Shown here piece after piece: positions 1 to 64,000 of a stretch of DNA of 64,000 nt (positions are counted from its first letter, which is position 1; each line of letters begins with the position of its first letter). Under the pieces are notes generated by a model. It saw nothing but the letters and a program-made list of their open reading frames with translations. It ran no database searches and was not told the origin of the DNA. Source of the stretch: Mitsuokella multacida DSM 20544 (GTDB lineage Bacteria; Bacillota; Negativicutes; Selenomonadales; Selenomonadaceae). The stretch spans positions 1,140,588 through 1,204,587 of the forward strand of contig NZ_GG697141.2 of the NCBI RefSeq assembly GCF_000155955.1, read 5' to 3'. A program made the translations under genes and the position numbers.

Positions 1-124
1 GCTGCGTCGCATAGACAGCCCCCTCTCCGCGGTGCCCCTGTGACACCGTGCCCCGTACAATGCCGAGAGCAGCCAGCGGTCCCGCCACCGCGCCGGGCAT
101 CGATAGTAACACTTATGGTTTTAT

Positions 125-155
125 TATACCATGCTATGGCATAGAACGTACAAGC
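125..155 (-). promoter_or_regulatory. Possible promoter reading out of the left edge
   Basis: On the minus strand a perfect TATAAT (130-125) is preceded by TG and a spacer base (an extended -10), with a weak TTGTAC at 155-150 and a 19-bp spacer. It would drive a gene lying left of the window. The downstream sequence contains no start codon that can be judged here. Confidence 0.35.
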
Positions 156-192
156 GAATTGTTTCGACCATCCCATATTCGCTGCTTCGGCC

Positions 193-247
193 AAAAAAAA
201 TCCCCCCCTCGACCGACTGGAACAGCCCCAGTCAGTCGAGGGGGATT
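193..247 (-). terminator. Rho-independent terminator or attenuator, minus strand
   Basis: A GC-rich hairpin (arms 199-220 and 228-247, one mismatch) is followed on the minus strand by eight T residues. No minus-strand gene lies immediately to its right. It either lost its gene when the neighbouring IS607 element arrived, or it is an attenuator for a gene beyond the left edge. Confidence 0.6.
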
Positions 248-303
248 CTCTAAGAGTTGGACTGCTAGGAAAGATGGCTGGCAGGATTTTCTCTTGCATG
301 GTA

Positions 304-325
304 GAACAACTAATTATAGTTGTTC
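304..325. repeat. Perfect 9-bp inverted repeat upstream of tnpA
   Basis: GAACAACTA (304-312) and TAGTTGTTC (317-325) form a perfect palindrome around a 4-nt loop. There is no T-run, so it is not a terminator. It lies just outside the 14-bp terminal repeat of the IS607 element and could be a protein-binding site or part of the element end. Confidence 0.5.
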
Positions 326-412
326 AGTTGAGAAGGAGTTTTCTTAGGTTATTAATTATATAGACAAACATGTATATTCGTGATATTATATAAACAGAGG
401 AGGGATATGGCT

Positions 413-1075
413 ATGCGCATACCCAATATCACGAATTACAAACCGAAAGAATTTGCCGCATTATTGAATGTCACGGTCAAAACGCTTCAACGCTGGGATC
501 GTGAGAAGATATTGGTTGCAAATAGGACGCCCACGAATCGAAGATATTATACCTACGACCAGTACTTGCAATTCAAGGGCATCGAGAAAGATACGGATTC
601 GCGTAAGATTGTTCTATATGCCAGGGTATCGAGCCGGAAGCAGGCAGATGATCTAGAGAACCAGGTGGATTTCCTCCAGCAATACGCGAATGCTAAAGGC
701 TTGATTGTCGATACCATCGTCCGAGATTATGGCAGTGGTCTGAATTATAACCGTAAGAAATGGAATCAGCTCCTAGATGCTGTCATGGAAAATCAGGTCA
801 GGATAATCCTCGTGTCACACCGCGATCGTTTTGTCCGATTCGGGTTCGATTGGTTTGAGCGGTTCTGCAAGAAGTTCAACGTGGAGATCGTGGTCGTGAA
901 GAACGAGAAGCTGTCCCCGCAGGAAGAGCTGGTGCAGGATATCGTCAGTATACTTCATGTATTTTCTTGTCGGCTTTATGGGTTACGTAAGTACAAGAAG
1001 CAGATTGAAGGAGATGAGGAACTTGCTGAAGGCATTCAAGACAGAGCTCCGTCTCACCGAACGGCAGAAGGATAA
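413..1075 (+). CDS. tnpA: IS607-family serine recombinase TnpA
   Basis: This is a 220-residue transposase of the IS607 type. An N-terminal MerR-like helix-turn-helix (about residues 8-55, with YKPKEFAALLNVTVKTLQRW) precedes a small serine-recombinase catalytic domain. The motif YARVSSRKQADDLENQ carries the catalytic serine at residue 73 (TCG, 629-631), and the downstream HRDRFVRFGFDWFE helix is conserved. The start at 413 is preferred over 407 or GTG 380 because AGGAGGG (398-404) then sits 8 nt upstream. The 3' end overlaps tnpB, so the two are probably translationally coupled. The catalytic residues look intact, so the element is probably mobile. This contrasts with the second IS607 copy at 22.4 kb. 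Confidence 0.9.
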   Translation: MRIPNITNYKPKEFAALLNVTVKTLQRWDREKILVANRTPTNRRYYTYDQYLQFKGIEKDTDSRKIVLYARVSSRKQADDLENQVDFLQQYANAKGLIVDTIVRDYGSGLNYNRKKWNQLLDAVMENQVRIILVSHRDRFVRFGFDWFERFCKKFNVEIVVVKNEKLSPQEELVQDIVSILHVFSCRLYGLRKYKKQIEGDEELAEGIQDRAPSHRTAEG

Positions 1076-2222
1076 AGTTCGCCGTTCACTCGGCATCTGC
1101 CGCTTTCTCGCGAACCAGTACATCGCCCGCAACATCTGGCTGTACCGCCTGTATCAGCGCGGCGTCCTCGATGAAAAACAGCGCCGTTTCGTTACCGCCA
1201 ATGACTTCGACAAGTACGTCAACCATGTGCTGAAGAAGAAATTCCCCTGGATAGACCAGTGCGGGTCCAAAGCGCGCAAGAAAATCCTCGTCAATGCGGA
1301 GCAGGCGTTCAGGCGTTTCTTCAAAGGACAGGCGCACTTCCCGCGCTTCAAGCGGAAAAACCAGCAGAACGTGAAGCTCTACTTCCCGAAGAACAATAAG
1401 GGCGATTGGACCATCTGGCGTCACAAGATACAGATTCCGACTATCGGCAAAGCGCGCCTGAAAGAATTTGGCTATCTGCCGCAGGGCGTGACCATCAAGA
1501 ATGGGCATGTCTCCTATAAAGCGGGTCGTTACTACGTCTCGGTCACAGCCGAGATTGAGGAGATGAGCCGCTATAACAATGACCTAGAGGCATCGTACCA
1601 TCCGCGGTCGGATGGCATCGGTGTGGACCTTGGTGTCAAATCGCTTGCCATTGTCAGCGACGGCAGGATTTTTGAGAATATCAATAGGACTTCCCGGGCC
1701 AGACGGCTCGAGAGGCGGCTGAGAAGAGAGCAGAGGCGTCTCAGCCGCAAGTACGAGATGCGAAAGAAGAAAGGTGGTAGTACTGCTACTGCCTCTGCAA
1801 ATATAGAGAAAAAGAAATTATCGGTACAGAGACTGCATCAGCGGCTGGCGAATCTCCGCCGCAATCACGAGAATCAGGTCATCCACGCACTGGTGGAGCA
1901 AAAACCACGCTTCATCACGGTGGAAGACCTCAACGTGACCGGCATGATAAAGAATCGTCATCTCTCGAAGGCAGTGTCAGATCAGCGCTTCTATTCCTTC
2001 CGTGAAAAGCTGCGGCGCAAGGCAGAGATCATCGGGATTGAGGTTCGCATCGCGGACCGCTTTTACCCGAGTTCCAAGACCTGCCACGCCTGCGGACATG
2101 TGCATAGCGGCCTGAAACTCAAAGACCGCGTCTACGTCTGCCCCGCATGTGGCTTCACGGAGGACCGCGATTTGAATGCAGCGTTGAATCTGCGCGATAC
2201 GAAGAATTATCGCATCGCCTGA
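1023..2222 (+). CDS. tnpB: TnpB RNA-guided nuclease, canonical type
   Basis: This is a 399-residue TnpB (OrfB family). Members of the family are RNA-guided DNA nucleases, ancestral to Cas12, that help retain the element. The RuvC triad is complete when counted from the TTG start: D202 in GIGVDLGVK, E301 in TVEDLNV and D383 in DRDLNAALN. Two CxxC pairs (CHAC and CPAC) form the zinc ribbon between E301 and D383. TTG 1023 is chosen because GAAGGAG (1007-1013) is 9 nt upstream and the product then begins with the family-typical LKAFKTEL. ATG 1014 and ATG 957 are alternatives. It overlaps the end of tnpA. Nothing suggests inactivation. Confidence 0.9.
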   Translation: MLKAFKTELRLTERQKDKVRRSLGICRFLANQYIARNIWLYRLYQRGVLDEKQRRFVTANDFDKYVNHVLKKKFPWIDQCGSKARKKILVNAEQAFRRFFKGQAHFPRFKRKNQQNVKLYFPKNNKGDWTIWRHKIQIPTIGKARLKEFGYLPQGVTIKNGHVSYKAGRYYVSVTAEIEEMSRYNNDLEASYHPRSDGIGVDLGVKSLAIVSDGRIFENINRTSRARRLERRLRREQRRLSRKYEMRKKKGGSTATASANIEKKKLSVQRLHQRLANLRRNHENQVIHALVEQKPRFITVEDLNVTGMIKNRHLSKAVSDQRFYSFREKLRRKAEIIGIEVRIADRFYPSSKTCHACGHVHSGLKLKDRVYVCPACGFTEDRDLNAALNLRDTKNYRIA

Positions 2223-2400
2223 TTCACGTTTCACATCTCGATAAATGTACCGATGGCTAGTCGGGAACAGGCCGTTGCCTTGCGAGGCAAGGAACACGGC
2301 CAACGCCTTTGGAGTGTACAAGAACTTGTGAGTAGTCTCAGGCTTGCCTGGATAAAAGCATACACGATGAATAAGGAATTTTTCTAAGACATGCACATTT
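2223..2400 (+). ncRNA. Candidate omega/reRNA at the 3' end of IS607 element 1
   Basis: Directly after tnpB there is a structured stretch containing a nested hairpin: GGCCGT (2270-2275) with ACGGCC (2296-2301), enclosing TGCCT/AGGCA. A second small hairpin, ACAAG-AA-CTTGT, follows near 2318-2329. TnpB guide RNAs of known systems overlap the tnpB 3' end and run through the right end into flanking DNA, which would supply the guide. The position and structure fit. The RNA boundaries are not determined. Confidence 0.5.
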
Positions 2401-2406
2401 TTGTCT

Positions 2407-3138
2407 ATGTTTTTAGTAGCAGTGAATCGATTGGAACAATTCTTTGCGGGGATGTTCTCGCCGGAATGGCTTGCAGCGCTCTCGGGCATCTTGCTGCTCG
2501 ACCTGCTGCTCTCCGGCGATAACGCCATCCTCATCGCCCTGGCCTGCAAGAACCTGCCGCATGAGATGCGCCGCAAGGCCATCATCGTCGGCGGCCTCGG
2601 CGCCGTCTTCGTGCGCATCGTCTGCACGCTCTTCGCGACCGGGCTGCTCGCCTCGCCGTACATCGAGTTCATCGGCGGTGCCGCGCTCGTCTTCATCGCC
2701 ATCAAGCTCGTCACCGACCACAGCGACGGACGCGTCGACGACAGCGGCAATCATCCGACCACCTTCGGCCAGGCCGTGCGCACGATCCTTATCGCCGACT
2801 TCATCATGAGCATCGACAACATCCTCTCGCTCGCCGGCGTCGCCAACACCGTGCCAGAGGGCAAGTGGAGTCTCATCATCTGCGGCCTCATGATCTCCAT
2901 CCCCATCGTCCTGTTCGGCGCCCAGATCTTCCTGATGATCATGCTCAAGGTCCCCGCCCTCATCTACCTCGGCGCCGGCATCCTCGGCATGACCGCCGCC
3001 GAGCTCATGACCGAGGACAAGGCCCTCGGCGTCTACTTCGCCCCCTACTCACTCGAGCTCAAAGTCCTCTTCGTTGCCGCCGTCCTGCTCATCGGCTACA
3101 CCATCAACCGTCGCCGCGAACGGCAGCACGAAGGCTGA
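2407..3138 (+). CDS. TerC/YjbE-family membrane protein (metal export)
   Basis: This integral membrane protein of about 243 residues belongs to the TerC family. It has seven predicted membrane segments and the two acidic signatures LSGDNA and SIDN in the first and fourth segments. Several Firmicutes family members take part in Mn(II) efflux and in metalation of exported enzymes, and a similar role here is inference. The start is unclear: TTG 2401, ATG 2407, GTG 2422 and ATG 2452 are in frame and none has a convincing ribosome-binding site. The right inverted repeat of the IS607 element overlaps the first codons (2395-2408), so the native leader and possibly the native start were separated from the gene by the insertion. 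It is followed closely by htpX, probably co-transcribed. Confidence 0.8.
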   Translation: MFLVAVNRLEQFFAGMFSPEWLAALSGILLLDLLLSGDNAILIALACKNLPHEMRRKAIIVGGLGAVFVRIVCTLFATGLLASPYIEFIGGAALVFIAIKLVTDHSDGRVDDSGNHPTTFGQAVRTILIADFIMSIDNILSLAGVANTVPEGKWSLIICGLMISIPIVLFGAQIFLMIMLKVPALIYLGAGILGMTAAELMTEDKALGVYFAPYSLELKVLFVAAVLLIGYTINRRRERQHEG

Positions 3139-3181
3139 AGCATATACAAGATAAATGAGATATATCCTAGGAGGAATAATC

Positions 3182-4048
3182 ATGAACATGAATAATATCA
3201 AAACCGTGATGCTCATGGTCCTCATGGCCGTCATCATGATGCTCATCGGCGGACTCGTCGGCGGGCGGACCGGCCTGACCATCATGCTCTTCTTCTCAAT
3301 CGCCATGAACCTCTACAGCTACTGGTGCAGCGACTCCCTCGTCCTGCGCTGGAGCGGCGCCCAGGAAGTCACGCGCGAAGAAGCCCCGCAGCTCTACGCC
3401 CTCGTCGAGAACCTCGCGAACCGCGCCGGACTGCCGATGCCCAAAGTCTGCATCATCGACGCCGACGAGCCCAACGCCTTCGCCACCGGCCGCAACCCCA
3501 ACCACGCAGCCGTCGCCGTCACCACCGGTATCATGCGCGTCCTCGACTACAACGAGATCTCTGGCGTCCTCGCCCACGAGCTCGCACACGTCAAGAACCG
3601 CGACATCCTGACCTCCACCATCGCCTCCATGATGGCCACCGTCATCTCCTACGCCGCCCAGTTCTTCATGTTCTTCGGCGGCTCTAGCGACGACGACGAC
3701 GGCGTCAACCCGATTGCCGCCATCGCCATGATGATCCTCGCCCCGATCGCCGCCATGCTCATCCAGATGGCCATCTCCCGCTCCCGCGAGTACGAAGCCG
3801 ACCACGACGGCGGCGAGATCTGCGGCAACCCCAACTACCTCGCCGACGGCCTCGAGAAAATCGAGTACTACGTGACCCATTCTCAGGAGACCCTGCCGAG
3901 CGCCAAGCCCGCTACCGCCAACATGTACATCGTCAACCCCTTCGAAGGCACCGGCAAAGCCCTGACCAAACTCTTCAGCACCCACCCCGATACAGCCGAA
4001 CGCATTGCCCGCCTGCGCGAACAGGCCAGAGAGATGCGCGTCCGCTAA
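3182..4048 (+). CDS. htpX: Membrane zinc metalloprotease HtpX
   Basis: This 288-residue M48-family protease is a membrane-embedded quality-control enzyme for misfolded membrane proteins. It has two N-terminal hydrophobic segments, the zinc-binding HELAH motif (H132, E133, H136) and the third zinc ligand E203 in SREYEAD. A further pair of hydrophobic segments (about residues 155-200) lies between them. ATG 3182 is chosen because AGGAGGAA ends 5-7 nt upstream; an in-frame ATG at 3155 lacks a site. It lies 43 nt after the TerC-family gene, so the two form a short membrane-stress operon closed by the terminator at 4064-4097. Confidence 0.93.
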   Translation: MNMNNIKTVMLMVLMAVIMMLIGGLVGGRTGLTIMLFFSIAMNLYSYWCSDSLVLRWSGAQEVTREEAPQLYALVENLANRAGLPMPKVCIIDADEPNAFATGRNPNHAAVAVTTGIMRVLDYNEISGVLAHELAHVKNRDILTSTIASMMATVISYAAQFFMFFGGSSDDDDGVNPIAAIAMMILAPIAAMLIQMAISRSREYEADHDGGEICGNPNYLADGLEKIEYYVTHSQETLPSAKPATANMYIVNPFEGTGKALTKLFSTHPDTAERIARLREQAREMRVR

Positions 4049-4063
4049 TCGAATGACGAGCAT

Positions 4064-4097
4064 AAAAAACGAGGTACCGCAACGGTACCTCGTTTTT
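4064..4097. terminator. Bidirectional terminator after htpX
   Basis: The near-perfect hairpin AAAAACGAGGTACCG / CGGTACCTCGTTTTT has a 3-nt CAA loop. T-runs on both strands allow it to serve htpX and the converging prepilin peptidase gene. Confidence 0.85.
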
Positions 4098-4109
4098 GAT
4101 TTGTGTCTA

Positions 4110-4175
4110 GGGGCCGGGGGATGTATTTCGCCTGCAGGAGCGCAGCGACGAAGCCGAAATACATCCCCCGGCCCC
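4110..4175. repeat. Perfect 21-bp inverted repeat with 24-nt loop
   Basis: Positions 4110-4130 are exactly complementary to 4155-4175, a GC-rich outer part followed by ATGTATTTCG. The loop (4131-4154) contains AGCGCAGCG, which also occurs in the loops of the two hairpin elements at 48.4 and 48.8 kb. It lies between the htpX terminator and the convergent prepilin peptidase gene, has no T-run and is not a terminator. Confidence 0.8.
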
Positions 4176-4197
4176 CTTGCTGACCGTATCTCGCCGC

Positions 4198-4851
4198 TCA
4201 CAGCAGCGTAAACAGCAGCGCACTGATCGTGAAGTAAGGCCCGTAGGCGAAGTAATCCCCCTTCTTGCGCTTCCCCGTCGCGAGCATGATCAGCGCCGCC
4301 ATCCCGCCGAGCACGATGCCCGCAATCACGACGGTCATGAGCATATCCGACCCGAGCCAGAGCCCGAGCGCCGCCACGAGCTTGATGTCCCCGCCGCCGA
4401 TGCCGCCCTTCGTCAGCACCGCCAGCGCGAGGAAAACGACGCCGCCCACAGCCGCCGCCATCAGATGGTCCGTCAGCACGCGGTCGAGCAGCGGGATCGA
4501 GATGATCCCCATCACCGCGAACGGTATGAGCATGCGGTCAAAGATCACGCGCTGCTCTAAGTCTGTCCACGTGTAGAGCACCATGAAGTACTGGAAGATC
4601 ATCAAGAACACCAGCTTTGTCAGATGCACGTACGGAAGCGTGAGCATCGTGAAGCAGAACAAGAACCCGATGCAGACCGCAAAGCGCCCCGGCCGCTTCT
4701 TCTCCTGCTCCTCGATGCGCTCCGGGAAGCTCAGCAGCCCCTCCGTGCCCTTCGCCTGGCGGTAGCTCGCCGCGATCCAGCGGCTGCCGAGCAGCCCGCC
4801 GCCCACCGCCAGCAGTACCGAGAGCAGGCATTTCATTATGGTAAATATCAT
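4198..4851 (-). CDS. tadV: Type IV/Flp prepilin peptidase (A24 family)
   Basis: This polytopic aspartic protease of about 217 residues would cleave the leader of Flp prepilins at the cytoplasmic face. The two catalytic aspartates are visible in YTWTDLEQRVI and in GGGDIKLVAALG. The cysteine-rich N-terminal methyltransferase domain of classical PilD is absent, although the protein is longer than minimal TadV/CpaA proteins because of a segment of about 80 residues before the first catalytic motif. ATG 4851 is preferred over GTG 4860 because AAAGGGG lies 8 nt upstream. It is divergent from cpaB-tadC and most likely serves the three Flp-type pilins in this window. Confidence 0.88.
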   Translation of the reverse strand: MIFTIMKCLLSVLLAVGGGLLGSRWIAASYRQAKGTEGLLSFPERIEEQEKKRPGRFAVCIGFLFCFTMLTLPYVHLTKLVFLMIFQYFMVLYTWTDLEQRVIFDRMLIPFAVMGIISIPLLDRVLTDHLMAAAVGGVVFLALAVLTKGGIGGGDIKLVAALGLWLGSDMLMTVVIAGIVLGGMAALIMLATGKRKKGDYFAYGPYFTISALLFTLL

Positions 4852-4950
4852 TCCAAACACCCCTTTTATAAAAAAGAGTTACATGCTGACCTTATCCTAG
4901 CAAAAACGTAGCGATACGTCAAAATTTCTAAGAACAAATTGCGTTAGATA

Positions 4951-4959
4951 TGGTATACT
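4951..4959 (+). promoter_or_regulatory. Extended -10 promoter for the tad operon
   Basis: TGGTATACT (TATACT at 4954-4959 with an upstream TG) lies 122 bp before cpaB, with a poor -35 (AGAACA, 4931-4936). The leader of about 115 nt between promoter and cpaB contains small hairpins but no riboswitch class that I recognise. Confidence 0.55.
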
Positions 4960-5080
4960 TATTGGCATAAGATAAAGATTGCAGAACGCCTTGTTATAAA
5001 AGGCAGGGCAGGTCGCAGCAGCCGTTGCAGTTGAACCCCATATTAGGGATTCATGAAAAGATAAGTAAGGGAATGGCAGT

Positions 5081-6157
5081 ATGGCAAATCAGCTGAAACC
5101 CATGGAGCGCATCCGTGAGTTCCTCGACAAAATCACATATCGTCAATGGGTGGTGGCGGCAGGCGTCGTCAGCATCCTGCTCGGCCTCATGGTCTACCTC
5201 GCGATGTCCGGCGATGACCAGAAAGCGGCCGAGAAGCCGCAGACCAACCTCGTGCAGGTCGTCGCCGCCAAGCAGGACATCCCCGAGCGCACCGTCGTCA
5301 AAGAGGACATGCTCAAGGTCGTAGAGGTCCCGAGTGAGCTCGTGCCCGAGGGCGCCTTCCACGACGTCGCCGATGCAATTGACCATCCGACGAGCACCGC
5401 GATACAGCAGGGCGACATCATGACCTCGCGCAAAGTCTACGTCGACATCCGCATGGCGGGCTTCACGGGCATCATTCCGCCCGACTGCCGTGCCGTGACC
5501 ATCCCGATAAACGACGTCACCGGCGTTTCGGGCTTCGCGCATCCGGGCGACTACGTCGACATCATGGTCATCACCGGCACGAAGGAGAACGGCATCAACG
5601 GTCGCATCATCCTGCAGGACGTCCTCTTGCTCGGCATCAACCGCACGGCTGACTTGCCGAACACGCCGACCGGCGACAGCAGCAAGAAAGACGGCTCACA
5701 GAGCGACAAGCAGGACGCAAGCTCCGGCACGGCCAATGTCGGCAGCGTCAACACCAAGGCCTCGAGCGACACGATGGCCACCGCCACCGTCGCATTGAAG
5801 CCAGCCGACGCACTCAAGCTCGCCGCCGAGTCGCAGGAAGGCACGCTGTACCTCGTCCTGCGCCCGTTCAAGCCGCGCGACATGTACACGTTCGACACCG
5901 ACTACGCCGGCGTGCCACAGGGCAACGGTCAGGCCGCATCGAGCTCGAGCGCACCGAGTGCGCCGCAGCCAGCTCCGGCACCGGCCTACAGCGCACCGCA
6001 GAGCGCGCCGAGTGCCCCAAGCTATTCGGGTGGCGGCTCCAGCTACAGCGCGCCGAGCAGCTCTAGCTCTGGCGATTCGGCCAGCTCGATGCCCGTCCTC
6101 GGGCGGACCATCGAGGTCATCCGCGGTGTGACATCGACGAGGGAGGGAGTCCAATGA
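5081..6157 (+). CDS. cpaB: Flp pilus assembly protein CpaB/RcpC
   Basis: This 358-residue periplasmic component of the Tad secretion system stabilises the secretin and may bind peptidoglycan. It has one N-terminal membrane anchor (about residues 21-42). An SAF-type domain follows (about residues 46-115, TNLVQVVAAKQDIPERTVV), then the RcpC domain with VSGFAHPGDYVDIMV. Residues 190-230 are Ser/Asp/Gly-rich, and the C-terminal quarter (about 285-345) is a low-complexity Ser/Ala/Pro linker, longer than usual, ending with the conserved IEVIRG. ATG 5081 has AAGGGA 7 nt upstream. It is the first gene of the operon and overlaps cpaC by 4 nt (ATGA). Confidence 0.9.
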   Translation: MANQLKPMERIREFLDKITYRQWVVAAGVVSILLGLMVYLAMSGDDQKAAEKPQTNLVQVVAAKQDIPERTVVKEDMLKVVEVPSELVPEGAFHDVADAIDHPTSTAIQQGDIMTSRKVYVDIRMAGFTGIIPPDCRAVTIPINDVTGVSGFAHPGDYVDIMVITGTKENGINGRIILQDVLLLGINRTADLPNTPTGDSSKKDGSQSDKQDASSGTANVGSVNTKASSDTMATATVALKPADALKLAAESQEGTLYLVLRPFKPRDMYTFDTDYAGVPQGNGQAASSSSAPSAPQPAPAPAYSAPQSAPSAPSYSGGGSSYSAPSSSSSGDSASSMPVLGRTIEVIRGVTSTREGVQ

Positions 6158-7800
6158 AAAACGCCATCTACGGCCTGACGGCCACTGTCATTGCAGCAGC
6201 AGCCATCCTCTCCCCGGCCCCCGCCTACGCGCAGTTCACGCCGCTCTCCATCGACCTCAACCAGTCGTACTACCTCAACACGGGCCGCAATATCACGCGC
6301 GTTGCCATCGCCAATCCAAAGATTGCCGACGTGAGCCTCTTGGACGGCACGTCCTTAAACGTCATCGGCATCTCGCCGGGCACGACGACGCTCAACGTCT
6401 GGGCGTCGAACGGCTACCGCTACGAGTACCGCATCACCGTCTCCGATCAGGACTCCGGCCTCGCCAAGATCGTCCAAGACGCCATCGGCCTGCCAGATGT
6501 GCGCGTCCAGATGATTGGCGGCAAGATATTGCTGCGCGGTACGGTAAAGAACCAGTATGAGCGCAATTTGGCGTACACTATTGCTAAACTTTATGCAAAG
6601 GGTTCTAATTCTAGTCCTAGTCAGGATCAGGGTCAATATGTTTCGACTACAGAGAGTAAAAGTAGTATGACCCCAGATGGTCGATATGAGAATAAAACAG
6701 TAACTAATGATTCGTATCAACGTACGCCCAGAGATACTAGCGGCAGTACTGGCGATTCTGTGGTTAATCTACTAGAAATGACGAATCCGGACCAAATCAA
6801 CATTGAAGCGATGTTTGTTGAGTTGGGGACATCGGATGCCAAAAATCTCGGTATCAATTATGCATCACAGGATATGAGCGATACAGATAGTAGTGGCATC
6901 AAAATGAATGATGTTGGCACTTATTATGCCGGGGAGTCATATGGCCGTCAACGTAGCGGAGGCAACCATTGGTATAACAGTAATTGGCTTTTCACACATT
7001 TTTCGAAAATTAATGCTGAAATCCACGCATTAATTGAGAATGGTAAGGCCCGCGTCATTTCACGCCCTAATGTCACTACCATGAGTGGTAAAAATGCAAG
7101 CATTCTTATTGGTGGCGAGGTTCCTTATCAAGAATCTAATGGTTTTGGTTCGACCACAACATCTTATAAGACATATGGAATAGGAATCCAACTTTGGAAA
7201 CCGACGGTTGATCAGGACGGCAACATCACGACCGAACTCGAGACACAGGTCAGCCGCCTCGACTGGAACAACGCCGTCACCAAGGACGGCTACCGCATGC
7301 CGGGCATCGCGACGCGCTCTGCCTACACGACCGTCAACATCCCTTCGGGCATGACGATGGTCATTGGCGGCCTGCTGAATTCCAACGATGCCAACACCAT
7401 CCAGAAGGTGCCACTCCTCGGCAACATCCCTATCTTAGGCGAGCTCTTCAAGTATCACAACAAGTCGCGTCAGAAGACCGAAATCGTCGTCCTGATCACG
7501 CCGCGTGTCGTCAGCGAAGAGACGCCGGCGCGCATGTCGCCGGACATGGAGGATGCCTACAACGACAGCCGCCGCGAGGTACGCGATATGAAGCAGGTCG
7601 ACGTCAACGGCGAGATTCCCGAGAAGTCGAACGAGCAGCTGGCCAAGGAAGCCAAAGACGCCGCCAAGGCCGCGAAGAAAGCTGCCAAAGCACAGGCCAA
7701 AGCCCCTGCCATCGACCAGTCCGCCGAGCCAACGGCCGACCTGCCGGGCAACCGCATTAAAGCCACTGCCCGCGACATCCTCGACCGCATGGATAAGTAA
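6154..7800 (+). CDS. cpaC: Tad outer-membrane secretin CpaC/RcpA
   Basis: This 548-residue secretin forms the outer-membrane channel for the Flp pilus. A signal peptide (cleavage after AYA, about residue 26) precedes the pilus N-terminal domain and a BON-like segment. The secretin core ends with the conserved VPLLGNIPILGELFKYH and KTEIVVLITPRVV. The C-terminal tail of about 90 residues is Lys/Ala-rich. Codons from about nt 6555 to 7195 are markedly AT-rich, while both flanks are strongly GC-biased, so the gene is a mosaic. The foreign-looking part covers the Ser/Thr-rich insert and the first half of the secretin domain. Its presence implies an outer membrane. Confidence 0.92.
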   Translation: MKNAIYGLTATVIAAAAILSPAPAYAQFTPLSIDLNQSYYLNTGRNITRVAIANPKIADVSLLDGTSLNVIGISPGTTTLNVWASNGYRYEYRITVSDQDSGLAKIVQDAIGLPDVRVQMIGGKILLRGTVKNQYERNLAYTIAKLYAKGSNSSPSQDQGQYVSTTESKSSMTPDGRYENKTVTNDSYQRTPRDTSGSTGDSVVNLLEMTNPDQINIEAMFVELGTSDAKNLGINYASQDMSDTDSSGIKMNDVGTYYAGESYGRQRSGGNHWYNSNWLFTHFSKINAEIHALIENGKARVISRPNVTTMSGKNASILIGGEVPYQESNGFGSTTTSYKTYGIGIQLWKPTVDQDGNITTELETQVSRLDWNNAVTKDGYRMPGIATRSAYTTVNIPSGMTMVIGGLLNSNDANTIQKVPLLGNIPILGELFKYHNKSRQKTEIVVLITPRVVSEETPARMSPDMEDAYNDSRREVRDMKQVDVNGEIPEKSNEQLAKEAKDAAKAAKKAAKAQAKAPAIDQSAEPTADLPGNRIKATARDILDRMDK

Positions 7801-7835
7801 GATGAATCCCTGAATTACCGAAAGGAGTGATGCCC

Positions 7836-8672
7836 ATGTCAACGGAACCCCGGCCGACGTCTGCCAACGGCATTGTCATCACCTTTTTCAGCACGGCTTC
7901 GGCCGTCGGCAAGACGCTCGTCGCCTGCAACATGGCGTCCGAGCTGGCCCGCGAGGGCTACCGCGTCTGCCTCGTCGATTTCGATCTCCAGTTCGGTGAC
8001 GTCTGCCACTACCTGCAGCTCCAGCCGACGAAGACACTGGCCGACCTCCAGCGCACGATGCAGGTCGAGGGCGACTCGTGCCGCGTCCAGGAATTCCTGA
8101 CGCCGTATGAACGCGAGGGCGTGCACTTCTCCGTGCTGGCCGCGCCGAAGCTGCTCGAGGAAGCCTACAACATCCACCACGACTACGCCGTGCGCGCAGT
8201 GCGCGCGCTGCAGCGCCAGTTCGACTACATCCTCATCGACATGGCCTCGATGTTCAGCACGCTGAATCTTGCCATGCTCGACCAGTCGACCATCGTGACT
8301 TTCCTCGGTATCGTCGACTTCTTGCCGACGATAAAAAACATGAAAATAGGTATGGACACCCTTAAAACACTGGGTTATGATAAGAACAAGATCCGCCTCG
8401 TGCTCAATCGCAGTGATGCCAAGACGCGCATCAGCCTCGCGGACGTGCAGAAGCTCCTCGGCGAGCCCTTCTACCACGTCCTGCCGAATGATTTCCGCGC
8501 CGCGAGCACTTCGATACGAGACGGCATCCCGCTCGTCCTGGCGCCGCAGAGGACGGCCCTTGGCGATGCCCTCCGGGCCCTCGTCGACCGCTACACCAAC
8601 CACAGCAGCACCCCAGCCGAGACAGAGGCCAAGCAGCAAGAGTCATCCTGGCTCAGCCGCATCTTCGGTTAA
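7836..8672 (+). CDS. tadZ: TadZ/CpaE-like MinD-family ATPase, no receiver domain
   Basis: This 278-residue ParA/MinD-type protein lacks the N-terminal receiver-like domain of classical TadZ. The region corresponding to Walker A reads FFSTASAVGKTLVA, so the signature lysine of the deviant Walker A (KGGxGKT) is replaced, while the GKT is kept. The VCLVDFDLQFGDVCHY segment is the conserved switch region of TadZ proteins. ATG 7836 is chosen because AAAGGAG lies 8 nt upstream. It sits between the secretin and a full-length TadZ, so the two may form a heteromeric polar-localisation unit; this is inference. Confidence 0.82.
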   Translation: MSTEPRPTSANGIVITFFSTASAVGKTLVACNMASELAREGYRVCLVDFDLQFGDVCHYLQLQPTKTLADLQRTMQVEGDSCRVQEFLTPYEREGVHFSVLAAPKLLEEAYNIHHDYAVRAVRALQRQFDYILIDMASMFSTLNLAMLDQSTIVTFLGIVDFLPTIKNMKIGMDTLKTLGYDKNKIRLVLNRSDAKTRISLADVQKLLGEPFYHVLPNDFRAASTSIRDGIPLVLAPQRTALGDALRALVDRYTNHSSTPAETEAKQQESSWLSRIFG

Positions 8673-8690
8673 AGAAAGGAGGCATTCCCG

Positions 8691-9821
8691 ATGTACCGTG
8701 TCATGCTGGTCGAGAAAGACCGCCTGATGCTCTCCAAGCTCAGCGCCGTCATCGAGCGCACGCCGGGCTTCACGATGGCTGTACGCTATCAGAGCAAGCA
8801 GGACGCACTGGGCCAGGGCCGCATGTTCGACCCGAACCTCATCCTGCTCGATATCGACAACGAGAATGCCATCCCACTCATCGAGTCCTTCCACCAGTCC
8901 TACCCCAATGCCGACATCCTCGGCATGGCGGCTGAGTGGCGCCCCGAGAGCGCGACACACCTCATCGGTGCGGGTGCGCGCGGCTGCCTCATCAAGCCGT
9001 TCACCGGCGTCGAGCTGCAGGAGGCTGTGCGCGAATTCGTCACGGAGGGCAGCGAGAAGGACTGCGAGACGCTCGTCTTCTTCAGCCCCAAGGGCAAGAG
9101 TGGCAAGACGACGCTCATAGCCAACCTCGCCGAGGCTCTGGCGCGCCGCTCGCACGAGCAGGTCGGCATCATCGACGCAGACCTGCAGTTCGGCGACATG
9201 GCCGTCTTTTTCAACCTCGCGCCGAAGTCGACGATCGTCGAGGCGGCCCGCGATGTCAGGTTCCTCTCCCCCGTGACGCTCAAGCGCTACTACGTGCCCG
9301 TCTCCGAGCGCGTCCACGTGCTCTGCGGTACGACGAAGCCGAACTACATCGACAAGGTCTCCATCCCGCAGCTCGAGAACATCATCCGCATGTCCAAGAG
9401 CCTCTTCCGCTACCTGCTCATCGACGTGCCGCCGGGCTTCAACCCGACGTCGATTGCCGCCGCGGAGAACTCCAGCGTGACGTACCTCTGCGCGATGATC
9501 AACGGCGCTTTCGAGATGGACCACATGCGCCGGGCGCTGGCGATCTTCCAGGACTGGGATGACGCCGACGAGCGCGCCAGGGTCATCTTCACGCGCGTCT
9601 CGCCATGCACGGAGCAGAAGCGGCGCGAGCTCGAGAATGAGCTCGGCCACCCCGTCGCGGCCATCATCCCGAATGAGTACCTCGTCGTCTCGCAGGCCGC
9701 CGACAACGGCCAGATGGCGACGGAGTTGCAGCCGGACAATCCGCTCGCCAAGAGCGTCGACCGGCTCGCCGAGCAGATTATCGGCAGCCGCGCCCCGCAG
9801 GCAGCGAGGTGGTCGTCATGA
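8691..9821 (+). CDS. tadZ: TadZ/CpaE pilus localisation ATPase
   Basis: This 376-residue protein has an N-terminal receiver-like domain (about residues 1-115, with LILLDID at the phosphorylation-site position). It is followed by a MinD-type ATPase with a near-canonical deviant Walker A, SPKGKSGKTTL, and the switch IIDADLQFGDMAVFFNL. TadZ directs the Tad apparatus to its cellular position. A strong AAAGGAGG precedes the start. The gene overlaps tadB by 4 nt, which points to translational coupling. Confidence 0.92.
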   Translation: MYRVMLVEKDRLMLSKLSAVIERTPGFTMAVRYQSKQDALGQGRMFDPNLILLDIDNENAIPLIESFHQSYPNADILGMAAEWRPESATHLIGAGARGCLIKPFTGVELQEAVREFVTEGSEKDCETLVFFSPKGKSGKTTLIANLAEALARRSHEQVGIIDADLQFGDMAVFFNLAPKSTIVEAARDVRFLSPVTLKRYYVPVSERVHVLCGTTKPNYIDKVSIPQLENIIRMSKSLFRYLLIDVPPGFNPTSIAAAENSSVTYLCAMINGAFEMDHMRRALAIFQDWDDADERARVIFTRVSPCTEQKRRELENELGHPVAAIIPNEYLVVSQAADNGQMATELQPDNPLAKSVDRLAEQIIGSRAPQAARWSS

Positions 9822-10777
9822 AGGCACTTCTCGCCATTCTGATCACCGTCTTCTGCTTTGCCCTGCTCCTCGGGCTGCTATCCATCCGCTCGCGCGAAGA
9901 CCGCGTCATGACGGAGCGCCTCAACTACTTCGCCGGCGGCGAACAGGCGCAGCGCCAGAAGCAGAAGCTCACGCCGAAAGCCTTGCTCTATAACTGCATT
10001 GAGGGCATCGCCAATGGCCTCGGGCGGCTGCAGCAGGGCAAGCGCATCGAGCTCATGATGCAGCAGGCGGACTGGCCGATACGCGGCACCGAGTTCGAAG
10101 CCATCCTGCTGCTCTGGGGCGGGCTCGTCGGACTCGTCACCTTCCTCGTGACGCTCAAGGGCGCGATGTTCTTCGTCGGTGCCTTCGTGGGCATCCTGAT
10201 GGGCTTTGCTCTACTGGGCCTGCGCATCCGCAGACGGCGCAAGAAATTCACGAACCAGCTCGGCGACATGCTGACCATGGTCGCGAACGCCCTGCGCGCC
10301 GGTTTCAGCTTCATGCAGGCCTTCGAGCTCATCTCCCGCGAGATGGACGCCCCGATGGGCCGCGAAGTCCAGCTCGTCGTCAATGAGGTCAACCTTGGCA
10401 ACACCCTCGAGTCCGCGCTCGACAACATGCAGCGCCGCGTCGCCAGCCCCGACTTCGAGCTCGTCGTCACCGCCGTGCTCATCCAGAGACAAGTTGGCGG
10501 CGACCTCGCCAGCATCCTCGATACGATCAGCGAGACGATTGCGGAGCGAGTTAGGATGCGCAGAGAGGTCATGACATTGACGGCTCAGGGAAGACTCTCC
10601 GGTATTGTCTTGGCTATCTTGCCATTTGCGATGGCAGGTATCCTGACCTTCATCAAGCCGGATTATCTGAAGCCATTGCTTGAAGATGAGGTGGGCCGCA
10701 TCATTATCGGCATAGCCATAGTTTCAGAACTCATTGGCATCTTTTTTATCAAGAAAATCACAGATATTCGTTATTGA
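9818..10777 (+). CDS. tadB: Tad inner-membrane platform protein TadB
   Basis: This 319-residue GspF/T2SSF-domain protein has membrane segments near the N-terminus, at about residues 95-140 and at the C-terminus. With TadC it forms the inner-membrane platform driven by TadA. The conserved platform motif GDMLTMVANALRAGFSFMQA and the second half QRQVGGDLASILDTISETI are visible. ATG 9818 overlaps the tadZ stop (ATGA) and has AGGTGG 5 nt upstream. Composition changes to AT-rich in the last 80 codons (from about 10545), and this continues through the pilin genes. Confidence 0.92.
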   Translation: MKALLAILITVFCFALLLGLLSIRSREDRVMTERLNYFAGGEQAQRQKQKLTPKALLYNCIEGIANGLGRLQQGKRIELMMQQADWPIRGTEFEAILLLWGGLVGLVTFLVTLKGAMFFVGAFVGILMGFALLGLRIRRRRKKFTNQLGDMLTMVANALRAGFSFMQAFELISREMDAPMGREVQLVVNEVNLGNTLESALDNMQRRVASPDFELVVTAVLIQRQVGGDLASILDTISETIAERVRMRREVMTLTAQGRLSGIVLAILPFAMAGILTFIKPDYLKPLLEDEVGRIIIGIAIVSELIGIFFIKKITDIRY

Positions 10778-10787
10778 GGTATAGATA

Positions 10788-10982
10788 TTGTCATTGATAT
10801 CACTTTTATCGTACATGAAGCGACGTTACTTATCCGAACGAGGACAGGGAATAGTTGAATATGCTCTGTTATTAATTTTTTTGATAGGAATCTTTGCTTT
10901 TTTCATGAGTCCATATTTTAGGTTGCGGTATCGCTTGATTTATTTACAAATAATAGGAGAAATAAATAAAATAGTAAGTTAA
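10788..10982 (+). CDS. flp: Flp-type prepilin 1
   Basis: This 64-residue small prepilin has a basic leader (MKRRYLSERGQG) followed by IVEYALLLIFLIG, the Flp class-III processing site with Glu at +3 after the glycine and the usual Tyr. The hydrophobic helix is followed by an unusual short basic/aromatic tail (PYFRLRYRLIYLQ) instead of the Gly/Ala-rich tail of most Flp pilins. The start is TTG 10788, with GAGG 8 nt upstream. The gene is AT-rich compared with tadZ and tadA. It may be a minor or diverged pilin. Confidence 0.8.
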   Translation: MSLISLLSYMKRRYLSERGQGIVEYALLLIFLIGIFAFFMSPYFRLRYRLIYLQIIGEINKIVS

Positions 10983-11065
10983 ATTTTATTTTATATTTAC
11001 ATGTATGTATTCTCCATAAGGAGTTGCATAATAAATAAATAATATAATATTAAGGAGGAGTATTT

Positions 11066-11284
11066 ATGTTAGAAATTCTTAAGTACATGAAAGTCCGCTA
11101 TCTTAATGAAAAAGCTCAGGGCATTACGGAGTATGCCTTGTTGCTGGTTTTTGTCGTAGCTGTAGCGGCAGCGGTACTGTTCAATACTACGACTGGTACA
11201 AGCTTAGCTCAGGGGCTCAAAGATGCATTTGGGAATGTAGTAAAAGAGCTTACAGGAACACACACTGTTGTAAGTGGAAGCTGA
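11066..11284 (+). CDS. flp: Flp-type prepilin 2 (probable major pilin)
   Basis: This 72-residue prepilin has leader MKVRYLNEKAQG, then ITEYALLLVFVVAVAAAVLF and a small polar tail rich in Thr, Gly and Val, typical of the major Flp subunit. AAGGAGG lies 8-9 nt upstream of ATG 11066. An 83-nt AT-rich gap separates it from the preceding pilin gene. That gap and the strong ribosome-binding site suggest higher expression than the neighbouring pilin gene. Confidence 0.88.
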   Translation: MLEILKYMKVRYLNEKAQGITEYALLLVFVVAVAAAVLFNTTTGTSLAQGLKDAFGNVVKELTGTHTVVSGS

Positions 11285-11314
11285 TAGGGTACTGTATGTA
11301 AGGGGGCGGGATTT

Positions 11315-11779
11315 ATGAAATTCCAGAAAGGACAATCCATTTTGGAATTTGCATTTATCCTGCCTTTTTTTCTTTTTGTTCTCTATTTTGTTTTTTATTT
11401 ATGCTCTTATTTTGCCGATTATTTATATCTTAGTTCTATTGTTCGTGATAGTGCTCGTTCAGCATCTGTTATAACTACTGAAGATTATCAAAAGATAGGA
11501 TACAGTGATGTATACAAAAACTATAGTGATGCAAAGTTACCGTTAAATTTTTATGAATGGTCGCCCGATAATCGCAATGATTTTAATGTCAGTTATGTAA
11601 AATCATCTGGAAATGTACAAGTAAAAGCTTGGGCAAAAATAACAGAAAATACAAGCGGTTCTACTTTTGTTCATATTGTAAATGGTTTGGGAAAACTTAT
11701 TGGTAGTGATAAAGATATCACAGAAAGTTTTGATTTAAAAATAACGTACGAAATGCGTAGTGAGAACAAACAAGAATAA
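11315..11779 (+). CDS. tadE: TadE-like minor pseudopilin
   Basis: This 154-residue TadE-family protein has the processing motif KGQSILEFAFILPFFLFVLYF near the N-terminus, a single hydrophobic helix and a small soluble domain. TadE proteins are pseudopilins cleaved by the prepilin peptidase and needed for pilus assembly. The gene is very AT-rich (many Tyr, Asn, Lys and Asp codons ending in A/T) between GC-rich neighbours. A second TadE/TadG-type gene usually follows; here the TadG homologue lies about 13 kb away at 25.2 kb. Confidence 0.85.
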   Translation: MKFQKGQSILEFAFILPFFLFVLYFVFYLCSYFADYLYLSSIVRDSARSASVITTEDYQKIGYSDVYKNYSDAKLPLNFYEWSPDNRNDFNVSYVKSSGNVQVKAWAKITENTSGSTFVHIVNGLGKLIGSDKDITESFDLKITYEMRSENKQE

Positions 11780-11795
11780 TGAGAGGTGAGGTACG

Positions 11796-13202
11796 ATGTC
11801 GTTATTGACGCGCCTGGGACGGGCGGCTGGTGAGAATCGTCAGGTCAATATTTTTGGTGCCCGTGAGGACAGCCAGGATATGGCGGCGGAGCGCTCGTAT
11901 CAGGAAGTCAAGCAGCGTATCCATCAGCGCATTGTCGATGAGATGACGCCGGAGGAGCAGCTGATGCTGACTTCGGTGCATCAGGACCCGCATCAGGTCG
12001 AGACGCTCATCACGGATTACTGCCAGCGCGTGCTCGACGAGAATCCGTTTGCCATCCCGCAGGGCGAGAAGCCGCGCCTCATCGCGGACATCCGCGACGA
12101 GGTGCTCGGCCTCGGTCCTATCGAGGCGCTGCGCAAGGACGACGCCATCACCGAGATCATGGTCAATGGCCCGCGTCAGGTCTTCGTCGAGCGCATGGGC
12201 AAGCTCGAGCTGACGGATGCGAAGTTCCACGACACGGCGCATCTCATGAACATCATCGAGCGTATCCTGACACCGCTTGGCCGCCGCGTCGATGAATCGT
12301 CGCCGCTCGTCGATGCGCGCCTCGAGGACGGCTCGCGTGTCAACATCATCATTCCGCCGCTCTCGCTCGTCGGTCCGTGCCTGACCATTCGCAAGTTCTC
12401 CAAGACGCCGCTTAGCGTCGACAACCTGATTTCCTTCGGCACGATGGACGAGAAGATGGCGACGTTCCTGCGCGCCTGTGTCAAGGCGCGCATCAACATC
12501 CTCGTCTCGGGCGGTACTGGCTCCGGTAAGACGACGACGCTCAACGTCATCTCGTCGTTCATCCCCGAGGGCGAGCGCATCGTCACCATCGAGGATGCCG
12601 CCGAGCTGCGCCTTCAGCAGCAGCACGTCGTGACGCTCGAGGCGCGCCCGGCCAACCTCGAGGGCAAGGGTGCCATCACCATCCGCGACCTCGTGCGCAA
12701 TGCCCTGCGCATGCGCCCCGACCGCATCATCGTCGGCGAGGTCCGCACGGGCGAGGCGCTCGACATGCTGCAGGCCATGAACACGGGCCACGATGGCTCG
12801 CTGACGACGGCCCATGCCAACAGCCCGCGCGACGTCCTCTCGCGACTCGAGACGATGGTCATGATGTCCGGCCTCGAGCTGCCAGAGCGTGCCATCCGCG
12901 AGCAGATCTCGTCGGCTATCGACCTGATCATCCATCAGGCGCGCCTGCGCGACGGCAGCCGCAAGATCACCTACATCACCGAGGTGCAGAAGATGGAGGG
13001 CACGACTATCACGACGCAGGATATCTTCCGCTTCGATCAGACTGGCTTCGACAGCAACGGCAAGATCCTTGGTCACTTCGTGCCGACCGGCTTGCAGCCG
13101 AGCTTCCTCGAGAAATTCGAGATCAGCGGCATCAAGCTGCCCGACGGCTTCTTCACCGCCGCCGGTACAAATGACATCGCCTTCGAGGGCGGCCACTTCT
13201 GA
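11796..13202 (+). CDS. tadA: Tad secretion ATPase TadA/CpaF
   Basis: This 468-residue hexameric ATPase of the GspE/VirB11 superfamily powers Flp pilus assembly. The Walker A motif [11 protein letters not shown] has K245. The Asp box [11 protein letters not shown], the Walker B region [23 protein letters not shown] and the His box [11 protein letters not shown] follow in the expected order. The N-terminal helical domain (residues 1-110) is of usual length. GAGAGGTGAGG precedes ATG 11796. From about codon 12 composition returns to the GC-rich norm, marking the right edge of the AT-rich pilin block. Confidence 0.95.
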
Positions 13203-13236
13203 GGCGTAATTTACGATTTGAGAAAGGATTGAGACG

Positions 13237-14160
13237 ATGCTGAAGCTGCTGTTTGTCCTCTCCCTGACGGCTGTGTTGTTCTTGATTTTGCTCGGCCTGA
13301 TTCGCAGCAAGGTCCAGCCGAAGTCGACGATGCGCCAGCGTATCGAGAGTCTGGAGACACTCGACGTGCAGCCGGGGGCCTTTGGACAGCCGCAAGCGGC
13401 ACAGCCCGAGGCCAGGAAGCCAGCGGGCGGCATCAAGCAGATGCTCGGCGCATTGGCGACGACCTTGACACCGTTGCGGCTGCGCCCCATCATCCAGAAG
13501 CGCATCATGCTCGCAGGCAAGTCGCGCGAGTGGGGCGTCGCCGAGTTCTTCGGCAGCTGCCTGCTCGGCGCCGTTGTCATGTGGCTGTTTGCGCTGGTGA
13601 TGGTCCGCACGGCTACATATGCGCCCGTACAGAAGGCCATGATGGTCTTCCTGCTCGGGCTCCTAGGCGGCCTCATGCCCGTCGTATTCCTCAATACGAC
13701 CATCCAGCGCCGCCAGAAGCAGATCGAGCACCAGCTGCCAGAGGTGCTCGACCTGCTCTGCGTCAGCGTGCAGGCGGGACTTTCCTTCGACGCCGCGCTC
13801 TCGAAGATCACGGCGCGTATGAAGGGCCCCTTTATCGACGAATGCCGCCGCATGCAGGATGATATCCGCATGGGCGTCGTGCGCCGCACCGCCATGCGCA
13901 GTATGGCCGACCGCTGTGGACTCGAGGACGTCTCGCTCTTCATGACCTCCATCATCCAGGCCGAGCGCCTCGGCACCAGCATGGGCAAGACTCTCAAGAA
14001 CCAGGCCGACAACATCCGCGAACGCCGCCGCCAATACGTTAAGGCCCAAGCCATGAAAGCCCCGGTCAAGATCGTCTTCCCGCTCGTCCTCTTCATCTTC
14101 CCAGCCATCTTCGTTGTCACCCTCGTGCCGAGCTTGCTGTACCTGCTCAAGAACCTCTAG
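13237..14160 (+). CDS. tadC: Tad inner-membrane platform protein TadC
   Basis: This 307-residue T2SSF-domain protein is the partner of TadB. It has an N-terminal membrane segment, a linker with a Pro/Gln/Ala stretch, then a membrane pair (about residues 105-155). The conserved LPEVLDLLCVSVQAGLSFDAAL and a C-terminal membrane helix follow. AGAAAGGATTG precedes ATG 13237. It is the last structural gene of the main tad operon and is followed 12 nt later by the DUF192 gene. Confidence 0.93.
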   Translation: MLKLLFVLSLTAVLFLILLGLIRSKVQPKSTMRQRIESLETLDVQPGAFGQPQAAQPEARKPAGGIKQMLGALATTLTPLRLRPIIQKRIMLAGKSREWGVAEFFGSCLLGAVVMWLFALVMVRTATYAPVQKAMMVFLLGLLGGLMPVVFLNTTIQRRQKQIEHQLPEVLDLLCVSVQAGLSFDAALSKITARMKGPFIDECRRMQDDIRMGVVRRTAMRSMADRCGLEDVSLFMTSIIQAERLGTSMGKTLKNQADNIRERRRQYVKAQAMKAPVKIVFPLVLFIFPAIFVVTLVPSLLYLLKNL

Positions 14161-14172
14161 AAAGAAATAATC

Positions 14173-14526
14173 ATGCAGACAAAAACATTTCAGGTAGAAG
14201 GGGCCGACACCACCCTCACCGTCCATCTAGCGACCAACTTCTGGCAGCGCTTCCGCGGCCTCATGCTGAGAAGCACCCTGCCGCCCGCCACGGCCTTGCT
14301 CATCGCGCCGTGCAACAGCATCCACATGTGTTTCATGTGCTTCGCCATCGACGCCGTCTACCTCGACAAACAGGGCAAGATCCTCAAGATTGCCAGCCAC
14401 CTGCGCCCCTGGATCGGCCTCTCCGCCTGCTGGCGCGCTCACAGCGTCCTCGAAATGACAGCAGGACAGGCAGACGCCCTAGGACTTCATACAGGGCAAA
14501 AGTTTACAATTCAAGAAGCAAAATAA
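14173..14526 (+). CDS. DUF192-family protein
   Basis: This 117-residue DUF192 (COG1430) protein has the family core FRGLMLRSTLPPATALLI, HMCFMCFAIDAVYLD and AHSVLEMTAGQAD. Family members are small beta-rich proteins of unknown function, often secreted; no signal peptide is seen here. DUF192 genes are found beside Tad loci in other bacteria. Only 12 nt separate it from tadC, so it is probably the last gene of the operon, which ends at the terminator just downstream. Confidence 0.85.
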   Translation: MQTKTFQVEGADTTLTVHLATNFWQRFRGLMLRSTLPPATALLIAPCNSIHMCFMCFAIDAVYLDKQGKILKIASHLRPWIGLSACWRAHSVLEMTAGQADALGLHTGQKFTIQEAK

Positions 14527-14560
14527 AAGTCAGGCCCGAAAATATCGTGCCTGACTTTTT
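14525..14560 (+). terminator. Terminator of the tad operon
   Basis: AAAAGTCAGGC pairs with GCCTGACTTTT across a 13-nt loop and is followed by a T-run. It sits right after the DUF192 stop codon. Confidence 0.9.
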
Positions 14561-14670
14561 CGCTGTCCTATATCATTACGTGCATGTGCGCACATGATTC
14601 TACATAATTGTGTGATTCCCACCACATAATTATATATAATCGTGTGATGTCAGAAAAGTGCCTATTTTAC

Positions 14671-14721
14671 TCATTCCTCGTCAAAACATCCCTTGAGCCG
14701 TTGGATGCTAGCGATAGCGAC
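14671..14721 (-). pseudogene. 3' remnant of a KilA-N/RhuM-like gene (copy 1)
   Basis: On the minus strand the last 16 codons read AIASIQRLKGCFDEE followed by a stop. This matches the end of the longer remnant at 15638-15853 (TASIQRLKDRFDEE). Nothing recognisable of the gene remains further upstream on the minus strand, because the hicAB promoter region begins there. Confidence 0.5.
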
Positions 14722-14730
14722 GAGGACTTT

Positions 14731-14781
14731 TTATATAATATTACATAAAACGTTGACATATTATGTAATATTATATAAAAT
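14731..14781 (+). promoter_or_regulatory. hicAB promoter within an 18-bp palindromic operator
   Basis: An 18-bp perfect inverted repeat (14731-14748 and 14761-14778) flanks the -35 TTGACA (14753-14758) and runs up to the -10 TAAAAT (14776-14781, 17-bp spacer). This is the arrangement expected for autorepression by the DNA-binding antitoxin HicB. Confidence 0.85.
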
Positions 14782-14799
14782 AGTCGTAGAGGTGATGAC

Positions 14800-14991
14800 A
14801 TGACAACGGCTGAGCTTATACGATTGCTCAAGAAGCATGGATGTTACATGGTGCGGAACGGAGCAAACCACGACATCTATCAAAGTCCCGTCACGGGGAA
14901 ACTGTTTTCCGTGGGACGTCACTCAAAAGAAGAAGTCCGAACTGGGACGCTCAAGAAGATTCTCAAGGATGCGGGAATCCCATTGAAATAA
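14800..14991 (+). CDS. hicA: HicA toxin (mRNA interferase)
   Basis: This 63-residue HicA toxin has a double-stranded RNA-binding-like fold and degrades mRNA when free of HicB. The conserved glycine/histidine motif MVRNGANHDIYQSP contains the catalytic histidine, and GRHSKEEVRTGTLKKILKDAGI is the typical C-terminus. AGAGGTGATGAC precedes ATG 14800. It is first in a two-gene operon with hicB, under the palindromic promoter just upstream. Length and motifs are complete, so it is probably functional. Confidence 0.92.
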   Translation: MTTAELIRLLKKHGCYMVRNGANHDIYQSPVTGKLFSVGRHSKEEVRTGTLKKILKDAGIPLK

Positions 14992-15035
14992 TGGACTGCT
15001 TTCATAATAACCACGAGAACAAGGAGGTCATTATC

Positions 15036-15428
15036 ATGAAATATGTATATCCAGCAATCTTGACGCCAGAAGATGATGGTGTCATCGTATCTTTTCCTGA
15101 TGTAGAGGGAGCTTATGCGGATGGGGCTACCATCGAGGAAGCGCTCGACAACGCGGAAGATGTCCTGAATGTAATGCTGCTTACGATGGAAGAACAGCAT
15201 AAAGAAATTCATCCACCGACGCCGCTCGCATCGCTTAGGATTCCAGAAGGATCTACAACAGCTCTTGTACGTGCCGATACGCTGGCATACAGCCGGAAAG
15301 TTGATACAAGAGCTGTCCGCAAGAGCGTCTCTATTCCAGCATGGATGGATGCTCTGGCAAAAGATCATAATCTGAACTTGTCGAACGTTTTGCAGAACGC
15401 TATCCGCAGAGAATTGAATATCGCATGA
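15036..15428 (+). CDS. hicB: HicB antitoxin
   Basis: This 130-residue antitoxin has an N-terminal partial RNase-H-like domain (YPAILTPEDDGVIVSFPDVEGAYADG) that blocks HicA. The C-terminal part (KSVSIPAWMDALAKDHNLNLSNVLQNAIRREL) resembles a ribbon-helix-helix DNA-binding domain and presumably reads the upstream palindrome. AAGGAGG precedes ATG 15036. It follows hicA by 44 nt. Confidence 0.92.
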   Translation: MKYVYPAILTPEDDGVIVSFPDVEGAYADGATIEEALDNAEDVLNVMLLTMEEQHKEIHPPTPLASLRIPEGSTTALVRADTLAYSRKVDTRAVRKSVSIPAWMDALAKDHNLNLSNVLQNAIRRELNIA

Positions 15429-15464
15429 TTCATGATTGATTACGGAACTGGCTGCGCAAAAGTA

Positions 15465-15492
15465 CCCTCCACGGTGACCAAACCGCGGAGGG
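15465..15492 (+). terminator. Probable terminator after hicB
   Basis: CCCTCCACGG pairs with CCGCGGAGGG around an 8-nt loop, one mismatch, followed by CACTTCCTTTT. The T-run is imperfect, so termination efficiency is uncertain. Confidence 0.5.
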
Positions 15493-15637
15493 CACTTCCT
15501 TTTGGTAGAGCGATGTCCACCTCAAATCCTAGCTCTATCATACCACGAGAGCAGATGCTAAACAAGAAGGATGGATCTCGTCCGCCTCGCAAGCTCGGCA
15601 CCATCCCCGTGAGCGTGGATGGCTTGCTGCAATAGGA

Positions 15638-15853
15638 TTACTCTTCGTCAAAACGGTCTTTGAGTCGCTGGATACTGGCTGTAGCAGCGATAGAGCGCAG
15701 CTGGGAGATGGCAGTATCATGGAGGCGCTTCAAGCGTTCAGCTTGAGGCAGGCCTGTCTTGATGAATTCTGCATTGAGGTTTTCTAGATTAGACAGGACG
15801 ATGAGCTCGACGAGATTGGCGGCATCGCGGATATTTCCTCGTGCATCGGGGTT
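15638..15853 (-). pseudogene. C-terminal remnant of a KilA-N/RhuM-type gene (copy 2)
   Basis: On the minus strand 71 codons remain open, containing ARGNIRDAANLVELIVLSNL, LNAEFIKTGLPQAERLKRLH and ATASIQRLKDRFDEE. This resembles the C-terminal part of virulence RhuM/KilA-N-type proteins, recognised from general pattern only. A stop codon (15854-15856) closes the frame immediately upstream and no start is available, so only the 3' end of a former gene survives. A shorter copy of the same end lies on the other side of hicAB. Confidence 0.55.
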
Positions 15854-15877
15854 CTAAACGTGTCGAATTCGACGCTT

Positions 15878-16447
15878 TTAGATGTTTTGACCTTTATGTG
15901 CATTTGCGTGATTGTTGTTATCTGCGCTGATGATCTGGCTGATGGCAATCTGGGCAGCGGGGGTGGCGGCGAGAATCTTCTTGCCGATGCGGGTGGCGGT
16001 GTCATCTTCCCCGGGTTTGGCGTGTGATGTGGCCTGGGATTTGGACAGCTGCTGGGCGGTAAGCAGGATGTTCTCAAGTGAGCGGCGCAGGAAGTCGCGT
16101 GTGACATCGTCCAAGGGCTCGTGGCCGTTGCAGAAAGTGCAGCTGCTGTCTGGGGCTAGGTCGGCAAGCAAGGAGCGGAGCTGCTGCTGGACGTCGTGCG
16201 GCTTGCGGGCGGAGGGCTCTGTCTTGCGTGTGGGTGGCTCTGCGGGCGTATCCGTGCGGCCCAGCAGGTAGTCGGTCGAGACATGGTAGAAGCGTGCCAC
16301 CTTCGAAAGCGTTGTATAGTTGGGCTCGCGCTTCCCCGATTCATACATGCCAACAGCACTCCGACCGATGCCAGTCTGCTTTGAGAATTCGTCCTGCGTC
16401 AGCCCACTTTTCTTGCGCAGGGCCCTCAGTCTATCGGCAAATACCAT
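15878..16447 (-). CDS. XRE-family transcriptional regulator
   Basis: This 189-residue regulator has an N-terminal Cro/CI helix-turn-helix (residues 5-60, LRKKSGLTQDEFSKQTGI and VSTDYLLGRTD). A Pro/Arg-rich linker and a unique C-terminal region with a CTFC pair follow; I do not recognise the C-terminal region. AAAGGAGTG precedes the start. It has no obvious partner: the downstream neighbour is the gene remnant and the upstream region is a non-coding stretch. It could be a leftover prophage or TA-type repressor. Confidence 0.8.
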   Translation of the reverse strand: MVFADRLRALRKKSGLTQDEFSKQTGIGRSAVGMYESGKREPNYTTLSKVARFYHVSTDYLLGRTDTPAEPPTRKTEPSARKPHDVQQQLRSLLADLAPDSSCTFCNGHEPLDDVTRDFLRRSLENILLTAQQLSKSQATSHAKPGEDDTATRIGKKILAATPAAQIAISQIISADNNNHANAHKGQNI

Positions 16448-16530
16448 CTTGATCCACTCCTTTTGCGGTAACTTTTTTTAATATTACCACATTTTGTGAC
16501 AACGAACAATGATGTTTTATTCACAAATTG

Positions 16531-16704
16531 TGCTTTTTAGACGATGTGGATGGTGCGAACTTATACGAGTATAGCAACTTCGGCACGCTATATTGAGACA
16601 GCTGCGGTGAGAATACGGGCTGCCCGAACTGCGGGGCTCCGTTCAGCGACTCGCATCCGATCGAGCCGTTAGGTGCCAGCAGCTGGAATCCGAATCAGGG
16701 CTGA
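16531..16704 (+). pseudogene. Possible degraded zinc-ribbon protein remnant
   Basis: One reading frame encodes LDDVDGANLYEYSNFGTLY, an in-frame stop (16594-16596), then DSCGENTGCPNCGAPF and a Pro/Ser/Asn-rich end before a second stop. The CxxC and the coherent composition suggest a decayed small gene. It has no start codon or ribosome-binding site. The rest of the 16448-16720 gap shows nothing else. Confidence 0.35.
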
Positions 16705-16723
16705 GCCGATACGATACGGTATT

Positions 16724-16786
16724 AAAAATTCGACGGGTGAATTTCCTTCATCATGGTAAAGGAAATTCACCCGTCGAATTTTTTTC
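16724..16786. terminator. Strong bidirectional terminator
   Basis: A hairpin of about 22 bp (AAATTCGACGGGTGAATTTCCT against its complement) has A-runs before and T-runs after it on the plus strand. It can end transcription from either side, including the pilin gene on the minus strand. Confidence 0.85.
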
Positions 16787-16858
16787 CAAAAAAATCAGCC
16801 TTAATCTCGTTGACCAAGACTGACGTTTCTCCATTCCTAAGAACTGCTTGAAGGTTGT

Positions 16859-17455
16859 TTACAGCCTGTTTATTGGGGTTGGGTCAATGATTATCCCGTT
16901 TCCACTTGGCGAAGGACCCACCCAGCCTGTGGCGTTAGGATAGTATGTTCCTGATCCAGTTCCATTGTAATTTCCTTCATAAATCTTAACGGGGTGAGAA
17001 TTCCCATCCTTCTTCGTATAATAATAGCCGGGATTATTCTTGTAAGACGCTTTCAATGCATCGTAGGTCGTACCGCCATTAGCATCTGCCGAATAATAAG
17101 TGAACACCGTGTGCCCAGTGGTAGTGACCCTGACAAACCAGGCATCTCCCGGTTTAGCCTGGATATTCAGCTCCTTGGCCAGTTTCTCTCCTTCTGCGCT
17201 ATCTGATGTAATTTCCAACGTTTTGCTAGGTTTCCCCTGCAGCTCATCAGCCAGTCCTTCATACCGCCCCTGCCGAAGCCGTTCAATGATGTTCTGTGCT
17301 GTAGTGGCCGCACTAAGCTGAATATTGACATTGCTGAAAACAGAGCGGATGGAGTCTGCCAAGTTCCCATTGGCAAAGAGCACGCCCCCAATACCTACAA
17401 CGAAAGCCAGTATCAACGCATATTCAACAATACCTTGCCCTTTCTGCTTCCACAT
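16859..17455 (-). CDS. Oversized Flp-type pilin with C-terminal domain
   Basis: This 198-residue protein begins like a Flp prepilin (MWKQKGQG, then IVEYALILAFVVGIGGVLF), with the processing glycine and Glu/Tyr pair. It carries a C-terminal domain of about 150 residues where ordinary Flp pilins have 30. That domain is rich in Tyr, Gly, Asn and Thr toward the end (YNGTGSGTYYPNATGWVG), as in surface-exposed adhesin tips. AGGAGATG precedes the start. It is separated from the tad operon by hicAB and stands alone. A role as a tip or minor pilin of the Tad apparatus is inference. Confidence 0.8.
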   Translation of the reverse strand: MWKQKGQGIVEYALILAFVVGIGGVLFANGNLADSIRSVFSNVNIQLSAATTAQNIIERLRQGRYEGLADELQGKPSKTLEITSDSAEGEKLAKELNIQAKPGDAWFVRVTTTGHTVFTYYSADANGGTTYDALKASYKNNPGYYYTKKDGNSHPVKIYEGNYNGTGSGTYYPNATGWVGPSPSGNGIIIDPTPINRL

Positions 17456-17576
17456 CTATTTTCATCTCCTAACTCATTGTTGTCTTTTGAACGTCAAACA
17501 CATCATCTTCTATTATACTCGAAAACAATCTGCAATACCAGTCATGGTACTGGTGGACTGTTACAAAGAGGCAAAA

Positions 17577-17617
17577 GAAAAATCAGCCTTGACCTGCGAG
17601 ATCAAGGCTGATTCTAT
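17577..17617. terminator. Terminator of the ulaCBA operon
   Basis: AATCAGCCTTGA (17581-17592) pairs perfectly with TCAAGGCTGATT (17602-17613). On the minus strand it is followed by a T-rich run, matching the end of the PTS operon. Confidence 0.85.
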
Positions 17618-17628
17618 ATGCAATGTGG

Positions 17629-18975
17629 TTAAGCTTTCTCCGGCTCTTTCATGAGCTTGCTTGCCAGGCAGACAAGGGCCGTGAAGCCGATGATGCCGAC
17701 GAGCAGGGCCGTTTCGCCGAGCGCACCGATGTTGCCGAGGATGATGCCCGGGATGAGGTAATCGGTATCTGCGAAGGTCGAACTTGCAAGGCTCAGGTTG
17801 CCGAGGACCGGCAGGATGAACAGCGGCAGCCAGCTGATGAGCAGACTGTTAACGGCAGCGCCGATGATCGCACCGCGGCGACCGCCTTTTGCATTACCGT
17901 AGATGGCAGCTGCGGCACCGCAGAAGAAGTGACCGACAACGCCTGGGATGATGACGACCGTGCCAAGGGCAACCATGCCGAACATCGAGATCGTACCGAC
18001 AATGAAGCTGACGAAGAAGCCAAGCAGAACAGCGTTCGGGGCGTACGGGAAGATGATTGGAACATCCAGTGCCGGTTTCGAATTCGGCACGAGCTTCATG
18101 GCAATGCCCTGGAAAGCTGGGACGATTTCTGCCAAGATCATGCGAACGCCCTGCAGGACGACTGCAAAACCTGCAGCAAACGTACCGGCCTGCACGATGG
18201 CATAGATGATGTAATTCGTCCCTTTGCTGAGGTTTTCTTCGACGAACTGCTGGCCCGTCATCAGAGCGAGGATGATGTAAACGATAGCCATGACGATTGT
18301 GATGGAGACCGTCGAGTCACGCAGGAACGACATGCTCTTCGGGACATTGATGTCTTCCGTGCTGTGCTCTTTGTTGCCGAACCACTTGCCGCACCAGCCA
18401 GCCAGAGCGTAGCCGATGTTGCCCGTATGGCCCATGGCGACGGTATCGCCGCCGGTGATCACACGCATGAACGGCTGACAGAGTGCCGGGGTAACGGTGA
18501 GCAGCGTGCCTTCAAACAGACCGCCGAGCAGGATGGTGAAGAGGCCATTGCCGAAACCAGCGGATACGAGGATGACGGCGGTCAAGCAGGATACATAGAG
18601 CATAGCCTGGCCAGTCAAGAAGATGTACTTAAACTTCGTGAAGCGGGCCAGCGCGATGTTGACCAGCATGCCGACGAACATGATCATCGCCGTTACAGAG
18701 CCATAATCCACCAGAGCAATGGCGACTACGGCCTCATTGCTCGGCACAACACCCTGAACACCGAGCGAGAACTGGAACATCTTTGCAAATGGATCTAGCG
18801 AATTGACAAGGATGCCAGCACCACCAGTCAGGATCAGGAATCCTGCAAAGGTCTTGATACCCCCCTGAATGACCTGTGTCGTCTTTTTATGCTGTAAGAT
18901 AAGTCCCAAGACGGCCAGCAAGCCGACGAGCAAGGCTGGTGTCTGGACGATACTGACAAAAAGATTCTGTACCAT
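17629..18975 (-). CDS. ulaA: PTS ascorbate-type EIIC permease (UlaA/SgaT-like)
   Basis: This polytopic permease of about 448 residues belongs to the ascorbate/Gat PTS superfamily (UlaA). It has about eleven hydrophobic segments, with conserved VPSNEAVVAIALVDYGSVTA and AMGHTGNIGYALAGW. It would transport an ascorbate-like substrate while EIIB (next gene) phosphorylates it. ATG 18975 is chosen because AAAGGAGG lies 9 nt upstream; TTG 18981 is an alternative. It is the last gene of a three-gene operon EIIA-EIIB-EIIC. No UlaD/E/F/G catabolic enzymes accompany it, so the substrate is not certain. Confidence 0.88.
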   Translation of the reverse strand: MVQNLFVSIVQTPALLVGLLAVLGLILQHKKTTQVIQGGIKTFAGFLILTGGAGILVNSLDPFAKMFQFSLGVQGVVPSNEAVVAIALVDYGSVTAMIMFVGMLVNIALARFTKFKYIFLTGQAMLYVSCLTAVILVSAGFGNGLFTILLGGLFEGTLLTVTPALCQPFMRVITGGDTVAMGHTGNIGYALAGWCGKWFGNKEHSTEDINVPKSMSFLRDSTVSITIVMAIVYIILALMTGQQFVEENLSKGTNYIIYAIVQAGTFAAGFAVVLQGVRMILAEIVPAFQGIAMKLVPNSKPALDVPIIFPYAPNAVLLGFFVSFIVGTISMFGMVALGTVVIIPGVVGHFFCGAAAAIYGNAKGGRRGAIIGAAVNSLLISWLPLFILPVLGNLSLASSTFADTDYLIPGIILGNIGALGETALLVGIIGFTALVCLASKLMKEPEKA

Positions 18976-19004
18976 AGACAAATTCCTCCTTTGGGATTTA
19001 TCCC

Positions 19005-19301
19005 TTAGTCGTGGGCAATGTTATTGTCGTCGAGAATCTTATTGACGGCTGCCTTAACTTCATTCTGGTCGATTAGACTGTTGAGCAGGACAACGCGATC
19101 CTGCGGCAGGCCGGACACAGCGTCACCAAGCGTCTTTTCGACAAAGAAGTAATCCGCCATATCCGCCGTCGTGCTACCAACATCTGCATGTTCGACGGAG
19201 ATTTCCTCTGTCACGCCTTCAGAATTGAGCAGGTTCTGGATGTTCATCTGGACCATAAAGCTGCTACCGAGACCAGACTGGCAAATGCATAAGAATTTCA
19301 T
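19005..19301 (-). CDS. ulaB: PTS ascorbate-type EIIB (UlaB-like)
   Basis: This 98-residue cytoplasmic EIIB has the phosphocysteine C7 in CICQSGLGSSFMVQMN. Length and the P-loop-like CxxGxGSS motif match UlaB/SgaB. It accepts phosphate from the EIIA encoded upstream and passes it to the sugar during transport through UlaA. AGGAGGAATTAC precedes the start, and 29 nt separate it from ulaA. Confidence 0.9.
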   Translation of the reverse strand: MKFLCICQSGLGSSFMVQMNIQNLLNSEGVTEEISVEHADVGSTTADMADYFFVEKTLGDAVSGLPQDRVVLLNSLIDQNEVKAAVNKILDDNNIAHD

Positions 19302-19346
19302 TGTAATTCCTCCTAAACTATGAATGACAGATGGTAAATGATTTCT

Positions 19347-19790
19347 TTATTCAGCACGAAGACTGCCGAGCAGTTCTTCCTGCGAGTTTGCTGCTAAAAC
19401 ACGCTGAACACGATCGGCGTCCATCAACAAGGTAGCCAGTTTCTGGATCAACTCGATGTGGCTCCGATCATCCGGAGTCGCCAGGAAAATCCAGAGGCGC
19501 GCCGTATGGGCTGGGTCATCCAGCAGGGCTGCCGGCTGCTTGCTTAGCAGCAGTGCCATCACGGCTTTCTTGGTGGAAGGCAGCGGCCTTGCATGTGCCA
19601 ACACGATGTTCGGCCCGATGTTCATGTACGGCCCTTTTTCCGTGCACGTCGTGATGATCTCATCGACGTACTCCTGTGCAATCAAGCCATCGTCCAGGAG
19701 CGGCTGACCAGCCATCTGGATCATGTTCTGCCAAGATACATGCTCCTGATCGATGTACTGAACATATTGTTCACTGAATAGCTCCATCAT
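19347..19790 (-). CDS. ulaC: PTS EIIA, ascorbate/mannitol type (UlaC-like)
   Basis: This 147-residue EIIA of the fructose/mannitol type has phosphohistidine H66 in IVLAHARPLPS. It is first in the PTS operon. AAAGGAGG lies 6 nt upstream of the start. The same type of EIIA domain forms the C-terminus of the divergent regulator, so regulator activity is probably set by phosphorylation through this PTS. Confidence 0.88.
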   Translation of the reverse strand: MMELFSEQYVQYIDQEHVSWQNMIQMAGQPLLDDGLIAQEYVDEIITTCTEKGPYMNIGPNIVLAHARPLPSTKKAVMALLLSKQPAALLDDPAHTARLWIFLATPDDRSHIELIQKLATLLMDADRVQRVLAANSQEELLGSLRAE

Positions 19791-19829
19791 GCATTTCCTC
19801 CTTTCACTGTGGCTTGTTCCTTATTACAG

Positions 19830-19906
19830 TGCCTATTTTAGACGCAACCGCAGGCTCAAACAAGTGCAATAAGGATTTGACAAAAGTGCAATAACTGAAC
19901 TATGAT
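19830..19906. promoter_or_regulatory. Divergent control region of the ula-type PTS and its regulator
   Basis: Two direct repeats AGTGCAATAA (19863-19872 and 19885-19894) are 22 bp apart, two helical turns. The second overlaps the spacer of a promoter for the regulator (TTGACA 19877-19882, TATGAT 19901-19906, spacer 18). On the minus strand TTGTTT and TAAAAT (19835-19830) with a 17-bp spacer could serve the PTS operon. The repeats are likely regulator-binding sites. Confidence 0.65.
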
Positions 19907-19935
19907 GATGCTATCAACCTACAGGGGGCCAAATC

Positions 19936-22047
19936 ATGTTATCCTTTTGTCCGTTCAAGAACGGTGATAAGCTGCTGAATCTGCTGCAGCAAAATGACCA
20001 TGCTATATCCATCGAGGGGCTTCAGGAGGCGCTGCAGCTGTCCAGGCGCAGCATCCTCTACCTGATCAAGAAAGTCAATCACGCCCTGTCCGAGCAGGGT
20101 ATCCCCATCATCCAGAACAAGAAGGGACAGGGGTATTATCTGGAAGAGCAGGGGAAGAACGCCTTGCGCAGCTATGAGCAAGAGCCCGTCGTCTGCAACG
20201 TCCTGACGCATCCGCAGGAGATGCGGATTCCGTTGAAAGACCTTCATCTAGACGACCGCAACCGACTGCTGGACTACATGCTGATCACAGAACCCGGCAT
20301 CTCGCTCCAAGACTTCATGGACATCTTCCAAGTCGCGCGGAACACCGTCCTGCAGGAACTGCGCCGTCTGGAAGTCTACAACAAAAAAGCTTCCTTCCAA
20401 GTCCGCGTCACACCGCGCGGACGCATCATAGAAGGAAGTGAGCTGGCAAAAAGGCGATGGATCATCGAGAACTTCGCCGCCATCTTGCACTTGCTTGAAA
20501 AATATTATACTTTGAGTTATTCGCCCGATCTTCCTGCCTTGCTGCAGTCGTACGAAGACCTCGTGGGCAGCAGCCTGACCGACGACGCCCATCATTTCAT
20601 GATGTACTTCCTCACCTGGTACGACCAGCGGCTGGTGAACGGAGATCGGGTATCCCTGACGCAGACAACATGGTCCGAAGAAGAGGACCGGATACGCGAT
20701 TGGGCCGAAGCCTTTCTCGCTCGCCACGACATAAATGACACGGATGAGTGCCAATACTTGTGTCGCCTCATGCGCCAACAGGCAGTGACCTCCGTCTCAC
20801 AGAAGGATGCACTTTACGACAGTCTGCATCACTTTGCCGACCATCTGGCCAGCCGCTTTGCCTCGCTTTCCGGTCTGGACATCACGCAGGAGCAAAAGGT
20901 CCTCGTAGACCGTCTGACGGTCCATCTCATCTCGGCCTATCATCGTCTGCAGAACGGAATCCGCTACCACAATCCGATGCTGTCTAAAATCAAGCAGGAC
21001 TACCAGAGCCTGTTCTATCTGACCAAAACAGCGGTCAAATCACAGGAATACCTTTGGCACGCCGACTTCTCAGATGATGAGATTGCCCTGATTGCGACCT
21101 ACTTCGGTGGCGCAGTTGTCCAGCAAACCGAAGAACTCCAACAGCGCCAAATCCTCGTCGTCTGTTCCAGTGGCATCGGCACATCACAGTTCCTGCTGCT
21201 GCAGCTGCGCAGCCGCTATCCGCAGGTGCACTTCACCGGTCCGCTCAGCACCGCCGAATGCCTGCAGTTCCCACTCGATGACGTCGGCCTCGTGATCACG
21301 ACAACATCACGGCAGTATTTCCAAAACATCCCTTGCCCCGTGCTGTCGATATCGCCATTGCCGACAACACAGGAATGGGAGGAACTTCACAATCGCCTGG
21401 CCGAATTGGATTTTCCCATCGATACCGGCCTGCGCGAGAACGTGCGAGAAATCGTCGCTATCATCTCGGACTATGCAAAGATCGAAGACATGAATGGCCT
21501 GCTAAGAGGACTGAACGACTACTTCTACCGGAAGAACCATCAGATGAAAATCCGCAGTCGACAGAGTCAGTCGGACTCCCTGCTGAAGTACGTAACCTAC
21601 TGCAGCGGCGAGATTCCTGCCGCCGCGAAACATGCGAAACCAGCCTGGCAAAATGCCATCCAGTACGCATGCCAGCCGCTCCTGCAGGGCCACTTCATCG
21701 TCCAAAGTTACATCGACCGCATCATTGCGCTGCTCGCCCGTTACGGCGATTACATGGTGCTCGGCAAAGGCGTCCTGCTCGCACATGCCAAGACAAAAGA
21801 CGGCGTCCTCGCCAGCTCCGCTGCACTCACCTTATTCGAGAAGCCCATCACGATGCAGAGCGGCAAAGAAATCCGCTGCATCATCTGCCTGGCCCCACAG
21901 AACCAGAACGATCATCTCGATTTCTTGGCACTGCTGCTCCAAAAGCTGAACGACACAGAGTGGTGCAAGACCCTGTTCACCAGAAACAGCCAGCAGGAAC
22001 TAGAATCCTTTATCTGGGCGACCGTAGACGCAAACGCAAATCAATAG
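19936..22047 (+). CDS. PRD-domain transcriptional activator (BglG/MtlR type)
   Basis: This 703-residue multidomain PTS regulator carries, in order: two N-terminal helix-turn-helix segments (about residues 10-65 and 110-160), a PRD region (about 290-395), a Gat-type EIIB-like domain (about 405-490, VVCSSGIGTSQFLL with its cysteine) and a C-terminal EIIA-like domain (about 555-700, LLAHAKTKDG with its histidine). Such proteins activate a neighbouring PTS operon when their regulatory histidines and cysteine are in the right phosphorylation state. It is divergent from ulaCBA, which is the probable target. It ends before the terminator at 22247. Confidence 0.9.
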   Translation: MLSFCPFKNGDKLLNLLQQNDHAISIEGLQEALQLSRRSILYLIKKVNHALSEQGIPIIQNKKGQGYYLEEQGKNALRSYEQEPVVCNVLTHPQEMRIPLKDLHLDDRNRLLDYMLITEPGISLQDFMDIFQVARNTVLQELRRLEVYNKKASFQVRVTPRGRIIEGSELAKRRWIIENFAAILHLLEKYYTLSYSPDLPALLQSYEDLVGSSLTDDAHHFMMYFLTWYDQRLVNGDRVSLTQTTWSEEEDRIRDWAEAFLARHDINDTDECQYLCRLMRQQAVTSVSQKDALYDSLHHFADHLASRFASLSGLDITQEQKVLVDRLTVHLISAYHRLQNGIRYHNPMLSKIKQDYQSLFYLTKTAVKSQEYLWHADFSDDEIALIATYFGGAVVQQTEELQQRQILVVCSSGIGTSQFLLLQLRSRYPQVHFTGPLSTAECLQFPLDDVGLVITTTSRQYFQNIPCPVLSISPLPTTQEWEELHNRLAELDFPIDTGLRENVREIVAIISDYAKIEDMNGLLRGLNDYFYRKNHQMKIRSRQSQSDSLLKYVTYCSGEIPAAAKHAKPAWQNAIQYACQPLLQGHFIVQSYIDRIIALLARYGDYMVLGKGVLLAHAKTKDGVLASSAALTLFEKPITMQSGKEIRCIICLAPQNQNDHLDFLALLLQKLNDTEWCKTLFTRNSQQELESFIWATVDANANQ

Positions 22048-22246
22048 CCAACGGCAGGTTCAGGGGACGAAGGTCGCCGACAGTATTTTCAAGGCCTGCG
22101 AAGCCAGACCACGTCTGGGTTCAGAGGGCATTTCAGGTGCTGAAATGCGGAAGTGCGCCTACCCGAGCCTTTGCCAAAAATCACTACAGGTCCGCGCAAA
22201 GAAAATCGGCCTCTACCTAAACATTGCTGCAAGAGGAGCCAAATGC

Positions 22247-22288
22247 AAAAAGACCTCAGCCGGTTATCACTCCGGCTGAGGTCTTTTC
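22247..22288 (+). terminator. Terminator after the PRD regulator
   Basis: AGACCTCAGCCGG pairs with CCGGCTGAGGTCT around an 8-nt loop, flanked by A-rich and T-rich runs. The 200 nt between the regulator stop and this hairpin hold only a 9-bp hairpin near 22128-22148 (GCATTTCAG-GTG-CTGAAATGC). Confidence 0.88.
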
Positions 22289-22367
22289 AGTTGGTATACG
22301 TCTTGTTAGACATTCCTTCTAACGGCTTTATTATATAGTAAAGATATAAAATCAACCACACCAAATC

Positions 22368-22406
22368 TATAGATAATTATATTAAAATATGTTATAATTA
22401 TCTATA
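22368..22406. repeat. 13-bp perfect inverted repeat in the tnpA leader
   Basis: TATAGATAATTAT (22368-22380) and ATAATTATCTATA (22394-22406) are perfectly complementary around a 13-nt spacer and end 2 nt before the AAGGAGG of tnpA. It could be a recombinase-binding site at the element's left end or an operator for tnpA. Confidence 0.7.
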
Positions 22407-22421
22407 AGGAGGTGAGTCCAT

Positions 22422-23039
22422 ATGTTTTCTAAAGATGTTCTTCGCATCTTGCAAGTTACCAGACCGACACTCACGAAGTATGTCAAGACAGGGATTATCC
22501 GTGTCCATGTCATGCCCAATGGCCATTATGACTACAACGAGGAAGATGTCTACAAGTTCCTCAACAAGAAGGAAAAGCGCAAGACCTACATCTATGCCCG
22601 TGTCGCTACGCCCAAGCAGAAACTTGACCTCAAGAACCAGATCCAGCAGCTCAAACAGTTCTGTCTCACGAAGGGCTACACCGTCAATGGCGTATTCTCG
22701 GATATTGCCAGTGGCATCAACTTCGAGAAGCGGAAGGGCTTGTTCGACCTTTTGGATGATGTCCTTGCTGGGCGTGTCGAGCGTATAGTCGTAACCTACA
22801 AGGATAGGCTTTCACGCGATGCATATGACTTGCTCGACTATCTGTTCCAGAAATACAACTGTGAGCTGGTCGTCATGAGTGAGGTCGGCTCTGAAAAACT
22901 TGACTCTCAAGAAGTGTTCGAGGATATGGTGAGTCTTCTGCATTGTTACTCCATGAAGCTGGATTCCAGCCATAGGAAGCCGAAGAAGAACAAGGAGGCG
23001 ATAGAGGATGATGAAACGAGTGGAACGCCACCGGCTTAA
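22422..23039 (+). CDS. tnpA: IS607-family TnpA with catalytic Ser replaced by Ala
   Basis: This 205-residue IS607-type recombinase has an N-terminal helix-turn-helix (residues 1-48, VLRILQVTRPTLTKYVKTG) and a serine-recombinase domain. The catalytic motif, YARVSS in element 1, reads YARVATPKQKLDLKNQ here: residue 62 is Ala (GCT, 22605-22607) instead of the nucleophilic serine. Other conserved residues remain (YKDRLSRDAYDLLDYLFQKYN). AAGGAGGTG precedes ATG 22422. It overlaps tnpB by 32 nt. By established serine-recombinase chemistry the protein should bind DNA but not cut it. Confidence 0.88.
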   Translation: MFSKDVLRILQVTRPTLTKYVKTGIIRVHVMPNGHYDYNEEDVYKFLNKKEKRKTYIYARVATPKQKLDLKNQIQQLKQFCLTKGYTVNGVFSDIASGINFEKRKGLFDLLDDVLAGRVERIVVTYKDRLSRDAYDLLDYLFQKYNCELVVMSEVGSEKLDSQEVFEDMVSLLHCYSMKLDSSHRKPKKNKEAIEDDETSGTPPA

Positions 23040-24237
23040 ACCTTCTTCACCGTTCTACGCCATGCTGCGCGAATTCTGTCATCGTTCTAAGAATCTGTAC
23101 AATCACGGAAATTTCCTGATTCGTCAAACATTCATTGAAGATGGCAAATGGCTGCGCTATGGCGAAGTCGACCGTTTGCTGAAGGCTGATAAAGACTACC
23201 CCGACTATCGGGAGATGCCGACTGCGCAGACGGCACAGCAGACGCTTCGACTGCTAGACAAGAACTGGACCTCCTTCTTCGCGGCCATCAAGGACTGGAA
23301 AGCGCATCCCGAGAAGTACAAGCCGAAAGACGGCTATTTCCCGCTGGTGCTGACAAATCAGAACTGCAAGCTCAAGGACGGAGTCATCCGTTTTCCTCGA
23401 ACCTTCCAAGGATTCACGGTAAAGGCCATCTTCGCCAGTCAGCCAGAAGCTGTGTTCAAGCAGGCACGCATTATCCCGCATGGTGGGGAGATTGATCTGG
23501 CGCTCGTCTATGAGTTGCCGAAAGTCGAGGAGAAAGCCGACAATGGAAAGTATGCCGCCATCGATATCGGCGTCGACAATCTCGCGGCGCTGGCTTGGAA
23601 CACAGGCGAGCGACCTGTCCTGCTCAAGGGGACGCCGCTCAAGTCAGTCAATCAGTACTACAACAAGCAGATGGCCAAGCGCAGGAGCATCTGTGAGCTG
23701 ATGAATGGACGCCATTCATCCAAGCGAATCGCGCGGCTCACAGCGAAGCGGAATCGCAAGGTCGAGGATTACCTGCATAAAGCAAGCCGCAAGGTCATTG
23801 ACTTGTGCGCAGAGCAGGATGTGTCGGTACTGGTCGTCGGCAAGAATAAGGGCTGGAAACAGAAAGCAAATCTTGGCCGCAAAGTCAACCAGAACTTCGT
23901 GCAGTTGCCTTTCGCCCGCTTCATCCAGATGCTCCAGTACAAGGCTGAGGCAATCGGTATGAAGGTCGTGCTGACTGAGGAAAGCTATACGAGCGGCACG
24001 TCGTTTTTGGATGGCGAGGCTCCGGCCAAAGACCGCTATGACAAGTCACGCCGTGTTCATCGCGGACTGTTCCAAGCAAACGATGGCCGGAAAATCAATG
24101 CCGACATCAATGGTGCCTACCAGATCATGCGAAAAGTATTCCCGAACGTGAACGCAGACGGGATAGAGGGCGTAGCGTTACGCCCAACTGTAGTAGCCCT
24201 TTCGATGAGCACTTGTTGCAGCTCCGGCTGCGCCTGA
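23008..24237 (+). CDS. tnpB: TnpB with non-canonical RuvC and no zinc ribbon
   Basis: This 409-residue TnpB is of the subtype lacking the four-cysteine zinc ribbon. The first RuvC aspartate is D186 (AAIDIGVDN) and the last is D366 (INADINGAYQIMRK). Where the canonical middle glutamate should stand the sequence is VVGKNKGWKQ (G278-K279), with no acidic residue. A conserved glutamate pair E324/E325 in the following strand (TEESYTSGTSFLDGE) is the best candidate to complete the site. TnpB lineages with a rearranged RuvC glutamate have been reported, and this one may belong there. AAGGAGG lies 9 nt upstream of ATG 23008. The C-terminus (VNADGIEGVALRP) matches the family, and a guide RNA probably starts in this region. 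Confidence 0.87.
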   Translation: MMKRVERHRLKPSSPFYAMLREFCHRSKNLYNHGNFLIRQTFIEDGKWLRYGEVDRLLKADKDYPDYREMPTAQTAQQTLRLLDKNWTSFFAAIKDWKAHPEKYKPKDGYFPLVLTNQNCKLKDGVIRFPRTFQGFTVKAIFASQPEAVFKQARIIPHGGEIDLALVYELPKVEEKADNGKYAAIDIGVDNLAALAWNTGERPVLLKGTPLKSVNQYYNKQMAKRRSICELMNGRHSSKRIARLTAKRNRKVEDYLHKASRKVIDLCAEQDVSVLVVGKNKGWKQKANLGRKVNQNFVQLPFARFIQMLQYKAEAIGMKVVLTEESYTSGTSFLDGEAPAKDRYDKSRRVHRGLFQANDGRKINADINGAYQIMRKVFPNVNADGIEGVALRPTVVALSMSTCCSSGCA

Positions 24238-24283
24238 TGCGAGAAAGAGTGAACAGTAAAATTTATTAAAAATACGAATATCA

Positions 24284-24553
24284 TTATTTGTTATTTATAA
24301 TAAATATAACGTTGTTGCCTTGGATGCGCTCGATTTCCTGATTCGTCTCATCCGGGTGAACCGGCACCTGACTGATGCGCGGTGTATCTTCGATGTACTT
24401 CGTCATGATGTCCTGTACTGATTCGTCCTTGAATTCCTCGACCATGCGCTTCAGGATGAATGCGAGAATCTTCTTCTGGGAAAGCACCTTCTTCGCCGCC
24501 TAATCGTAGGCAGCATTGCGGTTGCCGTACAGCGCTTCTTCCGATAAACTCAT
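24284..24553 (-). pseudogene. Rpn/PD-(D/E)XK nuclease-family transposase, broken
   Basis: On the minus strand ATG 24553 opens MSLSEEALYGNRNAAYD, an in-frame TAG, then KKVLSQKKILAFILKRM, VEEFKDESVQDIMTKYIED and VPVHPDETN. This is the N-terminal signature of Rpn-type recombination-promoting nucleases. The similarity ends near the IS607 element's right end and the catalytic domain is missing, so the gene carries a nonsense mutation and is also truncated. The IS607 insertion is the likely cause of the truncation, but the missing 3' half is not found on the left side of the element. Confidence 0.7.
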
Positions 24554-24675
24554 TCTCCCACCTGCCTTTCTATCTCCATTCTACTAGGATTCGTGGGGAT
24601 TGACAACAGCGCTTTCTGCTCGAGTAGGATGCGCAGTACCTGAAAAGAGCATTATGGAAAAATGAGGTGATACTG

Positions 24676-25080
24676 ATGGATGATAAGGAAAAGAAGTACG
24701 ATGTTGAGACTGGCGAGGAGCTTGTGAGAGATGTGCGGCCCATGACTATCTCGTATGCAGGGCATCAGATGACCTTCTCGATGCCAGGCTGGTATCCGAA
24801 GGATAATGATGAGGGGACTTTTACGGATGATGACATGAAGGTCTATGACAAGGCGCTGAATCAGTTGAAAGCGGAATCAGAGCATCTCTTGAAGCCGATG
24901 GAGATCCGTGCCATCCGCAAGAAATTGAAGTTGACGCAGGTGCAGGCCGGTACGATTCTTGGCGGCGGAAAGAAGGCTTTCCAGAAGTACGAAAGCGATG
25001 AGATCCTGCCGAGCCGTGCTATCTCGAACCTGTTGCGTGTCTTAGCTGTCCAGCCGTCGTTGTTGCAGACCATCATGTGA
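24676..25080 (+). CDS. Solitary MqsA-like HTH protein without zinc cysteines
   Basis: This 134-residue protein is related to MqsA-type antitoxins. The C-terminal XRE domain (IRAIRKKLKLTQVQAGTILG, then GGGKKAFQKYESDEILPS) is well conserved. The N-terminal half keeps the MqsA spacing (VRDVRPMTISYAG, FSMPGWYP) but contains no cysteine, so the zinc site of MqsA is absent. GAGGTG is 7 nt upstream of ATG 24676. No MqsR-like toxin gene is next to it; upstream is the Rpn remnant and downstream tadG. It may be an orphan regulator. Confidence 0.78.
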   Translation: MDDKEKKYDVETGEELVRDVRPMTISYAGHQMTFSMPGWYPKDNDEGTFTDDDMKVYDKALNQLKAESEHLLKPMEIRAIRKKLKLTQVQAGTILGGGKKAFQKYESDEILPSRAISNLLRVLAVQPSLLQTIM

Positions 25081-25116
25081 TGACGAGGTACTCGGTATGT
25101 CAGTGTGCGGGCGGAT

Positions 25117-25149
25117 GAAGGAGTGCTTCGATGGAGCAGTCCTTTTTTC
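25117..25149 (+). terminator. Possible terminator after the MqsA-like gene
   Basis: GGAGTGCT and AGCAGTCC pair with one mismatch across TCGATGG, followed by six T residues. Confidence 0.5.
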
Positions 25150-25150
25150 G

Positions 25151-25179
25151 TTGCGGCGGGGCGGGCGGACTGCTATACT
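25151..25179 (+). promoter_or_regulatory. Promoter of the displaced tadG gene
   Basis: TTGCGG (25151-25156), a 17-bp spacer and TATACT (25174-25179) preceded by TGC form an extended -10 like that of the main tad operon. The tadG start lies 40 bp downstream. Confidence 0.65.
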
Positions 25180-25218
25180 AGAAGAGAACAATCGGTTTTA
25201 GGAAAGAAGGGCGCAGAG

Positions 25219-26505
25219 ATGAAGGGACATCGCAGAGGACAGCAGGGGGCAATCCTGGTACTGACGGCTTTTCTGCTGCCTTTTATCATCGCGTTCACGG
25301 GGATGGCCGTTGACTTTGGCAGCGCCTATGTGCGCCGCTCGCAGCTGCAGAACGCAGCAGATGCAGCTGCTTTGGCCGGAGCATATCACCTTGACGACAA
25401 CCAGGCCGATGATGTCGTCCTTAAGTATCTGAAGACGAATCTTGATCCACATTTTACTAGTTATTCGTATCAGACAGGCGATGACTTCCCAGATAAGTTC
25501 GAAACGCTGAATTATCATACGGATAAACAGAAAGATGAATTGGATGTAACATTGCGGAGCAGTGTAGAAGCATCCTTCTTGAAGTTGTTTGATATCGATA
25601 CGATACCAGTATATGCTACAGCAAAGGCTAAAGTCTCAAAGGAAAAAGAATCATTACCTACTGATGATATGTTTAATTATGCAATAACTGTTGCTAATAA
25701 ATCTTATGAAACTGGTAATCCTAGCATATTTATGGTGTCATCAGGAATGAATATTAAAGGAAATATATTAACTAATGGATCAATATTATTTTGGAATGAT
25801 AGAGTCAATACTTTAGATGGGAAGATTTATTCTGCTGTACCATTAAATAAACAGGTTTGGTCTAATAAAGCATGGGATAACAAACCATTAGCTTTTGCTA
25901 CGCCAGATGGAAAAACATTTACAGATATCCATGATTATAATAAAAATAACGGAATCGCTGATATTAGGATAGACTCTAATAGCGGAATTGAAAAAATGAT
26001 TCGTAATTATCGTGATATGGCTATAAAAGATAGAGAAAAAGAACACATATATTACGATGATAGACCTAATAAAGATTACAATTTTTCTTCATCACATGCA
26101 GGAGTTTATCCGGATTTATGTCCTCAGGGTGATACAATAGTAAGCATCGATGATGCAGGAGGAATACCTCCTGAAAATAGGTATTATAGAGTGATAATCG
26201 TAAGTGGAAATATTAGTGCTAGCTTTGAGCATTCTCCACCACCTAAAGATAATGAGTATTTAGTACTTATATCATTGCACGGAAGTATTACCGTTCCTAA
26301 TGATATCCCACTTAATGCTATGATTTATGCTCCGGAAGGAACTGTTACAATTAATGGTAATGCAGCTCATGTGCGTGGTAGTATTGTTGCACAAACACTG
26401 TACATGTCATCCGGGGGACAGAAAATTACTGGATATAATTTTTTTAAAGAAGAATCTGGATTACCTGGAACTAGCGGAGAGAAAAAGGTGTCGTTAATTA
26501 AATAA
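25219..26505 (+). CDS. tadG: TadG-like pilus assembly protein
   Basis: This 428-residue protein has the N-terminal TadE/TadG module: basic start MKGHRRGQQGA, hydrophobic helix ILVLTAFLLPFIIAFTGMAV, then DFGSAYVRRSQLQNAADAAALAGA. The long extracellular part contains repeated Gly/Asn-rich beta motifs (GNILTNGSIL, GNISASF, GSITVPNDIP, GTVTINGNA), suggesting a beta-helical surface domain. AGAAGGG precedes ATG 25219. The first 70 or so codons are GC-rich like the chromosome, and from about nt 25440 the gene is strongly AT-rich. It is separated from the tad operon by about 11 kb of accessory DNA but probably belongs to the same machine. Confidence 0.85.
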   Translation: MKGHRRGQQGAILVLTAFLLPFIIAFTGMAVDFGSAYVRRSQLQNAADAAALAGAYHLDDNQADDVVLKYLKTNLDPHFTSYSYQTGDDFPDKFETLNYHTDKQKDELDVTLRSSVEASFLKLFDIDTIPVYATAKAKVSKEKESLPTDDMFNYAITVANKSYETGNPSIFMVSSGMNIKGNILTNGSILFWNDRVNTLDGKIYSAVPLNKQVWSNKAWDNKPLAFATPDGKTFTDIHDYNKNNGIADIRIDSNSGIEKMIRNYRDMAIKDREKEHIYYDDRPNKDYNFSSSHAGVYPDLCPQGDTIVSIDDAGGIPPENRYYRVIIVSGNISASFEHSPPPKDNEYLVLISLHGSITVPNDIPLNAMIYAPEGTVTINGNAAHVRGSIVAQTLYMSSGGQKITGYNFFKEESGLPGTSGEKKVSLIK

Positions 26506-26558
26506 TCAGGCATTGTATTTCTGTACGGAATTTCTAAAATCCTTTTTTATAAGGATGC

Positions 26559-26603
26559 AAAAAGGCACCTCCTGGGTTACCGTCCTTGGAGGTGCCTTTT
26601 TAG
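26559..26603 (+). terminator. Terminator after tadG
   Basis: AAAAGGCACCTCC pairs with GGAGGTGCCTTTT over a 15-nt loop, with A-run and T-run flanks. A small upstream hairpin ATCCTT/AAGGAT lies at 26539-26556. Confidence 0.88.
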
Positions 26604-26709
26604 TATAATGGTGTTCTCGTGCATATCCTACAGTCTCTAGTATATCATATCTGCTTGCTAGGGCAAGTGTTTTATCTGGGATGGCCCATTGGACTTATTT
26701 TGTGCAATA

Positions 26710-26743
26710 CAAAAGCGGGAACAACCGAACGTTCCCGCTTTTG
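26710..26743. terminator. Hairpin CAAAAGCGGGAAC / GTTCCCGCTTTTG
   Basis: A perfect 13-bp stem with an 8-nt loop lies between tadG and the gene remnant on the minus strand. Its CAAAA/TTTTG edges suit a bidirectional terminator. Another short palindrome (CTACCACAT/ATGTAGTAG region) lies near 26766-26790. Confidence 0.6.
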
Positions 26744-26849
26744 CCGCCTCTATACCTTCTGCCACCTACCACATACTAGATGTAGTAGGTCTCCCATGAC
26801 TATATTACAACAAATGGGGGAGCATTTCAATAGGGGCTGAGAAATTTTG

Positions 26850-27282
26850 TTATTTGCTGCTGGTTGATGTGGGCTCGATGTAGGTGACGGGGAAGCCGTC
26901 GATGGTGTAAACCATGCGCTGGCCGGTGGGGATGGTCTCGGGGGCGTTCTTGGTCTCGTCACCGGGGCGGACGCGGCCGCGCTGGTAGAGGGTCTTGCCG
27001 TCGGCGTTCTCGATCATGGTGTCGTGCTGGGCGGAGAAGTCGATGGCGGTGACGGGTGTCCAGATGGTGGAGGTGTCGATCTTCGTGACACCGTCCTGGA
27101 TGTCGAGGGCGCTGCCGGGGCTGACGCGCGTCGTGATCTTGCGGCCGGATTCCTCGGAGATGGTGCTCGTCTCGTTGGTGCCGGAGAGCGCGGCGGCTTT
27201 CTCATAGAGCTGTCGCGCCTTGGTGTAGTCCTGCTTGACACCGGTGCCCGTCTCGTTGATAGCAAATGATTCTCAAGCAAAA
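26850..27282 (-). pseudogene. 3' fragment of an unidentified exported or surface protein gene
   Basis: An open minus-strand frame of about 140 codons, strongly GC-biased and ending in TAA, encodes KQDYTKARQLYEKAAALSG, GRKITTRVSPGSALDIQDGV, WTPVTAIDFSAQHDTMIENA and GQRMVYTIDGFPVTYIEPTS. A stop codon closes the frame upstream and no start or ribosome-binding site is present, so only the 3' end remains. The short tetratricopeptide-like piece (YTKARQLYEKAAAL) is the only family hint. The remaining 27283-27450 stretch shows no gene. Confidence 0.55.
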
Positions 27283-27467
27283 ATTAGAGGCAGGATGAGA
27301 AGTCGGTTAATCTCAGCGGCCGGCAAAGATTTTTAACAAGATGCACAAGATTTTAGAGGGGATGGGGGCCCGCGTGACGAATCTCTTTAGGTATAGGCAA
27401 GACGAATGGCCGGACGTGGAACGTCAATTCATCGTACATGTTCGTCAAGGGAAAGGAAGCGATCCGC

Positions 27468-28466
27468 ATGTACTTCTACTGTGAAGACTGCAAGAAAGAA
27501 TACCCATTGAATACGCATTCGTACAAATGTGACTGCGGCGGCATGTTCCGCCTGCACAAGGACCCGCATGAGGCGGTGGTGAAGCACGAGATCTCGCTCG
27601 GCGAGTTCGTGACGCCGCTCGTGCCATTCCAGGTCGGCAAGCTCGACTTCCTGCTCAAGATGGAGCATCTGCTGCCGACGGGGTCGTTCAAGGACCGCGG
27701 GGCCTGCGGCATGATCAATGCGCTGCACGACCTCGGCATCAAGAAGATCGCGCTGGACTCGTCGGGCAATGCGGGCGCTTCGATGGCGGCGTATGCGGCG
27801 GCTGCGGATATGGAGTGCACGGTCTACACGCCGGACGACATCTCGCAGGAGAAGGTCAAGCAGATTGAGGCGTACGGCGCGAAGATCGTGAAGGTGGCCA
27901 ATGGCCGCATGAAGGCGTGCGCGGCGGTCAAGCAGAACCTCGGCGATGCGTACTACGCGTCGCACGTCTACAACCCTCTGTTCTTTGAGGGCATCAAGTC
28001 GATGGCGCATGAGCTCTACGACCAGCTCGGCCACCATGTGCCGGATTACATCTTCATGCCGGTCGGCAATGGCACGATGCTCATCGGGCTGTTCCTCGGC
28101 TTCATGGAGATCGGGCGGCTGCCGCACTTCGTCGCGGTGCAGTCGTCGAAGTGCGCGCCGCTCTACGAGGCGTACCATGAGGTGCCGGCTTCGCCGAAGC
28201 GCACGACGATCGCGGAGGCCATCCGCATCACGAAGCCGAAGCGCCTCAAGGAGATGGTAAAGGCCATCCGCGATTCGGGCGGCGATGTCATCACGGTGCC
28301 GGACAAGGACATCCTCAAGGCGCAGAAATACCTGAGCCATCGCGGCATCTACGTCGAGATGACGTCGGCGGCGGCGCTCGCGGGCGCGGTGCAGTTCTTC
28401 GAGAACGGCAAGCCGGACAACTACAAGGTCGTCATCCCGCTGACGGGCAATGGCCTGAAGCGTTGA
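27468..28466 (+). CDS. Threonine-synthase-like PLP enzyme
   Basis: This 332-residue fold-type II PLP enzyme is of the threonine synthase family, which converts O-phosphohomoserine to threonine. The PLP lysine is K75 in PTGSFKDRGACG, the phosphate-binding loop is SSGNAGASMAAYAA, and MPVGNGTMLIG binds the cofactor phosphate. The N-terminus keeps a short zinc-ribbon-like segment (YCEDCKKEY, YKCDCGGMF). AAAGGAAG precedes ATG 27468. It is somewhat shorter than typical ThrC (350-420), so a related beta-eliminating or beta-replacing activity cannot be excluded. It is possibly co-transcribed with the following ppx/gppA gene (54-nt gap). Confidence 0.85.
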   Translation: MYFYCEDCKKEYPLNTHSYKCDCGGMFRLHKDPHEAVVKHEISLGEFVTPLVPFQVGKLDFLLKMEHLLPTGSFKDRGACGMINALHDLGIKKIALDSSGNAGASMAAYAAAADMECTVYTPDDISQEKVKQIEAYGAKIVKVANGRMKACAAVKQNLGDAYYASHVYNPLFFEGIKSMAHELYDQLGHHVPDYIFMPVGNGTMLIGLFLGFMEIGRLPHFVAVQSSKCAPLYEAYHEVPASPKRTTIAEAIRITKPKRLKEMVKAIRDSGGDVITVPDKDILKAQKYLSHRGIYVEMTSAAALAGAVQFFENGKPDNYKVVIPLTGNGLKR

Positions 28467-28520
28467 GTCGCTTGGGCATCTGGGATTGAGAGGATTGGGC
28501 AGTGAGCCGAGGGGAGTACC

Positions 28521-29426
28521 ATGTTATACGGAATGATTGATATCGGATCGAACACGGTCCGCATGGCGATTTATCGCATCGAAGGCACGCATGTCGAGAT
28601 GCTCATGAAGAAGAAGCACACGGTCGGGCTGGCGGCGTATCTTAGGGACGGCGTCATGCAGCAGCAGGGCATCGACAAGGCGGTGGAGATCCTCAAGGAG
28701 TTTCGGGCCTTCCTGCTCGCCTTCAACATCACGCATGTCGTGGCGTTCACGACGGCGGCGCTGCGCAATGCGAAGAACAGCGCGGCGGCGGTCGGCGAGA
28801 TCGAGCGGCGCACGGGGCTGCCGATCCGCGTGATCACGGGCGACGAGGAGGCGACGTACGACTTCATCGGCGCGACGCACGACCTCAATGAGGACGCAGG
28901 CCTGCTCATCGATATCGGCGGCGCGAGCACGGAGATCGTCTCCTACAGCGCGGGCAAGATCGAGCAGAAGATCAGCCTGCCAATCGGCTCGCTGGCCTTC
29001 CGCACGAAGTACGTGCACGGCATGCTGCCGACGAAGGCGGAATGCGAGGCGATGCGCGAGGAGGCGGAGGCGACGCTCAGAGCGGCCACGGCCTTCGCGG
29101 ACGTCCGCGAGGCGTCGATCGCGGGCATCGGCGGCACGTTCAAGGGCGCGACGGCGCTCTACAATGCGCTGTACGAGAAGCCCATCGACAATGTGAAGAT
29201 GGAAGCCGCCCGCCTCGAGGCGCTCATCGAGCGCTTCACGGACGAACACGGCATCAATGAGGCGATGACGGCGATGTTGATGAAGACGGTGCCGGACCGC
29301 ATCCACACAGTCATTCCGGGGCTCATCATCGCCGAGGTGCTCGCCGCGCGCTTCCACTGCAAGGAGATCACCTACAGCGATTCCGGCGTGCGCGAGGGCT
29401 ACATCTATTCGGAGGTATTGAAGTAA
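28521..29426 (+). CDS. Ppx/GppA-type phosphatase
   Basis: This 301-residue protein of the exopolyphosphatase/guanosine pentaphosphate phosphatase family has an actin-like ATPase fold. The phosphate-1 loop GMIDIGSNTVRM opens the protein, the second motif LLIDIGGASTEIV is at about residues 130-142, and GIGGTFKG is present near 205. Members hydrolyse polyphosphate or pppGpp in the stringent response. The length fits the short form that has only the N-terminal Ppx domain. GAGGGGAG precedes ATG 28521. It is followed by a hairpin and the gyrA promoter region. Confidence 0.9.
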   Translation: MLYGMIDIGSNTVRMAIYRIEGTHVEMLMKKKHTVGLAAYLRDGVMQQQGIDKAVEILKEFRAFLLAFNITHVVAFTTAALRNAKNSAAAVGEIERRTGLPIRVITGDEEATYDFIGATHDLNEDAGLLIDIGGASTEIVSYSAGKIEQKISLPIGSLAFRTKYVHGMLPTKAECEAMREEAEATLRAATAFADVREASIAGIGGTFKGATALYNALYEKPIDNVKMEAARLEALIERFTDEHGINEAMTAMLMKTVPDRIHTVIPGLIIAEVLAARFHCKEITYSDSGVREGYIYSEVLK

Positions 29427-29497
29427 AATATTGACGAAATATCCATATTAACCTAGGATATTAATAGAGTGATGTCGGACAACATCATGAAACACAA

Positions 29498-29528
29498 AGG
29501 CCCATCGGTGTGACTGACCGATGGGCCT
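29498..29528 (+). terminator. Hairpin after ppx/gppA
   Basis: AGGCCCATCGGT pairs perfectly with ACCGATGGGCCT over a 7-nt loop. The following CGCTATTTCC is a weak U-tract. It probably terminates the preceding operon. Confidence 0.65.
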
Positions 29529-29596
29529 CGCTATTTCCGGGAAGATCTTGAAAGTCCCGTGTATCATGCGCTCTGATGGACTTTCTCCTAGAAAAA

Positions 29597-29605
29597 TGGT
29601 ATAAT
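29597..29605 (+). promoter_or_regulatory. Extended -10 promoter of gyrA
   Basis: TGGTATAAT (TATAAT at 29600-29605) lies 60 bp before the gyrA start, with no good -35. It follows the same TGG-type extended -10 pattern as the tad operon promoter. Confidence 0.6.
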
Positions 29606-29665
29606 TAAATGCTAAATGATTTTGCTAGAATACATGTTTTTGTTTTGAGATTTTGAGGTGAGATT

Positions 29666-32092
29666 GTGGATTTTGGTCAGGGAAAGATCGTGCCGGTCAA
29701 CCTGGAACACGAGATGAAGAACTCGTACATCGACTACGCTATGAGTGTCATCGTCGCGCGTGCTCTGCCGGATGTCCGGGACGGCTTGAAACCAGTACAC
29801 CGCCGCATCCTTTACGCGATGCAGGAGGCGGGCATGGGCTCGAACAAGCCCTACAAGAAATCGGCCCGTATCGTCGGTGAAGTCCTCGGTAAATATCATC
29901 CGCACGGCGATTCGTCGGTCTACGATGCAATCGTGCGCATGGCGCAGGATTTCTCCATGCGCTACATGCTCGCAGATGGTCACGGCAACTTCGGCTCGGT
30001 CGATGGCGACCCGGCGGCTGCCATGCGTTACACCGAGGTCCGCATGTCGAAGATTGCGGAGCTCATGCTGCAGGACATCGACAAGGAAACGGTCGACTTC
30101 ACGCCGAACTACGATGAGTCGCTGAAGGAGCCGGAGGTACTGCCGGCGAAGTTCCCGCAGCTGCTCGTCAACGGCACGTCGGGCATCGCGGTCGGCATGG
30201 CGACGAACATCCCGCCGCACAACATGTGCGAGGTCATCGATGGCACGCTGATGCTCATAGACCATCCGGATGCGACGATTGACGACCTCATGAAGGTCAT
30301 CAAGGGACCGGATTTCCCGACGGCTGGCCTGATCCTAGGTCAGGACGGCATCCGCCAGGCGTACACGACAGGCCGCGGCGTCATCAAGATGCGCGCGAAC
30401 GCCCGCATCGAGACGCTGTCGAACGGCAAGCCGCGCATCATCGTCACGGAGCTGCCGTATCAGGTCAACAAGGCGCGCCTCGTCGAGAAGATCGCGCAGC
30501 TCGTGCGCGACAAGCAGATCGAGGGCATCACGGCGCTCAACGATGAGTCGGACCGCGGCGGCATGCGCATCGTCATCGACCTGCGCCGCGACGCGAACGC
30601 GAACGTCATCCTCAATCAGCTCTACAAGCACACGCAGCTGCAGGACAGCTTCGGCGTCATCATGCTGGCGCTCGTCGACGGCAAGCCGAAGATCCTGAAC
30701 CTCAAGGAAGTCCTGCACTACTACATCGCGCATCAGGAAGATGTCATCACGCGGCGCACGCGCTACGACCTCAAGAAGGCAGAGGCGCGCGCCCACATCT
30801 TGGAGGGCTTGACGATTGCCCTCGACCACCTCGATGCCGTCATCACGACGATCCGCGAGAGCCGCACGGCTGACATCGCGCGCGCAGCCCTGATCTCGGG
30901 CTTCAAGCTCTCGGAGAAGCAGGCTCAGGCCATCCTCGACCTTCGCCTGCAGCGCCTGACGGGCCTCGAGCGCGAGAAGATCGAGGAGGAGTATCAGGAA
31001 GTCCTGAAGGCCATCGAGGAGTACAAGGCCATCCTCGCGGACGAGGGCCGCATCCTCGCCATCATCAAGGATGAGCTCAAGGCAGTCAAGGCGAAGTTCG
31101 GTGATGCGCGCCGTACGCGCCTGACGGTCGACACGAGCGAGATCGACGTCGAGGACCTCATTGCCGAGGAAGATGTCGTCATCACGCTGACGCACAACAA
31201 CTACATCAAGCGCATGGCGCTCGACACCTACCGCCGCCAGAATCGCGGTGGTAAGGGCATCAAGGGCATGCCGACGAAGGAGAAGGATTTCGTCGAGAAC
31301 CTCTTGATCACGACGACGCACCACACAATCCTGTTCTTCACGAATCGCGGCCGCGTCTACCATCTCAAGGCGTACGAGATCGCAGAGGCAAGCCGCGCGG
31401 CGAAGGGCACGGCCATCATCAACCTGCTGCAGCTTGAGAAGGACGAGAAGATCACGGCCGTCATCCAGGTCAAGGGCTTTAATCCGGACGCCTACCTGTT
31501 CATGGCGACGAAGAAGGGCATCGTCAAGAAGACGAGCCTCGTCGAGTTCAAGAACCTGCACAAGGGTGGCCTCAATGCCATCAACCTCGACGACGATGAC
31601 GAGCTCATCGGCGTCAAGTTCACGGACGGCGAGCGCGACATGATCCTCGGCACGAAGTGGGGTATGGCCATCGTCTTCGGTGAGGACGATGTGCGCGCGA
31701 TGGGCCGCGCGGCCCGCGGCGTCAAGGGCATCAGCCTTAACGACGGCGATGAGGTCATCGGCATGGATACGCTCTCGCCAAACGCCGAGGTGCTGACGGT
31801 CACGGCTGAGGGCTACGGCAAGCGCACGGAGACGAGCGAGTACCGCGCCCAGAACCGCGGCGGCAAGGGCCTCATCAACCTCAAGGTCACGGAGAAGACG
31901 GGCGATGTCATCGGACTGCGCGTCGTCCATCCGGACCAGGAGCTCATGCTCATCACGACGGAGGGCATCGTCATCCGCACGAACATCTCCGACATCTCCG
32001 TCATCAGCCGCAATACCCAGGGCGTCAAGCTCATGTCGACTGGCGAGAACGACATCGTCGCCTCGATGGCCGTCATGGACCAGAAGAACTGA
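29666..32092 (+). CDS. gyrA: DNA gyrase subunit A
   Basis: This 808-residue subunit of the A2B2 gyrase breaks and rejoins DNA during negative supercoiling. The active-site tyrosine is Y122 in AMRYTEVRM. The quinolone-resistance region reads [14 protein letters not shown], with S83 and D87 as in susceptible wild types. The GyrA box [12 protein letters not shown] in the C-terminal beta-pinwheel identifies gyrase rather than topoisomerase IV, and a second similar repeat [12 protein letters not shown] follows later. GTG 29666 has GAGGTGAG about 5 nt upstream; TTG 29664 is out of frame. gyrB, dnaA and recF are not beside it, so it stands apart from the usual Firmicutes replication cluster. Confidence 0.97.
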
Positions 32093-32128
32093 GTGCGCTC
32101 CGCTCTTGGATGCTCAGTATCTCAGTAT

Positions 32129-32159
32129 ACAGGATGTTCAAGATGTTCAGGATGCTCAG
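32129..32159. repeat. Short 9-bp tandem repeats downstream of gyrA
   Basis: AGGATGTTC, AAGATGTTC and AGGATGCTC occur in direct tandem, with related GATGCTCAG and TATCTCAG just upstream. They fill the gap between the gyrA stop and its terminator. No function is evident. Confidence 0.6.
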
Positions 32160-32176
32160 TAAATGAATCAAGTATA

Positions 32177-32224
32177 GAAAAGGCTATCCCTTCGAGCAAG
32201 ATTGCTCGGGGATAGCCCTTTTCT
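32177..32224. terminator. Bidirectional terminator between gyrA and the lacI-type gene
   Basis: GGCTATCCC plus CGAGCAA pair with TTGCTCG plus GGGATAGCC, flanked by AAAA and TTTT. The two genes converge on it. Confidence 0.85.
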
Positions 32225-32256
32225 GTATCAGGATGTTCTCTATTCGTATTGGTGAA

Positions 32257-33231
32257 TCAGCAGGTCTCGCCCTGCTGGAAACCCATCGGGAGCGGCTGGA
32301 GCGAGGGGAGCTCTTTGTGGCGGATGCGGCGCACGATGGCTTCGGCGGCACGCCGGCCAAGGGTGGGGATGGGCTGGACGACGGCAGTCATGGTCTGCGG
32401 GCCGAGGCGCGTCAGGTAGGTGCCGTCGTAGGCGACGATGGAGAGGTCGTCGGGGCAGCGGCGGCCGCGTCGGCTGGCCTCACGCAACGCGCAGATGGCG
32501 CCGAGGTCCGTGCCGGAGATGGCGTCGACGTCGGGGTAGCGCTCAAAGACCTCGCGGGCGGCTATGGAGAAATCCTTGGGCTGCAGGGCGTTGGCCGGCA
32601 TGACGATCGTGTCGAGCGGGACGCTGGCCTGCTTGATGACTTGCGCGAAGATGTCCTCGTGTTCGTGGGCCGTCGTGTGGACGGTTGGAGCTCCGGTGAT
32701 CTGCACGACATGGTGCGGATGGCGCTTCAGCAGCGCATTGGCGGCCAGCTGGCCGCCCTGATGGTGGTCAGCGCGGATGATCGGGATTTCGTCGCAGAGG
32801 TAGCGGTCGAAGGCGATGACGGGCAGCTCGATGTGCTGGTAGTTCTCGATGTGCAGGGCATGGGCGCCGATGATCAGGCCGTCCATCGTATGGCGGCGCA
32901 GCATGTCGAGGAAGGCGAGCTCGGCGTTCTTCTTCTCGCCCGTCGAGCAGATCATCGTCTTGTAGCCGTAATCGTAGAGAGCTATCTCAATCTCGTGCAG
33001 CAGGGCGGCGAAAAAGGGGTGAGCGACGTCCGGGATGATGACGCCGATGAGGTTCGTGCGGTTGAGCGAGAGGTTGCGCCCGACTTCGCTCGGCACGTAG
33101 TGGAGCTCTTGGACGGCGGCCTCGACCTTGGCCCGCGTGGCGGCTGAGACGTATCCCTTGTTGTTGAGCACGAGAGAAACCGTGCTGGTGCTGACGCCAG
33201 CGAGCTTGGCGACATCTTTGATTCTTGCCAT
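32257..33231 (-). CDS. LacI-family repressor of the sucrose/fructan module
   Basis: This 324-residue LacI/GalR-type regulator has the helix-turn-helix ARIKDVAKLAGVSTSTVSLV at the N-terminus, followed by the hinge region (AAVQELHYVPSEVGRNL) and a periplasmic-binding-protein-like effector domain. ATG 33231 is preferred over 33291 because AAAGGA lies about 10 nt upstream and the product then starts at the helix-turn-helix. It is divergent from the GH32-MFS pair, whose promoter is followed by two palindromes of the LacI type, so it most likely represses them until a fructoside inducer binds. Confidence 0.9.
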   Translation of the reverse strand: MARIKDVAKLAGVSTSTVSLVLNNKGYVSAATRAKVEAAVQELHYVPSEVGRNLSLNRTNLIGVIIPDVAHPFFAALLHEIEIALYDYGYKTMICSTGEKKNAELAFLDMLRRHTMDGLIIGAHALHIENYQHIELPVIAFDRYLCDEIPIIRADHHQGGQLAANALLKRHPHHVVQITGAPTVHTTAHEHEDIFAQVIKQASVPLDTIVMPANALQPKDFSIAAREVFERYPDVDAISGTDLGAICALREASRRGRRCPDDLSIVAYDGTYLTRLGPQTMTAVVQPIPTLGRRAAEAIVRRIRHKELPSLQPLPMGFQQGETC

Positions 33232-33366
33232 AGGAGCAGTCCTTTCATCTGGTCTTGTGTTTAGTCTATCACAATCTCGGTTTTGTTGCATATCTTTTAC
33301 TTATAGAAACAGTATTTTCAGATAAATTGAATGACAATGACAAGAAAAATAAATACGATGAAATGA

Positions 33367-33480
33367 TTGACATGTACGATGAAAGTGAATATAATAAAAG
33401 CATCGAAGCGGTTCGACATGCGACTGAATGCGAGAAGACTGCTTCGATTTTCCAGACGTATTTATCGAATCGGTTCGATA
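33367..33480 (+). promoter_or_regulatory. Consensus promoter with two LacI-type operators
   Basis: TTGACA (33367-33372), 17 bp, TATAAT (33390-33395) is a perfect consensus promoter. Palindromes TCGAA-GCGG-TTCGA (33403-33416) and TATCGAA-TCGG-TTCGATA (33463-33480) lie immediately downstream, and a half site TTCGAT lies at 33443-33448. Binding there would block initiation or form a loop. Confidence 0.85.
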
Positions 33481-33504
33481 TAAGAACTACACGAGGTGAA
33501 GACG

Positions 33505-34986
33505 ATGACAGACGAACAGCAAGAGATCACGCCGGATGCATTCATCGCGGCACATGAGGCGGAGGTCAACAAGCGCTGGTATCCGCGCTTCCACATCGCG
33601 CCGCGCGTCGGCTGGTGCAATGACCCGAATGGCTTTGCCTACTTTGGCGGCCAGTACCATTTCTTCTATCAGTACTACCCGTACGAGCCAAAATGGGGGC
33701 CGATGCACTGGGCGCATGCGACGAGCAAGGATCTCGTGCATTGGCAGCGCCAACCGGTCGCCCTCTTCCCAGACCATCCGTACGATGCAGATGGCTGCTT
33801 CACGGGCAGCGGCATCGAGAAGGACGGCAAGCTCTATCTGCTCTACACGGGCCATGTCGACCTGCTGAAGAAGCCAGGCCAGCCGGACCGCATCGAGACG
33901 CAGAACCTCGCGGTCAGCGTCGATGGCATCCACTTCGAGAAGTCGGAAAAGAATCCGGTCATCACGCTGCCGGAGGGCGTCTCGACGGGCGAGGACCATC
34001 ACTTCCGCGATCCGAAGGTCTGGCAGCACGAGGGCCGCTACTACGCGGTCGTCGGCGCGCAGACGGCGGACGAGGTGGGCCAGGTGCTCGTCTTCGAGTC
34101 GGAGGACCTCGAGAACTGGCAGTTCAAGCACGTCATGGCCAAGGCACACGGCAACCAGGGCTTCATGTGGGAGTGCCCGAACTTCGCGGAGTTCGACGGT
34201 CACGAGGCGCTGATCCTCTCGCCGCAGGGCGTCAATCCGGAGGGCAAGCGCTACCTCAACCTGCATCAGTCGGTCTCGATGCTCGGCAAAATGGACTACG
34301 AGTCGGGCATCTTCTACCACGATGCCTTCCACATCCTCGACCACGGCTTCGACTTCTACGCGCCGCAGGTCACGCAGACGCCGGACGGCCGCTGCGTGAT
34401 GATCGGCTGGCTCGCGATGTGGGAGAGCGCGATGCCGGAGCAGGCCGACGGCTGGTCGTGCCAGATGACGGTGCCGCGCGAGCTGCACTACCGCAAGGAC
34501 AGACTCGTGACGCCGCCAGCACGCGAGCTCACGGCTCTGCGCAAGGCCGCGCACACGATGCCGGAATGCATCCTGAGCGAGGAGACGAGCCTCGGCGATT
34601 GGTCGTATGAGACGGGCGAGCTCTGCGCAGATCTCGATCTCACCGATGCCAAGGGCGTGGCCCTCCATTTCACGGCCGGCTTTGAAGATACCGTATCGCT
34701 CATGGTCGAGAAGGAGAGCGGCCTCGTGACGCTCTCGCGCAAGTCGGCGGCAACGGGGCGCAAGGAAGAGCGCTACGCGCAGCTGCCGGCGGGCGAGGAG
34801 CACCTCTCGCTGCGCGTCTACGAGGACCGCTCCTCGCTGGAGTTCTTCCTCAATGACGGCGATATCGTCATGAGCACGCGCTTCTACCCGAAGACGGAGG
34901 AACGCGTCGTCGTGCTCGAGCCGCAGGAAGGCACGGTGCGCATGACGGATGGCGTCTTCTATGAGCTCGACGACATCTTCGCCTGA
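33505..34986 (+). CDS. scrB: GH32 beta-fructofuranosidase (sucrose/fructan hydrolase)
   Basis: This 493-residue glycoside hydrolase family 32 enzyme splits sucrose, sucrose-6-phosphate or short fructans. The nucleophile is D40 in WCNDPNG, the transition-state stabiliser is D169 in FRDPKVW and the acid/base is E223 in WECPNF. The N-terminal five-bladed propeller is followed by the usual C-terminal beta-sandwich (from about residue 360). ATG 33505 has GAGGTG 6 nt upstream. There is no signal peptide, so it is cytoplasmic. The adjacent MFS permease suggests unphosphorylated substrate uptake rather than PTS. Confidence 0.92.
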   Translation: MTDEQQEITPDAFIAAHEAEVNKRWYPRFHIAPRVGWCNDPNGFAYFGGQYHFFYQYYPYEPKWGPMHWAHATSKDLVHWQRQPVALFPDHPYDADGCFTGSGIEKDGKLYLLYTGHVDLLKKPGQPDRIETQNLAVSVDGIHFEKSEKNPVITLPEGVSTGEDHHFRDPKVWQHEGRYYAVVGAQTADEVGQVLVFESEDLENWQFKHVMAKAHGNQGFMWECPNFAEFDGHEALILSPQGVNPEGKRYLNLHQSVSMLGKMDYESGIFYHDAFHILDHGFDFYAPQVTQTPDGRCVMIGWLAMWESAMPEQADGWSCQMTVPRELHYRKDRLVTPPARELTALRKAAHTMPECILSEETSLGDWSYETGELCADLDLTDAKGVALHFTAGFEDTVSLMVEKESGLVTLSRKSAATGRKEERYAQLPAGEEHLSLRVYEDRSSLEFFLNDGDIVMSTRFYPKTEERVVVLEPQEGTVRMTDGVFYELDDIFA

Positions 34987-35056
34987 GTCTTGCTGATGTC
35001 AATCTCATTTATCTAGCTTTTCTGATTTGTGTTTTTGGGGAAAGGGGAAACACATC

Positions 35057-36322
35057 ATGGGAAATCTCTTGAAGGCATTTTCGAATCCGTTCTACAGGAC
35101 GAGCTCGCTTGAGATCCTGCTGTTCTTCGCGGGCTGGGGCATCTGGTGGTCGTTCTTTCAGATCTGGCTGACGACGAAGCAGGGCTTCACGGGCGCGCAG
35201 GTCGGCACGATTTACTCCTTCGGCAGCGCGGTCGCGCTCGTCCTGATGTTCGTCTACGGCTCCCTGCAGGACAAGCTCGGCATGAAGAAGACGATGCTGA
35301 AGTTCTTCGCCGTCTGCCAGATCCTCGTCGGCCCGTTCTTCACCTGGGTCTACGTGCCGATGCTCGCCGCGAACTTCTACGTCGGCGCTGTCGTCGGTGC
35401 CGTCTACCTCGCGGTGGCGTTCCTCGCGGCCTGCCCTGTCTTTGAGGCGGTCACAGAGCGCCTGAGCCGCCGCTACTCCTTTGAGTACGGCCAGGCCAGA
35501 GCCTGGGGCTCGTTCGGCTATGCCGTGGCAGCGCTCTGCGCAGGCTTCCTCTTCACGATGAACCCGAACCTGATCTTCTGGACGGGCTCCGCTGTGGCGG
35601 CGGTGCAGCTTATCGTCTTGGTCTCGATGACGCCGGAGAACGACGCTTCGCTTACGGCGCAGTACGAGGTCAAGGCAGAGAGCATCAAGGAGAGCAAGAC
35701 GCCGTCGTTCGGCGAGATCGTCGGCGTGTTCAAGCTCATCGAGGTCTGGAAGATGATCGTCTTCGTCATCATGAGCTGGACGTTCTACACCGTCTTTGAC
35801 CAGCAGATGTTCCCGGAGTTCTTCACGCGCTTCTTCGCGACGCCAGAAGCAGGCCAGCAGGCTTACGGCGTGCTCAACTCCATCGAAGTCTTCCTCGAAT
35901 TCCTCATGATGGGCCTCGTGCCGATCCTCATGCGCCGTATCGGCGTTCGCAAGGCCATCCTGCTCGGCTGCGCCATCATGATCGTCCGCATCGGCGGCTG
36001 CGGCCTCGTCACGAATCCTCTTGGCGTCGCCGTCATCAAGCTCTTGCACGCACCGGAAACGGCGCTCTTCATCCTCGCTGTCTTCCGCTACTTCACGCTG
36101 CACTTTGACACGCGCATCTCGGCGACGCTCTACATGGTCGGTTTCCAGATCGCTGCACAGGTCGGCCAGATTATCTTCTCGACGCCGCTCGGCGCCCTGC
36201 ATGACAGCATCGGCTACCAGAGCACTTTCCTCGTCATCTCCGGCATCGTCTGTGTGGCCAGCCTCTACGCTTTCGTCATCCTCAAGAAAGACGACCAGCA
36301 GGTCGACGGCCAGCCGCTTTGA
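35057..36322 (+). CDS. MFS oligosaccharide:H+ symporter (LacY/CscB-like)
   Basis: This 421-residue transporter has twelve predicted membrane segments and belongs to the LacY/CscB/RafB group of the major facilitator superfamily. The typical starting region LLFFAGWGIWWSFFQIWL and the loop GSLQDKLGMKK between segments 2 and 3 are visible. Residues YGQARAWGSFGYA match the conserved GQ-R-WGS motif of this group. ATG 35057 has AAAGGGG about 8 nt upstream. It follows the GH32 gene by 70 nt, in the same operon, and would bring in sucrose or fructo-oligosaccharides with protons. Confidence 0.9.
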   Translation: MGNLLKAFSNPFYRTSSLEILLFFAGWGIWWSFFQIWLTTKQGFTGAQVGTIYSFGSAVALVLMFVYGSLQDKLGMKKTMLKFFAVCQILVGPFFTWVYVPMLAANFYVGAVVGAVYLAVAFLAACPVFEAVTERLSRRYSFEYGQARAWGSFGYAVAALCAGFLFTMNPNLIFWTGSAVAAVQLIVLVSMTPENDASLTAQYEVKAESIKESKTPSFGEIVGVFKLIEVWKMIVFVIMSWTFYTVFDQQMFPEFFTRFFATPEAGQQAYGVLNSIEVFLEFLMMGLVPILMRRIGVRKAILLGCAIMIVRIGGCGLVTNPLGVAVIKLLHAPETALFILAVFRYFTLHFDTRISATLYMVGFQIAAQVGQIIFSTPLGALHDSIGYQSTFLVISGIVCVASLYAFVILKKDDQQVDGQPL

Positions 36323-36341
36323 GATACGACATATTGACAGG

Positions 36342-36378
36342 AAAAAGACTCCGCGTTCATCAGAAGCGGAGTCTTTTT
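36342..36378. terminator. Terminator after the MFS gene
   Basis: AAAAAGACTCCGC pairs with GCGGAGTCTTTTT around a 10-nt loop; T-runs on both strands serve the two convergent genes. Confidence 0.88.
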
Positions 36379-37031
36379 TATGATTTATGCGGCGCGAGAT
36401 AGATGCGGCCGTGGGCGTCGATGCGGCTCAGGTGGCGCAGGTAGAAGCGGGCGATGATGCCGGTCAAGAGCGCGGAAATCAGCGTGCCTTCGCGGATGCC
36501 CTCGATGGTGCCCATGGTCAGCACGGAGACGATGGCGGCGAGCACGACGAGGCTGATGTCGTTGCCGACCTTGACCTTGCCGAAGTCGATGCCTGTTTTG
36601 CGCGCGAAGACGTAGACGGCACCCTCGCCGGCGAGCATGAGGACATCGGCGATGCCCTGCCCCGCGACGCCGAGCGCGACGAGCGCCGTGCCGAGCAGGC
36701 AGAGCAGCAGCTTGAGCGCGTAGGCCTCCGGTACGATGGCGAAGAGCTGCATGAAGAAGTCGATGCAGAAGCCGAAGAGGATCGTCACGGGGATCTGCAG
36801 CCAGAAGACAGCCGGGAAATCGCGCCGCAGCATCAAGAGCTCAAAGACGACGAAGACCATGTTGACGGCAAACGTCGTCTGGCCAAAGGTGAACGGCGAG
36901 ATCAGGCTCAGGACATACGGCAGGCTCGAGATTGGCGATGTGCCCAAGAGGCTTTTGACCACGAGAGCAATGCCAGCTGACTGGATCATGACGGCTATGA
37001 CCAGCAATAGATAGCGTTTTGAGGTAGACAA
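36378..37031 (-). CDS. YczE-like integral membrane protein
   Basis: This 217-residue protein has about six hydrophobic segments and resembles YczE/YitT-type membrane proteins (opening RYLLLVIAVMIQSAGIALVV, then GTSPISSLPYVLS). The function of the family is not established. The start is TTG 37031, with GAAGGAATTG just upstream. It is possibly co-transcribed with the nitroreductase gene, which lies upstream on the same strand with a 27-nt gap. Confidence 0.75.
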   Translation of the reverse strand: MSTSKRYLLLVIAVMIQSAGIALVVKSLLGTSPISSLPYVLSLISPFTFGQTTFAVNMVFVVFELLMLRRDFPAVFWLQIPVTILFGFCIDFFMQLFAIVPEAYALKLLLCLLGTALVALGVAGQGIADVLMLAGEGAVYVFARKTGIDFGKVKVGNDISLVVLAAIVSVLTMGTIEGIREGTLISALLTGIIARFYLRHLSRIDAHGRIYLAPHKS

Positions 37032-37058
37032 ACAATTCCTTCTTTCATGAGGATGTAT

Positions 37059-37553
37059 TTACTCGACCCAGTGGATCTTCTTGGCGTCGTAGCGGTCGAC
37101 CTGTGGTTTCTTGCCGACGGGGTAGCCGAAGGGCAGCAGGGCGAAGGTGTACTGGTTGTCGGGCAGGTTGAGGATCTTGCCGACTTTCTCAATGCGGTCC
37201 GGGACGGGGGAAACGGCCATCATGATGCCGCCGAGGCCGAGTTCTTCGAGCTCAAGCCAGAGGTTCTCCGTGGCAATGGCGCAGTCGATGTCGGTGATGC
37301 CCGGGAAGATGACGTCCTTGCGGGCGGCGATGACGAGCACGACGGGAGCTTTAGCGGCCGATACGGCATAGGGGCTCGTCTTGGCAAGCGCTTCAATCGT
37401 CTCGCGCTTCGTCACGACATAGAATTCCCAGGGCTGCTGGTTGCCCGCCGACGGCGCGACAAAACCGGCCTGCAGCAGCTTCTCGATCTTCTCTTTCTCG
37501 ACGGGACGGTCCTCGAACTTGCGGACGCTCGTACGGGTGAAGATGGCGTTCAT
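37059..37553 (-). CDS. Nitroreductase-family FMN oxidoreductase
   Basis: This 164-residue nitroreductase-fold flavoprotein has the opening FTRTSVRKFEDRPV, an FMN-binding arginine motif and the segment APSAGNQQPWEFYVV. A second conserved stretch GLGGIMMAVSP and the typical end FGYPVGKKPQVDRY are present. Members reduce nitro compounds, quinones or flavins with NAD(P)H. It is short, as in the group found in anaerobes. AGAAAGGATATG precedes the start. Confidence 0.9.
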   Translation of the reverse strand: MNAIFTRTSVRKFEDRPVEKEKIEKLLQAGFVAPSAGNQQPWEFYVVTKRETIEALAKTSPYAVSAAKAPVVLVIAARKDVIFPGITDIDCAIATENLWLELEELGLGGIMMAVSPVPDRIEKVGKILNLPDNQYTFALLPFGYPVGKKPQVDRYDAKKIHWVE

Positions 37554-37764
37554 GATATCATATCCTTTCTCTGTTGTCGTTATCTATTTTCATTATAGCA
37601 GATGTGGCTCTCTCCTCAATACTATCCTTTTGGTTACTATCATACAATAAAGTGCATTCTTCACAAAGGATGCGATTGCGGATACAATGAACACATCAGC
37701 TGAAATGAGCCGCTACGGCAAAAGGAAAACCTATGAGATACGACGAAATAGATGGAGGATATTT

Positions 37765-38283
37765 ATGTTAAACGAAATCAATTGGCCGCATGACTACCTG
37801 CCGGGCTTCACGGACAACTTCGCCTCGAATGAGGTCATCGTCAGAGGCATCAACGCAGAGGAGACGTTCGCGAACCTCATCGATACAAGCATCTGGCCGA
37901 CGTACTACAGCAATGTCGCTGATGTCGAGTTCGACAATACGGAGGGCACGAAATTGGCACCGGATACGCGCTTCCGCTTCAAGACGTTCGGTTTCCCGAT
38001 TGAGGCAGAGATTACGGAGTTTGAGGCACCGCATGACGGTCAGCCGGGCCGCCTGGCATGGCATGGCTGGGCTGAAGGCGACGCAGAGCATCGCCTTGAT
38101 GTCATCCACGCCTGGCTCATCGAGGATCTATCGGAGGGTCGCGTGCGCATCCTGACGCAGGAGTCGCAGAAGGGCAAGCCGGCGGCTGAGCTCCATGAAG
38201 ATCCGAAGGACCCGATGAATATCGGTCATCAGGAATGGGTTCGCGGCCTCGCTGCTACGGTATTGGCGGCACATCAGGCATGA
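37765..38283 (+). CDS. SRPBCC/polyketide-cyclase-like protein
   Basis: This 172-residue START-like (SRPBCC) domain protein begins around IVRGINAEETFANLIDTSIW and has the pattern DTRFRFKTFGFPIEAEITEF, then GRLAWHGWAEG and HAWLIEDLSEGRVRILTQE. Such proteins bind hydrophobic ligands; the physiological role is unknown. GGAGG lies about 6 nt before ATG 37765. It is followed 60 nt later by an HxlR regulator, and the two may be co-expressed. Confidence 0.82.
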   Translation: MLNEINWPHDYLPGFTDNFASNEVIVRGINAEETFANLIDTSIWPTYYSNVADVEFDNTEGTKLAPDTRFRFKTFGFPIEAEITEFEAPHDGQPGRLAWHGWAEGDAEHRLDVIHAWLIEDLSEGRVRILTQESQKGKPAAELHEDPKDPMNIGHQEWVRGLAATVLAAHQA

Positions 38284-38343
38284 ATGTTGCTGGAGCTGGC
38301 CGGATGGTTGTAGAAGGTGTTGGCAGATGGGAGTGAGCGTTTG

Positions 38344-38682
38344 ATGAAGGAAGCAATGTTCCATTGCCCGGTTGAGGCAGCGCTGAGCCTGATTGGCGGC
38401 AAATACAAATGCATCATCCTCTGGCACCTGATGCAGCGGACGCACCGCTATGGCGAACTGCACCGCCTGATTCCGCAAGCGACGCCGAAGATGCTGACAC
38501 AGCAGCTCCGCGAGCTCGAGGCAGACGGCGTCATACACCGCGAGGTCTACCCCGTCGTGCCGCCGCGCACGGAGTACAGCCTGACCGAGTTCGGCCAGAG
38601 CTTGTCTCCCATCATCGAGGCGATGTGCGAATGGGGCAAGGTGAATATGAAGCAGAGAATACTGCCCGGGGCTGAGGAATGA
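38344..38682 (+). CDS. HxlR-family transcriptional regulator
   Basis: This 112-residue winged-helix regulator of the HxlR/MarR-like group has the conserved core CPVEAALSLIGGKYKCIILW, LIPQATPKMLTQQLRELEAD and VPPRTEYSLTEFGQSL. HxlR proteins often sense redox or electrophile stress through the N-terminal cysteine, which is present. ATG 38344 has GGGAGTGAG upstream. The neighbouring SRPBCC and DJ-1-like genes are plausible targets. Confidence 0.9.
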   Translation: MKEAMFHCPVEAALSLIGGKYKCIILWHLMQRTHRYGELHRLIPQATPKMLTQQLRELEADGVIHREVYPVVPPRTEYSLTEFGQSLSPIIEAMCEWGKVNMKQRILPGAEE

Positions 38683-38723
38683 CGGCTCTCTGGCAGGAGA
38701 TGAGATCAACAGGAGGGATTTTT

Positions 38724-39569
38724 ATGAAGCGTCTTCTTTTCTTGTGCTTGGCCGCGCTGCTGATGCTGCCATTCTTTGGCGGCCATTCGGAGGCTGCTGC
38801 CAGCAAGGGCAAGATTCTCGTCGTGGCTTCGAGCCAGTCTCAGATGGAGCTCGCCGATAAGAGCATCATGAATGTCGGCTTCTTCCTAAATGAATTCGCC
38901 GTGCCGACGGAGTATCTGGCAGAGCGCGGCTATGAGATCGTGCTTGCCACGCCGAGCGGCGAGATGCCCGTCATGGACAAGGGGTCGAACGACAAGAAGT
39001 TCTTTGGCGGCGATGAAGCAGCGCGCGCCAAGGCTGTGGCGTTCGTCAATGGTCTCAAGCCCATCTCGCTGCAGGACGCCATCAAGGGCGGCCTCGACCA
39101 GTATGCAGCCATCTTTGTGCCGGGCGGCCATGCGCCGATGACGGACCTCATGCAGGATAAGGATCTCGGCACAATCTTGCGCTACTTCCACGAGAAGCAG
39201 AAGCCGACGGCGTTCATCTGTCATGGCCCGTCTGCGATGCTTGCAGCTCTGCCGGATGCCGCAGCTTACCGTCAGGCGCTTGTCTCGCATGATGCGAAGG
39301 GAGCCATGGCTGCTGCCAAGGGCTGGATCTACAGCGGCTACGAGATGACGGTTCTCTCAGATGCCGAGGAATGGCCGGGTGAAGTCGCAAAAGGCACGGA
39401 GATGCCGTTTCACGTCGAGCAAGCTCTGCAGATTGCGGGCGGCAAGATGCGCGTCGACGGCATGTACGGTAGCCACGTCGTCCATGACCGCGAGCTCATC
39501 ACAGGCCAGAATCCGTCCTCGGACATCGAACTGGCCAAAGAGCTGGACAAGACCTTGCAGGCTGAGTGA
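38724..39569 (+). CDS. Exported DJ-1/PfpI-family (Hsp31-like) protein
   Basis: This 281-residue class I glutamine-amidotransferase-fold protein has an N-terminal signal peptide (MKRLLFLCLAALLMLPFF, cleavage after SEA or AAA). The nucleophile elbow is C166-H167 in AFICHGPSAML, and FVPGGHAPMTDL gives the conserved acidic neighbourhood. It resembles Hsp31/YajL-type glyoxalases/chaperones, but family members are usually cytoplasmic, so the secretion signal is unusual. CAGGAGGG precedes ATG 38724. A terminator follows. Confidence 0.85.
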   Translation: MKRLLFLCLAALLMLPFFGGHSEAAASKGKILVVASSQSQMELADKSIMNVGFFLNEFAVPTEYLAERGYEIVLATPSGEMPVMDKGSNDKKFFGGDEAARAKAVAFVNGLKPISLQDAIKGGLDQYAAIFVPGGHAPMTDLMQDKDLGTILRYFHEKQKPTAFICHGPSAMLAALPDAAAYRQALVSHDAKGAMAAAKGWIYSGYEMTVLSDAEEWPGEVAKGTEMPFHVEQALQIAGGKMRVDGMYGSHVVHDRELITGQNPSSDIELAKELDKTLQAE

Positions 39570-39580
39570 TGCCAAGCCTA

Positions 39581-39620
39581 TAAAAAGAGCCGGATACCCT
39601 TGTTGGTATCCGGCTCTTTT
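39581..39620. terminator. Terminator between dj-1-like and malic enzyme genes
   Basis: AAAAGAGCCGGATACC pairs with GGTATCCGGCTCTTTT over a small CTTGTT loop; it serves both convergent genes. Confidence 0.9.
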
Positions 39621-39640
39621 GTGTATTTATGCTGTCAGGC

Positions 39641-40891
39641 TCAGGCCTCGCTGGCGTGCTCGTCTGCGAGGAGCTGGCGGGTGTGCTCGGCGACCTGTTC
39701 GGGCGTGATGTCGGTGAGGCGGGCGACGCCGGTCTTGATGGCGGCACCTGCTACGGCTGCTGCGACCTGTGGGGCGACGCGCGGGTCGAACGGGCTTGTG
39801 ATGACGTGCTGCTCGTCGAGCTCCTTCTCGTCGATGAGATCGGCGATGGCCTCTGCTGCGGCCATCTTCATCTCTTCATTGATTGCCTTGGCGCGTACGT
39901 CGAGGGCGCCGCGGAAGATACCCGGGAAGGCCAGCAGGTTGTTGACCTGGTTCGGGTAATCGCTGCGGCCCGTGCAGACGATGCGGGCACCGGCAGCATA
40001 GGCCTCGTCCGGCATGATCTCCGGCGTCGGGTTGGCCATGCCCATGACAATCGGGTCCTTCTTCATGGAGCGGACCATGTCCTGCGTGACGGCACCGGCG
40101 ATGGAGACGCCGATGAAGACGTCGGCACCCTTGATGACATCGGCGAGCTGGCCCTTCTCGTGCTGCGGGTTCGTGATCTTGGCGATATCATCCTTGTAGG
40201 GGTTCATGTCTTCCTGACGACCCTCGTAGATGGCGCCCATGCGGTCGCAGAGGATGATGTCGCGGCCGCCCATGCTGTGGATCAGGCGCGTGATGGCCTG
40301 GCCGGCAGCGCCGGCACCGTTGAGGACGAACTTCGACTCCTCGAACTTGCGGCCCGTGAGCTTGAAGGCGTTGATCAGCGCTGAGACGACGACGATGGCC
40401 GTACCGTGCTGGTCATCGTGGAAGACGGGGATGTCGAGCTTCTCGCGCAGGCGGCGCTCGACGTCAAAGCACTGCGGTGCCTTGATGTCTTCGAGGTTGA
40501 TGCCGCCGAAGGTCGGAGCCATGAGCTCGACGGCGCGGACAATCTCGTCGACGTCCTGCGTGTCGAGGCAGATGGGGACGGAGTCAACGCCAGCAAAGCC
40601 CTTGAACAGGATGGACTTGCCCTCCATGACCGGCAGGCCGGCGCCGGCGCCGATGTTGCCGAGACCGAGGACGGCACTGCCATTCGTCACGACGGCAACC
40701 GTGTTGCCCTTGTTGGTGTAGTCGTAGATCTTATTGTAGTCCTTCTTGATCTCGAGGCACGGTGCAGCGACACCAGGCGAATAAGCCAGCGTCAGGTCCT
40801 TGGCCTTCTGGAGGGGGACTTTGCTGTGCATCTCGATCTTGCCGTGGTGTTCCTTGTGCAAGGCTAATGCCTGGTCCGTCAATTTGCTCAT
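39641..40891 (-). CDS. Malic enzyme (malate to pyruvate + CO2)
   Basis: This 416-residue short-form bacterial malic enzyme contains only the malic and NAD-binding domains. It has the catalytic segment LTLAYSPGVAAPCLEIKKD and the metal-binding EDIKAPQCFDVERRLRE. HDDQHGTAIVVVSALINA and the dinucleotide-binding VLNGAGAAGQAI follow. Cofactor preference cannot be read with confidence. AAAGGAAG precedes ATG 40891; an upstream in-frame start at 40963 lacks a site. It would link malate to pyruvate in the fermentative metabolism expected of Selenomonas-like bacteria. It is monocistronic, with an AT-rich upstream region. Confidence 0.93.
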   Translation of the reverse strand: MSKLTDQALALHKEHHGKIEMHSKVPLQKAKDLTLAYSPGVAAPCLEIKKDYNKIYDYTNKGNTVAVVTNGSAVLGLGNIGAGAGLPVMEGKSILFKGFAGVDSVPICLDTQDVDEIVRAVELMAPTFGGINLEDIKAPQCFDVERRLREKLDIPVFHDDQHGTAIVVVSALINAFKLTGRKFEESKFVLNGAGAAGQAITRLIHSMGGRDIILCDRMGAIYEGRQEDMNPYKDDIAKITNPQHEKGQLADVIKGADVFIGVSIAGAVTQDMVRSMKKDPIVMGMANPTPEIMPDEAYAAGARIVCTGRSDYPNQVNNLLAFPGIFRGALDVRAKAINEEMKMAAAEAIADLIDEKELDEQHVITSPFDPRVAPQVAAAVAGAAIKTGVARLTDITPEQVAEHTRQLLADEHASEA

Positions 40892-41137
40892 GGGGGATAC
40901 TTCCTTTCTTGCTTTGCTTCTTGTCTGCGCAGAATCGCGCTCGTCAGGCGATGGGGAAAGCAAGGCTGACGTTTATGATAGGGTTATTGAGTTATACTTG
41001 TGATAAACGTTACATTTTACAGTAAACTTTAGTTACAACCATGTTCAAACTGTAAAAACGTGTTGCATATTATTATATTGTTGTTGAAATAAAAATACAA
41101 ATATAATTTGTTAATAGTGAAATAAGTTGCCATAATA

Positions 41138-41183
41138 ATATGAGCCTTTCCTACAATTTGTTTGGCAGGAAAGGCTCATATTG
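41138..41183 (-). terminator. Hairpin terminator of the LCP gene
   Basis: ATATGAGCCTTTCCT pairs with AGGAAAGGCTCATAT across a 14-nt loop. The U-tract on the minus strand is interrupted (ATTATTATGG). The region 40892-41137 is AT-rich and contains the malic enzyme promoter; no gene is seen. Confidence 0.7.
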
Positions 41184-41207
41184 GTATGCTTGTCGAAAGA
41201 CGGTGTC

Positions 41208-42479
41208 TTAATGTGTCTTTGCTGTGTTGCTGCTGCGCGTCGGAGCGGCTGGCGCCGTCTCGGCCGGGGCTGCTGTCGTGTGCGTGCTGCCCGCATGCGA
41301 GCTGCTCGTAGAGTGGTCGCTCGTCCCCTCGGAGCTCGAGCGGCTCGTGCTCCTCGAACTGGAGCTGCTGCTCGAACTGCTCTTGCTCGAGCTAGAATTC
41401 TTGGAACTGCTCGTGCTCGAGCTGCTCTTCGCCTTCGTCGTCGACGGGGCAGAGGTGGCACCCGCCGGGATGGAGCTCTCGTACTCGTGCTGCGTGCGTT
41501 CAAGCTGGGCCTTCTCGCTGGCGTTCAGCGTGATGCCGAGTGTCTCGGCCAGCGTCGTGCGCAGCTTCTGGAGGTCCGGGATCCAGTAGCTGACGCCGTC
41601 GATATAGAGCGGCTTGCCCGGGACCATCTCGGTCTTGAGCCCGTTCTTCTGGGCTTCCTTGAGCGTGCCGGCGAACTCGAGCAGCTGGCGGAAGGAGAGG
41701 TCGGTCTTGACGGAGGACATAACTTCGCCGATGACGCTCGGCAGCTTCGGGATGATGGCCGGGGACGTGATCTTGTCCATGCAGGCTTTCATGAATTTCT
41801 GCTGGCGCTTGATGCGGCCGATGTCGCCCTCTTCGTCGCGGTAGCGCACGTAGGTGACGGCCGTCTTACCGTCCATGTGCTGCATGCCCGGCTGCAGGTC
41901 GATGATCAGGCCGCCGTCGTCGTCCCACGGGTCTTCGTAGTACATGCGCTTCTCGACATCGATGTCGATGCCGCCAATGGCATCGATGATTTTCTGGAAG
42001 GCCTGGATGTTGACGACAACGTAGTGGTCCATGTTGACGCCGAGGAAGTCCTCGACGGTGCGCTGTGCGAGCTTCTCGCCCGCCTCAGGGCCGCCCTTGG
42101 CGCTGCCGTAGGCGTAGGCGGCATTGATCTTATCCCAGCCGTGTCCCTTGATCTTGACGCGGGTATCGCGCGGGATGGACATCAGCGCGGCCTGGTCTTT
42201 CTTCGGGTCGAGCGTCGCGACCATCAGCGTGTCGCTGCGGCCGACGTCGTCATCGCGCTCGTCGACGCCCATGATCATGATGGTCGTCTTGTCCTTGGAA
42301 GTCAGCAGGCCCTCCTCAACGACGTCATCGGCCGACTTGTCGAGCAGGCTGTTCGACGCGAAGAGCGCGCCCATGGCAGCCGCCGCGATAAAGGCGACAA
42401 TCAGGAGCCCCCAAAAGAGACCTCGATGCCGGCGGCGTGAACGGCGCGGCTGGCGAGGCGGGATCGGATTCGTTTGCAA
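41208..42479 (-). CDS. LCP-family (LytR-CpsA-Psr) glycopolymer transferase
   Basis: This 423-residue membrane-anchored protein attaches glycopolymers to the cell envelope. A basic N-terminus (PRRSRRRHRG) and one membrane helix (residues 22-42) precede the LCP domain, which has the family arginines and aspartates in LMVATLDPKKDQAALMSIPR, GKTAVTYVRYRDEEGDIGR and RQQKF. The last 90 residues are almost entirely Ser, Thr, Ala and Lys, an unusually long low-complexity tail. TTG 42479 is chosen because AGAAGG lies 8 nt upstream; TTG 42506 is an alternative. Confidence 0.9.
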   Translation of the reverse strand: MQTNPIPPRQPRRSRRRHRGLFWGLLIVAFIAAAAMGALFASNSLLDKSADDVVEEGLLTSKDKTTIMIMGVDERDDDVGRSDTLMVATLDPKKDQAALMSIPRDTRVKIKGHGWDKINAAYAYGSAKGGPEAGEKLAQRTVEDFLGVNMDHYVVVNIQAFQKIIDAIGGIDIDVEKRMYYEDPWDDDGGLIIDLQPGMQHMDGKTAVTYVRYRDEEGDIGRIKRQQKFMKACMDKITSPAIIPKLPSVIGEVMSSVKTDLSFRQLLEFAGTLKEAQKNGLKTEMVPGKPLYIDGVSYWIPDLQKLRTTLAETLGITLNASEKAQLERTQHEYESSIPAGATSAPSTTKAKSSSSTSSSKNSSSSKSSSSSSSSSRSTSRSSSEGTSDHSTSSSHAGSTHTTAAPAETAPAAPTRSSNTAKTH

Positions 42480-42687
42480 AATGATACCTTCTTTTCTCAA
42501 AATCAAGCATAAATCCCTGCTATTCTAGCAGGGCACATTTATAGTTACATTATAAGGAAAGCGCGTGGGATGTGCAATTACTTTATTCGTATCCACACCA
42601 TATCGTAGCGGGCAAGCCTGAAAAATCGATGGATAGATGGTAGAATAAGGACAGGAATGAAACAAGATGGCAGAAAGGATGATGGAT

Positions 42688-43149
42688 ATGGCAGCAGAGA
42701 TTGAACGCAAGTTCCTTGTCAAGGAGGGCTGGCAGCCGCAGACAGAAGGGATGCGCATCGCGCAGGGCTACCTCTCTTCGGTGCCAGAGCGCACGGTGCG
42801 CGTGCGCATCAAGGGGGAGAAGGGCTTCCTTACGGTCAAGGGGCGAAACGAGGGCACACGACGTGCGGAGTTCGAGTACGAGATCCCGCTTCTTGATGCG
42901 GAGGCCATGCTCGCTCTTTGCGAGCAGCCACTGATCGAGAAGCGGCGCTTCCTCGAGTCGTACGGCGGCTTTACATGGGAGGTCGATGTGTTCGCGGGTG
43001 CCAATGAGGGGCTCGTTGTGGCGGAAATTGAGCTGCCCACAGAAGATGCTGCGTTCATAAAGCCCCACTGGATTGGGGCGGAGGTCTCGGGCGATGTGCG
43101 TTACTACAATTCGAGCCTGATTCACCATCCGTATCGGGAGTGGAAGTAA
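42688..43149 (+). CDS. CYTH-domain protein (triphosphate tunnel enzyme)
   Basis: This 153-residue CYTH protein begins with the diagnostic EIERKFLV. Tunnel-lining basic and acidic residues are visible in RTVRVRIKGEKGFLTVKGR, FEYEIPLLDAEAML and EKRRFLESYGGFTWEVDVF. Bacterial members hydrolyse inorganic triphosphate or bind adenosine phosphates. ATG 42688 gives 8-nt spacing from GAAAGGA; ATG 42679 and 42682 are too close. It lies directly before the DnaA-box cluster. Confidence 0.92.
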   Translation: MAAEIERKFLVKEGWQPQTEGMRIAQGYLSSVPERTVRVRIKGEKGFLTVKGRNEGTRRAEFEYEIPLLDAEAMLALCEQPLIEKRRFLESYGGFTWEVDVFAGANEGLVVAEIELPTEDAAFIKPHWIGAEVSGDVRYYNSSLIHHPYREWK

Positions 43150-43154
43150 GAGGC

Positions 43155-43428
43155 TGTGTATAAGTCGTCTCGGCGCTTCGCTAGATATCCACAGGCAGAC
43201 GTGGGAAAATCGCGCGGCTGAAACCCAATATATGGGGCTGCGGGCAGGAGTACGGTGTATATATGGGGTTATCCACGGATTTATCCACATTATCCACAGA
43301 ATTTGTGGACAAGAGTCGTTGATTTTAACCACAATATGCACAACTGCCTGTATATATTATAGTAGGAAATCGGATTAAAACCGAGGAAAATGAGATTTAT
43401 CCACAGCTGTGGATTTCTTTGTGGATAA
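43155..43428. other. DnaA-box cluster, candidate replication origin or DnaA-titration site
   Basis: Four exact TTATCCACA boxes (43281-43289, 43290-43298 and 43397-43405 on plus; 43428-43420 on minus) and TTATACACA on minus (43163-43155) lie within 275 bp. At least five one-mismatch boxes accompany them: ATATCCACA 43185, TTATCCACG 43269, TTGTCCACA on minus at 43312-43304, TTAACCACA 43325 and ATATGCACA 43334. An AT-rich stretch (43321-43396, with TATATATTATAGTAGG) separates the two groups. There is no gene in this gap. The density and layout match bacterial oriC or datA/DARS-type loci. Confidence 0.75.
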
Positions 43429-43440
43429 ACAGAATAAAGC

Positions 43441-43484
43441 AAAAAAGAGCGCTGGACCGTGGCTGACGCGGTCCAGCGCTCTTT
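43441..43484. terminator. Strong terminator of the fru operon
   Basis: AAAGAGCGCTGGACCG pairs with CGGTCCAGCGCTCTTT around a 9-nt loop. A-runs on the left provide the U-tract for the minus-strand operon. Confidence 0.9.
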
Positions 43485-43502
43485 ACTTATAGCGGGATGT
43501 GT

Positions 43503-45428
43503 TTATTTGTCTTCACCATTCTTGAGCGGCTTCTTGAGGATCGAAAGGATTACGCAGCCGACGACGGCGCCGACGAGGATCGAGACGAGGTACATCAGCG
43601 GGTTGCCGATGGTCGGGACGACGAAGATGCCGCCGTGCGGTGCGCGCAGCGTGCAATCGAAGGCCATCGTCAGGGCACCCGTGACGGCCGAGCCGACGAC
43701 GCAGGACGGGATGACGCGCAGCGGGTCAGCTGCGGCGAACGGGATGGCGCCCTCAGTGATGAAGGAGAGGCCCATGACGTAGTTCGTGATACCGGCTTTG
43801 CGCTCGCTCTCCGTGAAACGGTTCTTGAAGAACGTCGTGCAGAGGGCAATCGCGAGCGGCGGGACCATGCCGCCTGCCATGACGGCAGCCATGACGTGGA
43901 ACTCACCGGAAGCCAAGAGGCCCGTGCCCGTGACGTAAGCAGCCTTGTTGATCGGGCCACCCATATCGACGGCCATCATGCCAGCGACGATCATGCCCAT
44001 GAAGATGCGGGCCGACGGGTCCATGTTCTTCAGCGTGTCGACCATCCAGCCGTTGATGGCGGAGACCGGCGGCGCGATGATGAAGAGGCTGATGAAGCCC
44101 ATGATCAGGATGCCGAAGAACGGATAGATGAGCATCGGCTTGATGCCCTCGAGGGACTCCGGCAGGCACTTCGAGGCCTTCTTGAGGAAGTTGACGATGT
44201 AGCCGCCGAGGAAGCCGGCGATCAGGGCGCCGAGGAAGCCGGAGCCCGTCGTGCCAGCGAGTGCACCGCCGACGAAACCGACGGCGAGACCCGGGCGGTC
44301 AGCAATCGACATGGAGATGAAACCGGCGAGGACCGGCAGCATGAAGCCGAAGGAGGCACCGCCGATGTCCTTGAAGAATTTTGCGAGCGGCGTGTTGGAA
44401 CCGAAGTTCTTCGGGTCGATGGAGTAATCATCGAACAGGAAGGCCAGGGCGATGAGGATACCACCGCCGACGACGAACGGCAGCATGTGCGAGACACCGT
44501 TCATCAGGTGCTTGTAGATCTGGCGGCCGAGGCTCTCGCCCTGGACGTCAGCAGCGCTCTCTTCCGTGTCGCTGCCCGATGCGTGGTAGACCGGCGCATC
44601 GCCCTTGAGGGCGCGGTCGATGAGCTCATCGGCCTTGTTGATGCCGTCGGCGACCTTCGTGATGACGACTTTCTTGCCGTTGAAGCGGGCCATGGCGACG
44701 TTCTTGTCGGCTGCGACGATGATGCCGTCGGCAGCGGCGATCTCAGCATCTGTCAGGATGTTCTTGGCACCGCCAGAGCCGTTCGTCTCGACCTTGATAG
44801 AAATGCCGCGCTTCTTGGCGTGCTGCTCGAGGCTCTCGGCTGCCATGAAGGTGTGGGCGATGCCCGTCGGGCAGGCCGTGACGGCGAGGATCTGGATGTG
44901 GTCGCTTGCCGGTGCAGCTTCGACGGCTTCGCCCTCAGCTGCCTCAGCTTCTGCCTTCGGCGCTTCGAACTTGCCATCTTCCTTGAGGTCGATGAGGTGC
45001 AGGAACTCTTCTTTCGTCTTGGCGGCGATCAGGGCTTCCTTGAAGTCCGGGTCCATGATCATCATGGCGAGCTGCTGCAGGATCTGGATGTGTGCGTCGT
45101 TGGCGGAATCCGGTGCCGCGATCATGAAGAACAGGCGGGCCGGTTTGCCATCCATGGACTCAAAGTCCATGCCTGCAGGCACCGTCATGGCGGCGAGGCC
45201 GGCTTCTTTGACGCCCGTGCTCTTGGCATGCGGCGTCGCGATGCCGTCGCCGAGGCCCGTCGTGCCCGAAGCTTCGCGGGCGAAGACGTCTTTGAGGTAC
45301 TGTTCTTTGTCGGAAAGATTGCCAGAGGCTGCCATGAGGTCAGCGAGCTGACGGATTGCTGACTGCTTGTCAGCAGGCTTTTGGCCAAGGGCGATGCTCT
45401 CGCTCTTGAGCAAGTCAGTGATACGCAT
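43503..45428 (-). CDS. fruA: Fructose PTS enzyme EIIABC (FruA)
   Basis: This 641-residue fused fructose PTS transporter has EIIA first (residues 1-150, phosphohistidine H67 in ATPHAKS). EIIB follows (about 177-275, phosphocysteine C186 in TACPTGIAHTFMAAE), and EIIC has about nine membrane segments from residue 300. Negatively charged Glu/Ala linkers join EIIA and EIIB. It imports fructose as fructose-1-phosphate for FruK. The gene order is fruR-fruK-fruA on the minus strand. The preceding fruK stop is 32 nt away. Confidence 0.95.
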   Translation of the reverse strand: MRITDLLKSESIALGQKPADKQSAIRQLADLMAASGNLSDKEQYLKDVFAREASGTTGLGDGIATPHAKSTGVKEAGLAAMTVPAGMDFESMDGKPARLFFMIAAPDSANDAHIQILQQLAMMIMDPDFKEALIAAKTKEEFLHLIDLKEDGKFEAPKAEAEAAEGEAVEAAPASDHIQILAVTACPTGIAHTFMAAESLEQHAKKRGISIKVETNGSGGAKNILTDAEIAAADGIIVAADKNVAMARFNGKKVVITKVADGINKADELIDRALKGDAPVYHASGSDTEESAADVQGESLGRQIYKHLMNGVSHMLPFVVGGGILIALAFLFDDYSIDPKNFGSNTPLAKFFKDIGGASFGFMLPVLAGFISMSIADRPGLAVGFVGGALAGTTGSGFLGALIAGFLGGYIVNFLKKASKCLPESLEGIKPMLIYPFFGILIMGFISLFIIAPPVSAINGWMVDTLKNMDPSARIFMGMIVAGMMAVDMGGPINKAAYVTGTGLLASGEFHVMAAVMAGGMVPPLAIALCTTFFKNRFTESERKAGITNYVMGLSFITEGAIPFAAADPLRVIPSCVVGSAVTGALTMAFDCTLRAPHGGIFVVPTIGNPLMYLVSILVGAVVGCVILSILKKPLKNGEDK

Positions 45429-45460
45429 AGATTTCTCCCCTTAACTATATATAGAATGAA

Positions 45461-46369
45461 TCAGATGATTGTCTTTAAGAGTGCCTCAACTTCCGGGCGC
45501 GTGGCGAGGTTTTCGCTGAACGCGGAAGCCGAGCCCGTAGCGACGCCCATGTGGAAGGCGGTCTTGAAGTCGCCCTGCGACTCCGTGTAGCCCGTGATGA
45601 AGCCTGCGACCATCGAATCGCCAGCGCCGACGGAGTTGATGAGCTTGCCCTTCGGGGCCGGGCTCTTGTAGTGCTGGCCATCTGCCGTCAACAGGATGGC
45701 ACCGTCGCCGGCCATCGAGATGAGGACGTTCTGTGCGCCCTTCTCCTGGAGCTTCTTGGCGTAGGTGATGATCTCCTCGTCCGTCGTGAGCTTGACGCCG
45801 AACATGTCGCCGAGCTCGTGGTTGTTTGGCTTGATGAGGAACGGATGGTACTTGAGGACGTTGAGAAGGAGCTTCTTCTCGGCATCGACGATGATGCGGA
45901 TGCCGCGGCCCTCGAGGCGGGCCATGATCTTCTCGTAGATGTCATCCGGCAGCGTCTTCGGGATGGAGCCGGCGAGCACGAGGGTGTCGCCCTCGGTGAG
46001 CTTGTCGAGCTTGGCGAAGAGCTCTTCGCGCTTTGCCTCGCTGATGTCCGGGCCCTGGCCATTGATCTCGGTCTCTTTCTCGGCCTTGACCTTGACGTTG
46101 ATGCGCGTGAAGCCTTCTGGCAGATGGACGAAGTCGTGCTTGACGCCGAAGCCGTCGAGCTGGCGCTTGATCTCTTCGCCCGTGAAGCCTGCCGTGAAGC
46201 CGAGCGCGGTGCTCTCATGGCCGAGGTTGCCGAGGACGATGGAGACGTTGATGCCCTTGCCGCCGCCGAGGACCTGCTCGTAGTTCACGCGGTTGATCTC
46301 ACCCGCGGTGAAGGAATCGAGGCGGACGATGTAGTCGAGCGACGGGTTGAAAGTTACGGTGTAGATCAT
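45461..46369 (-). CDS. fruK: 1-phosphofructokinase
   Basis: This 302-residue PfkB-family kinase converts fructose-1-phosphate to fructose-1,6-bisphosphate. The N-terminal signature is VTFNPSLDYIVRLD, the PfkB glycine motif is GGGKGINVSIVLGNLG, and the C-terminal anion hole with catalytic Asp is VGAGDSMVAGFI. Between fruR and fruA in the fructose operon, separated from fruR by 7 nt. Confidence 0.95.
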   Translation of the reverse strand: MIYTVTFNPSLDYIVRLDSFTAGEINRVNYEQVLGGGKGINVSIVLGNLGHESTALGFTAGFTGEEIKRQLDGFGVKHDFVHLPEGFTRINVKVKAEKETEINGQGPDISEAKREELFAKLDKLTEGDTLVLAGSIPKTLPDDIYEKIMARLEGRGIRIIVDAEKKLLLNVLKYHPFLIKPNNHELGDMFGVKLTTDEEIITYAKKLQEKGAQNVLISMAGDGAILLTADGQHYKSPAPKGKLINSVGAGDSMVAGFITGYTESQGDFKTAFHMGVATGSASAFSENLATRPEVEALLKTII

Positions 46370-46376
46370 TCTTCTC

Positions 46377-47123
46377 TTACTCTCCTTCCAGGATTGTCGT
46401 GCAATCCCGATACTTCTTGTCTCTTAGATGTCCGGTGATGATGGTCGCACTCGAGATGTTGGCGAAGGTGATCGGCGAGATCTTGTTGAACTTCGACTGA
46501 TCGGCCAACACGTAGGCGTGCTCACAGCGCGAGAGGGCCTCGCTCTTGACGAGCCCTTCACTAGAGTCCGGCGTGGAGAAGCCGGACTTGATGCTGATGC
46601 CATTGGCACCGAAAAATCCCTTGGTGAAATTGTAGAGCTCCAGGTTGCGCAGGGCCTCCGTGCCGATGACGGCTTCGGTGACGGCCTTGAGGCGCCCCCC
46701 GAGCAGGAAGACTTTGAAGCCTTTGAGGGACAGGCGCGAGGCATGCGGCAGCCCGTTCGTCACATAGACGGCCTGGCGCTCCTGCAGGAAGTCCACCATG
46801 TGCAGCGTCGTCGACCCGGCATCGATGTAGACGAAATCCTTGCGGGTCACGAGGCTGGCCGCCCGCCGCGCGATGGCAATCTTCTCCTCGGTGCAGCGGC
46901 TGCTCTTGGTCGGCATGTCTTCTTCCATCGCGGTGTAGTTGCTGTCGATGGAAGTCGCGCCGCCGTAGACTTTGTAGAGCATGCCGCGCTTGTGGAGCGC
47001 GGTCAGGTCGCGTCGGATGGTGGATTCCGATGTGCAGAGCGCCCGGGTGAGTTCCGGGACCGTCACCGCCTGTTTCTCTTTGAGGATGCGCAGGATGGTC
47101 GCATATCGTTCTTCCGTAAGCAT
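46377..47123 (-). CDS. fruR: DeoR-family repressor of the fructose operon
   Basis: This 248-residue DeoR-type regulator has the winged helix MLTEERYATILRILKEKQAV, VPELTRALCTSESTIRRDL and the sugar-phosphate-sensing DeoR C-terminal domain (YIDAGSTTLHMVDFL, VYVTNGLPHA). ATG 47123 is chosen because AAAGGTG lies 7 nt upstream; the in-frame start at 47177 would extend into the promoter. It most likely senses fructose-1-phosphate and controls its own operon through the tandem repeats upstream. Confidence 0.92.
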   Translation of the reverse strand: MLTEERYATILRILKEKQAVTVPELTRALCTSESTIRRDLTALHKRGMLYKVYGGATSIDSNYTAMEEDMPTKSSRCTEEKIAIARRAASLVTRKDFVYIDAGSTTLHMVDFLQERQAVYVTNGLPHASRLSLKGFKVFLLGGRLKAVTEAVIGTEALRNLELYNFTKGFFGANGISIKSGFSTPDSSEGLVKSEALSRCEHAYVLADQSKFNKISPITFANISSATIITGHLRDKKYRDCTTILEGE

Positions 47124-47148
47124 GGCGTTCACACCTTTCTGTACTTCC

Positions 47149-47178
47149 ATAATATCATCAAAGTCAATCAAAGTCAAT
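47149..47178 (-). promoter_or_regulatory. fru operon promoter overlapping tandem operator repeats
   Basis: On the minus strand TTGACT (47177-47172), 17 bp and TATTAT (47154-47149) form a promoter. Two directly adjacent 10-bp repeats (CAAAGTCAAT on plus at 47159-47168 and 47169-47178) cover the -35 and spacer, the expected placement of FruR operators. Confidence 0.8.
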
Positions 47179-47376
47179 CATACTCGTCAAACAATATGAA
47201 GAAATACGGAGAAAGAAGCGAGAACCCGACGAGGTTCTCACGGATGAGCAATACAAAAAGATTTCTGTAACAGAATTGGCCATTTTCATAAGAATTTCAT
47301 GGCTGATTGTATCCTTTTTCGCTATAATAAAGTTATAAATAGGAAGAAAGTGAAAGAGAAAGTAGGAGAGAATCAT

Positions 47377-48282
47377 ATGAACGATATCCACCACCTGCCC
47401 GGCAAAGCGGAGGCGAAGGCCGTCATCCGCCAGCACCGCAAGGCGTCATTTTACGTCAAGAAGTATCTGATGATCTTCATGGGCGCATTGATTGCGGCCA
47501 TTGGCCTCGAGCTGTTCCTGATCCCGAACAATGTCATCGACGGCGGTATCGTCGGTATCTCAATCATGATGTCGTCGATCACAGGGCTGTCTCTCGGCGT
47601 GTTCCTGGTCCTCTTGAACATCCCGTTCCTCTATCTGGGCTACAAGCAGATCGGCAAGAACTTCGCGATTGCGACGACGATTGCCATCTGTATCCTGTCG
47701 GTCTGGTCGGCGGTGTTTGCGCCAATCCCGAAAGTGACGGATGACCCGTTCCTCGCGGCAATCTTCGGCGGCATCATCGACGGTCTCGGCGTCGGCCTGA
47801 TCATCCGCGCGGGCGGCTCGCTCGACGGCACGGAGATTGTCGCCATCATCATGGACCGCCGGTCGGTCTTCTCGGTCGGCGAGGTTGTCATGTTCATCAA
47901 CCTCTTCATCCTGTCGAGTGCGGGCCTGCTCTACGGCTGGGACAAGGCGATGTACTCGCTCGTCGCATACTTCGTCATCTCGAAGATGATCGATGTCGTC
48001 ATCAAGGGCCTCGACGAGTCGTACGCCGTCATGATCGTCACGAACGAGCACGATGAGATCACCTCGGCCCTCAATGACCGACTCGGCCGTGGTGTCACGC
48101 TGTTGCACGGGCAGGGCGGTTACACGGGCGAGGCCAAGGAAGTGCTCTACTGCGTCGTCACGCGCCTCGAGGTCGACAAGCTCAAGGAAATCGTGCTCGA
48201 GAAAGATGAGAACGCCTTCGTCACGATCAACGCCGTCCATGACATCGTCGGCGGGCGCTTCAAGAAGAAGGCGATTCACTGA
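47377..48282 (+). CDS. YitT-family membrane protein
   Basis: This 301-residue protein has five or six membrane segments (DUF161: IGLELFLIPNNVIDGGIVGI, then RAGGSLDGTEIVAI) and a C-terminal cytoplasmic DUF2179 domain (ESYAVMIVTNEHDEI, RGVTLLHGQGGYTGEAKEVL). Family function is unknown; a transport role has been suggested. GTAGGAGAG precedes ATG 47377, and CTATAAT near 47322 is a plausible -10. It is followed by the long structured intergenic region. Confidence 0.88.
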   Translation: MNDIHHLPGKAEAKAVIRQHRKASFYVKKYLMIFMGALIAAIGLELFLIPNNVIDGGIVGISIMMSSITGLSLGVFLVLLNIPFLYLGYKQIGKNFAIATTIAICILSVWSAVFAPIPKVTDDPFLAAIFGGIIDGLGVGLIIRAGGSLDGTEIVAIIMDRRSVFSVGEVVMFINLFILSSAGLLYGWDKAMYSLVAYFVISKMIDVVIKGLDESYAVMIVTNEHDEITSALNDRLGRGVTLLHGQGGYTGEAKEVLYCVVTRLEVDKLKEIVLEKDENAFVTINAVHDIVGGRFKKKAIH

Positions 48283-48303
48283 GTTTTGCGAGGTGAGGCG
48301 GCT

Positions 48304-48495
48304 CGTGGCCGAGGCACTGCCGACGCTTCGCTGGGCAATGGCCTAAAAATTTTTTCAGGCTTTTAATCAATCCTTGCCGAGAATCTAAACGCGCTGCGCT
48401 TGGACGACGATTCTCGTCAAGGGCAGCTTGTAGCCTGAAAAAATTTTCTTGACGGCCATTGCCAAAGCTTCGCTTACGTCAGCGCCTCGGCCACG
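48304..48495. repeat. Long hairpin element A (inverted relative to B)
   Basis: Nested stems run from the outside inwards. 48304-48315 pairs with 48484-48495 (12 bp), 48334-48343 with 48454-48463 (10 bp), 48347-48360 with 48433-48446 (14 bp), and GAGAATC/GATTCTC forms the tip stem. The apical loop 48387-48407 begins AAACGCGCTGCG and is identical, on the opposite strand, to the loop of element B. No coding frame or U-tract explains it. It is a candidate structured RNA or a REP/MITE-like mobile palindrome. Confidence 0.85.
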
Positions 48496-48599
48496 GCCTT
48501 TGGCTCCTTTTTCTCCCGAAAATTTCCTTGGAGAGCATCTATTGCGCCACTTAGCATGGCCGAGGAAATATCTCTGTCTAGGAACGCAGGCTGAAACTC

Positions 48600-48652
48600 G
48601 TCCTGTCTGGGGCGGGGGCAAGTGACAATCCGAAGGTCGCCCCCGAGGCAGG
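48600..48652. repeat. Hairpin C between elements A and B
   Basis: TCCTG and a GGGGGC core pair with GCCCCC and CAGGA around an 18- to 19-nt loop. It lies midway between the two homologous hairpin elements. The neighbouring sequence 48496-48599 holds no gene. Confidence 0.6.
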
Positions 48653-48685
48653 AGACCGTGCGGCGTGGCATGCCGGGAGGGGCGG

Positions 48686-48850
48686 GGACAGGAGCGGAGT
48701 GTTCGCAGCTGGCGTCAAGAAAGATTTTTCAGCCTACACTACTTTCCTTGAAAAGAACGATCGTCCAAGCGCAGCGCGTTTTCGTTCCTTTTCAAGGCTC
48801 AATTAAAGGCTGAAAAATCTTTTAGCCAGCTGCGCCACGAAGCGTTGTCT
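48686..48850. repeat. Long hairpin element B (homologue of A)
   Basis: 48705-48713 pairs with 48825-48833, and 48722-48735 pairs with 48807-48820 (14 bp). A tip stem CCTTGAAAAGAACG pairs with CGTTCCTTTTCAAGG. The apical loop 48761-48781 is the exact reverse complement of that in element A. The flanking arms also align with A when A is reversed (GTCAAGAAA then TTTTTCAG; GCGAAGCGT and ACGAAGCGT). Stem positions that differ between A and B mostly change as pairs. Confidence 0.85.
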
Positions 48851-48949
48851 CTGCCCTTCCCGGCCGCACTATCCCCGCCTCCATCCCCGATGTCATCCCC
48901 ATCCATTGCCGAACGTAACTTCATCGCCAAAAACAAAGGAGGTATCTTT

Positions 48950-49597
48950 ATGCGAAACATCATCACTCGTTCCTGCATCACCATGCTGATGCTCCTCCTG
49001 CTCGCGGTCCCGGCTCTTGCCGCGGGGCGGCAGCCGCAGCGCATTGCGCAGTTCCCGCTCGTCATCGAGAGCTGGCAGCAGCCGGACGCTTCGGTGCAGG
49101 ACCAGCTGGAGACTAAGATTGACCGCGCGCTGCACGTGCCGCTCAATGACACGCTCAAGGCGGTCGAGTTCATCCCCGAGAAAGACTGTCTCGCGGCCTG
49201 GGATGAGGCGGAGGGACAGCTGACGGGCAAGGTCCGCATCAAGGACCTTGCCAAGCCGATTGCCGAGAAGCTCAATGCGGACCTCGTCGTCATCCCGGTC
49301 CTCGCCGAGTACGAGCAGTACACGACCATGAGCTGGTACTGGGACCGCGGCATGATCCTGCACAGCCACGCGGAAGTACAGCTCATCGTCTACGACCGCA
49401 CGAAGGACAAGCTCGTCCACAAGAAGGCATCCGACTTCTTCGACGATGAGTACTCCTCGGCCGGCACGGCCTCGTATCTCGCCCTCAATTGCATGGAGCG
49501 TGTCGTCAACGATGCTAACCTGCACGGCTTCCTCTGGCCTTTGGACAGGAGTACGCCTGTCGCGGATGATGCGAAAAAAGTATCGACAAAGTCCTGA
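48950..49597 (+). CDS. Secreted protein of unknown function
   Basis: This 215-residue protein has a clear signal peptide (MRNIITRSCITMLMLLLLAV, cleavage after ALA). The mature part starts with QRIAQFPLVIESWQQPD and contains KVRIKDLAKPIAEKL followed by NADLVVIPVLAEYEQYTTMS, reminiscent of periplasmic proteins with an alpha/beta fold, but I do not recognise the family. AAAGGAGG lies 7 nt upstream of ATG 48950; a longer reading frame upstream has no site. It follows hairpin element B by 100 nt. Confidence 0.75.
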   Translation: MRNIITRSCITMLMLLLLAVPALAAGRQPQRIAQFPLVIESWQQPDASVQDQLETKIDRALHVPLNDTLKAVEFIPEKDCLAAWDEAEGQLTGKVRIKDLAKPIAEKLNADLVVIPVLAEYEQYTTMSWYWDRGMILHSHAEVQLIVYDRTKDKLVHKKASDFFDDEYSSAGTASYLALNCMERVVNDANLHGFLWPLDRSTPVADDAKKVSTKS

Positions 49598-49615
49598 TTT
49601 TTTCAGGTTTCTGGC

Positions 49616-49669
49616 TTGACAAGTTACAGAGTTACATCTATAATGTAAACATATTAATCAGATATGTTT
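49616..49669 (+). promoter_or_regulatory. Consensus promoter and palindromic operator of metY
   Basis: TTGACA (49616-49621), 17 bp, TATAAT (49639-49644) is a perfect sigma-70-type promoter. AAACATAT (49647-49654) and ATATGTTT (49662-49669) form an inverted repeat starting 3 bp after the -10, at the transcription start, as for a repressor site. Confidence 0.85.
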
Positions 49670-49704
49670 AAGCTACGTTTGCCGATAGAAAGGGGCCGTT
49701 ATTC

Positions 49705-51000
49705 ATGAGTGAAGAGAGAAAGTACCATTTTGAGACACTGCAGCTGCATGTTGGTCAGGAGCAGGCTGATCCCGCTACGGACGCGCGCGCTGTGCCAATC
49801 TACCAGACGACGTCCTTCGTGTTCCACAACGCGCAGCACGCTGCTGACCGCTTCGCACTGAAGGATGCCGGCAACGTCTACGGCCGCCTGACGAACCCGA
49901 CGGAGGATGTCTTCTCCAAGCGCATTGCCGCACTCGAAGGCGGCGTCGCTGCTGTTGCTGTCGCATCTGGTGCAGCTGCTGTCACGTACACGCTCGAGGC
50001 ACTCGTCCATCACGGCCAGCACATCGTCGCAGCTACGACGATCTACGGCGGCACCTACAACCTCTTTGAGCACACGTTCCCGAACTACGGCATCGAGACG
50101 ACGTTCGTCGATCCGACGAAGGGCGTCGAGGTCTTCGAGGAGGCCATCAAGGAGAATACGCGTGCCGTCTACATCGAGTCTGTCGGCAACCCGAACGCCA
50201 ACCTCATCGACATCCAGGCTGTCGCCGATATCGCGCATAAGCACAAGATTCCGCTCGTCGTCGACAGCACGTTCGCAACGCCGTATCAGCTGCGCCCGTT
50301 CGAGTACGGCGCCGACATCGTCGTCCATTCGGCTACGAAGTTTATCGGCGGCCACGGCACGACGCTCGGCGGTGTCCTCGTCGATGGCGGCAAGTTTGAC
50401 TGGATCGCTTCGGGCAAGTTCCCGCAGTTCGTTGACCCGAACCCGAGCTACCACGGCATCAGCTTTGCCAAGGATGTCGGCGCAGCGGCCTTCGCTACGT
50501 ACGTCCGCACGCTGATCTTGCGCGATGAGGGCGCAACGCTCTCGCCGTTCAATGCGTTCCTGCTGCTGCAGGGCACGGAGACGCTGTCGCTGCGCGTCGA
50601 GCGCCATGTCGAGAACGCCCTCAAGGTCGTCGACTACCTCGCCAAGAACCCGCATGTCGATAAGGTCAACCATCCGTCCCTGCCGAACCATCCGGATCAC
50701 GAGCTCTACAAGAAGTACTTCCCGAACGGCGGTATCTCCATCTTCACGTTCGAGATCAAGGGCGGCGCTGAGGCGGCCAAGAAGTTCATCGACCACCTCA
50801 AGGTCTTCAGCCTGCTGGCCAATGTCGCGGACGTCAAGTCGCTCGTCATCCATCCGGCTTCGACGACGCACTCCCAGATGAACGAGCAGGAACTCGCCGC
50901 TTCTGGCATCACGCCGTCGACGATTCGCCTGTCCATCGGCACGGAGCACATCGATGATATCATTTACGATCTCGATCAGGCCTTCAAGGCCCTTGACTGA
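49705..51000 (+). CDS. metY: O-acetylhomoserine sulfhydrylase (MetY)
   Basis: This 431-residue Cys/Met-metabolism PLP enzyme forms homocysteine from O-acetylhomoserine and sulfide. The PLP lysine is K212 in [18 protein letters not shown]. The N-terminal [20 protein letters not shown] and [12 protein letters not shown] and the length of about 430 distinguish it from cystathionine gamma-synthase (about 380). GAAAGGGG precedes ATG 49705. It is a single gene under its own operator-controlled promoter, ending at the terminator at 51031. Confidence 0.95.
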
Positions 51001-51030
51001 CCGTTTGATATACTTTTCTCTACCCAAAGG

Positions 51031-51064
51031 GGTCGCGGAATTTTTCCGCGGCCTCTCTTTTTTT
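51031..51064 (+). terminator. Terminator after metY
   Basis: GGTCGCGG pairs with CCGCGGCC (one mismatch) over AATTTTT, followed by CTCTTTTTTT. Confidence 0.85.
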
Positions 51065-51144
51065 GACAAAGCCTCGGCTTCGTGTCATCATAGGGGATGA
51101 CGGTACGCACCATGGGGGTGCGACTGTACAAGGAGGAAAACAGA

Positions 51145-51432
51145 ATGAACAACTACGAGAAGTACCGGCAGGTACGAAAAGAGGCGGCGGCCACGGGGCT
51201 GCTGCTCCTGATCCTGATCGCGGCCTGGATTGCTGCTGGCTTTGGGCTGGCAGATGTGCGGGTGGAATTCTTCCATCTGCCGCTCTGGGTATGGACGGCG
51301 ACCATCGGCTTCTGGCTCTTTGCCATACTCGGCGTCAAGCTTCTGACGGCGACCGTGTTTGTGGACATGAGCCTGGAAGAGGATGAAGAGAATGCGGTCG
51401 ATGCGGGAGAGGAGGCCTATCATGATAAATGA
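51145..51432 (+). CDS. yhdT: YhdT-like small membrane protein (DUF997)
   Basis: This 95-residue protein has two hydrophobic segments (GLLLLILIAAWIAAGFGLAD and LWVWTATIGFWLFAILGVKL) and an acidic C-terminus. YhdT/DUF997 proteins are encoded beside the sodium/pantothenate symporter, as here, and may be an accessory subunit. AAGGAGGAAAAC precedes ATG 51145. It overlaps the next gene by 11 nt. Confidence 0.85.
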   Translation: MNNYEKYRQVRKEAAATGLLLLILIAAWIAAGFGLADVRVEFFHLPLWVWTATIGFWLFAILGVKLLTATVFVDMSLEEDEENAVDAGEEAYHDK

Positions 51433-52984
51433 GGGGAATCTTTCTGCGCTACTGCCATTGCTTATCTTTATGGGATTCATGGTGGCCATCGGCTTCTGGG
51501 TACGCCGGCAGAACGCCGGCAAGAATTTCGTCCAGTCGTATTTTATCGGCAATCACGACCTCGGCGGCTTTGTGCTCGCGATGACGACAGTGGCGACCTA
51601 CAGCTCGGTCAGCTCATTCGTCGGCGGGCCGGGCATGGCCTGGCAGATTGGCTTCGGCTGGGTCTACATGGCGGTCGTGCAGGTCACGGCCATCTTTCTC
51701 GTGCTCGGCATCTTCGGCAAGCGCGTGGCCATGCTCTCACGGCGCTTCGATGCGGTCACGGTCGTCGACATTATCCGTGAACGGTTCCAGTCGGACGGCC
51801 TCGCGGCGATGGCAGCCTTCATCATCGTGCTGTTCTTCTGCGGCACGATGACAGCACAGTTCGTCGGCGGCGCGAAACTCTTCGCGACGGTCACGGGCTA
51901 CAGCTATGAGATGGGCCTCTTGCTCTTCGGCCTCGTCGTCGTGCTCTACACGAGCATCGGCGGCTTCCGCGCCGTGGCCATCACGGACACGTGCTGCGCC
52001 ATCATGATGATGGTCGGCATCGCGCTCTTGCTCTACTACGTGCTCGAGGCGGGCGGCGGCTATGCGGCCATCATGGAGAACATCCATCTGAACCATCCGG
52101 AGATGCTCGAGCCGCTCTCGGGAGGCCACATGCCGGTTGGCCTCTACCTGACGCAGTGGATTCTCGTTGGCATCTGCACGATCGCGCTGCCGCAGTCGGT
52201 CGTGCGCGGCATCAGCTACAAGGACACGAAGAGCCTGCACAAGGCCATGCTGATTGGCACGGTCGTCGTCGGCTTCATGAACATCGGCGTCAACTTCACG
52301 GGCATCCTCGCGCACGGCGTGCTGACGGGGCCGCTTGAGAGCTACGGCGGCGTCGACTACATCATCCCGAAGACAATCGTCGCGGCGCTGCCGCCCGCAC
52401 TCGTCGGCTTTGCCATCATCGGGCCGCTCGCCGCGTCGATCTCGACCATCTCGGGCCTCTTGATCGTCGCTTCGTCGGCCATCGTCAAGGATGTCTACCT
52501 GCACCATGCGCAGAAGCATGGCCGCACGGTCACGGGGCGTCAGCTGCGCCGCCTCTCGACGGCGGCGACGGCCGTCATCGGCGTCATCGTCTTCTGCATC
52601 GCGCTGACGCCGCCGAGCCTCATCTGGCTCATCAACATGTTCGCCTTTGGCGGCCTCGAGACGGCCTTCTTCTGGACGCTGCTCTTGGGCCTCTTCTGGC
52701 GCAGGGCGAACAAGCTCGGCGCTATCCTCTCGATGGGCGGTGGCACGATTGCCTACTGCCTGACGCAGGGGCTCGGCTTCAAGTTCATGGGGCTCCACCA
52801 GATCACGATCGGCATCACGGTCTCGCTCGCCTTCTTCCTGCTCGGCGCCTATCTCGGCAAGCCGCAGGAAGCGAAGGTGCTGCAGGTGTTCTTTCCCGAG
52901 AGCCATGACCCCAATCCAAAGGATTGGGGCATGGAGAAAGAGCCGTGTCCGCTTGGGGGGGGGCAAAAATACTTGACAAAGTGA
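51422..52984 (+). CDS. panF: Sodium/pantothenate symporter PanF-like
   Basis: This 520-residue sodium:solute symporter (SSS family) has about thirteen membrane segments. The segments VATYSSVSSFVGGPGMAWQI and GLVVVLYTSIGGFRAVAITD match the family core, and the pairing with YhdT is typical of PanF. The C-terminal end after residue 490 is soluble and ends shortly before a run of G residues (52957-52964). Start ATG 51422 overlaps yhdT and has GAGAGGAGG upstream. Pantothenate as substrate is inferred from context. Confidence 0.85.
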   Translation: MINEGNLSALLPLLIFMGFMVAIGFWVRRQNAGKNFVQSYFIGNHDLGGFVLAMTTVATYSSVSSFVGGPGMAWQIGFGWVYMAVVQVTAIFLVLGIFGKRVAMLSRRFDAVTVVDIIRERFQSDGLAAMAAFIIVLFFCGTMTAQFVGGAKLFATVTGYSYEMGLLLFGLVVVLYTSIGGFRAVAITDTCCAIMMMVGIALLLYYVLEAGGGYAAIMENIHLNHPEMLEPLSGGHMPVGLYLTQWILVGICTIALPQSVVRGISYKDTKSLHKAMLIGTVVVGFMNIGVNFTGILAHGVLTGPLESYGGVDYIIPKTIVAALPPALVGFAIIGPLAASISTISGLLIVASSAIVKDVYLHHAQKHGRTVTGRQLRRLSTAATAVIGVIVFCIALTPPSLIWLINMFAFGGLETAFFWTLLLGLFWRRANKLGAILSMGGGTIAYCLTQGLGFKFMGLHQITIGITVSLAFFLLGAYLGKPQEAKVLQVFFPESHDPNPKDWGMEKEPCPLGGGQKYLTK

Positions 52985-53098
52985 CAGGAATCCTGATGCA
53001 GTGTGGAGAATACTATAAACAGTATGTTATGGACAAAAGTTTGGAAAGAATAATCTGTATCCATAGATTTGATATTTGACAGGCAGGAAGGATCCTTG

Positions 53099-55198
53099 AT
53101 GAAGCTCAAGCTGTTTTACTCGCTCAAGCGAAAGGTGCTGGCGGTGTGTCTGGCTGGTATGATCCTGATGGCTCTCTGTGTGGGAGGCATCAGCCTCTGG
53201 ACCATCTCACACTTGACCTATGACTACGAAATCCAGAATATGAACCACATCGTCGACACGAAGGCGACAATCATCAACGATGAGCTGCTGCGCTCGGAGA
53301 ATGTCGTGGACTATGCGGCAAACTCTGTCTCGCGCGAGATCAAGGACCCCGCGAAGCTCCGCGACCCGGAGTTCCAGCAGCGCATGGCGGAGTTCGTCGA
53401 CAACGACTTCCAGAATGCCAAGACGGACCTCAACATCATCTGCTCGTACTATCTCTACTACCCGTCTGCGAACGTCTCGGCGCTCTGGAAGGCCTCGGAT
53501 GACCGCGATGAGCATTTCTACGATGTCCTGGAGCGGCAGCGGGATGAGAACAGCCGCGTCATCCCGCGCCATGTGCTTTCATTTGCCTATCTGATGGATG
53601 AGGGGCAAGCGTCGTGGACGCAGCCGTACTACTCGACGTATCTCAAGCGCTACATCATCTCGTACCTGAGCCCTGTCTATAAGGACGGCGTCATGGTCGC
53701 GATCATCGGTGTCGACCTGGACTTCCAGGCCTTCATCGACCGGCTCTACGCCAAACCGTCCGAGGGAGAGGAGCACGGTATGATCATCTTGAGCGATGCC
53801 ACGGGCACCGTGGAGTATTCGCCGAAGAAACCGCTCGGCGTGCCGCTCGTGGACAAGGACATCCATCTCAAGGATACGCCGAGCAAGGTCACGGAGGCAG
53901 GGCAGACGGATCGGACAATGCTCACGTACACCTGGGCGGGCGAGCCGAGCATCGCGGGCATCAAGACTCTGCGCAACGGCATGAACTTCATCGACCTGCG
54001 CCAGATCCCGCAGATCTACGACCGCACGCGCAAGGCGTTCATGCAGATGGGCTTTGGACTCATCGCGGTCTGCATTCTCGCGTCGCTCTTGCCGCTCTAC
54101 ATGATCAGCCGCCTGTCGGAGCGCTTGCAGCTCGTCATCGAGGCGGCCAAGGAAGTCGGCGAGGGCAACTACGATGTCAAGCTGCACGACACACAGCCCG
54201 ATGACATTGGCGAGCTCAGCCGCAACTTCCAGGCGATGGCAGAGAAGGTCGCGGCCGCACAGGGCAATCTCACCTACATGTCCCAGCACGATGTGCTGAC
54301 GGGCATCCTCAACCGCATGGGCCTCGACAAGGAGGTCGCGGACTGGCTCATGGCGCATCCTGCTTCGCATGGCGCGCTCGTCAGCCTCGACCTCGACGGC
54401 TTCAAGTTCATCAATGACCTGCACGGCCACATGGCGGGCGATGAGGCCCTGCGCACCCTGGCGCGGGATCTCGTCGAGAGCTTCGGCCACGACCAGATCA
54501 TCGGACGCAACGGCGGCGACGAGTTCGTCGTCTTCATGAAGGACACGGAGCCGGAGCAGGCAGAGAAGGTCATCAAGGCGTTCTCCAGCAAGGTGAAGAC
54601 CTTCACGTATGACGGCGAGACGCATGCTTTCTCGGTTTCCATCGGCTACACGCTCTATAAGGGCGACGGCACGTCGCTCTCGCGCCTCTTCCATCAGTCG
54701 GATACGGCGCTCTACGCGGTCAAGCTCCGCGGGCGCAATCATTACCGCGCCTACGAGCCCACGATGGAGAACCTCAACCGCACGTCGCTCGGCTTCAACC
54801 TCGAGACGATCACGAAGAACCTGCCGATAGCCTTGCTCGTCTCGGAGGCGAAGCCGGATGGCAAGATCCTGTTCGTCAACAAGACGATGGTCGAGATGCT
54901 CGAATGCCGCAATATCCGCGAGTTCATGGAGTTCACGCAGGAATACGCGCCGAATGTCGTCTGTACCTGCGACCGGGAGCGCATGACGAAAATGGTCTGG
55001 GAGCAGTCTGCCCGCGAGCCGGACCGTCCGCACTGCATGTCGTACAGCATCCACACGGCGAAAGGGCTCGACAAGCGGGTCTTCGCCATCTGGCGCATGG
55101 CGGACAATCCCAACTACGGCGAGGTCTTCTACGCGACGCTCATGGAGGCCAGCTTCCTGCGGGAGCTGACGTCTGACGATGGAGAGTGCAAAGCGTGA
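53099..55198 (+). CDS. Sensor diguanylate cyclase (Cache-HAMP-GGDEF-PAS)
   Basis: This 699-residue membrane sensor has an N-terminal membrane segment (residues 14-36) and an extracytoplasmic dCache-like domain to about residue 315. A second membrane segment (about 322-340), HAMP (about 341-395) and GGDEF (about 405-565) follow. The active site reads NGGDEF at 471-476 and is intact, so it should make c-di-GMP from GTP. A C-terminal PAS-like region (about 575-690) follows the catalytic domain, an uncommon order. GGAAGGATCC precedes ATG 53099. A dCache domain suggests sensing of a small extracellular ligand such as an amino acid. Flp piliation could be an output, but this is speculative. Confidence 0.92.
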   Translation: MKLKLFYSLKRKVLAVCLAGMILMALCVGGISLWTISHLTYDYEIQNMNHIVDTKATIINDELLRSENVVDYAANSVSREIKDPAKLRDPEFQQRMAEFVDNDFQNAKTDLNIICSYYLYYPSANVSALWKASDDRDEHFYDVLERQRDENSRVIPRHVLSFAYLMDEGQASWTQPYYSTYLKRYIISYLSPVYKDGVMVAIIGVDLDFQAFIDRLYAKPSEGEEHGMIILSDATGTVEYSPKKPLGVPLVDKDIHLKDTPSKVTEAGQTDRTMLTYTWAGEPSIAGIKTLRNGMNFIDLRQIPQIYDRTRKAFMQMGFGLIAVCILASLLPLYMISRLSERLQLVIEAAKEVGEGNYDVKLHDTQPDDIGELSRNFQAMAEKVAAAQGNLTYMSQHDVLTGILNRMGLDKEVADWLMAHPASHGALVSLDLDGFKFINDLHGHMAGDEALRTLARDLVESFGHDQIIGRNGGDEFVVFMKDTEPEQAEKVIKAFSSKVKTFTYDGETHAFSVSIGYTLYKGDGTSLSRLFHQSDTALYAVKLRGRNHYRAYEPTMENLNRTSLGFNLETITKNLPIALLVSEAKPDGKILFVNKTMVEMLECRNIREFMEFTQEYAPNVVCTCDRERMTKMVWEQSAREPDRPHCMSYSIHTAKGLDKRVFAIWRMADNPNYGEVFYATLMEASFLRELTSDDGECKA

Positions 55199-55208
55199 AG
55201 TTGAATCG

Positions 55209-55254
55209 ATAAAAAAGTCCCGCTGCTGCGAGAAATCGCGGCAGCGGGACTTTT
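55209..55254. terminator. Bidirectional terminator after the GGDEF gene
   Basis: AAAAGTCCCGCTGC pairs with GCAGCGGGACTTTT plus an inner CGATTTCTCG-type loop; it serves the convergent azlD gene as well. Confidence 0.9.
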
Positions 55255-55275
55255 GCTTGTGTTTGTGTTGTTGTA

Positions 55276-55593
55276 TCAGAGCAGTGCGAGCTCTGTGAGG
55301 AAGACGACGAGGCAGCAGGCGGAGGCGACTTTGAAGAGGCTCGCGCCGTACCAGGCGAGGCCGATGCCGAAGACGAGGGCCAGGGCGCCGCTCGCGGGCG
55401 TCTGCGTGGCCTCGGTGATGGCAGGGAAGGTCATGACGGCCAGCGTCACGTAGGGCACGTAAAAGAGGAAGGAGCGCAGAAATGGATTCTGGATCTGGCC
55501 GCGTATGAGCGTCAGCGGCACGATGCGTATCGCGAACGTCACGGCGCTCATGAGCAGCAGATAGATGTAGATGTCATGCTGCATGGCCGTCAT
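55276..55593 (-). CDS. azlD: AzlD-family branched-chain amino acid exporter subunit
   Basis: This 105-residue membrane protein has three hydrophobic segments and the AzlD signature YLLLMSAVTFAIRIVPLTL, then FLRSFLFYVPYVTLAVMTFP. With AzlC it exports branched-chain amino acids. Overlaps the azlC 3' end by 20 nt, so it is translationally coupled. Confidence 0.9.
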   Translation of the reverse strand: MTAMQHDIYIYLLLMSAVTFAIRIVPLTLIRGQIQNPFLRSFLFYVPYVTLAVMTFPAITEATQTPASGALALVFGIGLAWYGASLFKVASACCLVVFLTELALL

Positions 55594-56341
55594 CTCCTTC
55601 CTGCTGCTGGCAATGCTCGGGGACGGGGAAGAGGGCGGCGCCGACGCCCGCGATCAGGACGGTCAGGATGATCGTGCGCGTGCCGGCGGACAGCGCAGCA
55701 AGTCCCGGCAGTATGGAGGCGAGATAGCTCAGCGCAAAGCTCGCGAGCACGAGTGCGCCGACGATGCGGTTCTTGCGGGCCGGCGGGATGATGACCCAGA
55801 GGAACATGCCATAGAGCGCGACGGAGAGGGCGCTGACGACGGCGGGCGGCAGGATGTTGCCCGCGACGACGCCAAAGGCTGTGCCGAACGCCCAGCCCGG
55901 CAGCGCGAGCGCCATGGCCCCGTAGTTGTAGTAGGGATTGAGCGGACCCTTGCGCGCAATCGTGATGCCGAAGATCTCGTCGGTCACGTCGAAGCCGACG
56001 AAGATGCGGTGCCAGATGGAGGTGCCGGGCGGGAACTTCTGCGAGAGGGCACAGCTCATGAGCATGTAGCGTGCGTTGGCAACGAGTGTGATGAGGATGA
56101 TCTCGAGGTAGGGCGCATCGGCCGCGATGACCGTGAAGCCCGCGTACTCGCCGGCCGATGCGTTGTTGAAGAAGCTGGCGAGAAAGCCCTGCAGCGGGTC
56201 GAGTCCCGCATTGCGGGCGGCGATGCCGAGCGTGAAGGAGACGACGAAGTAGCCGAGTGCGATCGGCATGCCGTCGTGGACACCCTCGAGGAAGACCTCG
56301 CGCGTGGACCGCGTGAGCTCTGGTTCAAATGATTCCGTCAT
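55574..56341 (-). CDS. azlC: AzlC-family branched-chain amino acid exporter
   Basis: This 255-residue inner-membrane protein has the AzlC start EGVHDGMPIALGYFVVSFTL and GFLASFFNNASAGEYAGFTV, with several membrane segments. ATG 56341 gives the conserved N-terminus; AAAGGGG lies about 10-12 nt upstream. It forms a two-gene operon with azlD. The homologous pair in other bacteria is often controlled by an Lrp-type regulator; none is adjacent here. Confidence 0.9.
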   Translation of the reverse strand: MTESFEPELTRSTREVFLEGVHDGMPIALGYFVVSFTLGIAARNAGLDPLQGFLASFFNNASAGEYAGFTVIAADAPYLEIILITLVANARYMLMSCALSQKFPPGTSIWHRIFVGFDVTDEIFGITIARKGPLNPYYNYGAMALALPGWAFGTAFGVVAGNILPPAVVSALSVALYGMFLWVIIPPARKNRIVGALVLASFALSYLASILPGLAALSAGTRTIILTVLIAGVGAALFPVPEHCQQQEGDDGHAA

Positions 56342-56483
56342 ATCCGTAGGAAGAACCCCTTTCTGAATGCGTATTACTTTTATTCTACTACGAAAATAAG
56401 GGAAAGCAAGAGACGAGAGCGCGGATTGTTTCTTGAAAAACGCTTGCATTTTCATGGAAAGCCTTTTGACTGTTTTTGTATCG

Positions 56484-56558
56484 ATTGGAATGGTATCATC
56501 ATGATGTAAGCAAAAGCTGACCGGTAGCAAAAGATAAATGGAAACAGTCCATTCCAAT
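56484..56558 (+). promoter_or_regulatory. Long-range inverted repeat before the hexose PTS operon
   Basis: ATTGGAATGG (56484-56493) and CCATTCCAAT (56549-56558) are perfectly complementary and 55 nt apart. The right arm ends directly before AGGAGG, the ribosome-binding site. It could be a pair of regulator sites or an mRNA stem that hides the ribosome-binding site. Confidence 0.65.
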
Positions 56559-56574
56559 AGGAGGTCATCACATC

Positions 56575-57093
56575 ATGAAAGTAAAAATCGGCATCGCTTG
56601 TGACGATATTGGTTTTGAACGCAAGGAAGAAGTCCGCCACTATCTCGAAGAAGTGAAGGGTATGGAAGTCGTTTACGATCCTGTCAAAGTTCCTGCTGAT
56701 GGGCAGAATACCTTTGCTGTACTGGCTGACGATATGGCGACACGTATCCAAAAGGATGAATTCCGCCTGGGCATCTATATCTGTGGCACAGGCATCGGCT
56801 TTACTTGTCAGGCCAACAAGCATTGGGGCATCCGTGCGGTGGCTGTCAGCAATCCTTATACGGCGCAGCGAGCAAGACTCAGCAATAATGCGCAGATCAT
56901 CGGCCTTGGCTGCCGTGTGCTCGGCATGGAGTACACGAAAATGGTCCTGGATGCCTGGCTCGACAATCCCTTTGACTTTGCCACGGCGCGCGAGAATTCC
57001 AAGAAGAATCTGCTCGAGGCGAAGAAGAACGATGACCTGCTCTTGAAAAAGCCGGATTACATTGCTTGGAATATGGGCTTTGAGGCAGAATGA
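56575..57093 (+). CDS. RpiB/LacA/LacB-family sugar-phosphate isomerase
   Basis: This 172-residue protein starts like RpiB (KIGIACDDIGFERKEEVRHYL). It has the anion-hole segment GIYICGTGIGFTCQANKHWGI with the catalytic cysteine, and SNNAQIIGLGCRVLGMEYTK. Relatives isomerise ribose-5-phosphate, allose-6-phosphate or galactose-6-phosphate. It is longer than RpiB (about 145) by a C-terminal helical extension. ATAGGAGG precedes ATG 56575. It is first in a five-gene operon with a Gat-type PTS and a SIS-domain isomerase, so a hexose-6-phosphate is the likely substrate. Confidence 0.88.
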   Translation: MKVKIGIACDDIGFERKEEVRHYLEEVKGMEVVYDPVKVPADGQNTFAVLADDMATRIQKDEFRLGIYICGTGIGFTCQANKHWGIRAVAVSNPYTAQRARLSNNAQIIGLGCRVLGMEYTKMVLDAWLDNPFDFATARENSKKNLLEAKKNDDLLLKKPDYIAWNMGFEAE

Positions 57094-57103
57094 GGAGGGT
57101 ATC

Positions 57104-58474
57104 ATGGAGATTATTACTCAGTTCATCAACGACCTCGGCAATTTCATCTTCATCCCGCTCATCTTCCTGATTCTCATGAAATTGCTCGGTCGCCCGCTCG
57201 CGGAGTGCATCCGCTCGGCCATGAAAGTCGGAATCGGCTTCATCGCGCTGACGATGACCATTGGCCTGATGCTCGATACGATGGCTCCGGCCATCAAGGG
57301 CATGGCCTCTCATATGGGAACGCAGCTCAATGCCATTGATGTCGGCGGTGCTGCTACGGCTGTCATGGGATTTGGATCCAGCCTCGGTGCCATCATCATC
57401 CCGCTCTGTGTCATCATCAATGTCGTCATGCTGATGCTGCGCTTGACCGACTGTGTTAATGTCGACGTCTTCAATTTGCACCAAAATGCCTCAATGGGCG
57501 CAATTGTCTATGCATTCTCGGGGAATTTCCTCTACGGCGTCCTGACGGCTGGACTCTTCCACGTCTGGGCGCTCATTGCGGCAGATCTCGGTGCGAAGAA
57601 CAACAACCAGTTTTTCCACCTGCCGCCGGGTGTTTCCATCTCGCATCCAGTCGCCAATACCTACTTGATTTTTGCCTACCCCTTCCATTGGCTCTTCAGC
57701 CATATCCCGGGCCTGCGTGACTGGAATGTGACGACAGAGACCATCCAGAAGCGTTTCGGCGTGCTCGGCGATCCGACCATCGTCGGCTTCATCATGGGTG
57801 TCCTGCTCGGCTTCCTCGGCTATGGCTGGGATGACCCATATCACACGATCATCGCGAGCCTGCGCCTTGGCATGTATCTCGCAGCGGTCATGCTGCTGCT
57901 GCCGAAGATGACTTCCATCATGATGGAAGGCCTTGTACCGCTCTCGAATGCGGCGCGCAAGATGCTCGTCAAGCGCTTTCCGAACCGTAACATCACGGTG
58001 GGCATGGATACAGCCTTGATCATCGGCCATCCTTCTGTCATCGCGCCAGCTCTGCTCCTGATCCCGACCATCGTCGTCATCGCGATGTTCCTGCCGGGCA
58101 ACACAGTCATGCCGCTCGGCGACCTGTCACAGTTCGTCTTTTTCATCGCCTGCATGGTGCCGGTCTTCCGCGGCAACATCATCCACACCTGGCTGGCCAG
58201 TGCCATCTGCTTTGGCGGCGGTCTCTGGATTGCCTCTTGGATGGCTGCACCGACGACCGAAGTCTTCCTGAAATTCGGTGCTGGCGGCAAGGAGGGTGTC
58301 ATTTACTCTTCCCTGAATCCATCGGCGAATCCATTCACGGGACTGTTTGCGGCGGCCTCTGAAGTCGGTATCCTTGCGTATCTCGCCATTGCTGTGGTGC
58401 TCGTCGCCGTCGGCTATCTGCTCAAGAAGCATCAGCGCCAGGCGATAGCTGCTGAACATCAGGAAGTGAAATGA
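57104..58474 (+). CDS. gatC: PTS EIIC, galactitol type (GatC-like)
   Basis: This 456-residue permease belongs to the galactitol family of PTS EIIC proteins. It has about eleven membrane segments and the start EIITQFINDLGNFIFIPLI, with VGIGFIALTMTIGLMLDTMA and VFNLHQNASMGAIVYAF. AGGAGGG lies 6 nt upstream of ATG 57104. It is followed by separate EIIB and EIIA genes. The true substrate may be a hexitol, pentitol or rare hexose. Confidence 0.88.
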   Translation: MEIITQFINDLGNFIFIPLIFLILMKLLGRPLAECIRSAMKVGIGFIALTMTIGLMLDTMAPAIKGMASHMGTQLNAIDVGGAATAVMGFGSSLGAIIIPLCVIINVVMLMLRLTDCVNVDVFNLHQNASMGAIVYAFSGNFLYGVLTAGLFHVWALIAADLGAKNNNQFFHLPPGVSISHPVANTYLIFAYPFHWLFSHIPGLRDWNVTTETIQKRFGVLGDPTIVGFIMGVLLGFLGYGWDDPYHTIIASLRLGMYLAAVMLLLPKMTSIMMEGLVPLSNAARKMLVKRFPNRNITVGMDTALIIGHPSVIAPALLLIPTIVVIAMFLPGNTVMPLGDLSQFVFFIACMVPVFRGNIIHTWLASAICFGGGLWIASWMAAPTTEVFLKFGAGGKEGVIYSSLNPSANPFTGLFAAASEVGILAYLAIAVVLVAVGYLLKKHQRQAIAAEHQEVK

Positions 58475-58547
58475 CCATTTTCATCATTTGGAAGCATCAA
58501 ATCAGTTAGGACTTGAAAGTTGAAAAAATTGGAAGGAGAAATTCAAA

Positions 58548-58844
58548 ATGAAACGTGTACTCGTAGTCTGCGGCAACGGCATTGCCTCTTCGTCCATCAT
58601 GGTCTCGGTCCTCAGCGACCATCTCTCGGAAATCGGCCTGGAAGCTCAGATTGATAAAGCATCCTTGATCGATCTCAGTGGTGCGGCTGGTGCAGCGCGC
58701 ATCAACAGCTATGACCTGCTGCTGTCCTCTACTGTTATCGATAATCCAGACGTGACAATCCCAGTCATCGTCGGCATCGGCCTCTTGACGGGCATCGGTG
58801 AAGAAGACGTCCTGGCGGATGTCGACAAGGTCCTCAAAGCGTGA
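58548..58844 (+). CDS. gatB: PTS EIIB, galactitol type (GatB-like)
   Basis: This 98-residue EIIB has phosphocysteine C8 in VLVVCGNGIASSSIMV. It transfers phosphate from EIIA to the incoming sugar. GGAAGGAG lies about 10 nt before ATG 58548. It is 73 nt after gatC. Confidence 0.9.
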   Translation: MKRVLVVCGNGIASSSIMVSVLSDHLSEIGLEAQIDKASLIDLSGAAGAARINSYDLLLSSTVIDNPDVTIPVIVGIGLLTGIGEEDVLADVDKVLKA

Positions 58845-58864
58845 ATTCGGATAGGAGAATGGTC

Positions 58865-59320
58865 ATGAAGGTTTATTTTACAGAAGCGAATCCGGAGACG
58901 GATGTCGATGCAATCTATGCGGCAGGCAACGTCCTGAAGGAGCATCAATGTGTAGATGAGCGCTTCATCCATGCCTGCTTGAAGCGAGAGACGAAATATC
59001 CGACGGGATTGGCGCTCGGAGGTGGCAAGGCAATCGCGATGCCGCACGGCGGAGCCGATTTTGTCCAGCAGGACAGCGTGAGCGTGCTGCGCACGAAGGC
59101 CCCCATCGCCTTTGGTCGCATGGAGGATGCGACACAGACCGTCCCCGTACAGCTTGTCTTCAATCTGGCGATATCGAGCGGCAAGAATCACCTCGTGATG
59201 CTGCGCCGCCTCATGCAACTGTTCCAGGATGAGAACTTCCTGAACGAATGCATGACGCTTTGCCCTGAGAAGGCTGCTGTATATGTGGGCAAATGCCTAG
59301 AGGAGGCACAGGATGACTGA
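58865..59320 (+). CDS. gatA: PTS EIIA, fructose/mannitol type (GatA-like)
   Basis: This 151-residue EIIA domain has phosphohistidine H61 in GGGKAIAMPHGGADFVQQ. ATG 58865 is preferred over upstream starts because AGGAGAA lies 5 nt before it in frame with family length. It overlaps the SIS-domain gene by 8 nt. The neighbouring regulator carries the same type of EIIA domain. Confidence 0.88.
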   Translation: MKVYFTEANPETDVDAIYAAGNVLKEHQCVDERFIHACLKRETKYPTGLALGGGKAIAMPHGGADFVQQDSVSVLRTKAPIAFGRMEDATQTVPVQLVFNLAISSGKNHLVMLRRLMQLFQDENFLNECMTLCPEKAAVYVGKCLEEAQDD

Positions 59321-59852
59321 GATTCTTTCGGTGGTTGAGGAAATCCAGCGTTCTGCGGCAAAGGTCCCGGAAGATAAGATCACGTCTCTCATCCAGCTGC
59401 TCCAGACGCATCCCCGTATCTTTGTTTGTGGCACAGGACGCTCTGGACTGATGCTCAAGACATTTGCCATGCGCCTCATGCAGCTTGGCTTCACGTCCTT
59501 TGTGGTCGGCGAGACGACGACGCCTTCTGTGCAGAAGGGGGACCTCCTGCTCGTAGCCTCGGCTTCCGGTGAGACGGGCAGCGTTGTTCAAGCGGCAGAG
59601 AAGGCCAGGGCTACTGGCGTCACTGTCATCTCGCTGACGGCTTCTGAAAAGAGCAGCTTGTCTGCCATCGTACCGCCTTTTCTGCTACTCGATGCAGGGA
59701 CGAAGTTCGCCCATTCTGAGGCGAGTGTTCAGCCGCTCGGTAGTCTGTTTGAACAGATGCTGCTGGTATATTTTGACGCTGTGGTGCTCCGGATGAGCCG
59801 AGACTCTGGTGGTGATGGCGAGATGGCAAGACGTCACGCCAGCCTGGAATGA
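59313..59852 (+). CDS. hxlB: SIS-domain isomerase, 6-phospho-3-hexuloisomerase-like
   Basis: This 179-residue SIS-domain protein of the HxlB/PHI type interconverts 3-hexulose-6-phosphate and fructose-6-phosphate. Sugar-phosphate-binding motifs IFVCGTGRSGLMLKTFAMRL and LLVASASGETGSVVQAAEKA are clear, and AHSEASVQPLGSLFEQ is typical of the family end. GGAGG is 6 nt upstream of ATG 59313. It is last in the PTS operon. Together with the RpiB-like enzyme it suggests a two-isomerase route from an unusual hexose-6-phosphate to fructose-6-phosphate. Confidence 0.88.
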   Translation: MTEILSVVEEIQRSAAKVPEDKITSLIQLLQTHPRIFVCGTGRSGLMLKTFAMRLMQLGFTSFVVGETTTPSVQKGDLLLVASASGETGSVVQAAEKARATGVTVISLTASEKSSLSAIVPPFLLLDAGTKFAHSEASVQPLGSLFEQMLLVYFDAVVLRMSRDSGGDGEMARRHASLE

Positions 59853-59876
59853 AATTGAATCTGGAATGAAGACAAT

Positions 59877-59907
59877 CCCCTCCACGCTGTGCGGAGGGGA
59901 TTGCTGC
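59877..59907. terminator. Hairpin terminator between the PTS operon and its regulator
   Basis: AATCCCCTCC pairs with GGAGGGGATT around a 9-nt loop; the two genes converge on it. U-tracts are poor. Confidence 0.65.
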
Positions 59908-59916
59908 CTTGGGGCA

Positions 59917-62016
59917 TCAGGGCTCGAGCAGGTATTCGTGCTGAAGGATACGAGTATAGGCGTCCTGTGCGGTCGCTGCGGCAAGGATGTCCTTGCGGAA
60001 GGCCGCATTCTTCATGAGGCTTATCAAGTTGAACATTGCTTTGAGATGGGTGTTGGTATCGATGGGGCTCAGGACACAGAGAAAGGAAACAGGATCGAAC
60101 TTAGGGTGCCCAAAGGAGACCGGCTCCTTGAGTCTGGTGAATTGCATGGCGAGGCGCTTGCTTCCGGCGCCAGGCGTGGCATGGGGCAGGGCAAAGTTTG
60201 GGGCCATGACAATGTAAGGACCGAATTGCTCGACGGTCTGGATCATCGCCCGGATGTAGGTGTCCTCGATGTTCCTGTCGCGAAGCAGTAAGGCGGAGCC
60301 GACTTCAATGGCTTCGCGCCAATTGTGCGCCTCAGCATCGAGCAGGATATGGGCTGCGGGGAGCAGATGATGGAGTTCTGGCAGGAAGACGGCCTGTTCA
60401 CCGCCATTGGCTTCCAGGAAGTGGCGTCGGATTGCGCGATGCATGCGCTGCAGCATGGGCGCAGATGTTTCTTCTGGCAGCATCTCTTCCGCGATAGGCG
60501 AGATGATCTGCATGATTGCTTCGGCGTTTATGTCCCTTTCGGGCGTGTTGCGTGGCGGTACATGGTGGTGCAGGCGCAGTTCGTCAATCTTCTCACCGAG
60601 ACGGACGTAATCTTCATCGGTCAGGATCGGGGAGACGACGATGGAGGGGAGTGGGCATCTGTCAAGCGGCGTTGTGGCGATGACGAGATCGGCAGATGCA
60701 TCTTCCATCGCCTTGCGGTCATGGGCGGCAACAACATCGACAATGTGGAAATTGAAGTGTTCGTGAAGCTTGGCCATCAGAAGCTTGGATGTACCTAGAC
60801 CGGCGTGACAGGCGACGACAATGCGGAACGCCATGTAGTCATTGCGGACGCGCTCGAGCGCTGCACAGACATGAACGGTGATGTAATCTAGCTCAATCCT
60901 GGTCAAGGGACGGTGAGAGAAACTTTCGAAAAGCGGAGCATGGCGTTGTACAGATTGAAATGCTTTGGGATGTCGGGAGGCGATGTCTTCGACGGTATGG
61001 AGCGCTGATTCACTTTCTGTGCCTGCTTGACTCAGTGTCGATATCAGATGGCTGGAGAGGTTATCGAAGAATTCGAAATCAGAATTCAAGGATGGCGTGA
61101 GCTCTGATGAGATGGCTTCAATGAACTGGCGCGTCAGCAGTTGGAGACGCAAGGAATCTTTTTCGCTTCGTGTACCGCGGGAAAATCGCTGGCGGGCGAG
61201 AAAGGAAGCGAAAGCCTGCTGCTCGTTTCGGGTGACGGTCAAATGGCAGTACTGGCTCACGTATTTCATGATTTCCTGGGACAATTCCAGATAATTGGGT
61301 GAGGGATTCTCGTCGGTCGGAGCTTCGATATAAGCACCGCAGTGGCAGCGGTTGACGCAGATCAGGAGGTAGTGCACGGTGCGGGTAAAAGCGGCTTCGG
61401 ACAACGTGCGATTGTGGACATGCTCCTGCTCATTGACAATCTTGCACAGGATGTGCTCGAGTGAGGTATTGTCGTGCTGTTCAAGATGGCCGCCTGTGAT
61501 AAAAGATGCATTGATGAGCTTATGCGCGAGCAGGAACTGGCGCTTGTCAGACTCGCTGCCCTCTATAGTTAGGCCTTTGTTGGGCTGAGAATGCAGCAGG
61601 AGTCCGTCAGCTTCGATGATGGAGCGGATTGCATCGAGATCATTGATGATGGTCACGCGGCTCACGTAGAGGTAATCGGCAATCTGTTGCAGTGTGACAT
61701 ATCCAGTAGAGTTTACTAGCAGAGATGCGGCAATGGCACGGCGTTCTTTGGCACTGAGATGGTAATGGTAATAATCGTCGGTGGCCTTTTTGCGAAGTTC
61801 TGCCAGAGGAAAACCATCGGGGACAGTGACCTGCCCCGTGCGATTGAGCAGATTGACCTTGCCGACACCTTCACATTGGCTCAGGGCCTCGATTTCCGCA
61901 AGATAGTTGCGCACGCTGCGCTCTGAGACATGGTTGCGGGAGGCGAGATCGGCCAGTGTCAGAGGACCTTTGGGGGTGATGAGCTCATCGAGGATGGCCA
62001 GTACGCGCTTATTCAT
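59917..62016 (-). CDS. PRD-domain regulator of the adjacent PTS operon
   Basis: This multidomain PTS regulator of about 699 residues has an N-terminal winged helix (VLAILDELITPKGPLTLADL, ASRNHVSERSVRNYL) and a second helix-turn-helix (IADYLYVSRVTIINDL). PRD domains (about residues 190-405) carry conserved histidines (ISTLSQAG, HAPLFESFSHRP). A Gat-type EIIB domain (VVACHAGLGTSKLLMAKL) and a C-terminal EIIA domain (FALPHATPGAG) complete it. ATG 62016 is preferred because AAGGAGCG is 9 nt upstream. It is transcribed toward the PTS operon and probably activates it. Confidence 0.9.
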   Translation of the reverse strand: MNKRVLAILDELITPKGPLTLADLASRNHVSERSVRNYLAEIEALSQCEGVGKVNLLNRTGQVTVPDGFPLAELRKKATDDYYHYHLSAKERRAIAASLLVNSTGYVTLQQIADYLYVSRVTIINDLDAIRSIIEADGLLLHSQPNKGLTIEGSESDKRQFLLAHKLINASFITGGHLEQHDNTSLEHILCKIVNEQEHVHNRTLSEAAFTRTVHYLLICVNRCHCGAYIEAPTDENPSPNYLELSQEIMKYVSQYCHLTVTRNEQQAFASFLARQRFSRGTRSEKDSLRLQLLTRQFIEAISSELTPSLNSDFEFFDNLSSHLISTLSQAGTESESALHTVEDIASRHPKAFQSVQRHAPLFESFSHRPLTRIELDYITVHVCAALERVRNDYMAFRIVVACHAGLGTSKLLMAKLHEHFNFHIVDVVAAHDRKAMEDASADLVIATTPLDRCPLPSIVVSPILTDEDYVRLGEKIDELRLHHHVPPRNTPERDINAEAIMQIISPIAEEMLPEETSAPMLQRMHRAIRRHFLEANGGEQAVFLPELHHLLPAAHILLDAEAHNWREAIEVGSALLLRDRNIEDTYIRAMIQTVEQFGPYIVMAPNFALPHATPGAGSKRLAMQFTRLKEPVSFGHPKFDPVSFLCVLSPIDTNTHLKAMFNLISLMKNAAFRKDILAAATAQDAYTRILQHEYLLEP

Positions 62017-62093
62017 GTGAGGAATCGCTCCTTCCGGTATTTTTTCGTTCATTACATTGGTTCTAGTATACCATGTGCCGCTATTTTTGCGAT

Positions 62094-62126
62094 AAAAAGA
62101 GCCTTTCCGGGAGGAAAGGCTCTTTC
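62094..62126. terminator. Terminator of the AGCS gene
   Basis: AAAGAGCCTTTCC pairs with GGAAAGGCTCTTT across a 3-nt GGA loop. On the minus strand it is followed by TTTTTATCG, matching the end of the symporter gene. Confidence 0.88.
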
Positions 62127-62134
62127 GGGATGGA

Positions 62135-63499
62135 TCAATTCCTGTTGATGCGCTTTGCATCTTTATGGCGGTTCATATACTTGTTCGTCTCGGCGACGAT
62201 GACGCCCGAGAGCGCAATCAGCGCGATGAGGTTCGGGATGGCCATGAGTCCGTTGACGATATCGGCGAGAATCCAGATGGCTTCGAGTTTGAGGAAGGCA
62301 CCGGAGGCGATCAGCGCGATGAAGATCAGGCGATAGGGAAGCACACCCTTGTTGCCGAAGAGGTAGATGCAGGCGCGCTCGCCGTAGTAGTTCCAGCCGA
62401 GGATCGTCGTGAAGGCGAAGAGCACGAGCGCGATCGTCAGCAGCTGGCTGCCGAAGAAGCCATAGGCACTGGCGAAGGCAGCGCTCGTCATCGCGGCACC
62501 GGCGGTGTCACCCTGCCAGACGCCCGTGAGCACGAGTGCGAGGCCCGTCATGGAGCAGATGATGATCGTGTCGATGAAGGTACCCGTCATCGAGATCAGA
62601 CCCTGCTCAGCTGGCCACTTCGTCTTGGCGGCAGCGGCGGCAATCGGCGCGGAGCCAAGGCCGGACTCGTTGGAGAAGACGCCGCGCGCGACGCCGTTCT
62701 GCATGGCCATCATGACTGTGGAGCCGGCGAAGCCGCCGGCGGCTGCGGCACCCGTGAAGGCGTCGCTGATGATCATGGCGATGGCGGCCGGGACCTGGTC
62801 GAGGTTGAGGATGATCAGACCGAGGCTGATGGCGACGTAGGTCAGAGCCATGAACGGCACGATGCCCGAGGCGACTTTGGCGATGCTCTGCAAGCCGCCG
62901 AGCGTGATGGCGGCGATGAAGACGGTCAGGATGACGTCCGTGGCGAGTTTCGGGAAGCCGAAGGCAATCTGCATGCTGTCGACGATGGCGTTGACCTGCG
63001 GGAAGGTGCCGATGCCGAAGTAGGCGACGCCAATGCAGGCGAGCGCGAAGAACGTCGCGAGCGGCTTCCACTTCTCGCCCATGCCGTTGCGGATGTAGAA
63101 CATCGGGCCGCCGGCAATCTCGCCCTTCTCGTCGATGGAGCGGAATTTGACGGCCAGGAGGCCTTCCGAATACTTCGTAGCCATGCCGAAGAAGGCAGCG
63201 ACCCACATCCAGAAGATGGCGCCGGGGCCGCCGACCTTGACGGCCGTGGCGACGCCGACGATGTTGCCCGTGCCGACCGTGGCGGCGAGGGCGACGCAGA
63301 GAGCCTTGAAGCTCGAGACGTCACCGCGGCCGTTGTTCTGAGCCTTGAAGATCAGCTTGAGCGCCTTCGGCAGGCGGAAGACCTGCAGGAGCTTCAGGCG
63401 GATGGTCAGGTAGATACCCGTGCCGACGAGCAGCGTGATGAGCGGCGGGCCCCACATGAAGGAGTCGATGGCATTGAGTATAGGGATGAATGATTCCAT
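62135..63499 (-). CDS. AGCS-family sodium:alanine/glycine symporter
   Basis: This 454-residue transporter of the alanine or glycine:cation symporter family has about eleven membrane segments. The family signature GGPGAIFWMWVAAFFGMATK is clear, with ALAATVGTGNIVGVATAVKV before it and RGVFSNESGLGSAPIAAAAA in the second half. It takes up alanine or glycine with sodium. Upstream on the minus strand TGGTATTAT near 63573-63565 is a probable extended -10. AGGAGGCTATC precedes the start. Confidence 0.93.
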   Translation of the reverse strand: MESFIPILNAIDSFMWGPPLITLLVGTGIYLTIRLKLLQVFRLPKALKLIFKAQNNGRGDVSSFKALCVALAATVGTGNIVGVATAVKVGGPGAIFWMWVAAFFGMATKYSEGLLAVKFRSIDEKGEIAGGPMFYIRNGMGEKWKPLATFFALACIGVAYFGIGTFPQVNAIVDSMQIAFGFPKLATDVILTVFIAAITLGGLQSIAKVASGIVPFMALTYVAISLGLIILNLDQVPAAIAMIISDAFTGAAAAGGFAGSTVMMAMQNGVARGVFSNESGLGSAPIAAAAAKTKWPAEQGLISMTGTFIDTIIICSMTGLALVLTGVWQGDTAGAAMTSAAFASAYGFFGSQLLTIALVLFAFTTILGWNYYGERACIYLFGNKGVLPYRLIFIALIASGAFLKLEAIWILADIVNGLMAIPNLIALIALSGVIVAETNKYMNRHKDAKRINRN

Positions 63500-63668
63500 G
63501 ATAGCCTCCTAGTGTCCATTTGTTCTTTTTGTCCTTGATAGATGTACACATGTATGTGATAGGTTCTATAATACCATAGAAAAGGACATTTGTCTCGCGT
63601 TTTCGCGAAAAAATACATAGAACGAGGAAAAAATTTAAACGAATTGCATACTGTGTGATTTTGGATAG

Positions 63669-64000
<332 letters not shown>

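Follow-up and report, generated by a model that had tools for sequence, protein, structure and literature searches.

Two long hairpins, A and B, in a 64,000-nucleotide stretch of the Mitsuokella multacida DSM 20544 genome (the window) belong to a hairpin family that reaches far beyond this genus. Both probably represent a non-autonomous mobile DNA element, roughly 165–230 bp long, which is non-coding and likely works as folded single-stranded DNA of the bottom strand. A hairpin is given in orientation + if the apical segment reads AAACGCG on that strand, and the bottom strand is its complement. The following features were assigned:

48304..48495, + strand: long hairpin element A (fold z -8.9; R1 model match at 48314-48480, 162.4 bits)
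48686..48850, - strand: long hairpin element B, inverted relative to A (fold z -7.4; R1 model match at 48687-48854 (-), 153.7 bits)
48387..48407, + strand: 21-nt apical segment of A, same letters as in B
48761..48781, - strand: 21-nt apical segment of B, same letters as in A
48393..48399, - strand: predicted GC-GNA-GC mini-hairpin on the bottom strand of the apical segment of A (all four bases at N; paired change of G7-C13 to A7-T13)
48769..48775, + strand: predicted GC-GNA-GC mini-hairpin of B, whose bottom strand is the + strand of the window (basis as for A)
48325..48331, + strand: left outer motif GCTNCGC of A, cross-pairing with the right motif (double-sided changes at four of four pairs in the family alignment)
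48467..48473, + strand: right outer motif GCTNCGC of A, cross-pairing with the left motif in the family alignment
48344..48345, + strand: left side, TA, of a conserved 2x5 internal loop of A (by eye, alignment of 15 copies)
48448..48452, + strand: CTTNA, facing TA on the right side of this internal loop (by eye; also in part of the other genera, shorter in Lachnospiraceae)
48496..48685, no strand: spacer between A and B (in the orthologous pair of M. jalaludinii, partial tandem copies of the 3' half of A lie here)
47299..48282, + strand: upstream neighbour gene of the YitT family (PF02588), with its stop codon about 20 nt before A
48950..49597, + strand: downstream neighbour ORF (no Pfam hit), preceded by the intergenic region that contains B

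Folded as RNA, element A reaches -95.7 kcal/mol and element B -75.9 kcal/mol, and none of 200 shuffles of either was as low. The two inverted hairpins of the preliminary description and their identical 21-nt segment were recovered; no third place with up to three mismatches to this segment was found in the window, and none in 100 shuffles. When the window was searched with the family covariance model, nothing but A and B fell below an E-value of 1e-30; both are also weakly matched on their opposite strands, and one further match has an E-value of 0.99. The comparison with Rfam gave no match over A or B at gathering scores, and the seven matches of a loose search of three loci were all under the gathering scores and were taken as chance. 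Elsewhere in the window, a RAGATH-18 RNA was detected at 2306-2378 (+) with 70.1 bits (gathering score 44.9). In M. jalaludinii, the 3' half of hairpin A is repeated in tandem at C16:25200-25440, in two additional partial copies of about 87 bp each.

The 2.58-Mb M. multacida genome was searched for the loop pattern with up to three mismatches, which revealed 15 places (one for the reversed control), all of them tips of long hairpins. The covariance model search suggested in the preliminary description added a full-length match at C6:965672, so that 16 copies could be identified at E < 1e-30. M. jalaludinii carries 18 copies at E < 1e-28 and a third genome of the genus (G002) a single one. Within the Selenomonadaceae, matches with E-values up to 1e-6 were obtained in at least 60 of 189 genomes and 11 of 30 genera; these counts are lower bounds, since strict filters were applied and 15 candidates were scored per genome. 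Weak matches (around 1e-8) need reading by eye, because long hairpins are matched on their reverse strand as well. Of 30 loci from 11 genomes of six further genera, the 29 that were read (L106 left out) hold hairpins in which the stems differ and the loop is mostly unchanged; loop variants are AACTCGC... in genus g3 and a GTT-centred form in g2 and g3.

The family extends across phyla and thus reaches wider than the preliminary description had guessed. An exact-pattern scan of genome contigs yielded at least 116 stretches, and the matches listed include Selenomonas, Centipeda and Mitsuokella as well as records of Eubacterium/Lachnospiraceae/Eubacteriales, Bacteroidales, Bacteroidaceae and Woykebacteria. 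Thirteen loci from nine of the non-Selenomonad genomes were folded, of which 12 form hairpins with this tip, those of Bacteroidales being weaker than the others, and one (L228) is cut by the locus end. Copy numbers in these nine genomes (up to two mismatches) are 15, 8, 11, 17, 3, 3, 1, 4 and 1, with none in the controls. The Bacteroidales and Woykebacteria members (for the latter one bin) come from bins, where mis-binning is possible. The occurrence in Lachnospiraceae is no binning artefact, since hairpins are present in complete plasmid records, namely at three places in each of two records of Lachnospira eligens and at one place, with one inserted base in the loop, in Agathobacter rectalis. 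In the plasmid search, element A, one oral Selenomonas copy and one copy from Selenomonas sp. ND2010 gave no match, and a Lachnospira copy matched three records. When 398 genomes were sampled evenly across the phylum, the loop (up to one mismatch) was detected in three, all Selenomonadaceae; the pattern undercounts, since the sample included the model-positive genomes G010, G145 and G159. The distribution across bacteria is patchy. Two pattern matches in viral contigs (L271, L272) do not lie on this hairpin and were rejected as evidence for viral carriers; a blastn search of element A against phages gave no match, and a 39-nt loop piece gave two short matches at chance level. Among openly readable papers none with the loop sequence was found, nor was one on such a family in Selenomonas, Mitsuokella or Lachnospiraceae in a literature search that covered few subscription papers. 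Most likely, these hairpins, of which no description was found, are a new and widespread variety of non-autonomous hairpin element.

Across the groups, the hairpins share the apical segment AAACGCGCTNCGCTTGRACGA, and their stems differ by paired changes. The paired changes reported between A and B hold and extend to the family: in a MAFFT alignment of 15 sequences from the own genome, 95.0% of the cells pair and 36 of 51 pairs show double-sided changes. The 133 double-changed cells are to be compared with a shuffle mean of 37.3 (none of 500 shuffles reached 133) and with 12 to 24 for slid structures, so it is the pairing, and not only the sequence, that further copies keep. On the AAACGCG strand, the conserved elements are the apical segment, an internal loop with TA opposite CTTNA, and the two basal GCTNCGC motifs, which stand out most clearly in Mitsuokella and the genera closest to it. 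A second alignment of 67 matches, fitted to the model and with one match from the opposite strand, shows pairing between the two motifs: at the four cross pairs, A-T or T-A replaces G-C or C-G in 4, 2, 3 and 2 of the 67 rows, whereas such a change was seen once for a local mini-hairpin pairing of the motifs. The unpaired cross cells are mostly A-C, and the middle of the motifs is TNC in 64 and 63 of the 67 rows.

The 21-nt segment had been described as a loop; it is indeed conserved, but it is not fully unpaired. Its positions 7 and 13 change together from G-C to A-T in Lachnospiraceae, Bacteroidales and the Selenomonadaceae genus g22, and therefore the tip holds a mini-hairpin of two pairs (positions 7-8 with 12-13) with the loop TNC. 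The N is occupied by all four bases among 183 copies, which were chosen by the loop pattern, so that the invariance of most other loop positions is by construction. Read on the bottom strand, these conserved motifs become GC-GNA-GC. According to PMC4686876, on DNA mini-hairpins, a GNA loop closed by at least two G-C pairs, with any base as N, is extraordinarily stable, and GCGAAGC has a Tm of 78 °C. The GTT-centred tip of two genera corresponds to AAC on the bottom strand and not to GNA, which counts against the preferred explanation.

Evidence for mobility was obtained from orthologous sites. The site of A and B in G002 is a short intergenic region without a hairpin. An oral Selenomonas genome (G030) carries a hairpin between pgk and tpiA (PF00162, PF00121), and five aligned relatives have a short region without a hairpin there. 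Of the hairpin at a second site, a remnant of the outer stem seems to be all that is left in G027, and at a third G030 keeps only a right-hand remnant; both look like outer-stem scars. Two observations count against the preferred explanation: many of the Mitsuokella insertions are old, with 13 hairpins common to M. multacida and M. jalaludinii when paired by their flanks, and no target-site duplication was recognised by eye at the few boundaries read (S. ruminantium/ND2010 and the pgk-tpiA site).

Where two hairpins lie less than 700 bp apart, they are oriented + then - in 21 of 23 pairs, not all of which are independent; two pairs have the same orientation and none is - then +. A and B obey this rule. 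Many sites in S. ruminantium WCT3 and Selenomonas sp. ND2010 are occupied by inverted dimers that are almost identical to one another and have AATTACAGTTTG ends; some of these dimers lie inside a repeat whose ends are GGGACTGTGAAAA-like. This MITE-like repeat (loci L145-L154) has GGGACTGTGAAAA / TTTCACAGCCCC ends and an internal AGAAGCCTCCATAAG hairpin, and hosts the dimers in some of its copies. A terminator-like hairpin with a T-run was flagged at 7 of 47 listed dimer ends; some ends lie about 5-11 nt past it (L137, L139, L140, L142, L200, L227).

The 13 orthologous hairpins were used to follow the change of the arms. In 648 pairs, 43 double changes from one Watson-Crick pair to another, 26 single changes and 9 other changes were counted, and about 6.5 doubles of any kind would be expected if the arms changed independently. 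This excess of doubles, to which one hairpin alone contributes 16, goes beyond stepwise substitution and fits a concerted change of both arms or replacement by another copy. Homogenisation of the arms alone could yield paired changes without selection on the fold.

The mismatched cells bear on the strand that folds. In 64 distinct rows with 51 pairs each, 3,069 cells are Watson-Crick, 79 A-C, 33 G-T (15 of them at one doubtful pair) and 71 other, the rows being related and fitted to the model, so that the cells are not independent events. RNA-level selection on the AAACGCG strand is unlikely, because it would favour G-T, yet A-C dominates. Read on the bottom strand and without the doubtful pair, wobble cells outnumber A-C cells by 78 to 18, and therefore the bottom strand appears to be the one whose fold is tolerated. 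This bias by itself does not separate DNA from RNA, as it also fits a bottom-strand RNA with G-U pairs. Folding with DNA parameters made the bottom strand more stable in 158 of 183 copies and the top strand in 23, with two equal and a mean difference of 2.6 kcal/mol. Counts on RNA-folded structures (G-T 257 and A-C 192 forward; 472 and 80 reverse) were set aside, since such folding is biased towards G-T. Taken together, the excess of A-C over G-T cells, the position of GC-GNA-GC and the fold preference suggest that the bottom strand is likely the active one.

The search for a mobilising enzyme covered the 189 family genomes. At an E-value of 1e-5, the Y1 transposase domain PF01797 was matched in 26 of the 60 carriers and in 40 of the 129 non-carriers (Fisher p 0.10). 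The 34 carriers without a match include several fragmented genomes but also G027, G037 and G038, which consist of one or two contigs. Accordingly, the Y1 transposase was ruled out as a required mover; of the REP/MITE-like palindrome moved by a Y1 transposase that the preliminary description offered as an alternative, the mobile palindrome stands and the need for Y1 does not. The integron integrase model TIGR02249 gave no match over its curated cut-off in any of the 189 genomes, and its sub-cut-off matches in 61 genomes, also obtained in 13 of 14 control genomes, were taken as other tyrosine recombinases. Genes recurring beside hairpins formed 13 protein clusters in at least three loci each; by look these are orthologous loci or ordinary neighbours, and no transposase was recognised among them by eye. 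A tyrosine recombinase beside the Woykebacteria copy was dropped, since the 1060-aa ORF matched nothing but an N-terminal SAM model, and that under the cut-off. Nor was an internal gene seen in any element; this and the lack of a recognised mobilising enzyme count against the preferred explanation. In the own genome (C5:633769-635892), two hairpins of the same orientation (+) flank a MATE efflux gene; as this gene is inverted relative to its flanks in M. jalaludinii, a MATE cassette is only a lead (loci L027, L036, L058, L065, L215). A MATE gene also adjoins a hairpin in a Eubacteriales bin.

The preliminary description put a structured RNA first, and its present form, a transcribed and folded bottom strand with loops that serve for protein binding, as a ribozyme or as a substrate of RNase III, is the least unlikely of the alternatives, although unlikely. 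It draws on the strong paired covariation with conserved loops and on the conversion of A-C into G-U cells on the bottom strand, and GNA loops can form in RNA as well. However, wobble cells make up about 2.4% even on the better strand, no Rfam family was matched, and the copies show no preference for a gene strand. Among 142 copies, with genes called crudely by amino-acid composition, copies that are not independent and the chance viral L271 and L272 included, 47 are convergent, 46 co-oriented, 38 counter-oriented, 11 divergent and none inside a called gene. Without the two viral loci, co-orientation and counter-orientation do not differ (45 and 37, p 0.44), whereas convergent and divergent positions do (p 2e-6). 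The flanks of the 16 own copies, about 85 nt on either side outside the outer stem, contain no column above chance (best 0.56, shuffled mean 0.59) and no 7-mer above chance (four copies; shuffled maximum 4-5), and therefore no common promoter. As the copies are intergenic, lack a strand preference and a conserved flank, and are gained or lost at orthologous sites, a structured RNA is no longer the first choice, which the few G-T cells also disfavour. That the copies favour the 3' sides of genes (47 convergent, 11 divergent) would suit sites that benefit the host, such as nucleoid, termination or mRNA-end signals kept by selection instead of selfish mobility, and old orthologous copies are retained in two Mitsuokella species. 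This reading is nevertheless very unlikely, given that the congeneric G002 has one copy, that, with strict filters, 129 of the 189 family genomes are without a match at E 1e-6, and that one copy sits between pgk and tpiA.

Two further alternatives accept mobility and differ in the mover. If the elements were MITEs of an ordinary DDE insertion sequence, with an incidental hairpin form, the matching AATTACAGTTTG ends of the WCT3 and ND2010 dimers and the nesting of some dimers in the repeat with GGGACTGTGAAAA-like ends would be accounted for. In DDE MITEs, however, the ends are the conserved part, whereas here ends and arms differ between the genera read and between own copies and the internal motifs are common, which makes this origin improbable. 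REP or REPIN elements moved by a Y1 (RAYT/TnpA-REP) transposase would also appear as dispersed, mobile intergenic hairpins in inverted pairs, and 26 of the 60 carriers have a PF01797 match. With 34 carriers lacking one at E 1e-5, no conserved flank tetranucleotide in the 16 own copies, and a length of 165-230 bp against the 20-50 nt of REPs given in PMC8266576, this is the least probable explanation of all.

Under the preferred explanation, a mobile DNA hairpin, the bottom strand (apical segment TCGTYCAAGCGNAGCGCGTTT) would fold as single-stranded DNA into a long hairpin with imperfect pairing, which carries a GNA mini-hairpin at its tip, the TA/CTTNA loop in the arm and a 3x3 GNA/GNA loop near the base. 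These conserved non-Watson-Crick elements would be the recognition signals of a putative recombinase or transposase, which would place the hairpin, by insertion or copying, in intergenic DNA, either as a single unit or as an inverted dimer. The sequence of the arms would be free to change because both arms change together, whether by selection on the fold, by template switching or conversion between the arms, or by both. We consider it possible, though tentatively, that the hairpins form a cross-phylum class of single-stranded DNA elements, in single or inverted-dimer units, with a putative recombinase of their own that reads the GNA (sheared G-A) signals at tip and base and tolerates complete replacement of the arm sequence.

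A second, shorter hairpin class was observed in Mitsuokella, in which a 34-nt conserved core, AACGYTYCGCGCAGCAGGCTGAAGCTNCRCTTAT, is set in stems of about 20 bp that differ between copies. It is arranged in tandem arrays of three to four or lies near long hairpins (L050 1315-1660, i.e., G000:C6:325752-326105; L028 2698-2977; L015, L019, L020, L052, L060) and has no match in the window. The tandem model matches of about 45 nt belong to this class. Under the tentative reading of a cross-phylum class, these short hairpins, which have the same two outer motifs, would be a second substrate of the putative enzyme.

Several known systems resemble the family in part. Integrons, IS200/IS605 and REP elements are single-stranded DNA hairpin systems that each have a known enzyme. 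The IS200/IS605 transposase recognises hairpins with unpaired bases; these subterminal hairpins are much shorter and have a gene between them, whereas no such gene was seen here. The non-coding, foldable intergenic elements bcr1, ERIC, RUP and Correia, with 100-200 bp, are confined to a genus or family and conserved as a whole unit; unlike these systems as generally described, the present hairpins differ in their arms between copies and share a tip that spans phyla. According to PMC2727003, on attC sites, these are folded from one DNA strand, poorly conserved in sequence, marked by extrahelical or unpaired signals, and used as the bottom strand. Here, too, one strand folds better (158 of 183) and carries unpaired signals. 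In contrast to attC, no IntI over the curated cut-off was found in the 189 family genomes, the hairpins appear, in the loci read, dispersed between ordinary genes and not in cassette arrays, their conserved part is internal and apical, and they exceed the 57-142 nt stated for attC in the same paper (PMC2727003). REP, BIME and REPIN elements with TnpA-REP (RAYT) are portrayed in PMC8266576 as intergenic palindromes, in inverted pairs, recognised as single-stranded hairpins. The present hairpins share the intergenic position, the palindromic form and the inverted pairing, but they are several times longer and have a conserved apical segment, and no conserved foot tetranucleotide was found in the 16 own copies. 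With 34 of the 60 carriers devoid of a Y1 match and the integron integrase nowhere over the cut-off in the 189 genomes, the family is, on the features tested, assigned to neither attC nor REP.

That one tip recurs in Selenomonadaceae, Lachnospiraceae, Bacteroidales and a bin of a candidate phylum points to frequent transfer between phyla or to a shared putative enzyme. The GNA mini-hairpin, unusually stable in DNA chemistry, would serve in nature as an element for recognition. Because concerted changes of the arms outnumber single ones, the family offers a natural test of template switching in palindromes. Furthermore, some oral and gut genomes carry at least ten copies, and the elements are therefore a source of insertions and losses there.
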